In this document: positions 1-64,000 of the stretch, piece by piece | Numbering within the stretch: the stretch's first letter is position 1 | Layout of the letters: each line of letters begins with the position of its first letter | Source of the DNA: Chlamydoabsidia padenii | Lineage: Eukaryota > Mucoromycota > Mucoromycetes > Mucorales > Cunninghamellaceae | DNA: 64,000 bases | Reading direction: 5' to 3' | NCBI GenBank assembly: GCA_025330725.1 | Contig: JAIWND010000008.1 | Span: 124,001-188,000, forward strand | Notes under the pieces: model-generated | Database searches by the model: none | Told to the model about the DNA's origin: nothing | Seen by the model: only the letters and a program-made list of their open reading frames with translations | Position numbers and translations under genes: made by a program

Positions 1-236
1 GCCAAGCCATGAGAGGGGTTTCCAATCATTGGCCATTGTTGTTGTGCGTCTATTTTGGTCAAGTAGTTGAGGAAAAAAAAGCTTATTTAGTATATCCGTA
101 AAAAGGCTTCTCCGTCATACATCCATTCTTTGTATCTTTTCCGTACCTGAGTACCAACAATGGAGCCTATATATATATATATATATAAAACAGGTGGTGA
201 TGAGATTGATTGATTTAAACAAACCCGCAGCCTATA

Positions 237-755
237 CTACTTACCAATAATGATACCCAAAATCACAATAATGGTGACGGCAATAATGATTTTCCATTTC
301 AAGTCCTTCCACCACATTCGCTTTCGTACCTGGTTAGCGCCGCGGCGAAAGTGCCCGGCAGTGGATTGAAGGTCCTCTAGAGAAGTCGAGGGGTGAGTGA
401 ACTTGTCAATAATGATCATCCAAACGTCTTACCTGTTTTTCCTCGGAGGTCATCTAAACGTTCCCCTCGTTGCATCACCTTGTCAATGTTTTCTTGCATA
501 ATGTTGACTACTTCATCTACTTGTTGTTGTACTTGTTGTGTTTTTTGATTGCCGCCTGTGTTGGCCCCACGTTGATTGTTAGGGATATAGGGATCGTATG
601 GTTCAGACCTAATAATGAATAGGAGAAAAAAAAAAAAAAAAGGTGAGTCATCAGTGCAAGATGGATTAAGTAGTGTTCTTTTTATTGGAATTCACAGATG
701 GAGAAGTAATCAACAATTACCGTGGATCAACAAGAGGAAAGAATAGCACTTACAT
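237..755 (-). CDS. Synaptobrevin/VAMP-type v-SNARE
   Basis: Vesicle-membrane R-SNARE that pairs with Q-SNAREs to drive fusion with the plasma membrane or endosomes. Model: complement(join(237..376,433..608,754..755)), 105 aa. The protein starts [15 protein letters not shown], continues through the SNARE coiled coil ([20 protein letters not shown], then [13 protein letters not shown]) with the central zero-layer Arg in VMQRGERL, and reaches the juxtamembrane WWKDLKWK. It ends in one C-terminal membrane segment ([16 protein letters not shown]), so it is a tail-anchored protein of normal family length. The start codon is itself split: exon 1 contributes AT just before a GTAAGT donor, and exon 2 supplies G followed by TCT GAA. 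The second intron (377-432) is 56 nt. The family is certain; which yeast Snc/Nyv paralogue it matches is not decided. Confidence 0.93.
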
Positions 756-1440
756 TGTAATAGAGAGTGATAGGGATTATTAGAGTGGAAGAAAAAAAGA
801 AGGAAAGTCTTTTTTTTTTTTTCTTTGATGTCTATACTTGATTTATATGCCGCATTCTGATGATTGGCGGGCGGGATCCAAATCGACTTTTTTTTTTTTT
901 TTTTTCTCTTTCGTCCTATGCACCTCAGTAGTAAACAGGAGCGGGCTGGTTTATAGACGTTAGAGCCAAAGATGCAATGCCAATGGTATAGGTGGAAAAG
1001 AATTTGGATCATACGACGATTTATTCTTTCTTAGCTTGGTTTATGTATAGGGATGCTGTAGTCAAACAATAATCAAGTCTTATTACGGCTTGGAAGGCAT
1101 CCGAGACGATAAATTCAAGTGCATGCGTCGTGGTTTAATATCATAGCCTGTGTTACACTAAGAAGAATGCTTGTATGCAGTACGTAAAGGAGTTTCCATC
1201 GGACCATTTTCATCAAAGGGGTGTGATCTTAAAGTACACTGTAAAACAGAGTCGACTGATAGCTGGAGGTTTAAAGTGATCTTGATATAACCCATTCGAG
1301 ATAATAGTGGTCCGTCAATCTCTCTTTTCCTTTTATCACAAAGTGTTACTTGTAACTTTTTATTTTATTCAGTTTTTTAATAATAAAAAATTTCTTCTAT
1401 ACTATGTCTATACTATGATGAGAAGGAGGGGTGGTTAAAA

Positions 1441-2480
1441 GAGAGCCTAAACTATGTGAGTGAGGAAGGGAAGAATGCTAGAGACCATCCTCACGTTGTT
1501 CATTATCCGGTCCAATCCAACCAATGTTAAACAAAGAGTCACCCGTTTCTTTCTTGTTGTCCGATCACCCTCTTCTACTGAATAAGGAGGTATTTTAGTT
1601 GCCCATGTTACCAAATCCTTCGAGTTTGGTCAAGTTGTTCATGTAAAGTGAGAGTTTTCGTGGCGATGTTTGCTGCTTGATTGATGATTTGTATCCAGGA
1701 GCTGTGGATGAATAAAATTAGTTACTGCAGCCAACTTTTTTCAGGTACTTGGGCCATCGATCCTCCTAAACCTAAACATATAAAAAGAGAGAAAGAAAGA
1801 AAAACCTTTAGTATCAAAGTCTTGATGAGGATGTTGATCCACAAGCAGAAAGAGACTATATAGTGCCACCCCCACTTTTTGTTCATCTGCACTAATCGTT
1901 CGAACCAGTGTGACCTACCTTTCTAACCATCAAATCCACCACTGATCAAGTTAGTATATCATATAATCATTGACCGACCTTCTCTTTCTCTAATGTATCT
2001 TGTAACACAACTGCTTGAGGAGAAGCCACTAAAACCTTGATCCAATGTCTTCTGCTATTGTTTGTTGATGTAGATCCAAGCAAGAGTGTTTAGCCTACTT
2101 GAATAGACAAAAAGTATGGTTCAGTGCTGTTTTGCCAGGTTGAATTACAAGTGCTTTACCTTTAATGAGGAAGAAGCAACCGAGATGTTAAAGTCAAAAG
2201 TGCATTGAGTGATTCGTATTCGTCTGGTCATACCAGTAATTGGCTGCTTTGTTGACTATATTCACTTTAGTGGGCTTGTTGAGTGGCATCTACATGATAA
2301 AAACAGGTGGTCCACTTGATTCAAACAAAGAAGCAGTTATCAATCTTACCTTTTGGTCAAACTGGTTCACGGTTCGACAATGATTGGCAATCGTCCATAG
2401 GCGTGTGTTATAACTAATTTAAAGGAGGGGTGTTATTCAATAAAGTAAGACATTTTAGTAAAATACTTACGTTCAAGCCT
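1441..2480 (-). pseudogene. Unidentified multi-exon gene, or its remnant
   Basis: The minus strand holds several open blocks flanked by splice-like sites, but I could not join them into one uninterrupted protein. Blocks in order: around 2400-2350 (LWTIANHCRTVNQFDQK, then GTAAGA); 2290-2234 (MPLNKPTKVNIVNKAANYW, then GTATGA); 2090-1982 (VLVASPQAVVLQDTLEKEK); 1910-1807 (VTLVRTISADEQKVGVALYS, then VDQHPHQDFDTK); and 1702-1580 (SPRKLSLYMNNLTKLEGFGN, stop). A TACTAAC branch-point-like sequence precedes a CAG near 1945. Stops interrupt some joins. I do not recognise the family. It may be a real fast-evolving gene with introns I placed wrongly, or a decaying copy. Confidence 0.35.
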
Positions 2481-3580
2481 AGTGGTTTACGGTATAGCTA
2501 ATGTGGAAGGTGGGAGTGGAAAAAAGAAAGAAGAAAGAGGGGAAATGTTTCAAACGAAAAATCCCCTTTCAATGTCTTTTTCAGATCCCGTCCGCATGAA
2601 ACGTTTGCCGATCCTCGATTAGAGATCAATACTTCAAAGAGCTACCTATTATATGTAATGTTTAGGATAAGAGTCAATAAAAAGTAGAGCAAAATATACC
2701 AAGTTTATTGGTCATAGGTATTTTAGCTGGACAGTTAATTTTGGTTGAACGGGCCAACAAAAAAAAAAAAAAAATGCATGAATTTTACACCATTCATCAT
2801 GTATATAGGTGATACATAAATCATTTATGATAGAAACACCTTCATTGATAAACTTATTTACATTTACCAGCAAATATATGATACAAAAAGACTTTATTGA
2901 CATTAAGATTAAATATAAAACTAATCTACCACCATTGTTCTCCACAAGACACCATATTTTAATCTTGCTGGACCAATGATTGATTTGACGTTCATATATA
3001 TTCCCAGTTGCAATCAAGAGGTATACCATCATCGCATTTGATCACCGAATCCACCCTCAATGTCCACCGCATTTGTGATAGCATCATTCTTCGTTTCAAC
3101 CAAAGCCTATTTCATTCCATTCAGAAAATGTCGTCCTTTTTCCCAGTTTGTTGTATCAGACAAAAAAGAGATTCGTCCAGGGTTAATTGGTAGGTATCGA
3201 TTCTACATCAACATGAATTAAAAAGCATTAGTATTATAGTCTTGGATAAGGTAATTATCCAAGAAGAAAGAGGAAGTATACAATATTACCCCTTTCTCTT
3301 CGTGCCTTTCTTTTACCTTGGCCGTGTTGATCCTGTTTGGATGATTTCCAAGAGAGCCCATTACTATCACAGAGTCAGTTGCTTCGTCACCTCTTTTTGT
3401 TTATCTTCATCATTCAATCGTTACAACAAATGGGAGTTCCCTGTTGAAGAGGACCAAGTCGAATGTCTTTGGAATGGGAAGGCAAAGAAGAAGGAAATGC
3501 TTTTTCGTCAAGTTATTGAAATCCCGTCACGTCACCAACTATAAAAACGCGTTTTTAAAATTACTTATTTTCCTTATCTT

Positions 3581-3615
<35 letters not shown>

Positions 3616-4600
3616 CTTTTTTCTTTTTTCTTTCTGTTTAAACTCCCATATAAACAAACATCCCATTTAAACAAACCCCCTTCAAGAACCTGTGCTTGAC
3701 AGACAAGTTGTCCCCCGCACTGATTCCTATTACTGGCCATGATTACAAGATGGATTAATTCACACACAAAAGTAATCCATGAATCACCTAATGGCTGTCT
3801 ATATGAAAAACCTTGTTTGTTGTCGATGTGATATCATGGCTTCTTCCCTCTTATTGTGATTCTGGTCATAAAGGTAAGTTAATGCGTCTTGAATGATTCT
3901 CAGCCAAAGTTGTTAATAGTTTATAATCTAACTGAATTGTTAATTATTTACACTAGGTTTATGCTTCTTCTTTGCCACTGATATGTGAAGTCTCCTGTTA
4001 GTAATCAAATGGATAAGTTGGCAGATTTTGCGAGGCGGCTACCTTTGTGTAGAATAGCAATTAGGCCTAGCCTTTTTGCCGTGGCAGGACGTAGGCGACA
4101 TCGTGCCCTGTTCCACACCTGGATCTGCTAGCGAATGGGTTGTGCTGGTAAAGCGGGATGTCTGGTATGTTGAAGCATTTATGTGGATCTACCTATTCTC
4201 GGGCATGTTGCACTAGCCACCAGTTACGGCGCTCCATTTAATTCTTGGAGATGGATCATGATGAACAGTGTTTATGGGTACTTTATGGTAAGCAAAGAAA
4301 AAAAAAAACAAGAAGTGACAATGTTACTAATCACACTTCTTGTTCTTATTGTAGGTTTGTCTTCATGCGTTAAGGTGGGCTTTCTTCTTTCATTGTTGTC
4401 TCTGGTGGTGTATAATCTCTCTTTGTTTCTGCTACAAAGTAAGTAACGAAGAAAAAAACCAAGAAAAGACAAGGTGATTGATCACATTTCTTCTGGTTGT
4501 AGGCTTTGACTTATCTTGTTGGTTGTTGCATACTTGCTTTATGTAATCTGGCAAGGAACGATATGAATGACAAGATCATCTCCAACATCTACTTGGAACG
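2481..4600. other. Gene-poor stretch with no supported gene
   Basis: AT-rich sequence with long homopolymers: an A run near 2760 and a T run at 3586-3615. Short open frames such as those at 3008-3193 and 3242-3544 lack splice context and resemble no family I know. From about 4020 to 4550 there are fragments of coding-like sequence that may be the upstream part of the gag relic that follows. Confidence 0.4.
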
Positions 4601-4609
4601 ATGACGACA

Positions 4610-4899
4610 GACTAGATTTCCAACTTTTGCAACGGAAGCACAGCAATGGATGACAAGGTACGATTCTCTGGCGGAATTTTTTTGGCTACACTCCTGTGGA
4701 AATGGTGGAGCAACTACAGCCTGTGTTGGAAGGGCAAACTTTTTGTTGGTATACTCGGCTACAACGTATTATCAAGAAAGACTGGGTGGCACTGAAAGGC
4801 AAATCCTTACATCAAAATGGTGATGACTCAAATCCTGCTATGACGGCTATCGACGAACCGAAGTTAATTAAACTGGCTTCTTTCATGTTATTACAGTAG
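4610..4899 (+). mobile_element. Relic of a retrotransposon gag gene
   Basis: The translation contains EMVEQLQPVLEGQTFCWYTR followed by KKDWVALKGKSLHQNGDDSN and PAMTAIDEPKLIKL. This fits the gag core of fungal LTR retrotransposons: a W-Y pair, then K-DW--LK, then a D--NPA-TA--ELK block. The preceding piece (TEAQQWMTRYDSLAEFF) is in another frame, so at least one frameshift has occurred. No LTRs, protease or polymerase are visible nearby. It differs from the gag of the intact element at 44.5 kb, so it belongs to another family. Similarity is judged by eye. Confidence 0.55.
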
Positions 4900-5122
4900 T
4901 GTTGGTTATTATCTCTTATCCCCCCTCATAGACTATCTAGTACATACAAATATCTTCATAATTTTATTAAATAAAACAATGTCTTGATCACCACTCTTTC
5001 TTATAACTTGAATTTTTGATGTATGTACAGTTCAGTACAGCTAATTCCCAATTATATTATACGGTTTTTTGCTGGACTTCTCATTCCCATATATGGATTT
5101 GAAGTGGGGGGGGGTTTGTAGT

Positions 5123-5157
<35 letters not shown>

Positions 5158-5175
5158 CAGTAGTAGTAGTAGTAG
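5123..5175. repeat. AGC/AGT trinucleotide microsatellite
   Basis: An imperfect run of (AGC)n followed by (AGT)n units. It lies in no recognised coding region. Confidence 0.9.
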
Positions 5176-5333
5176 CTGGAGCACTCCCGCTATTTTATTC
5201 CATCTTATTTACTTTACCTAAAAACCCATACTTTAAAACCCTGTACACCCTGTACCAAAAAAAAAGGCAAGTTACATATCATTCAGCCATAAAAATAAAA
5301 AAGGATACAGAGAGTTTGTACCACTTGGAAGAT

Positions 5334-5552
5334 TCAAAAGACAATATTGATCCTTGAACCACGCCCTTTGAGTCGATTGTTGCCAAGAAGAAACCGAAAG
5401 GCTGTTATTATCTTTGGTAGAGGTAACATGCGTGCCCTAATCCTGTCAAACTTGGACTGTAACTGTCTGCACATGCATGAATATTGATCGGAACGCCGAC
5501 CAAATCCAGTGTTCTTACCTGTTACATAAAACAACCAAAAAAACAACAACAA
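5334..5552 (-). other. Weak open frame, unassigned
   Basis: The minus strand is open for 72 codons and contains an Arg-rich segment (RRSDQYSCMCRQLQSKFDRI). A possible GTAAGA donor lies at its upstream edge. I see no family and no convincing exon partner. It could be a terminal exon of an unrecognised gene or chance. Confidence 0.15.
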
Positions 5553-5686
5553 AAGAAATGAGAATTTATTTTTATTAAGGGTATAATTGAATAAATCATG
5601 TCGATCACATTGTGATCAATAAGAAGGGTGGAGGATAAAATGCTACAAAAGATCTAATCTACATCTATATAAACTAAAACAAATAA

Positions 5687-8065
5687 CTATTCCCTTTCAT
5701 AAAATAACATATAGGGAGCACTAGATAAAACAGTATCAAGATCTACTTCTTCCACCAGTTCATTATTACATCGCCAGAATTTAATTTGTTGTTGATAAGA
5801 GCGATATTGTCGATGTGATCCATGGTAGTAGTCACCGCCATTATTGAGTACGGTATGAGGAGGACGAGCGTCCTGTCCGGTAAAAAGCTTCTTGCGGCGA
5901 TAGGTGATAAAAGTCCCCGATTCATGCTCACCACCATGACGGACAATGACCGCGGTCAGACGATACATAATAGGTCGAGTAGTTGGAATGGTTAAAGATG
6001 GTAGCATGCTAGGTTTGTTATTGTTTCCAGCTTGACTATCGTCTGATGATTGATAATGTCGGCCAGGTAAAAGAGCTTCGAGTCCTTCTTCTTGATCATA
6101 CATGATAGAGTCCCCGCATCCAGCCATATTTCGCAGGTAGACCAGATTGGCTTGGCTAGTACGTAGTTGACATGGTGATGTTGTAGGTTCAGGTTTGTTG
6201 TTCATAGTTCTAGTCTGATCTTTAGTAGTCAAGTAGCCATTGGTGGTGTAGGGTGCCAAGTCGAGGTATTCGGGAAACTGGACATGACCGGATGGATGAT
6301 ACATTGATCTTGATAGGTGGAGACATAGTGATTTTGGTGGATTGGCAAACATGGTTTGTTTTGATGTACAGGCTGTTGTTTTTGGTGGTGTTAATGGAAT
6401 ATCAAACTACAGGAAAAGGCAAGAAGACAAATCAAACGATGTGTGTGTGTGTGTGTATGTTTTCTTACCAGGTCGTTTTCAATGCTATGTTGTAATGCAT
6501 GTTTAAGTTGATCAATTTGAGACATCAGCACCAATTGATTGTTCTCCATTTCATGACTGTTGCTATTGTTGTGGCCACTGATAATTGTTTCCAGTTCTTG
6601 TTCCAACTTTTCCATTGTCGACAATAAATTACATTTTCTACATTGGTAGTCAGTCAAGATATCCGTTTTCGTATAATCACCGAGACAACTTTCCAGAGTG
6701 CAATTTGCCTAGATCAGAAAAAAGAATGTGAGTAGCCACTTGACTGATTTGCATGGATCGCATGCACACTTTGACTTACTGTTTGAGGCACGGTGAGTGA
6801 TATATTATTAAAAGTATGATGTCTGATAGGTGCCTATAGAGAGAATGGGAGTGAGTGTTTTTGGTAGATGCCTAGTTCAATCATTAGTGTCCACTTACTG
6901 TATAGCCGCAATTGAGACAGTTAAGTTTTGATGCCGCCAGACCAGTAAATGGATTTCGCGGTCGACGAGGACGCCGATGTAAGATTCTTCCAGTAGTAGA
7001 TACCGAAAAAGAGCTCCACATGGAGCCAAAAGTGCCCATTGATGAGAATGAAGAAGATTCAAAAGCGTCGACTGAAGATGATGCCGACATGGGCTCCTAG
7101 TTCAAATAAAGTTGAGTATCCTGTTTATTATGATACTACTTTTATCCCACCCACCTAACAGCGATGACTTACTGATTCCACCGTTAGATAGCGCAAGGTA
7201 TCGACATCCAGTAAAGATGGTGTCGATTGTTTGTATTGTATTTCTTCTTCTGATGTTAGAATGCTTGATATGATTTGGAAGAGTTGGTGTGCATCCTATA
7301 AAAAAAAAAAATACAAGAGATCAGTAACATCAACCCAGTATAATGTCCCAGACCAAGAATAAATTACCTGTTGATCTCGACTAATAGTACCTTGAGTTTT
7401 GTACTCCAAAGCCCGTAAGAAGTCTGTTGGTGCAATTGATCTTGGTCGTCGAAGAGGTCGATTCAGTACTAAGGAGAAAGATGTCACAAAGGTCAGAGTA
7501 AATATCCATATACTTTTTCTTATTACTTACGTTCGACAGTGGAGTAGAGGGCAAAAGCAACAGACTGAAGAATGAATTCATCAGGTGGTATTTGAGCGCC
7601 AGCTTCATCGCCTTGTTCGTCCACACGTTCAGCCTAAACAACAAAAGTTAAAACCAGAGTCCAATCCAAACCAGTCCTTATTACCAAGTAAGATCGTAAA
7701 CAAGAGAGTGTCGCCATAGCCTATAGTAATAGGTATGATGATAACAAAAAGTCAGTAGTTAATAATTAGAGTACATAAAGTTAGTTACCTGTAATATAGG
7801 ATTGGCAAAACATGAGTTTCCAGAATTCTCTAAACCAAACACATAATTATCGTCCCGTTCTATAGTTATATGAAGGAAGAAGAAGGTAAGCACGTCCCAA
7901 GTCAGTCCTTCGCTTTATATATATACCTTTCATTAGTTTGGATTTGATTCTTCTTCGTCGTTTCTTGGATTCCGAGTTATTTGAGATCACATAACTAGAG
8001 GCTGCAAGGGCAATACCAGCCATCACAGCGATAGCAGGCAAATGGTAATTGTTTGAAGAAGACAT
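5687..8065 (-). CDS. USP30/Ubp1-like ubiquitin-specific protease with N-terminal membrane anchor
   Basis: C19-family deubiquitinase, predicted on the outer mitochondrial or ER membrane. The start at 8065 gives MSSSNNYHLPAIAVMAGIAL, a short membrane helix (AIAVMAGIALAASSYVI) followed by a very basic stretch (SKKRRRRIKSKLMK). That layout is shared with USP30 and Ubp1. The Cys box follows directly (ENSGNSCFANPILQAMATL; intron near 7827-7925). The middle holds a zinc-ribbon-like pair (LNCLNCGY near 6905, YQCRKCNLLS near 6640). The C-terminus carries the His box region (VIVRHGGEHESGTFITYRR) and ends LSSAPYMLFYERE, much like USP30. The residue at the usual catalytic His (GHF/GHY) is Thr, and the third-residue region reads WRCNNELV. 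About eight introns; outer limits are firm, inner limits approximate. A CGGGATTTTAAA motif lies about 150 bp upstream. Confidence 0.88.
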
Positions 8066-8210
8066 TAAGGGAATCTCTTTTATTAATGTTGAATGTAGCA
8101 AACACACACACACACAAAAAAAAGGAGGTAATGATAGTTTATAAAGTAAAAGAGGGAAAGATAAATGAAGGAGTTTGAAAGAAAGAAAAGCAAATGCATC
8201 CAGCGGAAAT

Positions 8211-8222
8211 CGGGATTTTAAA
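8211..8222. promoter_or_regulatory. CGGGA-TTTTAAA promoter-like motif
   Basis: Variant of the recurring CCCG/TTYRAA motif, with one extra T between the halves. It lies 146-157 bp upstream of the USP30-like start. It also lies just beyond the stop of the gene ending at 8255. Confidence 0.35.
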
Positions 8223-8254
8223 ATGGTTTTTATTTTTTGGGGTAAATTCCTTTT

Positions 8255-8994
8255 TCAGTGAAACTGTCGAGGGGCCGATCGAGTTGTGGATTTATCTGAT
8301 ACACTTGTTAATGAAGTTTGACGACATAAACGATGAACAGGACCTATGTAAAACACACACATACAAAAAAAAAACAGTTTTATAAAAGGATCATTGAAGG
8401 CTGATGAGTGGATTACATACCTGATGAAGAAGAAGCAGTGGCCAAATCTCTTTGAGCAGTGACACGACGAACGGAGGGTCGATGCTTACTAGACGTGGAT
8501 GATGATCTGGACGAAGATGGTGTGTATGATTGTCGATCCTTTCTGTGGGTATTCCGAACTGATTCACTCTTGCCCTTTACAAGAACGATTGGATCATCCA
8601 GTGGCGGGTGGTCGCAAGGAGGGGTCTCCAGTCGGAGCACATAACCCATACCGTCCACCACCAACATGCCAAAAAGTAAACCCCATCGAATAGGTGCTCG
8701 AATCATAGGTGTCATTTCACTCTCCTTTGTCTTGAGCCTACTCACCATCTGGATCATTGATGCTTGGGCTTGCAACAAAACCGTGGTCGTCACTGGGGGT
8801 GCACTTGTCTTTTTAATACTATGCCCCTCGGTCGGAGTTTTGTGAGCGGTATGAGCAGGTTCATAGACGCTTCGTGAACAAGGTACACATTGATCAAACT
8901 TGTTGAATAACATGAGGATATAAAGAAGAAAGGAAAGGGGGAAAAAGGTAAAGAGAGAGAAAGAAGGGCGTTTGTTTTGGATGTATGGCGGCAT
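8255..8994 (-). CDS. Orphan basic membrane-anchored protein
   Basis: Unrecognised family. Model complement(join(8255..8343,8421..8994)), 220 aa, keeping frame across a 77-nt intron with a GTATGT donor and TAG acceptor. The N-terminus is a signal anchor (FSLFTFFPLSFLLYILMLF) followed at once by a Cys pair (DQCVPCSRS). A second mildly hydrophobic stretch (IRWGLLFGMLVVDGMGYVL) lies near residue 110. The remainder is Ser/Arg/Thr-rich and probably disordered (SSSRSSSTSSKHRPSVRR). The 3' end lies 189 bp upstream of the USP30-like start, on the same strand. The clean intron and long frame support a real gene, probably lineage-specific. I assign no function. Confidence 0.6.
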
Positions 8995-9507
8995 TTGAAA
9001 ATGGAAAAAGGGGGGGGATCATCGATGTTGCATGAAAATACGCCAACGTGTTACAAACAACAGTACGATTAGCACCGCCGTAGAAAATGAATGTTCATTT
9101 CCCTATCTTTAAGTGTACCACTCTCCACATTCTTTTTATGTATATGGTTAAACACCTCCCCAAGCAAGAAAATGAAAGAGCAAGGTAAAAAAATAAAAAA
9201 TGAAGAATTGGTCTGTGTGCCTTGTCACCCTTTTGTATTACCCCAAAAGAATTACCGGGAGTCCTCCGAGATCAAATAACATGTATCACCTTTTTCTTTG
9301 CCGCCCGAAGTACAATGTAATATAATCAAATTCCCATGGGTTCTTTTTAGTTCTTGGTTCACATATATGTTTATTGTTTATTATGATACACCATCATTTG
9401 GACCAGCCATGTATATATATAATAAAAAAGTAACAGCTATAACTAAACCAAAAAAAAAAAAAAGATAAAGGTTCTAGTATATATATACAGTATGTAAAAG
9501 TAAAGAT
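8995..9507. other. Intergenic
   Basis: Upstream region of the orphan gene (right edge at 8994) and 3' flank of the forkhead gene. Nothing is seen beyond A-runs and TATATA tracts at 9410-9490. Confidence 0.5.
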
Positions 9508-10985
9508 CTATTGTACTATCCAATCCGCCATTATGAAAGAGTCGTCTGAGAGTTCATAGTCATTCGTTGAAAGGTCCAAACAAGGAGAGAGTGCCGAAAG
9601 GTAGTTGCCCTGAGGGAATTCTTCAAGAGTAGATGATATGTTGTTGGTAAAACTTGTAGCATCGATTGAATCCATACTTGACAAAGGCAACAGAGGTTCA
9701 TAGGATAGATCCATACAGGAAGAAGTTGCAAGATAATGTTCCATTTGGTCAGTCGGTAAGTTAAAGTTGGTCCAATCCATGAAAGGCAGGAGAGAAGAAG
9801 AAGATATATCAACCGGGTTGACTTCTTCTGTCAATGGTGATAAAAATGAAGGCGATTGTTCCACAAAATCAAGGGGCAAGATGCTCTGGAATGGATCCTC
9901 CATGATCATTATCGCATTATCTTCATTGGCCGAGTGATCCATATATATGCAAGGAGATGACTTGACCTTTTTGAGCTGAGGAAGTCTATTCTTGGATACG
10001 AGTTGTTTGTTTTGTTTGATATAATCGTGACCAACGTCAATCCCACTGTCGCAATCAGAGTCATGTGAATAATCGTTATTGTCATCATCATCATCATTAT
10101 TGTCTATAAAAGTGTTTGATCGACCTCGGTTGTGGAGTTCCGGCATGGATCGTTTACGTTTGGTGGTAGTGGTTGCTCTTGGTTTTGATCTTGTTGATGA
10201 TGATGGAGGTGTCATTCGGAATGTGGTAAACAAGGGCGAATTGTTGATTGACTGACTGTTGGTAGAAGAGCCAAAGTAGGAATCACCCAGGCGTGGAGAA
10301 GACTGACTGTGTTGTGGTAAAGGTCGTGGTAAATTCACCAACTGTTTCCGAATCGGGCCACGTCGCTTGATCAGTTTGTCGATGAAACCCATTTCTTGGC
10401 CTGCACGAATAGTCCAAAAGCTACCTTTTCCGGAATTCATTGTCATTGTGCGTTGAAGACGTACAAAAGCCTTGTTCAATGATAAATTGTGTCGAATAGA
10501 GTTCTATATATATATATATATATATAAAGAGTGAGTACTTTTATTATTCTCCAAGTCAAAAATGATATTTAACATACCTGCCAACCATGTTCATTCATTG
10601 TATAAAAAGGATAGTGTTGAGTAATCCATTGATAGATATCACCAAGAGTCAATTTTCTATCTTCACTTGAGAGAATAGCATGAGCGATCAAGGTTGCATA
10701 AGAATATGGAGGTTTGTCGTTCGCGTCCAAAGGTTGCCAAGAAGGTACAATATGTAACGGCCCAGTTGGTATTATTCTTGTCGTTGTTATTGAATCCTCA
10801 CTATAAGTTTTTTGTTTATTACATTCCATCATAGTTTGCCGATGAGAGCTAGTCTTGTTCAGTCGTTGTTGTTGTTGTTGTTGTTGTTGCTGATTAGTGA
10901 TTGCTCCTTCAGGCCCATCCACAACAAAAGTAAAAGTAGGTAATATGCCGGTGGTGTAATGTTTGTTACTGTTGCTGCCAGTCAT
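9508..10985 (-). CDS. Forkhead (winged-helix) transcription factor
   Basis: Sequence-specific nuclear DNA-binding regulator. Model complement(join(9508..10503,10578..10985)), 467 aa; the intron carries a (TA)n tract and splits the domain exactly between codons. The N-terminus has a polyglutamine run near 10860-10890. The forkhead domain begins DKPPYSYATLIAHAILSSED, continues KLTLGDIYQWITQHYPFY, and across the intron NEHGWQ^NSIRHNLSLNKAF. It finishes with GKGSFWTIRAGQEMGF, so recognition helix H3 (NSIRHNLS) is intact. The C-terminal half is Ser/Asp-rich with basic patches (TTTKRKRS) and a final acidic, hydrophobic segment likely to be an activation region. The start at 10985 is preferred over one at 11048 because the longer form adds only low-complexity UTR-like residues. 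The subfamily is not assigned. Confidence 0.92.
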
Positions 10986-11935
10986 TATTGTAGATTCCAA
11001 AGTATAATGTAAAGTAAAATGAGAGAGAGAGAAGTGAAAGAAAAGCAAAAAAAAAAAAGGGGGGAAAGCGGGAAATATATAAAGCCTGGATAAAGTCCCG
11101 CCTCAAAACGACCGTGTGTGTTACACCAACTCGAACTTTACACAAAAATGTGAGTTTGCTGCGTGACAAACAACAATACCACTGTTGCATAACCTTTCTC
11201 TCTTTCACTTGTGTGCACAATGAAAGGTAATCTGTCTTAATAACAGTACAACTTTATAGCAGTACAACTTTATAACAGTACAACAGTAAGGGGTGCTAAG
11301 CAAAAAAAGTAGAGTAGATGGATAGACCTTGTTCAATCATAATGAGCCATAGGCTAGGCATAGTCGCCTACCAATTTACATGCTTTGCCTTTCTACTTTA
11401 CCATGTTAAAAACCGCATGGAGAAGACTAGATGTTTTTTGGGGAGGCCCTAAAAATTCAAATCCCGCCAGTACTCATGGGGGATTTCAGATTAGACAGAG
11501 TGCCTGTGTACGTGTATGTGTCACCACTATGTTATCATGTCATGCTAGATGTGTCATGTTGATGGCTCATGCTTTTTTGAAACAACGTTTCTTTTTGGAA
11601 GTACCGTAATGATGGCCCGAGTTACTGACTTTACCATTCATGCATCTTGAATGGTGCTTGATCGAATCCACTTTTATTCAAAATGGACATTATTAGTAAA
11701 TCAGGATCGATTTATTGAGCAATGTATTTTGCTTATAGTGAAGCTGCCTTTTCAGTGTAGAAATAAGACAAGCAAATTCTTTTTTTTTTTTTTTTTCTTG
11801 CCAGTGCTTGGACGATTCTACTCTCAAAGCGGTGTTTGATGTGCGAGCGAGAACATTCAAAGCCCGACTCAGTGACTTTTACAAAAAAAAAATCCATTTC
11901 CTCAATTTCACGACCTCTCTTTTTTTCCATCAATC
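10986..11935. other. Divergent intergenic region (forkhead / PRP17)
   Basis: Shared upstream region of two divergently transcribed genes. It contains short direct repeats of 'gtacaactttata' near 11250-11285 and the motif listed at 11456. Open frames here, for example 11385-11609, have no support. Confidence 0.5.
11456..11468 (+). promoter_or_regulatory. TTCAAATCCCGCC motif
   Basis: Consensus copy of the recurring composite motif. It lies about 470 bp from each of the two divergent start codons (forkhead 10985, PRP17 11936). Confidence 0.45.
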
Positions 11936-13986
11936 ATGGATTCTCTTAACCACTATGGCTCCAGCAGCGATGAAGAAGATACCAATACCACACCTTCTTT
12001 TACCACTACTACCTCTTCAAAAGCTATGGTAGTTAATACTGCTCCTGATACTGGATTCGATGTAAGTAAAAAAAATATATATATACGTCATTCTAACTCA
12101 TATCCTCCCACTTTCTTCATAGCAAATGAATAGGGATCGGCTGTATACAGCGCCAACAGCAACAGAACTAACAGTGAATGTGACATATGACGATATGAAT
12201 CAACCCATGGTAGGACCCATCAATCCCTTCTCCGAACGACGATTGGCTACTCAAAACCTGGTGACGGGCCATGTAGAACAACAAGCAATCAGTGAAACCG
12301 ACTTTCGAACACAAATGCGTACATTTGAATCCTATGGCTATGCACGGGATCCATCAGCAAATACAGCAAACCTCGCGGGACAAATAGGACACGGAGTGAA
12401 TGGTACTGGATACGTGGGTGATCTCTCTGCGGCTGCCCAAATGCGGGGAGCAACCATCTTTGACCGGGCACCTAAAGCCTTTCGACACAATCAAGACCAA
12501 AAGAAGAAACGGGCAAAGAAAGGCGATCCTGGGGTATTGGAAGGTGAACATGCATATAAAGGACCTTGGGCTGGTTATGAAGATGATGGATATGAAGATC
12601 GTGGACCTCAACAACAGCAACAAGTAGAAGAAAACGAAGAACAAGATGAAGGTATAGAACATGGACAACAAGACGAAGACATACCTGAAGAAGTACATGA
12701 TGATGCGACACAACAAGATCGGAAATCACAACCTGTGGGCAATGAAACAACGAAATTCCATGGTGCACAAGAACATGATTACTTGGGTCGAACTTATATG
12801 GCTGTACCTCAAGATTTGGATGTCAATTTGAATGGTGAACCTGGATCTCAAGCTTGCTTTATTCCAAAGAAGCTGATTCATACTTGGGATGGACATAAGA
12901 AGGGAACTACTGGTATTCGCTTCTTCCCTGGATCTGGTCATCTGTTATTAAGTGGAGGAATGGATAATAAAGTCAAGGTAAAAAGAGAAAAAAAGAGAAA
13001 AAAGGAATAGTACTAACTCTCTCTCTTTTTTTTTCTTTCTTTTTATATAGATCTGGGATGTATATCATGACCGAAGTTTGCTACGATCTTACATGGGACA
13101 CAGTAAAGCCGTACGCGATATTGCATTCAACAATGATGGACGAAGATTCTTAAGTGCGGGCTATGATCGGTGCGTCAAACTCTGGGATACTGAAACTGGT
13201 CAATGTATTCGTTCTTTCTCCACTGGCAAGATTCCTTACTGTGTGACATTCAACCCAGGTAAACAAAACGTCTTTTTGGCTGGTTATTCCGACAAGAAGA
13301 TCATCCAATTCGATTGCAACACAGGACGAATCACACAAGAATACGATCAACATTTGGGTGCTGTCAATACAATTACATTTGTTGATGATAATAGGCGATT
13401 CATCTCTACTTCTGACGACAAGACGATGCGGGCTTGGGAATATGATATTCCTGTGGTGATCAAATACATTGCTGAACCTGATATGCACTCTATGCCTTCT
13501 GTTACTTTACATCCAAATAGTAAGTAACTCGGAAAATAGGAATGGATTATTAACCCTTTCTTTATCTACTCCTAATATAGAAAAATGGATCGCCTGTCAA
13601 TCTTTGGATAATCAAATTCATGTTTATGGTGCTCGTGACCGATTCAAAGTGAATCGCAAGAAACATTTCTCTGGTCACTTGGTAGCTGGCTATGCATGTA
13701 AACCTGGCTTTTCTCCTGATGGTAAATTCCTCAGTAGTGGTGACTCTAATGGCAATGTGTGGGTATGGGACTGGAAAACATGTAAAGTGCTCAAAAAGTT
13801 CCAGGCTCACAGCAAGGTCGTGGTCAATACCGAATGGCATCCTCATGAAACTTCGAAAATGGCTACTTGCTCCTGGGATGGGGTAAGTTTAGAACAAGAC
13901 AATGTTAGGGAGTGGGGGGGGTAATGGTTTGTATATACTAACTCACCTTTTTCTTTATTACATAGTTTATTCACTACTGGGACTAG
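11936..13986 (+). CDS. PRP17: Pre-mRNA splicing factor PRP17/CDC40 (WD40)
   Basis: Second-step spliceosome factor. Model join(11936..12061,12123..12977,13051..13519,13581..13882,13966..13986), 590 aa, all joins in frame. The N-terminus is acidic and disordered ([15 protein letters not shown]), then the Prp17 signature follows: [38 protein letters not shown] and [20 protein letters not shown]. The C-terminal half forms WD40 blades: [80 protein letters not shown] and [18 protein letters not shown]. The last exon encodes only FIHYWD and stop, matching the conserved end of the family. Length and domain order match fungal and animal CDC40. Very high confidence. Confidence 0.96.
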
Positions 13987-14522
13987 TTTAGATGCTGTTT
14001 TTTTTTATCTTGTTATTATTTAACTGCCATTCTACTAAATAAAAATGATTCCATATTATGTAATTAATAAAAACATGTTACTTTTGCTTCAATGGAGCCA
14101 TGATGATCGGTGTTTGAAGAATGATGAATCAGTATGCTCAATGGAGAGGATAAACTTGATTGGAATATGGTCACATTGATCCTGGTTGGACTTGTCAATC
14201 AGGGCGGGACTTCAATTATTTTTCCTGCATGAATATCGGCATTTAAATATTAAAAGTTGTGAAAAGGGATGCAAATGATCATGCAAGGTATACAACAGCC
14301 ATATTTTTTATGATAGTGCAATAGAGACATTATAAGAAGAAATGACTATGTAGTTCAAGAAGTATTAATACAATAAAGTGATACAAAAATCGGATGCTCA
14401 TCTCCGCTTTATTTTTTATTAGATGTGATAAAGATAATAATACAACAAAGGTAATAATACTAAACTAAGATAAGTAAGAAGATAAAGATGTGATAATAAA
14501 AAGGGGGAATGATAAAAGCCAG
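13987..14522. other. Convergent 3' intergenic region
   Basis: Lies between the 3' ends of PRP17 and the kelch gene. AATAAA-type poly(A) signals occur near 14037. A GGGCGGGACTTCAAT sequence near 14202 and CGGCATTTAAAT at 14237-14248 resemble the composite motif although no start codon is close. Confidence 0.4.
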
Positions 14523-16662
14523 TTATTCCATACCATGGGGTTTACTGACACCAAGGAGAGGACCACTAACCGAATTAGTTTTGGTGTTACGCACAGCCTC
14601 CTCGTCCGAGTAGATTTCAATCTTGGCGGGCTGAGAGTAAGCGGTGTGAGAACCATCATCCGAAGTCAGACTTGTCATTGGTTGAGAAGAATATTCAGTC
14701 ATCGAATCACCGGGCACACGAGAGATATCAAGCGATTGATGTCTTGGATCCATTTGTTGAATTTCGAATTCCTGTCGTTGTTTTCTCTTGCGGAAGAACC
14801 ATACCAATGCAAAAGCGGTCAAGGTGAACTATATATAAAAGGAGATGGTTAGCATTTTTTTTTTTTTTTTTTTTTGTGAGTTTCTTTTTACTTACCCCAA
14901 CAACAGCACTACCAATAGATATTCCAACAATGGCACCAGTGGATAATACGTTACCTCCTTTACCTTGTGGTGCTTCTTGTGATGAGCCTTGAGATCCTTG
15001 TGTTGATTGGGCAAGCCAGGCAGGATTATTGACATCCGTCACATTTAGTACCCATGTATCGTTACGAAGCTTGATATTGTTGTCATAGCCAAATAGGATA
15101 AACACATATGATTCACTCGTCGTTGGTGATTGATACAATACAGCTATAAGTGAAAGGAATGAGCAAGATTGAGACCCAATTCTTTGGTTTCGTTATGATC
15201 ATATCCATCGATTTACTTACATGAATGACCTATTGTAAAATAAATATTAGTTAGTATACAAAGTAAAGAAGAGTGGAAGATATTCCTTACCTGATCGGGG
15301 TCCAGGGCCACTACTTCCCAAGCTTAAAGGTGTATAGGCTTTTTGTTGATAATCATAAAAGTATGCAAAATCACTGACAGGCATGACAGCTATTTCAATC
15401 AAACAGAAAAGTAGTTAGTTGACGAATTTCGTCTTTTTTGCATCCATTTTGAGTAATACATGAATCGGAGTTTTGAACACCTCCATAAATCAAAAGCTTG
15501 GTCGTGCCTGGGACTAGATGTGGGAAGGAATTGTTAGTTAGTTCATCAGTCAGTACTCTTACCAAAAGGAAGCTTACTCAAGTCTGCCGTGTGATATTTT
15601 CTTGGTACCACATTTTGCCCAGTAGCATTATCGTATCCCCAAGAGGCGCTTTTAGTGTCAAACCAGGTGATAAAATTCATGGATGTATAGTAACCAGTGG
15701 TGTTGTATGAATTCCCTTGAGCGCCGCCAATCATATAGATAAGTCCATTAGGTGCCAAAGTAGCTGTATAATCGTAAGCGACGTTGCCAGTGACGTTAAA
15801 TGAAGACCATTGAAGCTATATGGTACAAACAATGATGAGTGGATTGAATAACTTTTTTGTTTGTTTTGTTTTCCCAAGAGGATTTTACCGTTCCATAATT
15901 TAAAACACTGATTTGATTTGGTACGATCACACCGGTATTATTACTATATAAAGGAAGTTAGCAATCCAATTCATCCATTCCATGTCAACTTACATTAATC
16001 CACCCCAACTAAATAGCTCCGAGTCATCCACATCAACGAGGGCACCCGAGCTCCTATAAAATGATAAAACAATCGTTAGTCTTTCCATGATCATCGTCAT
16101 CCATTTTCCATATACATACGCATAATAAGGTAAGGTGTTGGGCACATTTGTCCAGGTCTTTGATTGAGGATCATAAATAATAGTCGAATTGGTCAAAACA
16201 GTATTGTTTCTACCAAACCCACCACTAATGAGAAGTCTGGTCTTGTTGTTGATAGAGGCCACTTGTAATCCCGCATTTGGTTCCAACACAAAATTACTTT
16301 GTGGTGCTATAGGTGTCCAATAATCATTGCTGGCGCTGACGTTCTTAAAGTCGAAACTAGCGAGATCAATATAAAAAAAGTCGGAGGTGGATGGTGTATA
16401 GATAAAGGTGTTGGGTTCGTAGCCTGTATATCCACCATAACAGTAGATCTTGTTACTTGCTAGTCCGCAACCTATTATGTGTAATAGAATGGTTTGATTG
16501 TAGGACAAGATGTTAACAATCAAGCAAGAGGATCAAGTCAAATATCTTTTTTTTTTTTTTTTTACCTTGATAAGCCCGAGCATCAGTACCTTGAGTAGGA
16601 GTAAAGAAGAATGTAGAAAATACCAATGTTTTAATCAACAAAAAGTATTTCCTGTTCAACAT
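14523..16662 (-). CDS. Kelch-repeat type I membrane protein
   Basis: Predicted secretory-pathway protein with an extracellular or luminal kelch beta-propeller. The start at 16662 gives a signal peptide (MLNRKYFLLIKTLVFSTFFF). Kelch blades follow: SNKIYCYGGYTGY, KTRLLISGGFGRNNTVLTNS, MAPNGLIYMIGGAQGNSYNT and a block with LLIYGG near 15500. Many Asn-X-Ser/Thr sites occur in this part. One membrane helix (GAIVGISIGSAVVGV, across an intron near 14830-14895, to FTLTAFALVWFF) is followed by RKRKQRQEFE and a Ser/Thr-rich cytoplasmic tail of about 80 residues ending GVSKPHGME. About eight introns; outer limits firm, inner ones approximate. Such single-pass kelch proteins are common in Mucoromycota; the ligand is unknown. 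Confidence 0.85.
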
Positions 16663-17465
16663 TGCATGTATAAGAAGAAGAAAGTGTTGAACAATGGAAA
16701 GAAAAAAGAGGAAATAGAAGTTTGCGTTTTTGAAATCCAGGGCACCCTTCTTATTAAATTTAGTCGGGGCTTAAACTTCCATATGTTAACCTGTGTCTCC
16801 CTCTCTCTTTTTCTCTTTCTTACTAAACCAACATTACTTGGTCCATTAGATGGCATGACCAAGATTACCTGTAACAAGCTTGAATAGATCTTGAAGGTTC
16901 AATTTGCAAGTAGGAATGACGAAAAAGAAACCACTTCTTCTAAAACAGACTTGGTGTTACTCAACCTCTCCCCGAAAAAAAAAAAAAAAAAGAAAACTAC
17001 TTCTTTGTGGCTACCCGGTATGGCTTGGAACTCGGCTTAACAGATAATGAATGGATTGGGAATTTTTGAATAGTTTATTAGTTATAGATGATTAGCTAAT
17101 GCACATTTGTTGACTTGTTAATAAAAGATAATCTTCTTCTTTTTACATGTATTCTTTTTTTATGATGAATGGGTTACGGTTGGCTGGGGAATAGATGTAC
17201 TGTACCTGTGTTACCCTAATGGAATATATATTACAAACGAAGACATCTTGGGTAATCCGTGAGTCCAGTGAAGCGCCACATTTTTCTTTTATATGGATAT
17301 TATTCTTGATTTTCGTTTCCAAAAAGGGATATTGATGTAAAAAGACAATGGGAACCCAAATCATGCGTTCAATACAATGATGATTTTAATAGGATGGTCA
17401 ATCATGGAGACAGAAAAGTTAAATCAAAGAGTGTTTTATTATTTATTTGTACAAGAAGGCTACTT
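16663..17465. other. Intergenic
   Basis: Upstream of the kelch gene and downstream of the SAC3 gene. AGTCGGGGCTTAAACTT near 16763 loosely resembles the composite motif. Otherwise AT-rich sequence with an A run at 16977-16992. Confidence 0.4.
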
Positions 17466-18681
17466 TTAAGCAAAGGATAATAATGGTCGTTTTAATCGTC
17501 GTTCTAATTCATACATGTGAAGCTTTAGTATGCCTTCAACAACAGCCCCTAAATCTAAATGTATCCAAAAAAAGACGATATGAGTTCCCCGGTTTATGAG
17601 AGGTTTTATGTTTCTTTTCTATACTTACTTTCTGCACCACCCTTTACAGGTTCGATGACATGTTTCTTTGCCACTTCGTCAACCCATATACATCCCAAGT
17701 CAAAGAGATCACCCCTACAAAAAAAAAAGGGCGGAGAATAAGTCCCATTATCCATCTTCTTCTTTTTCTTTTTCCATCCCTACCCAGTAGCAGTTCGATC
17801 CCCCATGGGTTGTTCAGGTATCACTGGAACGACAAAAGGTGTCCAGTTGAAAGGTACATCGACCAAATATTTGTTGTATGTTTGGATCTTCTTGTTGGCT
17901 AAATGGATGGCTTCAGCAATAGTCACTACGGGGGAAAAATCGGTTAGTACCAAATTAGGATGATCTATTTACCCATTCCTTATCTATGTTACCTTCTCCA
18001 ACTTCAAAATGACAAGTTGTTTTTTCCACCGCCACCACCAGAGCACGCATCTTGACTGTACAAAAAAAGAGAGGTGATTTGTAGTTAATAAAAGGCTACA
18101 AGATGATGTTGAGAAGAGATGAGTTGAGACTTACGTATAGCATGATGATCCGCTTTTAAGGGTTGATTGATGACAGAGTTGGTAGAGAGCCAGTTTACTT
18201 CTTGATCCAAACGGTCTTTAATAGTAATAGGATTCATCACCAGGATGCGGTAATCGGAAATTACATCGATGTTCACTAGATCGAGTAGTTTTGGTATCTA
18301 TCAAAAAATAAAAATAAATTCATCAGTATCGTTAATCAACACATTCCTCCTGTTTGATCATCTTTCTTACCTTGATAAGCATGTCCTTTAGTGAGTTGGT
18401 GCCTGGCCAATAGGTAAATACAAATGGCACTCGGACTTTGGGATTATATTTCTTCAAAGAGTCTGCAAATTGTTCTAATCGTTCTTTTTCATCCGTCCAG
18501 TGCTGGGTCCTATAATATAAAAAGCATGAATCAGAGACCTACGCCATTGATACCTCTTGTCACTTACATATGTATATCATCACCATCATCATGTCGTATT
18601 TCAGACAGGGAAAAGATCACAGCGCCAAGTTCATCGACCGCCTAAGCAAATAATTAATAAAAGTTAGTCCGCTATTCATGT

Positions 18682-18719
<38 letters not shown>

Positions 18720-21700
18720 CGCCGAGTTTACCCGTCCATAAGTGATGTCTTGGTTTTTGATAGATCGAATCGTGATTCGGCAATCTTCATAGCACTTTAC
18801 ACGTCTGGAGAATGTGTCGTCCAATCCAAATTTAGTCTTGAACCATTGAGATGACGGTAAAGTATCATCAGCCACATTGAGCCAAAGTTGCCAGCCAGGT
18901 TGTACAGCGTCTTCTTCCATTCGTGACCGGATGCCGTCCCATTTTGATCGGATAAGAGGATAAATCGAGTCAGCATAATCAACAGTGTCCCAAAGTCCCA
19001 CAGGAAGAGAAGATGCATGATTGGACTAGTAAGAAAAAAAAAAGACAAGGTAGACTATTAGTCGAGAATCACCGTAATGAGATCATTCATGCAACTCACA
19101 TTAGCTGCTGTCAGAGCCGAGTTTTCAAGATCCAAAGAGAGTGCTGCCTTTGCTTGAATAGAATCATCGAATGCCCGGGTATTGTTGTTGGTAAAAGAAT
19201 CATTCCATGGCTTTGGTGAGTTGTTGTCATTGTTGTGAGTTTGTCCACCAGGGTAGAAGAAGGTGCTAAAGTGGTGCTGTTGGACTCGTTCGGTAGTCCT
19301 CGATCGTCGAGAGGCGATGCGTTGTCGTGCCCGTCGTAACCATGATTTTGAACAACGTTTGGCGATAGTATGACTACGGTGCATAGCTTGAATGGTACGG
19401 CTAACAGTTTCCTTCAGGACCGCGGCAGCAAGTTGGGCGGTCAGTCGCTTTTTCACTTGAGATTTAATCACCGCCTGCCTTTGTCGATTAATTTCAATTT
19501 CCCTAAGCTTTGCCTCATGTTTGGCCTTTCGTTCAGCTTCCAATCGTTCTTGTGCGTGTCGTTCCAATCGTTGCCGTTCTTCGTTCACTGCTCGTTCTGC
19601 TTCCATAATCTGTTGTGCCAATTGTCGTTCCTTGAGTTCCGTTTCTTTTCGTTCGCGTTCCATCTTTTCACGCTTTGCGGTTTCGTATTGCTGTATTTTT
19701 TCCCGTTGAGCCCTTAGTTGAATGTCAATTTCTTCTTGTCGTTTCTTCACCTGTTCCGCAAGTAGACGCTGTTTCTGCTGCTTTTCTTGTTCTTGCTGCT
19801 GCTGCTGTTGTTGTTGTTGTTGATGCTGTTGTTGATCTGTTAATTGTCGGTGTTGTTGATGCTGATAGGCTGGTGCTGTATTGTTTAATGCATTATTCAA
19901 GGTAGCTTGAACACCACCACTGAATGTTATAGGACGAGATGGTATTAATGAATGTGTCCGTTGCAGTTTAGGAGTTGTGTTGGTGCCATTGACAATATCT
20001 TGTAAAGTATAACCACTTTTCTTGGGCTCGACTAGAAGGAGTGATCGGCGTTGTTTTGGATTTGATAGAGGTTCTAATAGAGGAGATATGAGTATCATTG
20101 TTCATCTACAATTGTATTTTTGATAGAGTTTCACTTACCAATGAAAAATATGCCCCTTCCAGTAGCAACATTTTTCTGATGGAAGCGAACCACAGGACCA
20201 CCAGGAGTATAATCTACTGTGAGACCATAAACTTGAGCGTCTTCTATCACCATATCCACCGTGTCATAACCCAAATGTTGACGAAGGAATTCCGCATCCA
20301 CACCAGGCTGTCGATGTGCCGCATTCATCGCCTTTAGAGCACCTTTTCGGACATTAGGGAAATGCCATTCCAGCATACAGGCCATCAAGAAGGGAGTTCC
20401 AGGATCACCCACCAACTTGAAAAACTGAGTGTAAAAGTTTTGACTTGCTTGGACATTTTCAGGCTTGTTTCGTCTTGAGGATGTTTCCATGATTTCATTG
20501 TTGCGTTGGATCAGACCATAGAATTCCAAAGCACGCTGCACGTAAGGGTGTAAGAAGAGATGTTTAGGCAGTGTTTGTATCTTATTAACAGCATCAGGAT
20601 CACGAATATGACTGATAAGGTGATAAGCACGGAATTCAGGTTCGTTGTCCATCTCCAAGCCTTCTTCACGTAGATCTTCATAGAATTCCATCAAACTGAG
20701 TAAGACTAACATAAGAAGAAAGAAAGAAAAAATCAAGCTACCCATTAGTTTCTTTTTCAATCCCCCACTTTTTTCTATTATTATATTACCTTTTCGAAGT
20801 TGTTCCGTTTCTTGTTGTTCACTAAAGCGTTCTTCATCCAGTTCACACATTTCATGGAGACACAGAATGTGGAAGCGAGCAATACGTTCATGAGCAGCCA
20901 CAGCAGATTCATCACGGATGTTTTGCAGAGTAAAATCTTGACGAATGGATCTGGTTCGATCACGTAAGAAGGGATGACATTTCTCTAAAGGTTGTTGTTC
21001 CAGGATAGTGCCCATCAGGTAGTCCAAAGTCTTGATCAATACAGGAGGTGGCCGCACATCACAAGGAAGAGGTTGTTCATTACCAGCAGCAGATCGTCGA
21101 TATGTCTTGACAGCTTTACTTGGGTCCACATTTCCACTATCGTCCTATAAAAAAGTATGCCCCAAAATTCCAAGTTAGTCCAACAAAACTCTGGTTACAA
21201 GACATCCTTTTGCTTTACCATTTCCAAAGAGTCGAGTCCATTTTGCAGATCTCTTTCAACCATTTCAAATTCAGGACACATAGTTGTACAAGTACCCCGA
21301 AAGTCGATCGCATCTTCCAGTCGAGTAGGTGCATTTGGATCAGGAATAGTGCCATTCAAGATAGCAAGACGGCGTTCTTCGATTCGATTTTGCTTCATCT
21401 ATAATAAAGTCATAAAATAAACAAATGAGTATAAAGTTCCAGTGCTTTTCATCTTTTAACCTGTTTACCTCGTCATAAGTTGCCGTCTTGTTTGTTGAGC
21501 CAAAACGAGCAGCCCGATCTGCCTTTGTCGATGCTTTTTTGCGTTGAGAGGTTGTCAAGTTGTTTAAAGTTACAGTGTCATCGTGATCCTCCTCCAGGAA
21601 TAATGGCAGTCGTTTCTGAAGTTCTTTTTGTTTCTTCGGATTAAATACAGAGTTCTTCTTATCAAAGCCGAAAGGTGATTGATTGAATGTTGTAGAGGTG

Positions 21701-21966
21701 CTGTTGTTGGAATTCGTTGCTGTAAATTTGAATGGCGTGTTTCCAGTAAACGCTGGGGCTTTACCAGTGTTACTACTGAATGCAGAAGTGTTGTTATTAT
21801 TGTTGTTGTTGTTGAATTTACCAAAGCTCTTCTTTCCCGTATAGTTGCCACTATTGTAATGATTGTTGTTCTTGTTCGTCTTGTTATTGTTGTTGGAATG
21901 CCCTCGCCCTGATAACATTAGTGTCAACGCATCGTCCAAGGATACATGCTGTGGCTGTTTGAACAT
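17466..21966 (-). CDS. SAC3: SAC3/GANP-family mRNA export (TREX-2) scaffold
   Basis: Scaffold that links transcription to nuclear pores with Thp1, Sus1 and Cdc31. The start at 21966 opens MFKQPQHVSLDDALTLMLSG, then an Asn-rich, FG-like N-terminus (NKNNNHYNSGNYTGKKSFGK, TPFKF, SPFGF) able to contact nucleoporins or Mex67. The SAC3/GANP domain starts at FRGTCTTMCPEFEMVERDLQ and includes LPCDVRPPPVLIKTLDYLMG and RFHILCLHEMCELDEERFSE; the PCI-like part ends QNFYTQFFKLVGDPGTPFLM ... VDYTPGGPVVRF. A Gln run leads into a long charged coiled coil (19.5-19.8 kb) with a basic, Ile/Leu-containing segment typical of the Cdc31/Sus1-binding region. The C-terminal third resembles animal GANP rather than yeast Sac3. 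Many short introns; the stop at 17466 follows RRLKRPLLSFA. The last exons are less certain than the SAC3 domain. Confidence 0.88.
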
Positions 21967-22144
21967 GATGATTAGACAAAGGACAAGCACGCTATAATTA
22001 TGGGGTTGGATAAAAGTAGAGGGAGTGAAAGAAACAACAAAAAGGATTAGAGAGAAAGGACTATTTGTATTTTACATTCCGACATCCTACGTCGGTCGTT
22101 TGATTGATCTGGTATAAAACGATACTCCGACAGGCTTTCCATGG
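21967..22144. other. SAC3 upstream region
   Basis: Short upstream region before the tandem repeat. No clear element seen. Confidence 0.4.
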
Positions 22145-22757
22145 GACAAGTGATGACCATGAGCATTCCTTAGCCTATTTCCAACAAAGTTTACATAATG
22201 GCCATTGTACCATGTCCCTTGTATGGAGCACCATAGCATCAAGATTTTTTTACCCTGATTTTTGTGAAAAAAAAAAAAGTAGAATGAAAATTGACACAAT
22301 AGATAAAATTTATTTCAAACCCCGCTTACTCTCGCTTTGAATCTTGGGAGAGCTCTACTGCCTTAATGAACAAGCGATGCTAATGACAAAAGTAACCATG
22401 TGCATTCCTTAGCCTATTTACAACAAAATTTACATAATGGCCAATATACCAAGTCCAATGTATGGAGCAGTATAGCCTAAAGATTGTTTTAACCTGACTT
22501 TTGTAATTAAAAAAAAGTGACAGAACGAAAATTGACACACAAGGCCAAACTTATTTCAAAACCCGCTTACTCTCGCCTGGAATCTTAAAAGGACTCTACT
22601 AGTTTAATGAACAAGTGATGCTAATGACAAAAGTGACCACGAGCATTCCTTGATCTATTTCCAACAAAGTTTACATAATGGCCCTTGTACCAAGTACCTT
22701 GTACGGAGCAGTATAGCCTCAAGATTGTTTTAACCTAACTTTTGTAAAATAAAAAAG
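22145..22757. repeat. Tandem repeat, 240-bp period, about 2.6 copies
   Basis: The word 'gcattcct' recurs at 22162, 22402 and 22642, exactly 240 bp apart. The flanking sequence matches over the whole unit: 'tttacataatggcc', 'tatggagca', 'gattgttttaacct', and 'acccgcttactctcgc' at the unit end. Copies differ by scattered substitutions, so the array is not new. No unit-long open frame is shared. Each complete unit carries a TTCAAAMCCCGC motif. Confidence 0.92.
22314..22325 (+). promoter_or_regulatory. TTCAAACCCCGC motif inside the 240-bp repeat
   Basis: First copy; the second unit has TTCAAAACCCGC at 22555-22566. It lies about 350 bp upstream of the SAC3 start. Duplication of the unit has therefore duplicated the motif. 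Confidence 0.4.
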
Positions 22758-23055
22758 GATATGTTTTGAGATTGGTGTTTTGAGAGAGGGTGGGGGTGCT
22801 TGCTGGGGAGTGCATCTTTTTTTTTTCAGGTGATTGATTATATGGCACTCATTTTCATGCCTGTCTGGGTTTCAAATTATCTGATATCTGGGGGCAGGGA
22901 AAGGCTCGTTGGTATAAACCATACCCTGCATAATTATCTAACAATACAACGACAAAAGTAAAAAGACAAGGCAAAGGAGAAGAAGCATTTATTCATTGAT
23001 GATTCATTGCATATGTATATCTAACTTTTAATCTATTCTATAAGGTCAGCCATCT
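22758..23055. other. Intergenic
   Basis: 3' flank of the UPF0652 gene. Nothing further is seen. Confidence 0.4.
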
Positions 23056-25639
23056 TCAGTTCCAGCCACCACCATCGAAGCCAACAAAGCCAGTTAGTAG
23101 GAATACAGGGAAGTAGGGTTTGCGTTCGACTTGAGAGCACCCTAAGAGATAACAATGATATAAAAGCAAATTGATTATTAATATTATGCTTGTATCTATC
23201 TTCATTTTTATGTTTTCAATTTACAGTTCCAAGCTGAGGTCAATCGTCCATCAATACAGCTACCAGCATCATAAAAGTTGTCTGCACCAGATCCATCAAA
23301 AGCACCCCTAAAGAAATCAGCTAGTTACATATATATAGATATATAAGTAGAGTCAATTATCTGTTGCTTTAACACATGTATATCCAATGTACCCCGCCCT
23401 TACCTAGTATTTCCTTTCGACATTGATCTACTCCACCGAATTTCCGTTCAATGTACTTTTTAAGCCCTTCGTTCTTGGTGAGATCGTCCAGTTGATCTAG
23501 AGTGATGCAGATAGGACTAAGGATACGCGATACTTGATTGTACTAGATCATATAATAAAAGTGTTTAGTAATACTGCACTTTATCCCCTCATTAGTTTTT
23601 TTTTTTTTTTTTACCTTGTCAATAAACATCAATGCGTTCGGTACATTCTTATCACCCAAATGAATGACACTACTGCCAATCCATGTACCTGCCTTTTTCT
23701 GTGCTTTGAATAAAGTACGATGCATTTCCCGAGAAACAGATGGACATGGTTGTACGCGATGGAGACCTTGACCAGTTTGTATGAGGCGATAGGGATTGGT
23801 AGCACTGAGAATATCTTGATCCGCCAACATCCAGAGTTTAAACATGTCGTTGAGAATTTCACGCCATAACTTTAGTGTTTGATTAACATAGATATATTGA
23901 GTTTCATGATCATGGCTGAGTCGATGTCCTTGAGCACCAGCATGAATACCGAGAGGATAGGCTGCTTCGGGAGATGTTGGTACAAAATACTTTTCCAAAT
24001 ATCGTAGTATCTTTTCACAAGGATCTCTTAAGACACCGCATCATAGAGAGAGAGAGAGAGATGATTAGTTAGTTATCTGGCCCCTTTATCCTTTCTGACA
24101 CCTTACCTGTTACAGCGCAAGTATGCATTATTGTCCCCAATACTGTACAAACAATGTCGAATATCGTCTGCTGGTAAGAGTTTCGATTGGTATCGGCGGC
24201 TGAGTGATTCAATGGCTTTTTCTTTTCGTCGGATTTCCAGTTGAATTTGAGATCTAGGTTTGCCATCAGGGATAATTTCCATAGTCGCCAAAAGAATGAG
24301 TTCTTCGTGTAGAATCTTGAGCCCTTTACGTTCCTTCAGGAAGCTATAGACGGTATTGATCGGCACCACACAGTTGAATCCAAGCATATCTTGAACTTCA
24401 GGAATCATTGAATCCTACACCCATCAAAAATGATATAAGTCCACGTTCTAATTTTCATCACATTATGTTTCATTACCGCGAGAAGATACATTAATTTGCC
24501 ATAAGCTGTCCGCATTTTTTCGGGATTCATAATCTTGTGTCTGAGAGAAAAAGGAGAGATATTTAGTATGATAAAGTAAAAGAATTGATGACATGTGCAT
24601 TTACCTTCTCCCGATTTCAAAGATAGTTTGGAAGAATTCTTCATTTTCTTCATAACTTCTGTCAGCAAAGAGCTCTTGTCCACGTTTATAGTCACATGCC
24701 AGCACAAGCCCAGTTAACACCGCACAAAGTTCCTTGATTTGAGCTACCGTTCGTTTCGCCTTACTAGTATGTGCCGCGTCGTCAATTTTATCTATCAAAA
24801 TAAAAGGAGAGTCAACATCATCATCCATCATCACTTCTTTTTACCTGTATATTCCGTGACATTGAGAGCGGCTTCCAATCTAATCCAAATTAAACCAGTA
24901 CAGTTCATTAGTTAGTAGTATGTCATCCCTCCTTATTGTATGATTTATTCTACTTACAATCGAAGGTATTTTCGTTCTTCCATTTGCAGACGCAGTGGAA
25001 TATACTTGGCCCTGTTTTCCATCCATTCCCCCACATCGAAATCAGCCTTCTTGGGAGTGATTGCTGGTTTAGTCATCTTGGTCGCCTAAAAAACATAACA
25101 AAAAAAGGAATCCACAAGTTTAGTTAGTATATCCCTCTTTGATTTCCGCCCCTATAAACATACATGTTGCCCCTCTGTCGTGTCTTCAGAATCGTCGTCC
25201 ATCAAGTCACCTTTTTCAGAAGAAGCATCGTGTTCGTTGTATGGTTTTGATTTGTGAGATGCACGTTTGCCGGTTCGGTGGATCATACCTGTTTTAAAAA
25301 AAGGGAGGTTAGTATAAACCCTGGAGTTGATCGCTGTTCTTTGTTGTTATATAGTATACCATAACACACTTCACAAAAGATTTCATCGCACTGGTCACAA
25401 GACAGATCGGCCTATAAAAGCAGATGGGAAGGTATAAAACAAATGGTTAGTCATAAGGGTTAGTCAACCCGATAAAAAGATGGGCTTGGTCTTACCTTTT
25501 GATCTTTGCATTCCACACAGAATCCGGACGCTGCTTCTGCTTCTTCCACAAGTTGATCACCATCGTCCGTTTCCATGACCGACACTTTATCAGATAAAAT
25601 ATCATCCAACTTATTCTTCTTGTCGTTTTGTATATGCAT
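23056..25639 (-). CDS. UPF0652 (DUF2009) family protein with B-box-like zinc finger
   Basis: Conserved eukaryotic protein of unknown biochemical function, present in fission yeast, slime moulds and plants. The start at 25639 (MHIQNDKKNKLDDIL) leads to a zinc-finger segment with the Cys/His pattern CVECKDQK^ADLSCDQC, DEIFCEVCYGMIHRTGK, ASHKSK (B-box-like). The DUF2009 body follows: DVGEWMENRAKYIPLRLQME, LCAVLTGLVLACDYKRGQEL, INTVYSFLKERKGLKILHEE, DNNAYLRCNRDPCEKILRYL and SPEAAYPLGIHAGAQGHRLS. Near the end come GGVDQCRKEIL, AFDGSGADNFYDAGSCIDGR and the terminal GFVGFDGGGWN. About a dozen introns. The stop is chosen because it keeps the conserved C-terminal GFVGFDG. A promoter-like motif lies 86-96 bp upstream. 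Confidence 0.9.
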
Positions 25640-25724
25640 TGTTTAAAAAAAAAGGTTCAAGTGAAAGAGTGAGAGAGAGACGAGAAAAGGGAGAATAGAA
25701 AGAAACCCAAAAATGAAAACATAT

Positions 25725-25735
25725 CGGGGTTTGAA
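25725..25735 (-). promoter_or_regulatory. TTCAAACCCCG motif upstream of UPF0652
   Basis: Read on the coding strand. The plus strand shows CGGGGTTTGAA. It is 86-96 bp before the ATG. Confidence 0.5.
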
Positions 25736-26277
25736 AATCGCCTTTATAAAATCTACAGCTGCCCATTCTCGGTTTGCCATGAGAGGAGATCAGCTCCCAA
25801 AACACCAACAGGGTGACAGTCGTCAAGTAGTTTTATATAGAATATTTTTGTCCAATCACCCTAGCATCATCACCTGATAGTGGTAATACATATATGTGCA
25901 GCTATGATATCATACTGTCACCAAATCATTTGCGGGAGAGACAATACAACAATAAAAACCGAGGTAGATAGATACATTTTATAATCACCACGGTGGTTCA
26001 TTAGTGTTAAAACAAAAAATCCAATGTGAATTCATTTTTTATTGAGGTTTCAATGATATAAAGTAAACCAGTGACAGCAAGCAAAAAAGAAGAGTATAAA
26101 GCCAATATAAAAAAAAGAGAGAGTAAACTACAAGTATAAAGGTGAAGGGGAGCAGAAGACCAGTTCCAGTAAAGCCAATTTCTTCGTTTTCAGTTTTTTC
26201 CATATAGCCCGCAACCCTAGTTTTTGTTGTGCCAAGATAACGCCTGCTTCATTCATTGTTGTTGAGGGGCGAGTAGC
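25736..26277. other. Intergenic
   Basis: Upstream of UPF0652 and 3' flank of eL41. No further feature seen. Confidence 0.4.
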
Positions 26278-26472
26278 CTATTTGGATCTGGCCCGCATCT
26301 TCTTTCTCTTGGCCTTGAGACGTCTTTGTCTTTTCTTCTTCCACTTATCTCTCACTATAATAAGAATAAGGTGATTAGTAACAATGAAAAGATGATGTAT
26401 AGTTTTATATATGATGAATGGATGGATGGATGGATGGATGGATGGATGGGTGGGTGGATCAGGTTACTTACT
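26278..26472 (-). CDS. RPL41: Ribosomal protein eL41 (25 aa)
   Basis: Smallest ribosomal protein, at the subunit interface of the 60S particle. Model complement(join(26278..26354,26472)): exon 1 supplies only the A of the start codon before a GTAAGT donor, and exon 2 begins TG AGA GAT after a TAG acceptor. The protein reads MRDKWKKKRQRR, then LKAKRKKMRARSK and a stop, matching the 25-residue eL41 at nearly every position. The 117-nt intron contains a run of TGGA/ATCC tetranucleotides. The gene is far shorter than usual cut-offs. It is head-to-head with RRB1, so both ribosome-related genes probably share one promoter. Confidence 0.93.
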
Positions 26473-26684
26473 TTTGTAATAAGGATTGTAAAACTAAAGA
26501 GAAAAGAGAAAAAAGGAAAATGCCCGCTCCCGAGCTCCCTTTAAACCTTTGGCATAAATTTCGAGTCACAGCTGAAAGGGAAAAAAAAAAAAAAAAAAGG
26601 TGTCAAAAATCTTTTTAGGCTCAGTCTTCTCTCTTCTCTCTCTCTCTCTTTTTTTTTTTTTAAGAAAAACACCTGGCTTAAACC
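26473..26684. promoter_or_regulatory. Divergent promoter shared by eL41 and RRB1
   Basis: Only about 212 bp separate the eL41 initiator exon from the RRB1 start. The interval has a GC-rich core (cccgctcccgagctccct near 26523) between A-rich and CT-rich tracts. Confidence 0.5.
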
Positions 26685-28360
26685 ATGTCTAAACGACAAG
26701 CAGACCAAGACGATCTCCCACAATCTAAATCTACTCTTGGTGCACAACAACGTCGTCACCAACCTGTGGACAATAATGGCATGGGTGAATTCGAAGACGC
26801 TTTTGAAGACGAAATTGAAGAAGAATCTGAAGTGGAAGACAACGCCGACGAAAGCATGGATCAAGATAATGGTGAAGGTAAGGGGAAAACTAGACATCAA
26901 CACGGGACAGCTGGATATAATGATACTAAACATATGCTTGTAGGTATGGAAGTCGACGAACCTACTGAAGAAGAACAAGAAAAAGAACTTCGAATGTATT
27001 TACCTGGTCAACCCTTGGAAGAAGGTGAAGTATTGGAAGCTGATCAATCTGTCTATGTCATGCTGCACAACCTGGATGTCCGCTTACCCTTCTTAAGCTT
27101 TGATGTGTTGAACGATACTTTGGGCGATGAACGTAAAAACGTAAGTAGAGAGAGAGGGGGGAAGGTAATGTATGATGAAAAGTCTCACCTTTTTCTTTCT
27201 TTCTTTCTTTCTTGATCTAGTTCCCTGCTACTGCCTATGTAGCTGCTGGTACCTCTGTGCCTGGTGTCCGTGATAACGAAGTAGTGGTAATGAAGCTCTC
27301 CAACCTGCACAAAACGCAACAAGAAGATGAAGACGACGAAGACGACGACCCACAAGCATTGGACGAAGACCCTGTATTGGAACATCGTGCCATCCCACAT
27401 AACGGCTGTGTCAATCGAATCCGGGTCATGCCTCAAACTGGAAAGCATCTCGCCTCCACTTGGTCTGAATCAGGCAAAGTATATATCTACGATCTGGATC
27501 CTTATGTAGCAAGTTTGGATGTACCTGGAACACAACTACCCAAACAATACAAACCTTTGGCTATTCATAATCATGGACGGGAAGAAGGGTATGCGATGGA
27601 TTGGTCACCTCTGGATGCTGGCAAGTTGCTGACTGGTGATAATGCTGGTCTGATCTATCACTCTACGATTACTCCTCAAGGTGTGGTGACAACTGACTCG
27701 GTAGCTTTCCGTGAACACAAATCCTCGGTAGAAGATTTACAATGGTCTCCTACTGAACGATCCGTGTTTGCTTCTTGCTCGGCTGATCAAACTGTCAAAA
27801 TCTGGGATACTCGAACCAAGAAACGATCGGCGGTGGGTATTCATGCTAGTAACTCGGATGTTAATGTGATCACTTGGAACAAAAAGGCTGGGTATTTATT
27901 GGCTAGTGGTCATGACGATGGTACTTTCAGTGTATGGGATCTTCGTACATTCAAGAGGTAAAAAAAAGAATCAGAATCAGAAGGAAAAGAAAAAGGTTAT
28001 AGCTCTAACTTGCTTTTATGTATATATGTATATATTAGTGGTGGACAATCTAGCCCTGTAGCATCCTTCAAATGGCATAATGCTCCTGTTACATCTATAG
28101 AATGGCATCCTACCGAAGAATCTGTGCTAGCTGTATCTGGTGCTGATGATCAATTGTCTATGTGGGATTTATCTGTGGAACCTGATACTGAAGAAGAAGG
28201 ACGTCTGACAAGTAATGGTGTCGAAGTACCTCCTCAACTCTTATTTGTACATCAAGGTCAAACGGATATCAAGGAACTTCATTGGCATAAGCAAATCCCT
28301 GGCTGTGTACTCAGCACCTCCAACTCTGGCTTCAACATATTTAAAACCATCTCTGTTTAG
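26685..28360 (+). CDS. RRB1: Ribosome assembly WD40 protein RRB1/GRWD1
   Basis: Nucleolar chaperone that binds newly made uL3 and delivers it to pre-60S particles. Model join(26685..27140,27221..27957,28039..28360), 504 aa, in frame. An acidic N-terminus ([20 protein letters not shown]) precedes the CAF1C/H4-binding-like segment ([20 protein letters not shown]). A second acidic run ([17 protein letters not shown]) follows, then WD blades: [32 protein letters not shown] repeat, [40 protein letters not shown] and [15 protein letters not shown]. It ends [13 protein letters not shown]. The order and length match GRWD1 closely. The neighbouring eL41 on the shared upstream region suggests co-expression. 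Confidence 0.95.
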
Positions 28361-28910
28361 ATTTTACTCACATACTTTTTTTTTTTTTTTTTACTACTAT
28401 TTATTCATTCCCCTCAACCCTTCCTTTTGGCTCATCTATCATCATCCTCTCTTCTTTATTCTATATTTACTACCTCTTCTGCCTCCAACTATTCCTCATC
28501 GCTCATTTATCATTGTTATTCCGATGTATTATGTAAAAGATCACAATAAATGTCATACAAGTAAATTTTTTACTCTCTGTCTACCATGCGTTGACAACAA
28601 TCATGTCACTTCTTCTCTGTCTTGCCTTTTATACATTCATGCATACATAACGTTATCGATTTTATAGGCTCGTCTATGCCCATTTGCCATAGCAACCCAT
28701 CCTCGATCCATTGGATTAGTCATGGACCATACGGGGCTTTCGGGGAATATTATGCTTCCATGCAAATTTCCCGGAGACCCTAAAAAGGGGCCGTGATGGG
28801 CGAGGTTGAAACTTTCTCACGCTTAAAACCCCTTTCACTTTTTTTTTTTTTTTCTCACTCACTCACCTCTCTTCTCTTCTCTTCTTCTTGCCACAAACCA
28901 AAACGATATA
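28361..28910. other. Intergenic with pyrimidine-rich leader
   Basis: RRB1 3' flank with an AATAAA signal near 28545. The DHDPS-like gene's upstream sequence contains GGGCGAGGTTGAAAC near 28799 (variant of the composite motif) and a CT-rich tract directly before the start. Confidence 0.4.
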
Positions 28911-29916
28911 ATGGTTAAACATCATCTACCTGCTGGTATCTATGTACCCATTCCCAATTTCTTCCTCGATAATGAAGACGTGGATTATACTACTTTGGAA
29001 AAACACATTGCTTACTTGGCTAATACAGGGATTGCTGGTATCATCTTCCAAGGCTCAACCGGTGAAGCTGTGCATTTGGCAGACGACGAACGGGTAGACA
29101 TCATCAAGAAGGGCAAGGAGTTTATTAAAAAATATGATCCTACTATTCAAGTGTTGGCCGGAACGGGTGCAGGTTCTGTTCGCCATACTCGTAAACTCAC
29201 ACAGGATGCTGCCGATGCTGGGGCCGCTTTTGCTCTCGTCCTCCCTCCCTCTTATTATTCTGGCAACATGGATAGTCAAGCTTTCTACGACTTTTTCACC
29301 AAAGTAGCTGACGATTCTCCTATTCCTATCGTTATTTACAATTACCCTGGTGTGACTCAAGGCTTGGATATTGATAAACCCACTCTTGCTCGACTCGCCA
29401 AACATGACAATATTGTGGGAATCAAAGGGACGGATGGAAATATTGGCAAGGTTGGGTATCTAAATGAACATACAAAAGGAGAAGGTAAGTAAAAGGGCTT
29501 ATGGCTGTATTTTGGTCGGCTGGGTTTACTGAACTTTTTCTTTTTCTTTTATAGTATTCACCTTGTTGGCGGGATCAGCCGACTTCTTTTTACCTGCTCT
29601 GTCTGTTGGTGCTGTGGGTGCCGTACCTGGATTGGCAAATCTCATGCCGCGATCCTGTGTGGAATTGTTGAAACTTTATCAAAAGGGTGATTTCAAGGCG
29701 GCCTCGGAACTACAAGTCAAGCTCGTTCTTCCTGATGATGCTTTAGCTCGATGGTATGGATTACCCGGTGTCAAGGCTGGTATGGATCATTTCCTTGGCT
29801 ATGGTGGGCGTTGTCGGTTGCCTTTACGTCGGGTAACTACAGAACAAAAAGCCGAAATTGTAGAAGCGTTGACCCCTGCTTTTGCTATCGAACAATCGTT
29901 AAAAAATGGTTTGTAG
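28911..29916 (+). CDS. DapA/HOGA-family class I aldolase
   Basis: Member of the dihydrodipicolinate synthase superfamily, which uses a Lys Schiff base on a TIM barrel. Model join(28911..29484,29555..29916), 311 aa. It opens MVKHHLPAGIYVPIPNFF, then the substrate-binding loop GIIFQGSTGEAVHLADDER (GSTGE). The Tyr motif is IVIYNYPGVTQGLDI and the Schiff-base Lys lies in NIVGIKGTDGNIGK. Fungi make lysine by the aminoadipate route, so true DapA activity is unlikely. A 4-hydroxy-2-oxoglutarate aldolase or a 2-keto-3-deoxy-sugar-acid aldolase is more plausible. No organelle targeting signal is obvious. Substrate is inference; family is certain. Confidence 0.9.
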
Positions 29917-30668
29917 TATACTTGTTTGTTTGTTTTTAGTTATAGCTGTGATAATTTTATATAGTGTTTAGTTTATGTAATGTAGTCACTGTTTTTTTTT
30001 GTAACCAAGTAATAAACTTGTATTCAGTATAATAATATGGATTGAACGGACACTTGATTGATAGACAAGAACAGCTTGATGCTAAAACAAGGATTGCTTG
30101 ATTGACTTTGTCGCCCCTGAAAAATGAAAAATATCGGCGTTCGAAATTTTTAAAAAGGGGGTATGTTGAAAGTGTCTGGGTCCCTGATTATTGGAAACAG
30201 GGAAAGATTATGGCAAGTTATGAGTGCTAAGTAAAAGGATAGGAGATTGAAGCCCTATTTAGTCAAAAATAAGCTTACGTTTCTGATTTCCTGACCAAAA
30301 AGGTGGGAGGGTGTATATTATCATTTGATCCGTTCATGTAAAGTTTTATAAAGCAGCAGAAAGATTCGGTTTTTTTATTTGACACAATGCAATCAAAACA
30401 TACTTGGTATCATCTTCTTGTCATTGGGGTAATATTAGTAGCATATGTTAATCGGTTTTCATATGATCGTTGTCGCTTTTTGAAGATCGTGCGGGGTTCA
30501 ATGGCGGAAAATCCGAGATATGGACTGCAGCCCTACTTTCATGTTTTCAATGACAGTCGGCGGGGTTAATTATTATCAATGGGGGGGGGAAGATTTCCTT
30601 TTTCTTTCTTTCTTTTCTCTCCTCACTTTTTTTTTTCACATTCTTCACTCCCTTTTTATCTACTCATC
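29917..30668. other. Intergenic upstream of CPR
   Basis: Contains ATCGGCGTTCGAA (30134-30145) and GCGGGGTTCAATGG (about 30491), both variants of the composite motif, then a CT-rich tract before the CPR start. The open frame at 30387-30569 has no support. Confidence 0.4.
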
Positions 30669-33089
30669 ATGAAGAAACTCGATCCACGCTCACATCCTCT
30701 AGTGGCTCGTCTTGATCTCATTCTATTGGGAACTATTGGTTTGGGTGCCATTGCCTGGTATGCTCGTAACAAGTTCTTTGGTGTCTCAGGTAACAAGACA
30801 TCCTCCAACATTGCTTCATCCTCTACCAGCAAGAACAATGTGAAACCAGCTCCTTCTAAACCCGAACGTAACTTTGTCAAAATTATGCAGCAACAGGTAA
30901 ACATATAACATCAAGATGCATCTGACATTACTTATCGACGTCGTCATCGTGGTGGCGGCGCATAATATCAACTTACCAACTCACCCTTTCTTCTTCCTAT
31001 TATTATCATTATTAGGGGCGAAGATGTATTATATTTTATGGCAGTCAAACAGGCACTGCTGAAGACTATGCCTCTCGACTTGCGAAAGAATGCTCACAAA
31101 AGTACGGTGTCAGTGCCATGGCGGCGGATATCGAACTCTACGACCTTAGCTATATGGACACTTTGCCAGAAGATCACGTAGTATTCTTTATTATGGCTAC
31201 CTATGGTGAAGGTGAACCTACTGACAATGCCACGGAATTTTGGGAACTTATCACCAACGACTCGCCTGAATTCTCGACATCATCATCAGACAACGACACT
31301 CCTTTGAAAAACGTGCGTTATGTAGTGTTTGGTTTGGGTAACAAGACCTATGAACATTACAACTCGGTGGGTCGAACGGTGGATAAACACATGCAACAAC
31401 TGGGGGCACTACGTATTGGTGAACGGGGGGAAGGTGATGACGACGGATCTTTGGAAGAAGACTTTTTGGCTTGGCAAGAAACCATGTGGCCGGCTTTCTG
31501 TCAAGCTCTTGGGGTGGATGAAAATAGCGCTCAGTCAGGGCCTCGACAAGCTACTTTTGTTGTTGAAGAACTGACAACGTATGATCAAGCGTTGGTGTAC
31601 CATGGTGAAATTGCGGAACGGCTAAACTCTGAACAGTAAGTTATATTACCGATGAATTATCAATGGAACCCATTCACTCACTTTTTTTTTTTTTTTTTTC
31701 TTATTTGTAACTAGAGTAAAAGTGATTTACGATGCTAAACAACCTTACAATGCACCTATTACTACTCGGGAACTCTTCCAGGAAGGTGGCGATCGTCACT
31801 GTTTACATGTGGATATTGACATATCTGGGACAAACTTGAATTACCAAACAGGTGATCATGTCGCTATCTGGCCTACGAACAATGATGTTGAAGTCAACCG
31901 ACTGGCGTCTATTCTTGGTCTGTCTGAAAAGTTGGATACCGTGGTGATGGTCAAGGCGGTGGATCCCGCCGCTTCCAAACAATATCCTTTCCCTGTACCT
32001 ACTACGTATCAAGCTATCTTTAGACACTATATCGATATATGCGCCATTCCTTCTCGTCAAGCTCTCATGTCTCTGGTGGAATACGCCCCTACCGAAAAAT
32101 CCAAGGCTGCGTTACTGGCATTGGCAAATGACAAGGACAATTACCGACATGCTGTCAGTGATGCCGTCCGTAATCTTGGCGAAGTGTTACAATATGTCAT
32201 GGGTGACTCTGATTCTGCATTTGCTTCCGTGCCATTTGATTTGATTGTAGAATGTGTGTCTCGATTACAACCGCGGTACTACTCAATCTCCTCGTCATCC
32301 AAGGAATACCCAACGATGATCTCTGCCACTGCTGTGACACTGGAATACAAACCCGATACTACTTGTGAACGTACAGTCTATGGTGTGAATACCAACTACC
32401 TTTGGCAAATACACGCCAAGGTGCATCAGGTGGATGACGGTCGATCTTATCCTGTCTACAGTCTCAATGGTCCTCGTGGCACTCTTCTTGCTCCAGATGC
32501 CTCACATGTCAAGATTCCCGTCCACGTCCGCCGATCTCAATTCAAATTACCTCGTAACAGCAGTGCCCCGGTAATCATGGTGGGTCCTGGCACTGGCGTG
32601 GCTCCATTCCGGGGATTCGTGCGTGAACGCGTTCTACAAAAGAAGGAGGGCAAATCGGTGGGTCCTACTATTCTCTTCTTTGGCTGTCGACATTCTCAAA
32701 AGGACTTTTTGTATGCGGATGAATGGCCGGCATTATTCGGGGAGCTGGGTGAAGGCTCGCAAATGATCACGGCGTTTTCTCGGGAAACGGATCAAAAGGT
32801 GTATGTGCAACATCGTCTTCAGGAACATGGTCAACAAATGTGGGATTACTTGCAGCAGGGTGGGTACATTTATGTTTGCGGGGATGCCAAAAATATGGCT
32901 CGTGATGTACAATCTACTTTTGTGTCTTTTGCCCATCTTTATGGAGGTAAAAGTGAAGACGCTGCCAATGCTTTTATCAAACAACTTCGTACTACTGGAC
33001 GGGTAAGAGTAAAAACAAAAAAGATAAATTGGTAGTTGACTATACTCACACTTTTTATATTATAGTATCAAGAAGATGTTTGGAGCTAA
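30669..33089 (+). CDS. NCP1: NADPH-cytochrome P450 reductase
   Basis: ER-membrane diflavin enzyme that passes electrons from NADPH via FAD and FMN to P450s, including sterol demethylase. Model join(30669..30896,31016..31635,31715..33002,33066..33089), 719 aa. An N-terminal anchor (LDLILLGTIGLGAIAWYARN) is followed by a Ser-rich linker. The FMN flavodoxin domain contains IIFYGSQTGTAEDYASRLAK and FFIMATYGEGEPTDNATEFW; the FAD domain has PRYYSISSSSK and TNYLW. The NADPH domain has PVIMVGPGTGVAPFRGFVRE, FFGCRHSQKDFLYADEW and GYIYVCGDAKNMARDVQSTF. The last exon gives YQEDVWS, the conserved ending with the stacking Trp. Complete and of normal length. Confidence 0.97.
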
Positions 33090-33514
33090 ATCCCTTTATC
33101 CACTTTGCCATTACCATATTAGTAACATACAAGACTCCCTTCCCTTTACATACTTATTAGATCTTCCTTGCTCACCCACACACTACAACACCTCTATAGC
33201 TATAGTTTTTCTCTTTTATATAAATAAAGAAAAACATCAAATGTATTTTATCACAATCGTATACAATTGTTGGTTGTAGGGGAAAAAAAAAAGTTGGGGT
33301 CGACCAGTTGGATAATCAAGTTGACGCTTAATACAATTAATCATTAAAAGGTTGATGATTGTTTGTTACAGTACTTTATTGGGAAAAAAAAACATGCATA
33401 CATGATTCCAAAATCTCTACTGGATGTATTGTCATAGTATAGCTATCACAAAATTAAATGTGAAGTTGTTACTTTTGCATGATTTTCATTATCGGCATGG
33501 GCTTCTAAACACAA

Positions 33515-33527
33515 TTCAAGTCCCGCC
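33515..33527 (+). promoter_or_regulatory. TTCAAGTCCCGCC motif
   Basis: Variant copy in the CPR/PRMT5 convergent gap. Confidence 0.3.
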
Positions 33528-33749
33528 AAACCTGGTTTGAAATGACCACTTTTCGGAATTGTGTTTTTCATTTGCATTGCCACCAAAGAGAAACGCCTAG
33601 CCCCTTATGTCAGTAAGATCAAAATTAAAGATGTATGTGGAGCCTTACCCCCATTATCATGAAAAAGGCGGAGGGGGGGGGGCGTTCATACGTGAATTGC
33701 GCCTCTTGTAGACTACCCCTAATCAAGCATTTCATGCACTATCTGATGA

Positions 33750-33762
33750 TTTGAATCCCGAC
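33750..33762 (+). promoter_or_regulatory. TTTGAATCCCGAC motif
   Basis: Second copy in the same gap, 235 bp further along. Confidence 0.3.
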
Positions 33763-33990
33763 TTTATGTCCCAAGTTTAAATTCGGCCTGCGTTTACTTA
33801 ATGAGCCAACTACGGCGGGCGACAAGCCGTGACGGGATTCTCATCTTCATAAAATCAACATCACACAATTCGGTTAAACCCTGCCATTTCACGAACAGGC
33901 ATTAGTCCCACTATTCATGCATTACTAAATTACCACTTTTATTAATAGATAACAACGACTATACTAATATTGATGATAGCAGTTTGATAA

Positions 33991-36580
33991 TTATAATCCA
34001 ACCCAGTATGATCGACCACCCACATTGTGAATAGGAGTGATTGTCAAGTCTTCGTCGTCTTTGGTCACAGTGACGGCCCATTCATACCAAATCTTTTTCT
34101 TGTCAGTCTGTCGCCAAAAGTCCAATGTCACCTGAGCTCCCTCTGGGACCTGCACGGGAGTCCGGATAGGGAAGAAGATGGGGAACCAGCTAAACATGCC
34201 AGGGGAATGAGTGTCGGGATGGATCGAAATCATCACGTCCTTGTATAGCACCGATTCAAAGTAGCCAGCCAATCCATGCATCGTCATTGACTTTTCCACC
34301 GCACCAAATACAACTTTACTGTATCGTATATTGTGTAAATTGTTGATCGGGTTATCGTCGTCGGTAGTAGGATAACTATGATTGGGATGTTCAAAAGTCC
34401 ATAGTGGCTGAGAGGGGTTGAGTTGGCAGATTTGTTGGAACATCACTACATAGGGTGTTTCAAAGTGCTCCAGATCCTTGTAAGCGGCCACTTCATTGTA
34501 GAGTTTGGTTGATGCCAATGGTGCAACATAACTGGTATAGTTTGCAGGAATCGAAATCCCATCGGCTTTGTCATAAAAAAAATGTTATCATTCATGTCGT
34601 GTTATGTATTGTGCGTATTGGTTTTTACCTTTTAAAAACTTTTGGGCACCATCCAGACATTCAGGGGAGAGTTCATTGTCACCAAACGATCCAAGTAGTT
34701 CACTGACAAGAATATCACACTTCTTTGAAGGTTTCCATCGACGCATATCCGCAAACACCAATTCCACCTGATCGTGCCATTCATTTTCCTTCTTGTTTTG
34801 TAGTCTATTTAATTAAAAAAAAAAAAGGAGTAGAATGACTGTTAGATATCTGTGGTTTAGGAAAGCATGTAGTGGAGGTGCGACTTACGTGACAAAAGCG
34901 TTGGGGTTTTTTTCTACAGCATAAATGTGCACTTTCCGCCCCGATTTTTCAGAAGCACGGAGACAACAGTCTACCAGAGGACCACGACCAGCGCCAACAA
35001 CCATAATTACACTACATTAAAGTATAAAACAAGAAATGGGTGAGTTAGTTTACCAGCCTTCTTTTCTTCTTTTTTTTTTTTTAAAAAAAAAAAAGAGAAA
35101 CAAAAAAAAACCCCCCTTACGTGATTACTTCTGATTCCGGCTTTATGCGATCCAACAATGCTTTATACACGGCCTAAAAAAAAAGAATGATAATGTTTGT
35201 TAGCAAAATAATGGATCATGGACAATCTTTTGTAGATTTAACTTACCATTTCGTATTGTTGATATTTGATGGGATCCTTTTCGAATGTTTCATATGTAGA
35301 ATTATCCAAGTTGTCCATGAGAGGTTGTAAAGGAGCCTGAAGGTAGTCTTGATAACCTGTAGCAAACTGATCCACGGCATCCAAATCGGGCAAATTGCGA
35401 TTTAGGTGGCGAATATATTCTTGATAAGTGGAAGGAGTGGCACTGGTATGAATTTGAGTTTTTGGTAAAGTCACCATTATGTTGGGTCGAAGCTAAGATC
35501 AAAAGAAAGAAAGGGGTAATGTGAGATATTGCAAATCCTTCAACAAAAAAAAAGTATACTTACCTTGTCCATAACTCTTTTGACAAATGCTTGGTGCTGT
35601 TTTGGTAAAACCGGGTAGCCGTTTGTGTTGGGAATAAAGACTTGTGCAGGAATAATCAATGCCTTGACAGGTTCTGCCACCCACATGTCCAGAATATTAT
35701 CAGAAGGCAAGTCTTGACTTAGTTCCAAAGCAACATGAATCTTGGTGTTTTGTTCACAGAGTACCCGGAGTTTGTTCCATTGTTTCCAAGCTCCATTTTT
35801 GACCCCGCCGTTGTCAGATTCATTGATGAGGACGTGCACCCAAAGCTAATTATGTATATAAAACAAATATGAGTTCTACTCACATTCCCCCCCCCCATCC
35901 TAATCGAGTTGTTCTTTTACCTGAGTAAACGACAAGGAGCCGACGGCATGATTGATAGATCGTGCTGTATTAGATAGGTTTCCTTTTGGTAATTTAGGAA
36001 AAATGACAGACAATAGCCCCAAATGACTTGCCCAAGCAAGTTCCTGCTTCAAAGCCTATATTAAATAGAGAGGGAGGGGGTAAGTGGCTTTTTTTTTTAT
36101 TTTATTTTATAAAACTGCCAATGTTCATTTAACAATGACCAACTTACCAGTTCCGAGTTAACACGAATATCTTCGTCTTCAGAGTCTAATTGTAACCATT
36201 CAGCTAACAAGCCCACAACAATATCAGAGGATGCTATTTCAAAAAAAAAAAAAAAAAAAAAAAAGGATAGATTAGTAAATTCATGACAGATCTACTTGAT
36301 CTCTTTTTCAGTCTACTAATGGCTATTTACCTGCCGATTGAAGAATAAGATCTTGACGAACAAACACAGGAGCATCGCGCCAGAGATCCACCGCCTTTTT
36401 GTTAATATCCTTTTTATCTTCATGTAATACGCGCCTGAATCCGGGGTGAGCCATGGGTGTTGCCACAAAGTCATGGCCAGCTTCAGATGCTTCATCGATA
36501 AATGTTCCAATGTTGTCGTAGTAATCCGTCGTCAATAGTCCAACAGGACAAGCCCTGAATTGATCAAAGGTGGAATCCAT
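33991..36580 (-). CDS. PRMT5: Protein arginine methyltransferase 5 (Skb1/Hsl7 type)
   Basis: Type II enzyme making symmetric dimethylarginine on histones and Sm proteins. It opens [20 protein letters not shown] and continues through an N-terminal TIM-barrel domain ([60 protein letters not shown]). A linker follows ([20 protein letters not shown], then [16 protein letters not shown]). The Rossmann SAM-binding domain has [20 protein letters not shown], and the double-E loop is [20 protein letters not shown]. The beta-barrel reads RYSKVVFG and [20 protein letters not shown], and the gene ends [11 protein letters not shown]. About eight introns; one near 36241-36265 holds a long A/T homopolymer. 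All catalytic motifs are present. The PRMT5-type Phe in the SAM site (KYQQYE context) was not checked. Confidence 0.96.
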
Positions 36581-36656
36581 AGTTTAAATAGAATGGAGAG
36601 GGAAAAAAGTAGAAGAGGAAGTTGAAACTTTACGATTTTTTTTTTAAATCGATGAC

Positions 36657-36667
36657 CGGGGTTTGAA
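36657..36667 (-). promoter_or_regulatory. TTCAAACCCCG motif upstream of PRMT5
   Basis: Located 77-87 bp before the PRMT5 ATG; same sequence and same orientation as the copy upstream of UPF0652. Confidence 0.5.
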
Positions 36668-36853
36668 TCATTTTGTATCAGCAAAAATTCCTTTTTTGAA
36701 TCAGCATCATAAATCATTAAACGATTGCATCCATCTTATGAACGTTACCCTTCGACCCACCATGTATAGCACCCCCCCTTCCTCCTCCCACTAACATATT
36801 TTATATTGTACACGCCATTGTTTCAGCCTACGAGCCCTCATCGATCCAATTTA

Positions 36854-36865
36854 TTCAAATCCCGC
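36854..36865 (+). promoter_or_regulatory. TTCAAATCCCGC motif
   Basis: Second copy between the PRMT5 start and the 3' end of eL24, about 275 bp upstream of PRMT5. Confidence 0.4.
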
Positions 36866-36914
36866 TCCTGGTAAAATCAACAGATAGAACTGACATGTGT
36901 CAAATGAAAATTAT

Positions 36915-37569
36915 TCATGCCTTCTTGGCAGCTTGAGCGGCCTTTTTGGATTCCTTGGATTTGGCAATAGCGGCTTGACGGGCAGCAGCACGAGCATCGG
37001 GTTTTTGGTTACGCTTGGCTCGGATAGCATCCCAGGAGGCACCAGCAATAGCACGTTCATGCTTGACAGTACGGCGAGAGCGCTTCTTGGCTACTTCTTC
37101 GGTAACACCCTTCTTATTGAGGCGGCGGTAAATGGTGGTCCAGCGGATCTTGCGAGGGTTCAAGCGTTGGAGAAAGTAAGATTCAGCCTTGCCATTGATG
37201 AAGCGGAAGGTCTGCGCAAAAAAAAAAAAAAAAAAAAAAAAGTCAGGGCGTCGTTTATGCATCGTCTTTATCGTGCCTATTTAGGATATACATACTCTGT
37301 TGGAGTGGGAAAAAAAAAGTTCAAGAGTGAGTAGGGAGTGACCTGCTGTACGTTTGACCTTGTCGTTCTGGTATATACCTGCTATCAATACGGACATAGG
37401 TCTTACCCCTGGCAGGATAGATTTTGAATCCAGAAAAGGCACAAATCTCAAGCCTAAGTTGAAACAAAAAATAAAAATCATACGGATGAATAGGTAATCA
37501 TATGTATTGATTGCATGATTGCATGGATGGATGGGTAGATGGATGGATGGATGATATTCTTTACTTCAT
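36915..37569 (-). CDS. RPL24: Ribosomal protein eL24 with a one-nucleotide exon
   Basis: Large-subunit protein at the subunit bridge. Best model complement(join(36915..37211,37296,37379..37453,37565..37569)), 125 aa. Exon 1 is ATGAA before GTAAAG. Exon 2 encodes the family start (MKLEICAFSGFKIYPARGKT, YVRIDS) and stops in phase 2 at AGC AG before GTATAT. Exon 4 begins in phase 0 with ACC TTC CGC (TFRFINGKAESYFLQRLNPR, KIRWTTIYRRLNKKGVTEEV, KKRSRRTVKHERAIAGAS) and ends KKAAQAAKKA. Exactly one extra base is needed, and the interval offers ...CCAACAG^A^GTATGT..., with a pyrimidine tract before and a strong donor after. This gives AGA (Arg) at the position where homologues have Lys. Without it the protein frameshifts. 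Protein identity is certain; the micro-exon is inferred. Confidence 0.9.
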
Positions 37570-37634
37570 TGTCGATGTGTGGGACGTCAAAAAGGACTTT
37601 TTGATCCGTACCCCAAGTAGCATTGATATGCAAG

Positions 37635-37647
37635 TTTAAATCCCGCC
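37635..37647 (+). promoter_or_regulatory. TTTAAATCCCGCC motif upstream of eL24
   Basis: 66-78 bp before the eL24 ATG. The orientation is opposite to that at UPF0652 and PRMT5 relative to the gene. Confidence 0.5.
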
Positions 37648-37906
37648 GCATGACCCAAAACCCCGACATGTGCAAATGAAGCCTCTGTGGTGTGAATATA
37701 CTGAGGTTTTGAGTGATCATAAAGTAGATTCACCATAAGAAACCCCCATTTGACAAGCATAGTTTACATATATGGAAATGACTATTGTTTAAAATAGTCG
37801 ATCAAGTTTATTACAATACTACATCTATAATGACAGGCTAATAAAATACAGCTACTACCACTAAAAAGAGGAAGAGGCGACAGAAGGGTAAGGTATATTA
37901 AAATAG

Positions 37907-39866
37907 TTATAAAGGAATACTGCCATGTTTCTTCCACGGATTTTGTATGGACTTTGTTTTCAACAAAGCAAGCTGTTCGATTAATCTTGTACGAGTAGAT
38001 CTAAAAACAAAGGGAAGAGGTCGTCATCAATGAGTTCATTCCATATGACATAAAACCCATGTTTACTATACCTTGGTTCAATGATATCATCCAAATAACC
38101 GCGACTGGCAGCCATAAGTGGGGTAGAGAATTTGTCCTTGTATTCTTGTTCCATCATTTTCTTGTCAGGGTGATTCCTAAACACCACATCAGCAGCCCCA
38201 GCAGCCCCCATCACAGCAATTTCAGCAGATGGCCATGCCACACTAGATACATAACAATCAGTACGTTTATAATAATCAACAGCCATCCTGCACTTACTTG
38301 TAATCGCCACGTAGATGTTTTGAGCTCATCACAATGTAAGCCCCACCATAAGCTTTGCGAGTAATCACCGTCAATTTGGGCACCGTGGCTTCACAATAGG
38401 CATACACCAACTTGGCACCGTGTCGAATGATCCCGGCATGTTCTTGATTCGTTCCAGGCATAAACCCAGGTACATCCACCAAGGTCACTAAAGGAATATT
38501 GAAAGCATCACAGAATCGAATAAACCTTGCCGCCTTGACCGAAGCATCCATATCCAAGGCGCCAGAAGAGATCAAAGGTTGGTTGGCCACGATACCCACC
38601 GATTGGCCGCCTAGCCTAGCAAATCCAACTAGAATGTTTTGGGCAAACTGAGGGGCTATTTCAAAGAATGAATGACTGTCGATAATCTAGCTTATAAAAA
38701 CAAGAGAATCTAAGTAATAAATTCATGCAGATCTCTTTTTTTTTTCATTACCCGCTCGACTACTTCCTTCATGTCATAGGCCGTGGATGGATCACTAGGA
38801 ATAATTGTATCCAGAGCTTGATCTTGGCGATCGATAGGATCATCGTATGGTATAGTTGGTATTGTGTCTTGATTATGTAGAGGTAGATAGTCAAACAAGT
38901 CCCGCATACTATATAAAAGAAGGTAAATAAAAGTTTAGTATTCATTTCTATCGTCATTCATCACTTTTTAATACCCTTGTAATGCCTCAATGTCATTTGC
39001 ATAATCGTTATGAGCCACACCAGTTTTTGTTGTATGAGTCTTTGCGCCACCAAGGAGTTCTTGAGTAATGTTTTCATTGGTAACCACCCGAACTACATCA
39101 GGACCAGTAACAAACATATGAGAGGTATTACGTACCATCAGGGTGAAATCGGTCAAAGCAGGAGAATATACAGCTCCACCAGCACATGGACCCATGATTA
39201 AGGATAATTGAGGAATCACACCAGAGGCCAAGACATTTTTCTATTTGATTTGATAAAAAAGTTAGTATCAACAAAAAAAAAAAAAAAAGGAGGGGGTTCA
39301 TAATACCTGAAAGATATCAGCATACCCAGCTAAAGAATCTACTCCTTCTTGAATCCGAGCTCCACCAGAATCTTGTAAACCAATAACAGGAGCACGTACC
39401 GTCATGGCTTGATCCATCACCTTGAGAATTTTCTGAGCGTTAGTTTTAGAGAGACTACCACCAAGGACAGTAAAGTCTTGACTATAAACAAATACCCGCC
39501 GACCATGAATCGTACCATGACCTGTCACCACTCCATCCCCGGGATACTTTTTATCTTGCATGCCAAAGTCATGACACTGGTGCTCGACAAAACAATCGTA
39601 TTCCCTAAAACTGTTCGTATCCAAAAGCAAAGATAGTCGTTCTCTAGCCGTTAGTTTTCCCTAATATAAAAAGTATTTACCAGTCAATGCCTTTTTTTTT
39701 TTTCCTTTACTTTTAATGGATCCCTTACTTTATTGTGTTGTGAGTCCTGTTTTTCCTTCCCGCCGCCTTGGTAGGCTTTTTGTCTTTGTTGTTCAATTAC
39801 TGAATAACTACGGTTAAAACAGGTTCCTAGTAATCGTCGTGCTTGAGTTTGACAGTGGAGTAACAT
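37907..39866 (-). CDS. PCCB: Propionyl-CoA carboxylase beta chain, mitochondrial
   Basis: Carboxyltransferase subunit that moves CO2 from biotin to propionyl-CoA in the mitochondrial matrix. It starts with a basic, Ser/Arg-rich presequence ([20 protein letters not shown]). The carboxyltransferase N-half follows: [80 protein letters not shown] and [20 protein letters not shown]. The C-half has [59 protein letters not shown] and [18 protein letters not shown]. It ends [11 protein letters not shown], the PCCB ending, which argues against methylcrotonyl-CoA carboxylase. About six introns; outer limits firm. The biotin-carrying alpha chain is not in the window. Confidence 0.94.
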
Positions 39867-40482
39867 TATGAATGGTGTGGGAAAAGAGGAAGAGCAATAA
39901 AAAAGTCAACCCCCCCCCCATGATTTTTATACCCCCCTCTCTCCTGGCGGGATTTGAAAATTCTTTTTTGTAAATGCTAGTACATATCACTCTCAGGAAC
40001 AGAATTTTCATAACGTAACTCTCATCGTCATGATACGAGGTAAAGTTGACCATTTCAAAACTTTGATTACAACAGTTGATACCTCCCTTTCATACTTGAG
40101 AGGCCAAAAAAGAACTCCCGTAAAAGGATGTTTGCATTCCTTTTGATACAATTAATTCGGTTAAAGAGATAATCACAATAAGGATCAATTTTACCTACTT
40201 CACACTAAGGATCATGTGGTCAAAGTAGAAAATGAACCAGTTTTGATATTTGTTCATTGATTAAAGCAAACCTGGTCCATATAGCGGCGTTTTAAAACAG
40301 CCTGGTAGTGTCGGCTCAACCAATGGTTGGTCGCAGCGTTGCATGCTTAAATAAAAAAGGGGGCGGGGGCGGGATATTGATTAGCTTCAAAATCTTTTTT
40401 ACGTCTTTTTTCTTTCTTTCTTCTTTTTATACTTTTCACTATCCCTCTTCTCCTATCCACTATATTTATATATACATAAAAT
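39867..40482. other. Divergent intergenic region (PCCB / SPP)
   Basis: Holds the motif at 39946, a G/C-rich patch (ggcgggggcgggat near 40362) and a CT-rich tract leading to the SPP start. Confidence 0.45.
39946..39958 (-). promoter_or_regulatory. TTCAAATCCCGCC motif upstream of PCCB
   Basis: Full consensus on the coding strand, 80-92 bp before the ATG. Confidence 0.55.
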
Positions 40483-41984
40483 ATGAGTTCAAGTGAAACC
40501 CAGGAACTTGGACTTAAGATTGCTTATGGTGCATTGATGACCATGGCGGTGATACCAATCTATACAGGCTCCTTTGCGTCTTTGACAGGTATGAAGCGAC
40601 CAGCTAATGCCCCCAAGAAGAAGTCAACCTCACCTTTGGAAGATTCCGACGATGAAGAAGGTGTATCCGAAACACTCAGTGCCAGCGATGCTTGGATGTT
40701 TCCTGTCATGGGCTCAATTACACTCTTCTCACTCTACCTGATCTTCCGTTATGTACACAAGGATTATATCAACATGATGATCACTGGTTACTTTGGTTTG
40801 ATGGGTACTATGGCTATGGCGAAAACTGGTTTATTGGTGGCTCAAAAGACAATTCCTACCACATTACTGAAGCATATTCAACCTTACAAACTCACTTTAA
40901 GCACCAAAGGAAAAGGTAAGCATAAAGGAATAAAACTGAGGGGGGGGGGAGATGGATGCTCACTCACTCTCTCTTTTTATTTATCTATTTGTATGTTATA
41001 ATAGATATTTACAAGATGAAACTGACTTGGGTTCACTTTTTGCTACTTGGTCTTTCTGTTGGTTTGACGGTATTTTACTCCTTCACAAAGAACTGGATCG
41101 CGTCTAATGCATTTGGTCTTGCCTTCTCCGTCAACGCAATTCAACTGTTGTCCCTGGATTCCTTCAAGACTGGTATGATCTTACTCAGTGGATTGTTTTT
41201 ATACGACATCTTTTGGGTATTCGGTACTGAAGTGATGGTTAGTGTGGCCAAGAACTTTGACGCTCCTATCAAGGTGATCTGGCCTCGAGACTTTATTGCT
41301 TATTTGGTGGATGCGGATGCAAAAACTACCTTTGCTATGCTTGGTCTTGGTGATATTGTTATTCCAGGTATGTATATTAAGAAAGAAAGAAAAAAAAAAA
41401 AGACAGAGAAGGGTAGAAGGGAATGATCATATACACGAAATTGTTGATGATTGTTAATGTTTTTTTGTTTTTTATCCATAGGTATCTTTGTTGCTTTATG
41501 TTTACGCTATGATCGTCATATCTCATGGAAGAAGAATCCTTCTGGCAGCTTCCGATCTACTAATTTTGGCAAACCTTACTTCACCTCCTGTTTGATTGCC
41601 TACATTCTGGGTTTGGCCACCACCATGGCTGTGATGCACTTTTTCAATGCCGCTCAACCTGCCTTGTTGTACTTGTCTCCTGCCTGTATTCTCTCTGTGT
41701 TGATCACTGGTGCTGTACGTGGTGAACTTTCTGAAGTCTTCCAATATACAACTGAAGAAGAAGACGACGAAAAGGCTAAAAAGTCCAAGAACAAGAAAGG
41801 TGATGACAAGGCCAAAAAGTCCGCTCCTGTCAACGAAGAAAACGACAATAGCAACAAATCAGAAAAGGTCGTCGTAGAAGAAACTCAAGATGATCAAGAT
41901 GATGAAGCTGTTAATTCTTCTCCCGAAGCCTCGCCCAAACCATCTTCTAAATCAAAGAAGAACAAGAACAAGAAGAAGAAATAA
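40483..41984 (+). CDS. Signal peptide peptidase (intramembrane aspartyl protease)
   Basis: ER multi-pass protease that cleaves leftover signal peptides in the membrane. Model join(40483..40915,41005..41367,41482..41984), 432 aa, in frame. Hydrophobic segments lie at the start (YGALMTMAVIPIYTGSFASL), then MFPVMGSITLFSLYLIFRYV and HFLLLGLSVGLTVFYSF. The first catalytic motif is YD in GLFLYDIFWVFGTEVMV and the second is GLGD in FAMLGLGDIVIPG^I. The PAL motif appears as AAQPALLYLSPACILSV. After the last helix comes a long charged tail rich in Lys and Glu/Asp ending KKNKNKKKK, compatible with a dilysine-type ER retrieval signal. Complete; presenilin is excluded by the order of motifs and the family-typical VFGTEVMV. 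Confidence 0.95.
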
Positions 41985-42313
41985 TTATACCTAGGTCTAT
42001 TGATAATTAGTATTAGTCTTCTTTATCATTGTTACTAGTATAGTATTGTTTTATGTCTACTAAATAAATAAAATCTCTTTTTAACATATTTAATTGATCA
42101 TAAATGTATTGTCGATTTGCCTTCATTTTACCCACTACTCCATAAAGAACAATACTCTCAAAAAGTCATCGACATCATGATGCAGGTGTCAGTAACGAGT
42201 AGTCTCTTTACATTCAAGTTAACCACATCATATATTTTATCAAACAAACAATTTTTATTAATTAAATAATTAATCAATCAATCAAAGGAGTATACAACTA
42301 ATATTCTATTCAA
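41985..42313. other. Convergent 3' region (SPP / PAF1)
   Basis: AATAAA poly(A)-type signals near 42063; (ATTA)n-like sequence near 42255-42285. No gene seen. Confidence 0.4.
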
Positions 42314-43618
42314 CTATTGATAAGTGACACTAAGTACATTCGGCTTTTCATAGTCGTCCATGTTTCTATAACCGCGTGCCTATAAAATTAAAAAAGAGAT
42401 TGTATGTGATATCAGTAAAAAGAAGAATTTTTGATGTATACATGGATACTTACCAATGCTCTCTTCTTTTGAGCCACCAGTTTACTCTTCACCAAATTAT
42501 AATGCATGACAGGCCGTTGATGATCGTCGTAGGCAAGAGTGAGCAAAAGATTTTGATGTCCAGGAGCATTGTCATTTCGATAAGTATAGTCGCGCACAGC
42601 TTCAAAGTTTAAGTGTTGATCCAATACATTCTGTACATCCGTCTTTTGTCGTTTCAGTATGGATGCACTAGTATCATCCGGCAAGAACCAGATCAAATAA
42701 CTATCGTTGGCATCGTGAGGGTTGGAGATGGGACGCAAGATACCCCGATCGGCGGCATCCAATTCACTGGGCTGTTTAGAAGATGATGAGGTTGTGTCTT
42801 GACGTTTCCTTTTATTCAATCGATGATTATCAGCAGGATCAGCAGGGAACTGGCCAATGGTGTACACTGTTTCCCAGCACTTCATGTCGGGTAAGATGGG
42901 TGTCAAGGTCTTTGCCCGTCTCTTTGTTCTGGGGTGTCGCAGGGTATTTAAATCGTGTGAGGCAAAGGTGGATTCCACCCCGGCTATTTGACTTGCATAG
43001 GTGCGATAAGTGTGGGCTTCGAGGTCTTGTTGTGTAAGTTTGGATCGTATTTCTGTCGAGCTACTGCTGCTGGATAGTTTGGTTTTCCTTTCGCCAGATG
43101 CAATGTATTCTGATCGTCGTAGCCAGGTCACATTTGGTTGTCGTCCTTGTTGCTTGCCCAATTCCTTTTCATCCCGTGGTGGTGTCATCAAAAGTTTATC
43201 TTCTTCAGCTACAATAGGGTTGACTCTTGTCACTGGAGCATAAATACAAAAGTTATTAACAAACACTGCTAGATGAGCTTTTTTTTTTTTTTTGTTTTTT
43301 TCCTTACCATCAGGATTAGTCTCCATCATATCCAAGTAATCCACCAATAGCTTATCAAAAGGTATACTTGAAGATGAGTCCAAGGTCAAAAGATGAGGTG
43401 TTTGTTCAATTAAGCTGTTGGTGGTGTATTTGACATTACGTTCGGCGAGTGATTCAGTTGCTAGTAATTTTGGTGGGAATGGTATAGGTGGAAGTCGATT
43501 GCGATATCGAACTCGACAGATAAAGTCACTGTAATTACCGCAAGTAAAGTATAAATGACGTTAGTATTCATTAAATCTTGATTGTAAACGTGTATTGTCG
43601 TTACCTTTTGGAAGCCAT
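42314..43618 (-). CDS. PAF1: RNA polymerase II-associated factor 1 (Paf1)
   Basis: Core subunit of the Paf1 elongation complex, which promotes histone H2B ubiquitination and H3 methylation during transcription. The start at 43618 gives MASK^S, then DFICRVRYRNRLPPIPFPPK and LLATESLAERNVKYTTNSLI, the canonical Paf1 opening. Later come VTRVNPIVAEEDKLLMTPPR, TWLRRSEYIASGERK, a Ser-rich insert, PDMKCWETVYTIGQFPADPA, DDTSASILKRQK and NFEAVRDYTYRNDNAPGHQN. The last exon encodes ARGYRNMDDYEKPNVLSVTY and Q before the stop at 42314. Three or four introns, including one splitting codon 5. The acidic C-terminal tail seen in some orthologues is absent. Confidence 0.93.
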
Positions 43619-43706
43619 GAGATTGGGGGGATTGAATAATCGAAAGAGAGAGAGAGAGGTGACCGCAAAAATCATATCCTCCATCAAAAGAAGAAAAAAT
43701 AACAAG

Positions 43707-43719
43707 TTTCAATCCCCGC
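43707..43719 (+). promoter_or_regulatory. TTTCAATCCCCGC motif upstream of PAF1
   Basis: 89-101 bp before the PAF1 ATG. TTCAAT replaces TTCAAA. Confidence 0.45.
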
Positions 43720-44464
43720 TTAAAATCTGGGTCTCCGCATCTTTCTTCGACCATGCAATAACACAACTTTCAAGTAAAACAGAATAACTCTTCTAGTTTG
43801 ACAAAAAATACAAGGGTTTTCATCGATTAATTATTAACATAAAAGAACGAGAAAATAAAAAGATTCACTATCAAAGCATGAATTGAACCTGTCGGATACA
43901 CTATTTTTCACATCCCGCTTTTGCCTTTAACCAGAGTTCCACTCTCTTCCTTCTTATAACATAGTTAACCTTTGCCTTAAAAAAAATAGTAATCAATCAT
44001 TCATCAAAAAACAAAACACAATGAAAAGCATACACTGTGTTGAGGAAATCGAATTTGGCAGCCCACAAACCCAAATTGGGGATTAACTAACTCCGACGCT
44101 CAATCTGACTCTTACCCATAGCCAAGATCTACTCCATGACCATGACCAAGGTTTTTGTTGCAAGCTACCTCTCTTATTATCAAGCTACTTGACAAGTGTA
44201 ACTATTGTCTTTACTGCTCTTACTTTGGAACAAGAGCCTCTTTTTATTTTATTTTCAATCCCCGACTTGCATCGGTTGATCTTTTTCTTTTCCTCTTAAA
44301 TTACCAAGTACGTCTAAGATCGATTCCTACCACAAAGATTCTGGTGCTCACTACTCTATTACAAAAGAAAATCTACTTCTACTATCCTTGTTGCCATAGC
44401 ATATACCAGTTATAGCCGCAACAGTTGCTATTTACTTTTTAAAGGAACTCCGGAACCAGTCCCG
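43720..44464. other. Intergenic left of the retrotransposon
   Basis: No gene recognised. It has CATCCCGCTTT at 43910 and the motif at 44254. This was adjacent to the tRNA-Arg gene before the element inserted. Confidence 0.4.
44254..44266 (+). promoter_or_regulatory. TTTCAATCCCCGA-type motif
   Basis: No start codon of a recognised gene is near. The element at 44465 follows about 200 bp later. Confidence 0.3.
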
Positions 44465-44722
44465 TGTCGGAGATAAAAAGTGATTTTCTCTGGAAAATTA
44501 GATATCAATCTGGAAATTTCTTTTTGTCTCTTTCTCCTTTCTCTTCTTTCTCTTCTTTCTCTCTCGATAAATCTTTTAACATCTAGATGCTTCGATATAA
44601 CCAATTCAGCCATAGACTCCGATAATAGAATAGTATATATATATGTAGACTTCACTTTTAATAAAAACATTATTCTTCACCTGATATAAAAAAGGAATAC
44701 TCGTCTTATAGTTCAAACGACA
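44465..44722 (+). repeat. 5' LTR
   Basis: Begins TGTCGG and ends ACGACA (TG...CA). It contains a CT-rich region, a TATATATATATG element near 44636 likely to act as TATA box, and AATAAAA near 44660 as poly(A) signal. Confidence 0.95.
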
Positions 44723-44723
44723 C

Positions 44724-44731
44724 TGGTAGCT
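44724..44731 (+). promoter_or_regulatory. Primer-binding site, TGGTAGCT
   Basis: Starts one base after the LTR. Its complement AGCTACCA fits the 3' end of an initiator tRNA-Met of the form seen in many fungi. The match is short, so the tRNA assignment is inference. Confidence 0.6.
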
Positions 44732-44756
44732 TGTGGCTAATTACGATATCTCAACG

Positions 44757-45602
44757 ATGACCGACAACTTTCAAAACGTAGACTTGGCACAAACACTGCA
44801 AACATTGATGATCAGCACCAAGCTTTTGTTGGACGAAAGGAAGGAACGAGAAGCAGCGACTATGGTTAAGGTACCTCCTCCGCCTTGTTTTTCGGGCATT
44901 CGTAATGCAGTAATGGTTGACAGTTGGCTCCGTTCGGTGGAACGATATTTCGAATTCACTCGGTTGGCAAACGATAGACAGGTGGATTATGCGGTGACTT
45001 TACTCCGGGATGGTGCAGACGTATGGTGGCGACGAATGGAGACCAGAGGCGAAGATACGGTGGATTGGAATGACTTCAAAAAGCTACTACGCTCGGCTTT
45101 TAGACCTATCAACGCTCATGAAGAAGCTAGGGACCAACTGGCCAACTTACAACAAACTGGATCGGTACGTGAATATGTTAATGCCTTTCATGACGTGGAG
45201 CTGCTATTACCATCGGTGACGGACGACGAATTTAAGGATCGCTTCATTCGGGGATTGCAACCCATGGTGCGTGCGCATGTTATGAAAGAATTCCCAAAAT
45301 CCAAGGACGCGGCGGAAATTTTGGCTCTCTCTTTCGAACAGTCCATGGCGATGGTGCAAGGCATGAATTATCTTACTCCCCTTCCTCCCCTTCGACCAAG
45401 CAATGGGTATGATGGACCTCAACCGATGGATCTGGATTACGCCACGACACGCCGACCTTACCAACCGCGCCAACCAAGACAGCAACAAGAAAGGAAACCG
45501 GTAAATAAGACAATTCGGTGCTTCGCGTGCGAAAAACAAGGACATGTTATCAAGGATTGTAAATGGTTGAAGGATTTAAAAGACAAGGCACGCTCAGATT
45601 AA
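44757..45602 (+). CDS. gag: Retrotransposon gag
   Basis: Capsid/nucleocapsid protein of the element, 281 aa. It begins MTDNFQNVDLAQTLQTLMIS. A Ty3-type gag core follows: PPPPCFSGIRNAVMVDSWLR, YAVTLLRDGADVWWRRMETR, DWNDFKKLLRSAFRPINAHE and FHDVELLLPSVTDDEFKDRF. One zinc knuckle, CFACEKQGHVIKDC (C-x2-C-x4-H-x4-C), lies at the C-terminus. The last 40 bases overlap pol in the -1 frame. An upstream in-frame GTG exists at 44733, but the ATG is the natural start. Confidence 0.93.
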   Translation: MTDNFQNVDLAQTLQTLMISTKLLLDERKEREAATMVKVPPPPCFSGIRNAVMVDSWLRSVERYFEFTRLANDRQVDYAVTLLRDGADVWWRRMETRGEDTVDWNDFKKLLRSAFRPINAHEEARDQLANLQQTGSVREYVNAFHDVELLLPSVTDDEFKDRFIRGLQPMVRAHVMKEFPKSKDAAEILALSFEQSMAMVQGMNYLTPLPPLRPSNGYDGPQPMDLDYATTRRPYQPRQPRQQQERKPVNKTIRCFACEKQGHVIKDCKWLKDLKDKARSD

Positions 45603-48600
45603 AAGGTGAATCTGGGGCGTGCATGACAATTACAACTTCGAACTCACCTTCTACCCAGGCGGATACGATGGATACGATGGACTGTATCAAGAACAAGAAA
45701 CACGAATGGGAATCGAACAAAAGCCTCGACGAAACTGGATTAATCGCGGATATGGTTGTGGACACGATGGACCGTGCCACTGATAGTAACAAAAAAGAAA
45801 ATAATTGTGATGGGGAACATGACACAGAAGAGGAATTAATGGAAAATGAAGATAGTGAAATTATTTATCAATTAAATAAACGACAAACTAATTTACCCCT
45901 TTACCATATGCTGTGTAGTGACCATGACATAACGGCATTATTGGATACAGGAGCTTCTCATACTTATGTGCACCCAGATTTGGTGGTGGGATTGCCTTTG
46001 GAACCAGTGCGACGACAAACGGTGGAGGTAGCGAATGGCAAGAAAATGGTTATCAAGTATAAAGCACGGTTACGACTGAAGAAAGATACATGGTGCTGTA
46101 CAGTTGATGCGTATGTGTTAGAAACAAGATTTGATCTGATCCTCGGAATGGACTGGTTTAGACAAGAAAATCCTGTTCCTGAATGGCAATACGATGTGTG
46201 GAAACTGGTGGACACTCATGGGCGGACGGTGTTATTGACACCTATGCAAGATCGACAGCTTTACTACAAGAATCTGGATTACATCATGACCGAAAAACAA
46301 CTGGACCGAAGCTTGACCAACAACCAGATTGACAACTGCTGGTGTTTAACACTAACGACAGATGGTGGTAATGGTCCGACAGATTCCATAATTGAGCCTC
46401 TCCTTCAAGAATATAGTGATGTGTTTACAGACAAAATACCTGGTTTACCTCCGGATCGTGGTGTGGCCCATCTAATCGACACTGGTGATGCGCAACCGGT
46501 TCATCGGACACCTTACAAGATGTCTCCTCGGGAGTTAAAAGAACTGAAACGACAATTGGATGAACTCCTGGAATTACGACTGATACGGCCAAGTGTATCG
46601 CCTTGGGGTGCACCTGTGCTGTTTGTACGAAAGAAGGATGGGTCCCTCCGTATGTGTATCGACTACCGAGCTCTCAACCAAGTAACTCGACGCAATAAAC
46701 ACCCGTTACCCAGAATCGACGAATGTTTGGAGCAACTCTCTGGCGCCCGGTACTTCTCTAGTATTGACCTTAAAAGTGGGTATCACCAAGTACGAATACA
46801 TGAGGACGATATACCTAAGACGGCGTTTACGACTCGATACGGATCTTTCGAATTTGTGGTTTTACCTTTTGGGCTCACCAATGCTCCCCCTACCTTTCAA
46901 CGATTGATGAACAACATATTGGAAGATGCTCTGGATCAATATGCTCTGGTTTACTTGGACGACATACTTATTTACAGCAAAACGAAGGAAGAACATTTAC
47001 GACATGTGCAACTGGTGCTCGATAAATTACGTAAGGCCAGATTATATGCTAATATGAAAAAATGTACATTTCTACGGGATACCGTTACTTTTGTTGGATT
47101 TAAGGTATCAGCAGCTGGTATTCGCCCTTCGGATGACAAGTTAAAGGTGATCCAAGACTGGCCGGTGCCTAACAACGTGCAAGAGGTGCGTCAATTCCTT
47201 GGGTTGGCTTCTCATTATCGACGATTTGTTAAAGATTTCTCTTCAGTGGCTTCTCCATTATCGGACTTGACTAAAGGTGTTGGACCCAAACGGCGTGGAA
47301 TAACTTGGACCCCTGACTGTCAAAAAGCTTTCGACCAATTAAAGAACGCGTTGATAACAAGTCCGGTGTTGATGATGCCTCGTGATGACTCTTCTTTTGT
47401 AATCGACACAGATGCTTCGGATTATGGAATTGGTGCTGTACTACAACAATACGACGATGACGGCAAACTACACCCAGTGGCATTCGAGTCGAAGAAACTA
47501 TCAGCAGCAGAAACTAAGTACCCGGTGCAAGAACGCGAATTGTTGGCAATCCTTCATGCTTTACGAACCTGGCGATGTTTTGTGGATGGCAGACCTTTTG
47601 TGGTGCGCACGGACCATAACCCGCTTAAGTATTTACGAACTCAGATGACGCCCACTCCAAGATTGACGAGGTGGATGAACGAAATCGAATTGTACGACCC
47701 TACTATTGAATACAAACCTGGATCTCAACATGTGGTACCTGATGCTCTTTCTCGTGTGGTGGCAAGATACGACTCTTCTGGTGATAACTCTACTGTGGAT
47801 ATGCAACCTGACTTATTGTATGCAATGGACGATAAACAAGTGGCTCCTCAACTCAATCATCCGTCTGATTGGCCAGTTTACTATCTCTGCGATCAAGAAA
47901 CAGTACCTAGCGATGCCAAGGATAATCTCAACAAGCACAAACAGGATTACGTGGTGGAAGACGGTATAGTTATGAAAAAAGTAAAAACAGATGAACAGAT
48001 TAAGCTCGTGCCTTTTATTACCTATTCAGATCGTGCCAACTGGTTGCAAAAGTACCACGACGATCTTGGTCATCTTGGTGCCGCTACGGTATTGTCTCAT
48101 CTCAAATCAAGAATGTACTGGCAATCCATGGAAACTGATGTAATGAACTGGCTCAAGCAATGCCGGGAATGTCAAATCAACGGCCCTCAGCAACGATCAA
48201 GACATGGTGCTCCGATGAAACCCCTGCCGGTTCCTGCTCCTTTCTCTCGGTGGCATCTGGATTTTATTGGTGAACTCCCTCAGACAGCAAAAGGCAACAA
48301 GTGGTTACTGGTGGCAGTCGATTACTCTACTAACTGGCCGATTCTTCGTGCCTTACCCGAAGCTACTGGCGCGAACATTGCCAAGTTTATCTATGAAGAA
48401 ATCACTCTGCGATTCGGCTGTCCCGACGAAATCTTGACTGACCGTGGTGCAAACTTTATGTCCAAGATTATGGCAAACTATGTATCTCTCATGAAAACCC
48501 ATCACTCGTGTACTTCGGCTTTTCACCCTCGGACTAATGGCAAGGTAGAACGTCTCAATGGTATTATCAAATCTATGTTGCGCAAATATGTACAAGGTAA

Positions 48601-49210
48601 TATATACGAATGGGATAAATACTTACCCCGGGTAGAGTGGTCTTGTAGAACACGATATCACAGAACGACAAAAACAAGCCCTTTCTATTTGGTTTATGGT
48701 GTACACCCTCGACAACCTCCGGACGAATTTTGGCCAAATTTAATTCCTGAACGACAGCAAGACGAAACAACGATGGACGAGCTGGTAAATGCCTCGACAC
48801 CTCGACTACTGAAACTTCAACACAGGCGACAACAGGCGAAGGAACTTATGGAAAAGGAACAGGCAGCAGACAAGCAACGCTGGGACGATCAGGTTAAATC
48901 ACAACGGTTCGAAATAGGCGATTTTGTTTTAGTACGACACGAGAATCCTCTTGGTCTGGAACCTCGTTGGTTTGGTCCCTACAAGATAGACAGACGAAAC
49001 CTCGACAATGACATTTACTCACTCAAGGCATTGGACGGCGGCAAACCCTACAACTCTTGGGTACACACAGATAGACTCAAATTGGCTATTCCCAAGGATA
49101 CGATAGAATCTTCCTGGTATCACCCTGCTCACACTCGTGCTTTATTTCCTCAACCTGGTGATTTGACGGCTACAAGAATCGTGGTCGATTCTTCTCCCCG
49201 TGGGGAATGA
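45563..49210 (+). CDS. pol: Retrotransposon pol polyprotein (PR-RT-RH-IN)
   Basis: Open for 1215 codons from the ATG at 45563; probably made as a gag-pol fusion by -1 frameshifting, so that ATG may not be used. The aspartic protease has ALLDTGASHTYVHPDLV. Reverse transcriptase has SLRMCIDYRALNQVTRRNKH, FSSIDLKSGYHQVRI, VLPFGLTNAPPTFQRLMN and the YLDDILIYS active site. RNase H has FVIDTDASDYGIGAVLQQYD, ALRTWRCFV and VRTDHNPLKYL. The integrase zinc finger is H-H-C-C (LGHLGAATVLSHLKSRMYW ... CRECQ), and the DDE core has WHLDFIGELP, LTDRGANFM and HPRTNGKVERLNG. It finishes with a GPY/F-like module (PRWFGPYKID) and stops immediately before the 3' LTR. No chromodomain. Confidence 0.96.
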   Translation: MVEGFKRQGTLRLKGESGACMTITTSNSPSTQADTMDTMDCIKNKKHEWESNKSLDETGLIADMVVDTMDRATDSNKKENNCDGEHDTEEELMENEDSEIIYQLNKRQTNLPLYHMLCSDHDITALLDTGASHTYVHPDLVVGLPLEPVRRQTVEVANGKKMVIKYKARLRLKKDTWCCTVDAYVLETRFDLILGMDWFRQENPVPEWQYDVWKLVDTHGRTVLLTPMQDRQLYYKNLDYIMTEKQLDRSLTNNQIDNCWCLTLTTDGGNGPTDSIIEPLLQEYSDVFTDKIPGLPPDRGVAHLIDTGDAQPVHRTPYKMSPRELKELKRQLDELLELRLIRPSVSPWGAPVLFVRKKDGSLRMCIDYRALNQVTRRNKHPLPRIDECLEQLSGARYFSSIDLKSGYHQVRIHEDDIPKTAFTTRYGSFEFVVLPFGLTNAPPTFQRLMNNILEDALDQYALVYLDDILIYSKTKEEHLRHVQLVLDKLRKARLYANMKKCTFLRDTVTFVGFKVSAAGIRPSDDKLKVIQDWPVPNNVQEVRQFLGLASHYRRFVKDFSSVASPLSDLTKGVGPKRRGITWTPDCQKAFDQLKNALITSPVLMMPRDDSSFVIDTDASDYGIGAVLQQYDDDGKLHPVAFESKKLSAAETKYPVQERELLAILHALRTWRCFVDGRPFVVRTDHNPLKYLRTQMTPTPRLTRWMNEIELYDPTIEYKPGSQHVVPDALSRVVARYDSSGDNSTVDMQPDLLYAMDDKQVAPQLNHPSDWPVYYLCDQETVPSDAKDNLNKHKQDYVVEDGIVMKKVKTDEQIKLVPFITYSDRANWLQKYHDDLGHLGAATVLSHLKSRMYWQSMETDVMNWLKQCRECQINGPQQRSRHGAPMKPLPVPAPFSRWHLDFIGELPQTAKGNKWLLVAVDYSTNWPILRALPEATGANIAKFIYEEITLRFGCPDEILTDRGANFMSKIMANYVSLMKTHHSCTSAFHPRTNGKVERLNGIIKSMLRKYVQGNIYEWDKYLPRVEWSCRTRYHRTTKTSPFYLVYGVHPRQPPDEFWPNLIPERQQDETTMDELVNASTPRLLKLQHRRQQAKELMEKEQAADKQRWDDQVKSQRFEIGDFVLVRHENPLGLEPRWFGPYKIDRRNLDNDIYSLKALDGGKPYNSWVHTDRLKLAIPKDTIESSWYHPAHTRALFPQPGDLTATRIVVDSSPRGE
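45575..45622 (+). promoter_or_regulatory. Programmed -1 ribosomal frameshift signal (gag to pol)
   Basis: The heptamer T TTA AAA (45575-45581) sits in the gag frame, and a -1 slip yields TTT AAA in the pol frame. After a 6-nt spacer (45582-45587) a hairpin can form. GCACGC (45588-45593) pairs with GCGTGC (45617-45622), and CAGATT (45595-45600) pairs with AATCTG (45609-45614). The loop is 8 nt. The gag stop TAA (45600-45602) lies at the base of the loop. Pairing was checked by hand; function is inferred. Confidence 0.8.
49202..49207 (+). promoter_or_regulatory. Short polypurine tract
   Basis: GGGGAA just before the 3' LTR, overlapping the last pol codons; candidate plus-strand primer. It is shorter than usual. 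Confidence 0.4.
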
Positions 49211-49468
49211 TGTCGGAGATAAAAAGTGATTTTCTCTGGAAAATTAGATATCAATCTGGAAATTTCTTTTTGTCTCTTTCTCCTTTCTCTTCTTTCTCTT
49301 CTTTCTCTCTCGATAAATCTTTTAACATCTAGATGCTTCGATATAACCAATTCAGCCATAGACTCCGATAATAGAATAGTATATATATATGTAGACTTCA
49401 CTTTTAATAAAAACATTATTCTTCACCTGATATAAAAAAGGAATACTCGTCTTATAGTTCAAACGACA
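49211..49468 (+). repeat. 3' LTR
   Basis: 258 bp, reads the same as the 5' LTR throughout by visual comparison. Confidence 0.95.
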
Positions 49469-49503
49469 CCCGACAACGCCAAAAAGTTTAACCGACGCGA
49501 TCC

Positions 49504-49509
49504 AAAAAA
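49504..49509 (-). terminator. RNA polymerase III terminator of tRNA-Arg
   Basis: Six T residues on the transcribed strand, 6 bp after the tRNA 3' end. Confidence 0.75.
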
Positions 49510-49515
49510 TAGAAG

Positions 49516-49588
49516 TACCATCAATGGGACTCGAACCCACAATCTCCGGATTAGGAGTCCGATGCGTTATCCATTACGCTATGATGGC
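49516..49588 (-). tRNA. tRNA-Arg (anticodon CCT)
   Basis: 73 nt, no intron. The acceptor stem GCCATCA pairs with TGATGGT (first pair G-T), discriminator A. The D arm is GCGTAATGGATAACGC. The anticodon stem is TCGGA/TCCGG with loop CTCCTAA, giving anticodon CCT for the AGG codon. The T arm is GTGGG-TTCGAGT-CCCAT. All four stems form by hand folding. The A box and B box (GGTTCGAGTCC) are present. Confidence 0.93.
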
Positions 49589-49739
49589 TGACCTCGCTGT
49601 TTTAAACTAATGTGTTATATAAATCACAGTAGCGAAAAATCACGTGACCGCGGGGTATAAATGTGATTGGCTGATATATAGAAATTCTTTTTTTTTTCTT
49701 TTCCTTTTTCTTCTTTCTTCTTTCGTTTAGCAATCATCA

Positions 49740-50039
49740 ATGGCACAAAGCAATACGACAAACGACATTATTAACGACGACATTACAAAAGCGGAATACA
49801 AAGACTGCCTGCCATGTAAATTAACAGGTGCTGCTGCCTTTAGTGGACTTGGAGGATACGCATTACATGAAGCTTGGAAATTGAATAAGAAACCTGGGAA
49901 ATTAAACACGGCTGTTGGACTTGGTGTGGTTGGCGTGGGTAAGTTACTAGTATGATATAAAAATGGAAAAGGATAAAAGACTAATCTAATGATGGCATTA
50001 GTTTTTGTATCTGCAGGATTATATCGGTTGGCTTTATAA
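49740..50039 (+). CDS. DMAC1/DUF4536-like small mitochondrial membrane protein
   Basis: 73-aa protein, model join(49740..49938,50017..50039). After a hydrophilic start (MAQSNTTNDIINDDITKAEY) it has the family core KDCLPCKLTGAAAFSGLGGY with a CxxC pair and a Gly-rich hydrophobic helix. A second helix (LNTAVGLGVVGVGLYRLAL) follows. In animals DMAC1/TMEM261 helps assemble the distal membrane arm of respiratory complex I. The family match rests on the DCLPC-TG--A--GLGGY pattern and size, so the exact role is inference. Two helices and the short loop suggest an inner-membrane hairpin. Confidence 0.75.
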
Positions 50040-50705
50040 AAGTAATGTGGATAACGATGGGTGGGAGGGGCCCTTTTATAAACTCTGTTAGACTGAATGA
50101 TAGATAATTATGTAAATAGTTGCTTATGGGCTCATTTATGTATGCGTATATTGATTTTATATATGTTAATAATAAACAATGTGCATTGATGTGTTGTAAT
50201 AATGTGTATCTGTGTGTGGATGATGCTGGGACGACATTTTAGGCTAATTGGCTGAAATGGAATTCCCGACATTTCAAAAAGGTTTTTTTTTTTTTTTGTA
50301 CTGTGTCTCCTTCTTTTACTCCCTTTCCTCCCTTTTTTTTTTTTTATTACTTTCTGTCCTTGACATCTCTTAATATCTTTTTCCCCTTCTTCTTCTTCTT
50401 CTTCTTCTTCTTCTTCTTCTATTATATATTTATCCTCTTACTCTACTTCATTCCTTTTTATCTTCATCATAAAAAACATATACCTTTCTTTCTTTTTTTT
50501 TTTTTTTTCTTGAAAAACTCCCAAACATATTTATCCCCAGTAAATACAATACTTTTCATCTAAAAACAAAAACACAAAAACACAAACACACTCTTTTATA
50601 AATACACTCATTTCTACTCTTCTCTTTACTTCTTTGAATCTATACCCTTGATTCCTATCAGTCCTCTCATTCCATACACGCTTGACACTATTTTATACAT
50701 ACACG
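50040..50705. other. Intergenic with long pyrimidine-rich leader
   Basis: Contains GGAATTCCCGACATTTCAAA near 50259 (altered motif), a (TTC)n repeat at 50390-50420, T runs and an A/C-rich leader up to the ATG at 50706. Open frames here are low-complexity artefacts. Confidence 0.5.
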
Positions 50706-51880
50706 ATGGAACCAACAACCACTGACAAGAAAATGAAACGTAGCAGCATGCTTGCCTATGTACCTGTGCATCGACGTAACGATGGCCCTGATATTAGTCT
50801 TCGACCCAATCAACAACGATACTCTATTGATGGACAAGGCAACAACAAGCGCAACTCTTTTAATCAAGATGTTTTTAACAACAACAACAACAATGGTATG
50901 CGATACAGTTCTGATTTTACGGTGGGAAACAATCGATCAACACAACGTCAATCACAACCACAACAACTTCGTGGATGGCGTAAGGGGCAACAACACAATA
51001 ATGGCAGTAGCGGGGGCTCAGTAGAAGAAGAAGATTATTCAGAAGACAACAGCTTCCCTTCCACACCTGCTCTTCACCATCGTTATTCTGATTATCATAA
51101 TAACAACTCATTCGACCCGAAAATGGAAAAACTTGGTGCCATGTTGGAATCCTTGTCTCATGGTGATCGACATAATCCTGCTCATGAAGATTGGGACGAT
51201 CTTTTACGCCAATACGATCGCTCGGATGAAGAAGCTGCTATTTTGGCCAGAAAAAACAAACGGGCAAGTAGGATTATGGATCCTTTTAATGAACCTCCAG
51301 GTAAATGGGATACGAAGAGGGGTGGGGAAAAGTGGTTTTAATATATATATATCTGGACTAATTCTCTTTATTGTTTGTGATTTAGCTCAAGTGCCTGTGG
51401 TGGATGAACCTACGGTGATATTGGATTGTCGTGATTTCCCGAAATCATTCAAGACCCATCATCTTCATGATATCTTTCGGGAATATGAAAACATTCGTGG
51501 TGGCTACCGAATCAAATGGATGGACGATACCCGTGCTTTGATTATCTTTGAACATCCTGCTACTGGTAAGTCGATATAAAAAGGTTGGTAACTTGGGACA
51601 GGAACTAATCAAAGGGTCTTGTTTTTTTTTTTTTTTTTAATAGCCAAGAAAGCTTATATCGATAATGTTACTAATGCTTATGCTAAAATTCGTCCCTATG
51701 AAGGTCCTACTGACTTTTTGTCACGTAAGTATAGATCAATCTTTGGTAATATGGTATGTATAACATCAATCTCACTCGTCTACTTTTTTTGATATAGCCA
51801 CAAGCACTCAAACGAATCGCCGATCTGTGAACTATGACATGAAACGACAAAGCGGAATCATATCGAAACCTTTGAAATGA
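50706..51880 (+). CDS. R3HCC1-like protein (C-terminal RNA-recognition-like module)
   Basis: 312 aa, model join(50706..51300,51386..51565,51644..51724,51798..51880). The N-terminal half is disordered, Asn/Gln/Ser-rich, with a YVPVHRR motif (SMLAYVPVHRRNDGPDISLR). An acidic-aromatic segment (AHEDWDDLLRQYDRSDEEAA) follows. The C-terminal module reads VVDEPTVILDCRDFPKSFKT, HDIFREYENIRGGYRIKWMD and DTRALIIFEHPATAKKAYID. This is the pattern of R3HCC1/R3HCC1L and related fungal proteins: a degenerate RRM-like fold with KW-DD--AL--F. The R3H domain itself is not evident. Molecular role unknown; RNA binding is an inference. Confidence 0.72.
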
Positions 51881-52577
51881 ACACATGGATGGATTGGGGC
51901 GTATAGGTTTAGTTAGCAAATAGTTTACTTGTAGGGTATATGTTGTTTTAGTACTGCGTGAATTTTTTTAAGGTTGTTAATGTGGAATAAAATTGATTAT
52001 GCTTGTTTTGATCTTATAGACAGAAGTATGACTTTGGGTTGTTAGTTGATAGACTTCATCCCGGGCAATGGATGACGCCTAGTGGGTTTTTATTCTATTT
52101 TATTTCATTGTCTAATGTTGTATGATCTTTTTTTCATCTGGACTTGTTGCAATGGTAGAAAAGTAAACCTAATAGTTGCGTATAGTGTTTGAAGATACCG
52201 TACCCCTGATCTTGTTGCCATTGACAAAAAGACCTTGATCCTGTTACTGGCATATTCAAATCCCGACATAACGTGGCCAATGTTTCACAACAGTGGCCCT
52301 TTTTTTAATTGACAACCCCCCCTCGCCCAAACAAAAACATTGAATACCCAAATTAATTACATGATGGATAAAGACAGCCCATGGCAAAAAAAAGACATCA
52401 AGACAAAGACATGATACAAATCTAATGGTTTCATTTTATTTCTAAAAGATTATGTGATATAAATGAGGAGTAAGGTGGTTGTGATAATATAAAATGATAC
52501 AATAGAATAAAGGAGTAGATACAATAATGTAAAGGTGAGAGAGTCTAACATCTAAAGAATATTGGATTCTATACTAT
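51881..52577. other. Convergent 3' intergenic region
   Basis: Between the R3HCC1-like gene and CYC1. AATAAAA near 51987. It contains the motif at 52255 but no gene I can support. Confidence 0.4.
52255..52267 (+). promoter_or_regulatory. TTCAAATCCCGAC motif
   Basis: Lies in a convergent gap, over 300 bp from either gene end. Confidence 0.3.
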
Positions 52578-52977
52578 TTAACAGACTTCCTTCATATGGG
52601 CAACAACATCGGCACGATCCTTGGGCTATAAGTGATGAGAGTAAAATAAAAATAATAAAGTGAGTATACATATCCAATTATCTAGATCAACCCCATCCCG
52701 ATCTTACCTTCTTGAAACCAGCAAAGGCCATCTTGGTACCAGGAATGTACTTCTTGGGGTTTTCGAGGTAATCGAACAAAGTTTCTTCATTCCAGGTAAC
52801 ACCCTTGTTCACGTTAGCAGCAGTGTAAGAGAAACCAGCAGCTTGACCAGACTTGCGTCCAAAGACACCGTGCAAGTTAGGACCAACCTTGTGGGCACCA
52901 CCTTCTTCGACGGTGTGGCATTGAGCACATCGAGTCTTGAAGAGCTTGGCACCAGCAGTAGCGTTTCCTTCGACCAT
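52578..52977 (-). CDS. CYC1: Cytochrome c
   Basis: Soluble electron carrier between complexes III and IV in the mitochondrial intermembrane space. Model complement(join(52578..52625,52708..52977)), 105 aa. It starts [20 protein letters not shown] with the haem site CAQCH. It contains [20 protein letters not shown] (axial-region PNL and GRKSG), [40 protein letters not shown] with the axial Met in GTKMAF, and ends [15 protein letters not shown]. One 82-nt intron falls between codons. The single gene has no cleaved presequence, as expected for the family. Confidence 0.97.
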
Positions 52978-53575
52978 GTTGATTAATGTATGTAAGAGTG
53001 GGGGGTTAAAAAGTAGAGAAAAAAGAAAAAAAGAAGTAAAAAAAGGGGAATCCCCAAAAAAGTTTTTTATATATGGCAGGCCCAATCCCACTAAAAAAAA
53101 ATAAAAGCCTCCCGATTCCCCTTCTCGGATCTAATTCATACCCCGCCGACCCTGGTTTAGAAGCCAGGGGGGTGTCAGATTTTGACCCTGCTCATTGGTC
53201 TTTTTGGGATGATCGAACTTTCTTTCTTGTACATTGGAGTTTAACCTGAATCCAAGTATTTCAAAGGTATGTGATAGGAATGTGGGGAGTTTCTCTCTCT
53301 CTCTTTTTTTTTTTTTCTTTTTTCTTTTTCCTTCAAGATGTTCTACTTCAATGAATCAAAGCCACTACCCCATTGGTTGTTTGGTTTTCAAAGTCTTCCC
53401 GATAGAGTAGGCGGCGACTGAATTAAACCAAACTTGAGAAATCCTTGTAACACCATTGTCTGTGCGGATTGATAGTTCACGAATACATTCTACAACATCG
53501 CAGTACAATGTTTTAAGAGAAAGATAAGTGATATGCTACCAACTGACATTAACATCAGGAACAGAGCGGGGTTTT

Positions 53576-53586
53576 CCGGGGTTTAA
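53576..53586 (-). promoter_or_regulatory. TTTAAACCCCG motif
   Basis: Mid-way between CYC1 and GCV3, preceded by a second GCGGGG. Confidence 0.35.
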
Positions 53587-53920
53587 ATTTATGCATATAT
53601 CATATTTATTCTTGTTATCGTTAGAAGCAAGTAATGAAGAGGAATTGATATGCGATTATGCCATTGAACTAGAGACTCGATATTGGATCATATCATGACA
53701 CTTTAATGCCTATTGATCTCCGAGTCAAAAACATATCCAGTCAGGATGACCAACTTGAAACGAGGTATGAAGTTAAAGAGGGTTTTATAAAAGAAAAGGG
53801 GGTGATGATGATGATGATGAACTATTTGGAAAGATAACTTGATGTTTATGGTAATTATCATTATCAACATGCCTGACCTTTGGTGAAAGGGAGAGGGAGA
53901 AAGATAGATGGATGAGCAAT

Positions 53921-53933
53921 TTCAAATGCCGAC
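53921..53933 (+). promoter_or_regulatory. TTCAAATGCCGAC motif upstream of GCV3
   Basis: 140-152 bp before the GCV3 ATG; one substitution in the CCCG half. Confidence 0.4.
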
Positions 53934-54072
53934 ATCTTGAACTTTGATTTTTTTTTATGGCAATGCAAATCGACTCGGTGGAGTAGGTATATAAAATAAA
54001 TTTTTAGCTGGGGGGTTAACAGTGTTTTTCTTTCACCTTCCCCACTCTCCCTTCATACCTTTTTTTATTATA

Positions 54073-54776
54073 ATGGCTCTTCGTGTTTTGACTTCAAGCG
54101 TCTTCCGCCCCTATGCTCCTGTGATTCGCAACACTGCTACTTTGGCTGCCATCCGTACTTATGCTAGTAAGTAATTACCTTTTTAAACCATCACGGAACA
54201 TACACTCATCTCTCTCTCTCTTTTTTTTTTTTTATTTGTTTAATTCAGCCAAGAAATATACCACTGACCATGAATGGATCTCTATTGACAATGGTGTTGG
54301 TACTATTGGTATCACTGACTATGCCCAAAAGGCTTTGGGTGATGTTGTGTTTGTTGAATCCCCTTCTGTTGGCTCCAACGTTGACAAGCAAGGTAAGACA
54401 AAAAAAAAACAAAAATGGAGGTTAAATGGAACTGTCTGCTTATGATTTGAATACTTTTATTATAGATCAAATTGGTGCTGTTGAATCTGTCAAGGCTGCT
54501 AGTGATATCTATTCCCCCGTTACTGGTGAGGTAGTTGATGTGAATGAAGCTTTGGCTGATGAACCTTCATTGATCAACTCTAGCCCTGAAGATGAAGGTA
54601 ATTAGTGTTATATAGTAGAATAGTATGTATTACTGGAAAGGGAACATGAATCACTGAATGTGTTATGTGTTGTAGGTTGGTTGGCCAAGATCAAGATCGC
54701 CGATCCCGAAGAATTGTCTGGTCTGATGGATGAAAAGGCTTACGCTGCTCATTGTGATTCTGCTGATGAACACTAG
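54073..54776 (+). CDS. GCV3: Glycine cleavage system H protein, mitochondrial
   Basis: Lipoyl carrier that shuttles the methylamine group between P, T and L proteins. Model join(54073..54166,54249..54392,54466..54597,54676..54776), 156 aa. A mitochondrial presequence ([20 protein letters not shown]) leads to the mature start [20 protein letters not shown]. The core continues [20 protein letters not shown] and the lipoyl-Lys site [20 protein letters not shown], then [20 protein letters not shown]. The end is [15 protein letters not shown]. All motifs and length fit. The three introns all interrupt codons after their first base. Confidence 0.96.
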
Positions 54777-55023
54777 ATTTGTTTAGTTATAGATTGTTGG
54801 TTGTTATTATAAATAAAAAATATTGTATCTTGTTTGTAAATCTTGGGATGATCTAGTCATACATTTTGGTGGCATAACAAAAGTTCGAGGAGGGGGGCAG
54901 GCGGAGTTTTTTCTTCTAGTGAAAAGAAGGAAAAAAAAGGCTCACTTTTTTTACTGTCTCTCTTCTTTCATCCTTTTTTTACTCCATTACCCGATTTATC
55001 TTCCCTATATTTTATATGCGTAC
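54777..55023. other. Short intergenic region before calpain-7
   Basis: AATAAAA near 54812 likely ends the GCV3 transcript; nothing else seen. Confidence 0.4.
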
Positions 55024-57127
55024 ATGGTAAAACCACAACTTTCCACTGTCTGTAAGTTATCACACCACCATGGGCTACTTTTTGAAAAAAAAAAAAAAAA
55101 GTAGGCTGCTTGTCATGAATACTAGCTTGACCCTTTTTTTTATTTTCATTTTTTACAATTAGGTCTGGCACTTGACAGCTGTGCCGTGTCCTTGCTAACT
55201 CCAGCCTTTTCTATAGCACAGGAAGCTGTCCATTTGGATTCAAAAGGTCAATACAAAGAAGCATGTCTGGCATACCACCGTGTCCTGCAGGTAAAAGAAA
55301 AAAAAAATGGAGGTGTGGGACGGTCATACATCTTACTTATCACATCTCTTAACAGATCTTTGAAACCATATTACAATGTAAGTAGTGCTTGAATTTTTGT
55401 CATATGAACCACTCACCTTCTTCTTTTCTGTATATAATAGCCGAATGTGCCAGTGCAGGTGGCCATATCAACAGGGAACAACTGCTACAGAAATCCAACG
55501 AATATTTACATCGCACCAAACAACTTGACCGATACTCAGGTGCAGCTACCAAGACGACAACTCACCCTGATGCCTACCACTTTACGATTCATTCGACTTT
55601 TGGGGACAAAGTGGGTCTTCCTGTTACTGGTTCTGGCCCTTATAATGAACAAAAAGGCGATACCGACACTGACGACGAAGACTTTGAACGATCTGAAATA
55701 GATATAGCTATAGAAAAGGGACAGGTAGGATATATATATATATCATAAAATGGCATACTCACTTTTATACATTATATGGAATCACCTAGTTTTCGATGGG
55801 TCAAGGCGAACTCAATGAACATAGGGAAGACTTTGATAATGCACTCATGTATTACTCGGACGCGGCTGAATGGTACCTAAAGACATTTAAAGGTAGTATG
55901 GTAAAAAAAGACTATGATTGTATTACTAACGCTTTACGGGATTGACAGCTCTAGACAATGACTCTGAATCAAAAATCAATATGCGGCAACAATTCTTGAA
56001 TGCCATGGATCGGGCTGAAAACATGAAGACAATACAGCAAAGAAACTTGAATCACTCTACTGCTCTACTATGTAAGTTGTATATAAAAAAAGGACAATAT
56101 ATGGTACTCAACTTTTTTATCTTTACATATATATTATAGCCATTCAGCAAGAAAGACCTTCGTCAATACGATCTAGATCTCCCTCTTGCTCATCTGTCAA
56201 TACCAACAATAGCACTAACAAGTTGACAACATACAACGGTGCCAGCACAAATCAACCAGGTGAAATGCATAGACGTACTTCTTCCACCTCCAAATCAATC
56301 CAACCACAATCAACAACACTTACTCCACCTATGAACCCTACAGATGATATCTCCACGCAAAGGCTATCGGCAACTGAAATTGAAGTGTTAAAGATCACTT
56401 CGAACGTCAACAATAGATTGTTTTTGCCATGGATGGATGAAGCCGACCTGAAGGAATGCTTCTCTTATCCTGATACCTTTTTGTAAGTGATGTTATTTTG
56501 GACTTGCATTTATCTAATCAACTCTTTTTATTTTTTTATTTTTTTGTAGAGATGCGGATGGATCATTACAGCTCTCGGATAAGCAACTATCGAAATTCGG
56601 TGCCTGGAAACGACCGTCGGAATTTATGAAACATCCGCAGCTTGTCCGATTGATCTCAAGGTAAGTTGGATGATGTGTGGCATGGAAAAGGAATCGCTGA
56701 CATATCGTTTTGCTTTATTTTGGGAACTGGGGGGGGGGATCTAAATAGTACCAGCATCATTCAAGATGTAGTGACTGATTGCTCATTTGTTGCCTCTCTC
56801 TGTGTTGCAGCTGCATATGAACGAAAGTTTGGAAAACAGGTATTAAAAAATGAATGATGTCTAAACGAAAAGAAGTATTAATCATTTTCTATTGTAGTTG
56901 ATCACGTCTTGTATATACCCTCAAAACAAACAAGGCATACCTTGCTACAATCCAAGTGGAAAATATGTGGTCAAATTGGTTTACAATGGCATTGCTCGAA
57001 AGGTATGTATCACTTGCATCAAGCAGGCACTTTTATGCAACATCTTCTTATAATTTAATACTTCTTTCATCTTGTAGATTGGTAGGACAACATGGACAAC
57101 GACGGCACGGCTTACTCATAACCTCTC

Positions 57128-57162
<35 letters not shown>

Positions 57163-60114
57163 CTTTTAGTGGTGGATGATCTTTTACCTATATCACGTGA
57201 AGGTACTTTAATGTGCACCTTCTCCACTAACAAGGAAGAAATCTGGTCAAGCATTATCGAAAAGGCTGTAAGTATCAAGCAAAAACATGGATGGTATTAC
57301 TAGATAAAAATTGAAACTAACCTTTTGTTTTACACTTTTTATATAGTATATGAAGCTGATGGGTGGCTATGACTTTCCTGGATCGTAAGTCTATATAGTA
57401 CAAAAGAGTAACCCTTATTAATCTTATGCTTTTTATCTAACATAGGAATTCCGGTATCGATCTTTAGTAAGCTAAAAGATAAATGTGTATTGCCAAAAAG
57501 AATTGGAGAGGTCTGAACTAATGCGTTACTATAATAGTTGTTTAACTGGATGGATACCCGAAAATATATTCTTTAGTGGGTAAGTCTTTCCTCATCGTGA
57601 ACACAACTAAAACTACCACTAACTACTTTACTATAGGAAACACTTTAATGCTGACAAGGTTTGGAATCGGGTATTGGATGGGGCTAAATATGGTAATCAA
57701 AAGGAAATGAACTGAATCACTATAATTTGGCCACTTGATAAACTAATTACCTCAACATGTATATTTTAGGTGATGTCCTTGTTACTATTGCTACAGGGGA
57801 AATGACTGAAGATGAAGCTGCCAAGATGGGATTGGTTCCAACACATGCCTATGCTGTTATCGGTAAGTTCAATCAATAAAGGGGGGGAGTATGCAGTATG
57901 GCTCTGACCAAAGCGGGGGTTGAATTTTAGATATAAAAACGGTGATGGGTGTTCGATTCATGCAAGTGAAGAATCCCTGGAGTCACAAAAGATGGTGCGG
58001 TCCCTATAGCCATCTGGATACTACACATTGGACACCTGAACTGATGGACGCTTTGAACTTTGATCCCTCGGTAGCGGAACAGATTGATGATGGTATCTTT
58101 TGGATTGACTTTGAATCGGTTTGTAGCTACTTTTATTCCATCCACCTGAATTGGAATCCTGAACTCTTCACACATCGTTGGGTGCTACACTAGTAAGTGT
58201 TGTTACTATTGTTACTAGATCTGATAATGTTTTATTCACCAATCGCTCTTTTTATTTTATTTGTCTTATGTAGTGTGTGGCCAGAAAATGTTGGACCGAA
58301 AAGGGATATTCACAACTTGGGTAAGATAATGAAAAGATTTTGATTATCATATTACTGACCATCTTGCTTTTGGTTGATCATTTTAGGTTACAATCCTCAA
58401 TTCAGTTTGACGGTGGACGTACCTGACAAGAAACCTGCTGCTGTATGGCTCCTACTATCCAAGCACATCATGGTGACTGAAGAAAATACAGATTACATTA
58501 CTCTACATGTATATAATAATACCAATGGCGAACGCATATATTACCCTGGCGAACCTTTTAAAGAAGTATGTGACTCCCTATCTTTGTAGATATATATTAT
58601 AATAGAAAGGTGACTAATGTATATTCTACTATCATTGTAATTAGGGAACATATCTCAATAATGCACATATACTGGTAAAAGTCCCACATTGGGTGAAAAA
58701 GATACTATGACTGACTTGTATTCTTACATTTTTTTTTTGTTTTAGGTCCGATTTAACGTTCCGCCTGGTAAAAGCAGCTATACGATCGTGGTGTCTCAGT
58801 TTGAAAAAGAAAGATCACTCTACTTCTCTCTACGGGCATACTCTTTGGCGCCATTCAAACTGCGGGAAGTACCTTTGCGGTACCTGATTGAACAAAAGGT
58901 AATGAAAGGAATAGATGATGTAATGATCAGCATCATTACTTACTCTTTACCCCTTTACATCACTTTTGAAAATAGATCTCTGGGCAATGGGACGATCTTA
59001 CAGCAGGTGGAAATTCATCCAACGCCAGTTACATGCATAACCCTCAATGGAAAATCACAATACCCCCCAGTAACACATCAACGGAATCAACAGTGAATAA
59101 AACAGGTCTTCTTCTCATGCTGGAAGCACCCGAATCATTTGCAGTGCATCTACTTTTGGTCGAAGGTGGGAAACGTGCAACTAGGTAAATCAATTAATGG
59201 TGACAATGTCTAGGTTGAAAAACTAAAGGTTTTACTGATCTTTTCTTATGCAGTGTATCTTTGCGTGACATTATAACACAATCTGGAAGTTATCGACCAG
59301 GTTTTTGCTACTGCAACCTGGAAACAATCAAAGGTAACAACGAATAAGCATCATCTATAATCAATAACATTGTACTTAGTGGCACTAATTTGACTTTTTT
59401 TTTTTTGCATAAACATAGATGGTGTTTATACTGTGGTGGCCTCGACGTTTGAAGCAAACATGATTGGGGAATTTGTTTTGACTGCAGCTAGCGATATCCC
59501 TTTGACGATAGAACCCATTCCTTCAGAAGGCGCGGTAAGAATATACATGTTGGTGTGGGCATACTAATCTGACTTTTTCATTTCTCTCTTTTTATCTTAT
59601 AGGGTAGGTTTCGAAAGATCATCAATAGCGAATGGTAGGTCATCATGAAACAAAAGCGTGAAACTTACTAACCTGTGTTTTGATAGGGTACCTGGATATA
59701 GTGCCATGGGGTGCCCCCTCTATGGCGGTTATGGAAGGAATCCCCGGTATCTATTGGAAGTAACGGAACTGACGACACTATGGTAAATAGACTGATACCA
59801 AGACATATGATTTAATGGATGACTAACATGAGCACTTTTTTTTTACCCCTCAAGTGTCCGTCTTCAAGCCGACAAAATTGATCCTGTACCATCCATCAAT
59901 GTAACAATCTATGAAAGACATCCAACTAAACTCTTTGGTCAAGAAATCGCTTCGTCTGGTCCATATGAAGCTGTCATTCAGGTAACATGGTGATGATGGG
60001 TAGGTCGAACCAGCAGATCGGAACTCACTCTTTGCACTGATATGATTAGGGTGTTACTATAGACAATGTTGTGCTCAGTCAAAACAAAACAGGTAAATAT
60101 AAAACTTGAAAACT

Positions 60115-60156
<42 letters not shown>

Positions 60157-60299
60157 TAGCTGACTCTCTCACTCATGGATCTATCTATTTGTCTCTAGGG
60201 TACATTATCGTATTTGCTACATACGATAAAGACATTGGTGGTGAATTCTCTGCCTTAATATATACTGATCGGAATGTAACCATTAAAAATGATAGATAG
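55024..60299 (+). CDS. Calpain-7/PalB/Rim13-like cysteine protease
   Basis: Ca-independent calpain that works with ESCRT-III; in fungi it cleaves the Rim101/PacC factor in alkaline-pH signalling. Exon 1 (55024..55051) joins 55163 to give [21 protein letters not shown] first MIT domain follows ([20 protein letters not shown]) and a second after 55790 ([20 protein letters not shown]). A Ser/Thr-rich linker leads to the protease: catalytic Cys in [20 protein letters not shown], His in [20 protein letters not shown] and Asn in [15 protein letters not shown]. Two calpain-type beta-sandwich domains follow ([20 protein letters not shown], then [12 protein letters not shown] and [20 protein letters not shown]). 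More than 20 introns; inner limits after the fourth exon are approximate. The triad is intact and domain order equals animal calpain-7. Confidence 0.92.
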
Positions 60300-61076
60300 T
60301 TTATGTTTAATAAATAAAGTAGAATGTTTTGCCAAACTATATGTACTTGGTAGTGTGGGATCGGAGGACCTGAAATGGGTAACCGATTTCCTTTTACGAT
60401 ACATTATGCATGATTTTAAAATGAAGAAGGGGGTTACCTTACGTGTATCTTGCTTTTTACTTGATATTCAACATTATCAGAGCTAGAAGGGTATTCTCTT
60501 TATTACAATTGGAAAGAACAAAGGTGCAAAGCCATTGGATATGGGTGAATCGTCCAGTCAATCATCATCAATAATACAACTAATGTCAGATCCCTCTTGA
60601 TATGTAAAACAGATGGCCACTTTTAATCTAACTAATTTATGCACGAATCCTATAAAGTATATGTAGCTATCCGAGGAAAAGAAAACTACCTGCCTATTAT
60701 ATATATATCGTCTATCTATGGTTTAATCCATGCCGTTGGAAAAAGAAAAAAAAAAAAAAAAAGGTAAGTATCGGGATTTGAAATATCGGGATCCGCCCGT
60801 CATTCTTTTGATAAAAGTGCCACGGAAGATCCGAACAATAAATCGTTCTCTTTCTCATATTCAAGGTAATGGCCTGCACCCTGTCAAAAAGATTAACATC
60901 CATCCATCCATCCATCCATTCTCTTCACATCTCTATTCATCCATTTACTTCTACATCGACCTATTCATTCTATATGATTTATACACCTTTATCGATCTTA
61001 TCTACCTGAATTCATCGCCATTCTTCATTTGATCATCATCACTAACATTTGCTCTTCTTTATTATTATTATATAGT
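60300..61076. other. Intergenic upstream of uL11
   Basis: Holds an A run at 60745-60761, the motif at 60772, and a (CATC)n repeat near 60898. A 5' UTR intron for uL11 is possible but not shown. Confidence 0.4.
60772..60782 (-). promoter_or_regulatory. TTCAAATCCCG motif upstream of uL11
   Basis: About 295 bp before the ATG; a second CGGGAT follows at 60787, forming a close pair. Confidence 0.4.
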
Positions 61077-61927
61077 ATGCCTCCCAAATTCGATCCCAGT
61101 GAGGTGAAGATTATCTACCTTCGTGCTACTGGTAAGATTCGTGTTAAAAAAAACAACAACAAAAACTAAATAGTCATTCATTCAACTAACCTCTTCCTCT
61201 TTGTGTGTGTGTAATGCTTAACGATAATTAGGTGGTGAAGTCGGTGCCTCCAGTGCTCTTGGTACGTTATCAACAAACAAACGACAGTATTATCCTTCAA
61301 CTTTTATCATTCAACTCACACTGTTTTTTTATTTTATTTTTATTACTCACTAGCCCCCAAGATCGGTCCTCTCGGTCTTTCTCCCAAGAAGGTGGGTGAA
61401 GATATCGCCAAGGGTACCAAGGAATGGAAGGGTCTCCGTGTCACTGTCCAATTGACCATCCAAAACCGTCAAGCTCAAGTATCTGTTGTGCCCTCTGCTT
61501 CTTCTTTGGTCATCAAGGCTTTGAAGGAACCCCCACGAGACCGCAAGAAGGAAAAGAACATCAAGCACAGTGGTAACATCTCTTTGGATGATGTGATCGA
61601 AATCGCCCGTACCATGCGCTTCAAGTCTTTTGCTCGTGAACTCTCTGGTACTGTCAAGGAAATCCTTGGTACTGCTCAATCTGTTGGTAAGTAAATCATA
61701 ATGGGTGGGAAAAAAAAAAAAAAAGAGGATACAAGGTGTACTGACTCTTTTTTTTTTTTTTTTTTTTGTTAGGTTGTACTGTTGATGGTCAAAACCCCCA
61801 AGATCTTTGCAAGGCCATCGATGCTGGTGAAGTTGAAATCCCTGTAAGTTGACTTGATTCGGTTATTCATAAAAACAATGTATTGACACTTACCCCCTTT
61901 TTTCTCTTGACGTTATAGGAAAAATAA
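61077..61927 (+). CDS. RPL12: Ribosomal protein uL11 (L12 in yeast)
   Basis: Part of the GTPase-associated centre of the 60S subunit. Model join(61077..61131,61232..61261,61354..61686,61773..61843,61919..61927), 165 aa, the exact family length. It reads [60 protein letters not shown] and [20 protein letters not shown]. It ends [20 protein letters not shown] then EIPEK. Exon 2 is only 30 nt and the last exon only 9 nt (GAA AAA TAA), while the body lies in one 333-nt exon. Confidence 0.96.
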
Positions 61928-62597
61928 ATACTTCTGTAGTTACTTTTTTAAAATAAAAATCACAATTATAATAAAAATGAACGCTGTTGTTTTTATCTAT
62001 ACGTAGCTTGATAATAGGGTCAGTGATGTTTGATGGAATGGAATATGGGTAATGACTGGGTGGGGCATGTTAACAAAATAAAACGGGCTTATTTAAACTG
62101 TAATAAATTGGTTTTATGGTGATTGATTTGTCTTGCACTAATGCTTTGTATACATCGATGATTTCACACACCGTGGATGCCATTTTCTTTCCCCCTTGAA
62201 CTTCGATCGGAGCGGAATTTGAACCATTTTCTTTTGCATGAATGATCGGAGTTAAAACCACAAAGAATGATGCCACAACATATTCATTATTATTTTTCTT
62301 TATATTGAATTCGATATTCTACATTAACATACTACAACCTATTCCATACCATAAGGGAACAGCATAGTAAAGTTCCGAATAAAGAAAAAGAAAAAGAAAA
62401 AAAGAAACATGTAGCGGGAATTGAAAAGGGAATCCTGTCCATGTCAAATAAGGAAACCAGATGGTATTATTAGTGAATGTTTTCATTTTTATTGAATAAT
62501 TAAAAGAAAAGGGAAATTAATTATAGGGTCATCGGCTTGAAAATAGGAATTCTAAGCTATTATAATGGGGATGATATACTAGAGAGGCATGTCATGA
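61928..62597. other. Convergent 3' intergenic region
   Basis: Holds poly(A)-type signals near 61950 and motif-like GCGGAATTTGAA (about 62211) and GCGGGAATTGAA (about 62413). The minus-strand open frame at 62070-62276 has no support. Confidence 0.4.
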
Positions 62598-63660
62598 TTA
62601 AGCGCGGGCCATACGAAGAGCAGGGAGCTTAGCATTGATCTTGGACATCTTGTCGCTGAGAAGATCACGGATGTCAGAGTGGATAGCGGTTCTAATGTTG
62701 TCGTGACCAGAAGTCATCACACTGATGACGTTTTCAAAGACAGATCGATGTTCGCTCTTGATGTGTCTCTTGTGGGAGTGGATATCACTGAAGATATCAA
62801 TGATCAATTCCATCAAAGTTTCCTTGCGAGAGAAAGAGGTGCTGGGATCGATGGGTTCAACAGGTGGGTTGGGGTCAACAACAGGAGGCTTTTCTTCAGG
62901 GTCAACTTGAGGAGGAGCTTCACACTTGCAAGGGATGGTGTGGTAGACATAGACGACCTTCTTACCGTGCTTCTTGCCGCCCTTGTGGTGGTGCTTTTCT
63001 TCTTTCCAGTCTTCATCGTCTTCATCATCTTCATCATCTTCATCATCCCATTCCTTGTCATCTTCATCATCTTCGTCATCATCATCATCGTGATCCTTGC
63101 CGTATAAAGCTTGCAATTTCTTGACAACACGGACAGCACCGGATCCAACACCATAAGGAGACTTGTGGACACTGATGGTGATATCGTGGTGACCCTTGGC
63201 AAGGTTGAATTCACCACGGCTGAATCGCTTGTCAGCAACAGCTTCTTCAGGGGTTTCAGCAAAGGCAGAGGCGGTACCGTTGGCAAAGCTGGTCATACCG
63301 ATGATCTTGCCATTGTCGGAGACTTCATAGATATCACCACCTGTATGGGAAAAAGAAATAAGAAAAAATCAGATTCATGCAATTTTCATGCGCCGATTAA
63401 AATAACTTACCCAACTTGTAGTCGGTGATTTGGAAAGAAGCAGGTTCAGTCAAATCCAAAGAGAAAGATCGGTCGACGCTGGTCTTACCATCCTTGGTGG
63501 CCCAGTTGAAAGTTTGGAACTTGAGGTCATAGTCCAAAGGAGAAGCGGTGGTGGAAGCTGAGACGGAGATTTCACCTTCGGAGTTGCTTTGAGCAGCAGG
63601 TGCAGCCATGGCGACAGTAGCCAATAGCGCAGTGGAGACGTAGGCAAGGGTAAAGCGCAT
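62598..63660 (-). CDS. Secreted protein with acidic Asp/Glu tract
   Basis: Unrecognised family, 330 aa, model complement(join(62598..63340,63411..63660)). A clear signal peptide (MRFTLAYVSTALLATVAMAA) is followed by a compact domain (ASPLDYDLKFQTFNWATKDG, SFSLDLTEPASFQITDYKLG, GDIYEVSDNGKIIGMTSFAN) and FNLAKGHHDITISVHKSPYG. An unusual tract of about 25 Asp/Glu residues is next, then His/Lys-rich KEEKHHHKGGKKHGKK, a Cys pair (TIPCKCEAP) and a Pro-rich linker. The C-terminus is mostly helical (MELIIDIFSDIHSHKRHIKS). The acidic and His-rich blocks could bind metals or calcium. No cell-wall anchor or GPI signal seen. Confidence 0.85.
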
Positions 63661-64000
63661 CTTTGGTATAGTGATTAAAGGAATAAGTGAGAATGAAATC
63701 CAAAGAGATGATAAGATGAGTTGTGATATTTTTTTGGAAAAGTTCGCTTGGGATGGTTCCTTTTATACGATTTGAATGGATTCGGAAACTTATGGACTTT
63801 TTTTTTTCACATACCACAGAGCGTCCATTGGATCTTTGTTCTAAAGAACGATTCTTACGACGGATTGTATTACAATCGGATCCAAACGTCCTACTTTTTT
63901 TTTTTTTTTTTTTTTTTTTCCGGGAAATTTCACTGTTGAGAATTCCAGTTTTGACGATATGATTGATATTACATTGCGAGTGATGGCGATAACCGATTCA
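63661..64000. other. Upstream region of the secreted-protein gene
   Basis: Contains a T run of about 23 at 63896-63919 next to CCGGGAAATTTCAC. No gene to the window edge. Confidence 0.4.

Follow-up and report, generated by a model that had tools for sequence, protein, structure and literature searches.

A predicted one-base exon in the eL24 ribosomal protein genes of Chlamydoabsidia padenii

The eL24 genes of Chlamydoabsidia padenii (Mucorales, Cunninghamellaceae) appear to include a single-nucleotide exon. In this reading, to which we assign a probability of about 0.94, two short GT-AG introns lying one base apart are removed to give the eL24 mRNA, and the A between them is left as a constitutive exon that completes the arginine codon AG/A of the motif VRxDS[RK]xF (slashes within sequences mark splice junctions). 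That the exon is spliced in vivo we infer from three features of the genomic sequence: the frame needs the A, splice signals lie on both sides of it, and the arrangement is conserved in five gene copies. One-base exons as such are known; the literature searched gave no earlier case from a gene for a ribosomal protein or from Mucoromycota.

The eL24 gene and its five copies

The window, a stretch of 64,000 nucleotides, spans positions 124001-188000 of contig C78 in an assembly of 34.2 Mb and 95 contigs. The eL24 gene lies on its minus strand at 37569-36915 (Table 1), and its exon 4 (51.9 bits) and exon 2 (34.6 bits) both match PF01246 (eL24) above the curated cut-off of 27 bits. The first-pass annotation of this DNA had placed a single-nucleotide exon, the A at 37296, between introns of 82 and 84 nt, with exon 2 ending in phase 2 and the next exon starting in phase 0. 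The sequence bears out this layout and both phases (at 37379 and 37211), and the same layout recurs in four further copies with different introns. At its high end, the interval of 37212-37379 given for the event takes in one base of exon 2; the remaining span consists of the introns and the A. Very long sense-strand T runs precede acceptors in eL24 introns (37217-37240 in the window; intron 1 of L012), and their assembled length may be uncertain.

Table 1. Features of the eL24 gene in the window and YAGAGTATGTAT clusters elsewhere in the genome. Positions preceded by a contig handle refer to that contig, all others to the window.
Feature	Coordinates	Strand	Remarks
Exon 1, coding part	37565..37569	-	ATGAA; GT or GC donor next in all five copies
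Intron 1	37454..37564	-	111 nt, phase 2
Exon 2	37379..37453	-	75 nt, end ...GATAGCAG, phase 2 at 37379
Intron A	37297..37378	-	82 nt, GTATAT...CAACAG; branch-point-like CTCAC 35 nt before end
Predicted single-nucleotide exon	37296..37296	-	A, third base of Arg codon AG/A; same A in 5/5 eL24 copies
Intron B	37212..37295	-	84 nt, GTATGTAT...GCGCAG (starts GTATGT); branch-point-like CTGAC 35 nt before end
Exon 4	36915..37211	-	297 nt including stop; starts ACC in phase 0 (ACCTTCCGC from 37211)
PF01246 match	C78:161095-161214		inside exon 4
YAGAGTATGTAT clusters	G000 C3:41000-42035, C18:5963-8020, C38:45886-47303, C38:173128-173645, C42:152745-154259, C59:83284-84782		spacing of a few hundred bases; apparently a dispersed repeat

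The genome carries five eL24 genes, on contigs C78, C13, C56, C23 and C3, and one RLP24 gene, on C67. The five copies encode the same 125 amino acids without a single difference, at a third-position identity of 0.698-0.873. The interval between exon 2 and exon 4 measures 167, 169, 170, 183 and 153 nt, divided into introns A and B of 82/84 (window), 59/109, 73/96, 79/103 and 67/85 nt. Each copy has YAG/A/GTAYGTAT in the middle of the interval, and little else is alignable, as judged by eye from a MAFFT alignment of the five intervals. Intron 1 of the copy on C13 (L009) starts with GCAAGT and is a GC-AG intron; the other four copies have GT there. The protein ends at 125 amino acids (...AAKKA) in every copy, a length also found in Absidia repens and one Cunninghamella echinulata protein, and many database relatives from Mucor and Rhizopus reach about 145-152 amino acids.

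Reading frame and alternative splice chains

Splice chains were enumerated over GT or GC donors paired with AG acceptors, for introns no shorter than 40 nt and a middle exon no longer than 40 nt; the counts thus cover these intron classes and not the AT-AC class. Open single-intron chains number eight in the window copy and two in each of the other four, and none of them keeps RIDS-x-TFRF. The five copies have 60, 34, 25, 22 and 12 two-intron chains, of which exactly one per copy yields RIDS-x-TFRF within these bounds: in all five it is the chain with the one-nucleotide exon. The database protein of C. padenii (P0002) reads DSRTFRF, which by this enumeration requires the A. The residue it completes occupies a basic column, as the first-pass annotation had said of the homologues: among the matches listed, the 91 proteins from outside Mucorales and Umbelopsis that carry the intact site, defined as VRxD[SNGA][RK]x[FY], have arginine in 50 cases and lysine in 41.

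The earlier assertion that no other AG/GT pair restores the frame proved too strong, and holds only for chains that keep the motif. Inside the interval of the window copy, joining GTCAAA..AAATAG keeps the frame open and adds 28 residues after the arginine, an option that the enumeration returned in none of the other four copies. Just outside the interval, the donor GTCCGT (GTTCGC in the copy on C3) restores the frame and deletes VRIDSR, which is formally possible in all five copies.

A single larger intron running from this in-exon donor to the exon 4 acceptor is the best surviving rival of the one-base exon, and an improbable one. The eL24 protein would then genuinely lack VRIDSR (KGKTY/TFRF), a form taken, among the matches listed, by 11 of the 49 models from Mucorales and Umbelopsis that are broken at the site, and the chain is open in frame in 5/5 copies. 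However, such an intron deletes a motif whose aspartate is present in 91/91 of the intact-site proteins from outside these two groups, again among the matches listed; its donor scored worst of the sites tested (-4.8 to -8.9, on a matrix that had drifted); and both the conserved YAG/A/GTAYGTAT and the conserved end of exon 2 would be left unexplained.

It is still less credible that the A marks an alternative or regulatory splice site, a cassette or poison exon, in place of a constitutive one. Mis-splicing could indeed lower expression. A direct join of exon 2 to exon 4 shifts the frame and ends early, as the first-pass annotation had stated, leaving a product of 43 amino acids in 5/5 copies, and retention of intron B brings a stop at 31-70 amino acids across the five. 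Yet no enumerated chain that leaves out the A gives a full eL24 with an intact motif, so that inclusion must be the productive form, and regulation would come in addition to the one-nucleotide exon and not replace it.

The one-base offset of the direct join would also fit an mRNA of exon 2 and exon 4 whose frame is rescued post-transcriptionally, for example by programmed frameshifting or RNA editing. We consider this very improbable, as it does not explain why an acceptor, the A and an extended donor recur at matching positions in five copies that have diverged. An assembly or sequencing error that dropped a base from an exon, which the first-pass annotation had named as a finding that would refute its reading, has a negligible chance: the introns do hold long T runs, where length errors arise easily, but no such run is in an exon, and the same mistake would be required at the same codon at five loci on five contigs, while the models of independent genomes are broken at the same place.

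Splice signals and the order of intron removal

As a control for the observed signals, every one of the five intervals was put through 20,000 dinucleotide shuffles. AG-N-GT alone is common in shuffled sequence (frequency 0.043 to 0.297), so the weight falls on the extended donor, together with the frame and the recurrence across copies. YAG-N-GTRNGT occurred at frequencies of 0 to 0.00195, and YAG-N-GTAYGTAT never occurred in any of these shuffles. A CTNAY word lies 22-57 nt before the end in 10/10 sub-introns, by a loose pattern taken without a shuffle control.

A self-trained splice-site matrix placed the micro-exon donor below all 311 selected introns in 5/5 copies (score 3.8 for the window copy and -2.1 for the other four) and the intron A acceptor between the 5th percentile (the copy on C56) and the 68th. 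This matrix had drifted towards an implausible composition, with AAG at 129 of its 311 acceptors, and was judged unreliable. The score nevertheless counts against a micro-exon donor of ordinary strength. A stricter intron survey found no unambiguous intron. A relaxed and noisy survey gave 84 candidates, 42 of them with a margin of at least 1; these 42 have a median length of 82 nt, GTAAGT as the commonest donor, TAG as the acceptor in 28 cases and mostly A at +4, where the micro-exon donor has C or T.

Under base-pairing rules, positions +1 to +3 and +5 to +8 of a GUAYGUAU donor can form pairs with U1. Splicing of the micro-exon would depend on this long intronic part, GTA[C/T]GTAT, since AGA on the exon side offers U1 little pairing. 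The upstream donor, that of intron A, is well matched on its exon side (CAG) and weak at +5 and +6, and we infer that this split of strength between the two donors, exon side in one and intronic extension in the other, matters. Introns A and B would be taken out in succession, since a single base leaves no room for two spliceosomes side by side. Either order would be workable on paper: AG ends exon 2 as well as intron A, and the context AGA/GTAYGTAT is thus the same before and after removal of intron A.

In recursive splice sites (zero-length exons, or ratchet points) a donor directly follows an acceptor. The eL24 site resembles them in an adjacency of acceptor and donor that implies stepwise removal, but differs in that one base stays and is needed for the frame: an A separates AG from GT in 5/5 copies. 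For the plant gene APC11, Guo and Liu (2015) argue for intron definition combined with recursive-like stepwise removal (PMC4674806). For plant microexons, the upstream intron is reported to tend to leave later (PMC8831610). Either scheme could hold for eL24.

The combined signal was also sought elsewhere in the genome. YAGAGTAYGTAT occurs 48 times, against 18 for a reversed control, and five of the occurrences are the eL24 sites. Flanks were scored for 19 of the 43 non-eL24 sites (L054 was left out), and 18 of these 19 showed no pair of coding windows. The remaining one, a YAGAGTATGTAT site in L044 (C16:208000-210000), has coding-like windows on both sides, at least 447 nt apart, and is possibly a further micro-exon or a product of chance.

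Distribution, precedents and origin

Scans of viral and prokaryote sequence collections turned up no second Mucorales locus. Three protein searches, each represented by its best 120 matches (of 351, 383 and 1235), gave 167 distinct eL24 proteins. Taxa were labelled by hand from the protein names, and 25 unnamed proteins (22 with the intact site, 3 without) were left out of the contrast. The first-pass annotation had proposed comparing the same position in other Mucorales, and at the protein level the models often break exactly there: among the matches listed, the intact site is missing from 43/62 proteins of Mucorales and 6/6 of Umbelopsis, together 49/68, against 5/74 from other named organisms. 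We rely on these counts and not on a Fisher test (p about 1.6e-16), which treats related sequences as independent. The 19/62 Mucorales proteins with an intact site, among the same matches, are compatible with a correctly called micro-exon or with a gene that does not have it.

The 49 broken models among the matches listed fall into several forms. VRxDSR is deleted in 11, exon 2 is read in the wrong frame in 10, eight read DSRV[RCS], two read into the upstream donor, two have the junction that results from skipping the A (DSRLS), and 16 take other forms, one of which (P0125) looks by eye like a third such junction. DSRV[RCS] is the read-through translation of A/GTACGT, A/GTATGT or A/GTAAGT. Among the matches listed it occurs in five genera: in Absidia glauca, Rhizopus stolonifer (two proteins), Mucor fragilis, M. 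circinelloides (two), Rhizomucor pusillus and Lichtheimia ornata. Most simply read, the genes behind these proteins carry the same one-base exon, and annotation pipelines tripped on it. The contrast in broken models and the five genera with DSRV[RCS] thus suggest, at the level of annotated proteins, that the exon is probably common to many Mucorales, and perhaps to Umbelopsis. The five exceptions among the other named organisms are P0088 from Ustilago, with one residue missing, P0153 and P0157 from Entrophospora, with the N-terminal part missing, and P0161 (Thamnocephalis sphaerospora) and P0162 (Saitozyma podzolica), both from outside Mucoromycota. P0161 has the same VRxDSR-type deletion, and the arrangement may on this evidence reach further than Mucoromycota.

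A literature search that covered few subscription papers returned nuclear one-base exons in APC11, VPS55 and CYP621A, mitochondrial cases as well, and no example from a ribosomal protein gene or from Mucoromycota. Two of the papers (PMC4674806 and PMC12940212) count one and two earlier single-nucleotide exons, and two conserved 1-nt clusters are described in plants (PMC8831610). Plant APC11 (PMC4674806) shares with eL24 a constitutive one-base A exon that is needed for the frame, is flanked by AG and GT and was missed by annotation. It differs in being a plant cell-cycle gene with experimental proof, whereas eL24 is a fungal ribosomal protein gene with introns of 59-109 nt and five copies, known from sequence. 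Plant VPS55 (PMC8831610) likewise has a one-base exon that is kept over a large group and is absent from annotations; it is a membrane-traffic gene of land plants, and its 1-nt microexon was shown by RNA-seq and RT-PCR, in contrast to the genomic reading of eL24. A fungal case is Fusarium CYP621A (PMC12940212, February 2026), where one base inside a conserved motif was found through a phase mismatch and is kept in orthologues. That exon is a G in a rarely expressed ascomycete P450 gene, with reads in SRA, and the eL24 exon is an A in a ribosomal protein gene of Mucorales; the CYP621A authors call theirs the first one-nucleotide exon in a fungal gene (PMC12940212).

The RLP24 paralogue (L013, on C67) has a single phase-0 intron at the place of the eL24 one-base exon (DSK/TFRF), with borders GACAGCAAG/GTAAGT...TAG/ACC, both as judged by eye. 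A plausible origin of the eL24 arrangement is an old phase-0 intron after the AGA codon, joined later by another intron that entered one base further upstream and split AG from A. An alternative, put forward for Fusarium, is that a base was lost and a cryptic exon then made up for it (PMC12940212).

If the exon is widespread, many public eL24 records from Mucorales are wrong at this site. The natural variation in intron lengths and in the upstream donor between the copies makes the use of the signals and the order of intron removal directly testable. A more speculative and rather unlikely proposal is that the exon arose before the split of Mucorales and Umbelopsidales and has since been kept for its function in all their eL24 genes, forced sequential splicing acting as a checkpoint that tunes the supply of eL24 to splicing capacity. 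If this were true, any lapse in splicing would give a frameshifted, early-stopped mRNA from every copy. Apart from this proposal, a gene such as eL24, which encodes a ribosomal protein, is presumably expressed at a high level and occurs here in five copies, would demonstrate that splicing of a one-base exon is compatible with high flux and that such an exon can persist over long periods.
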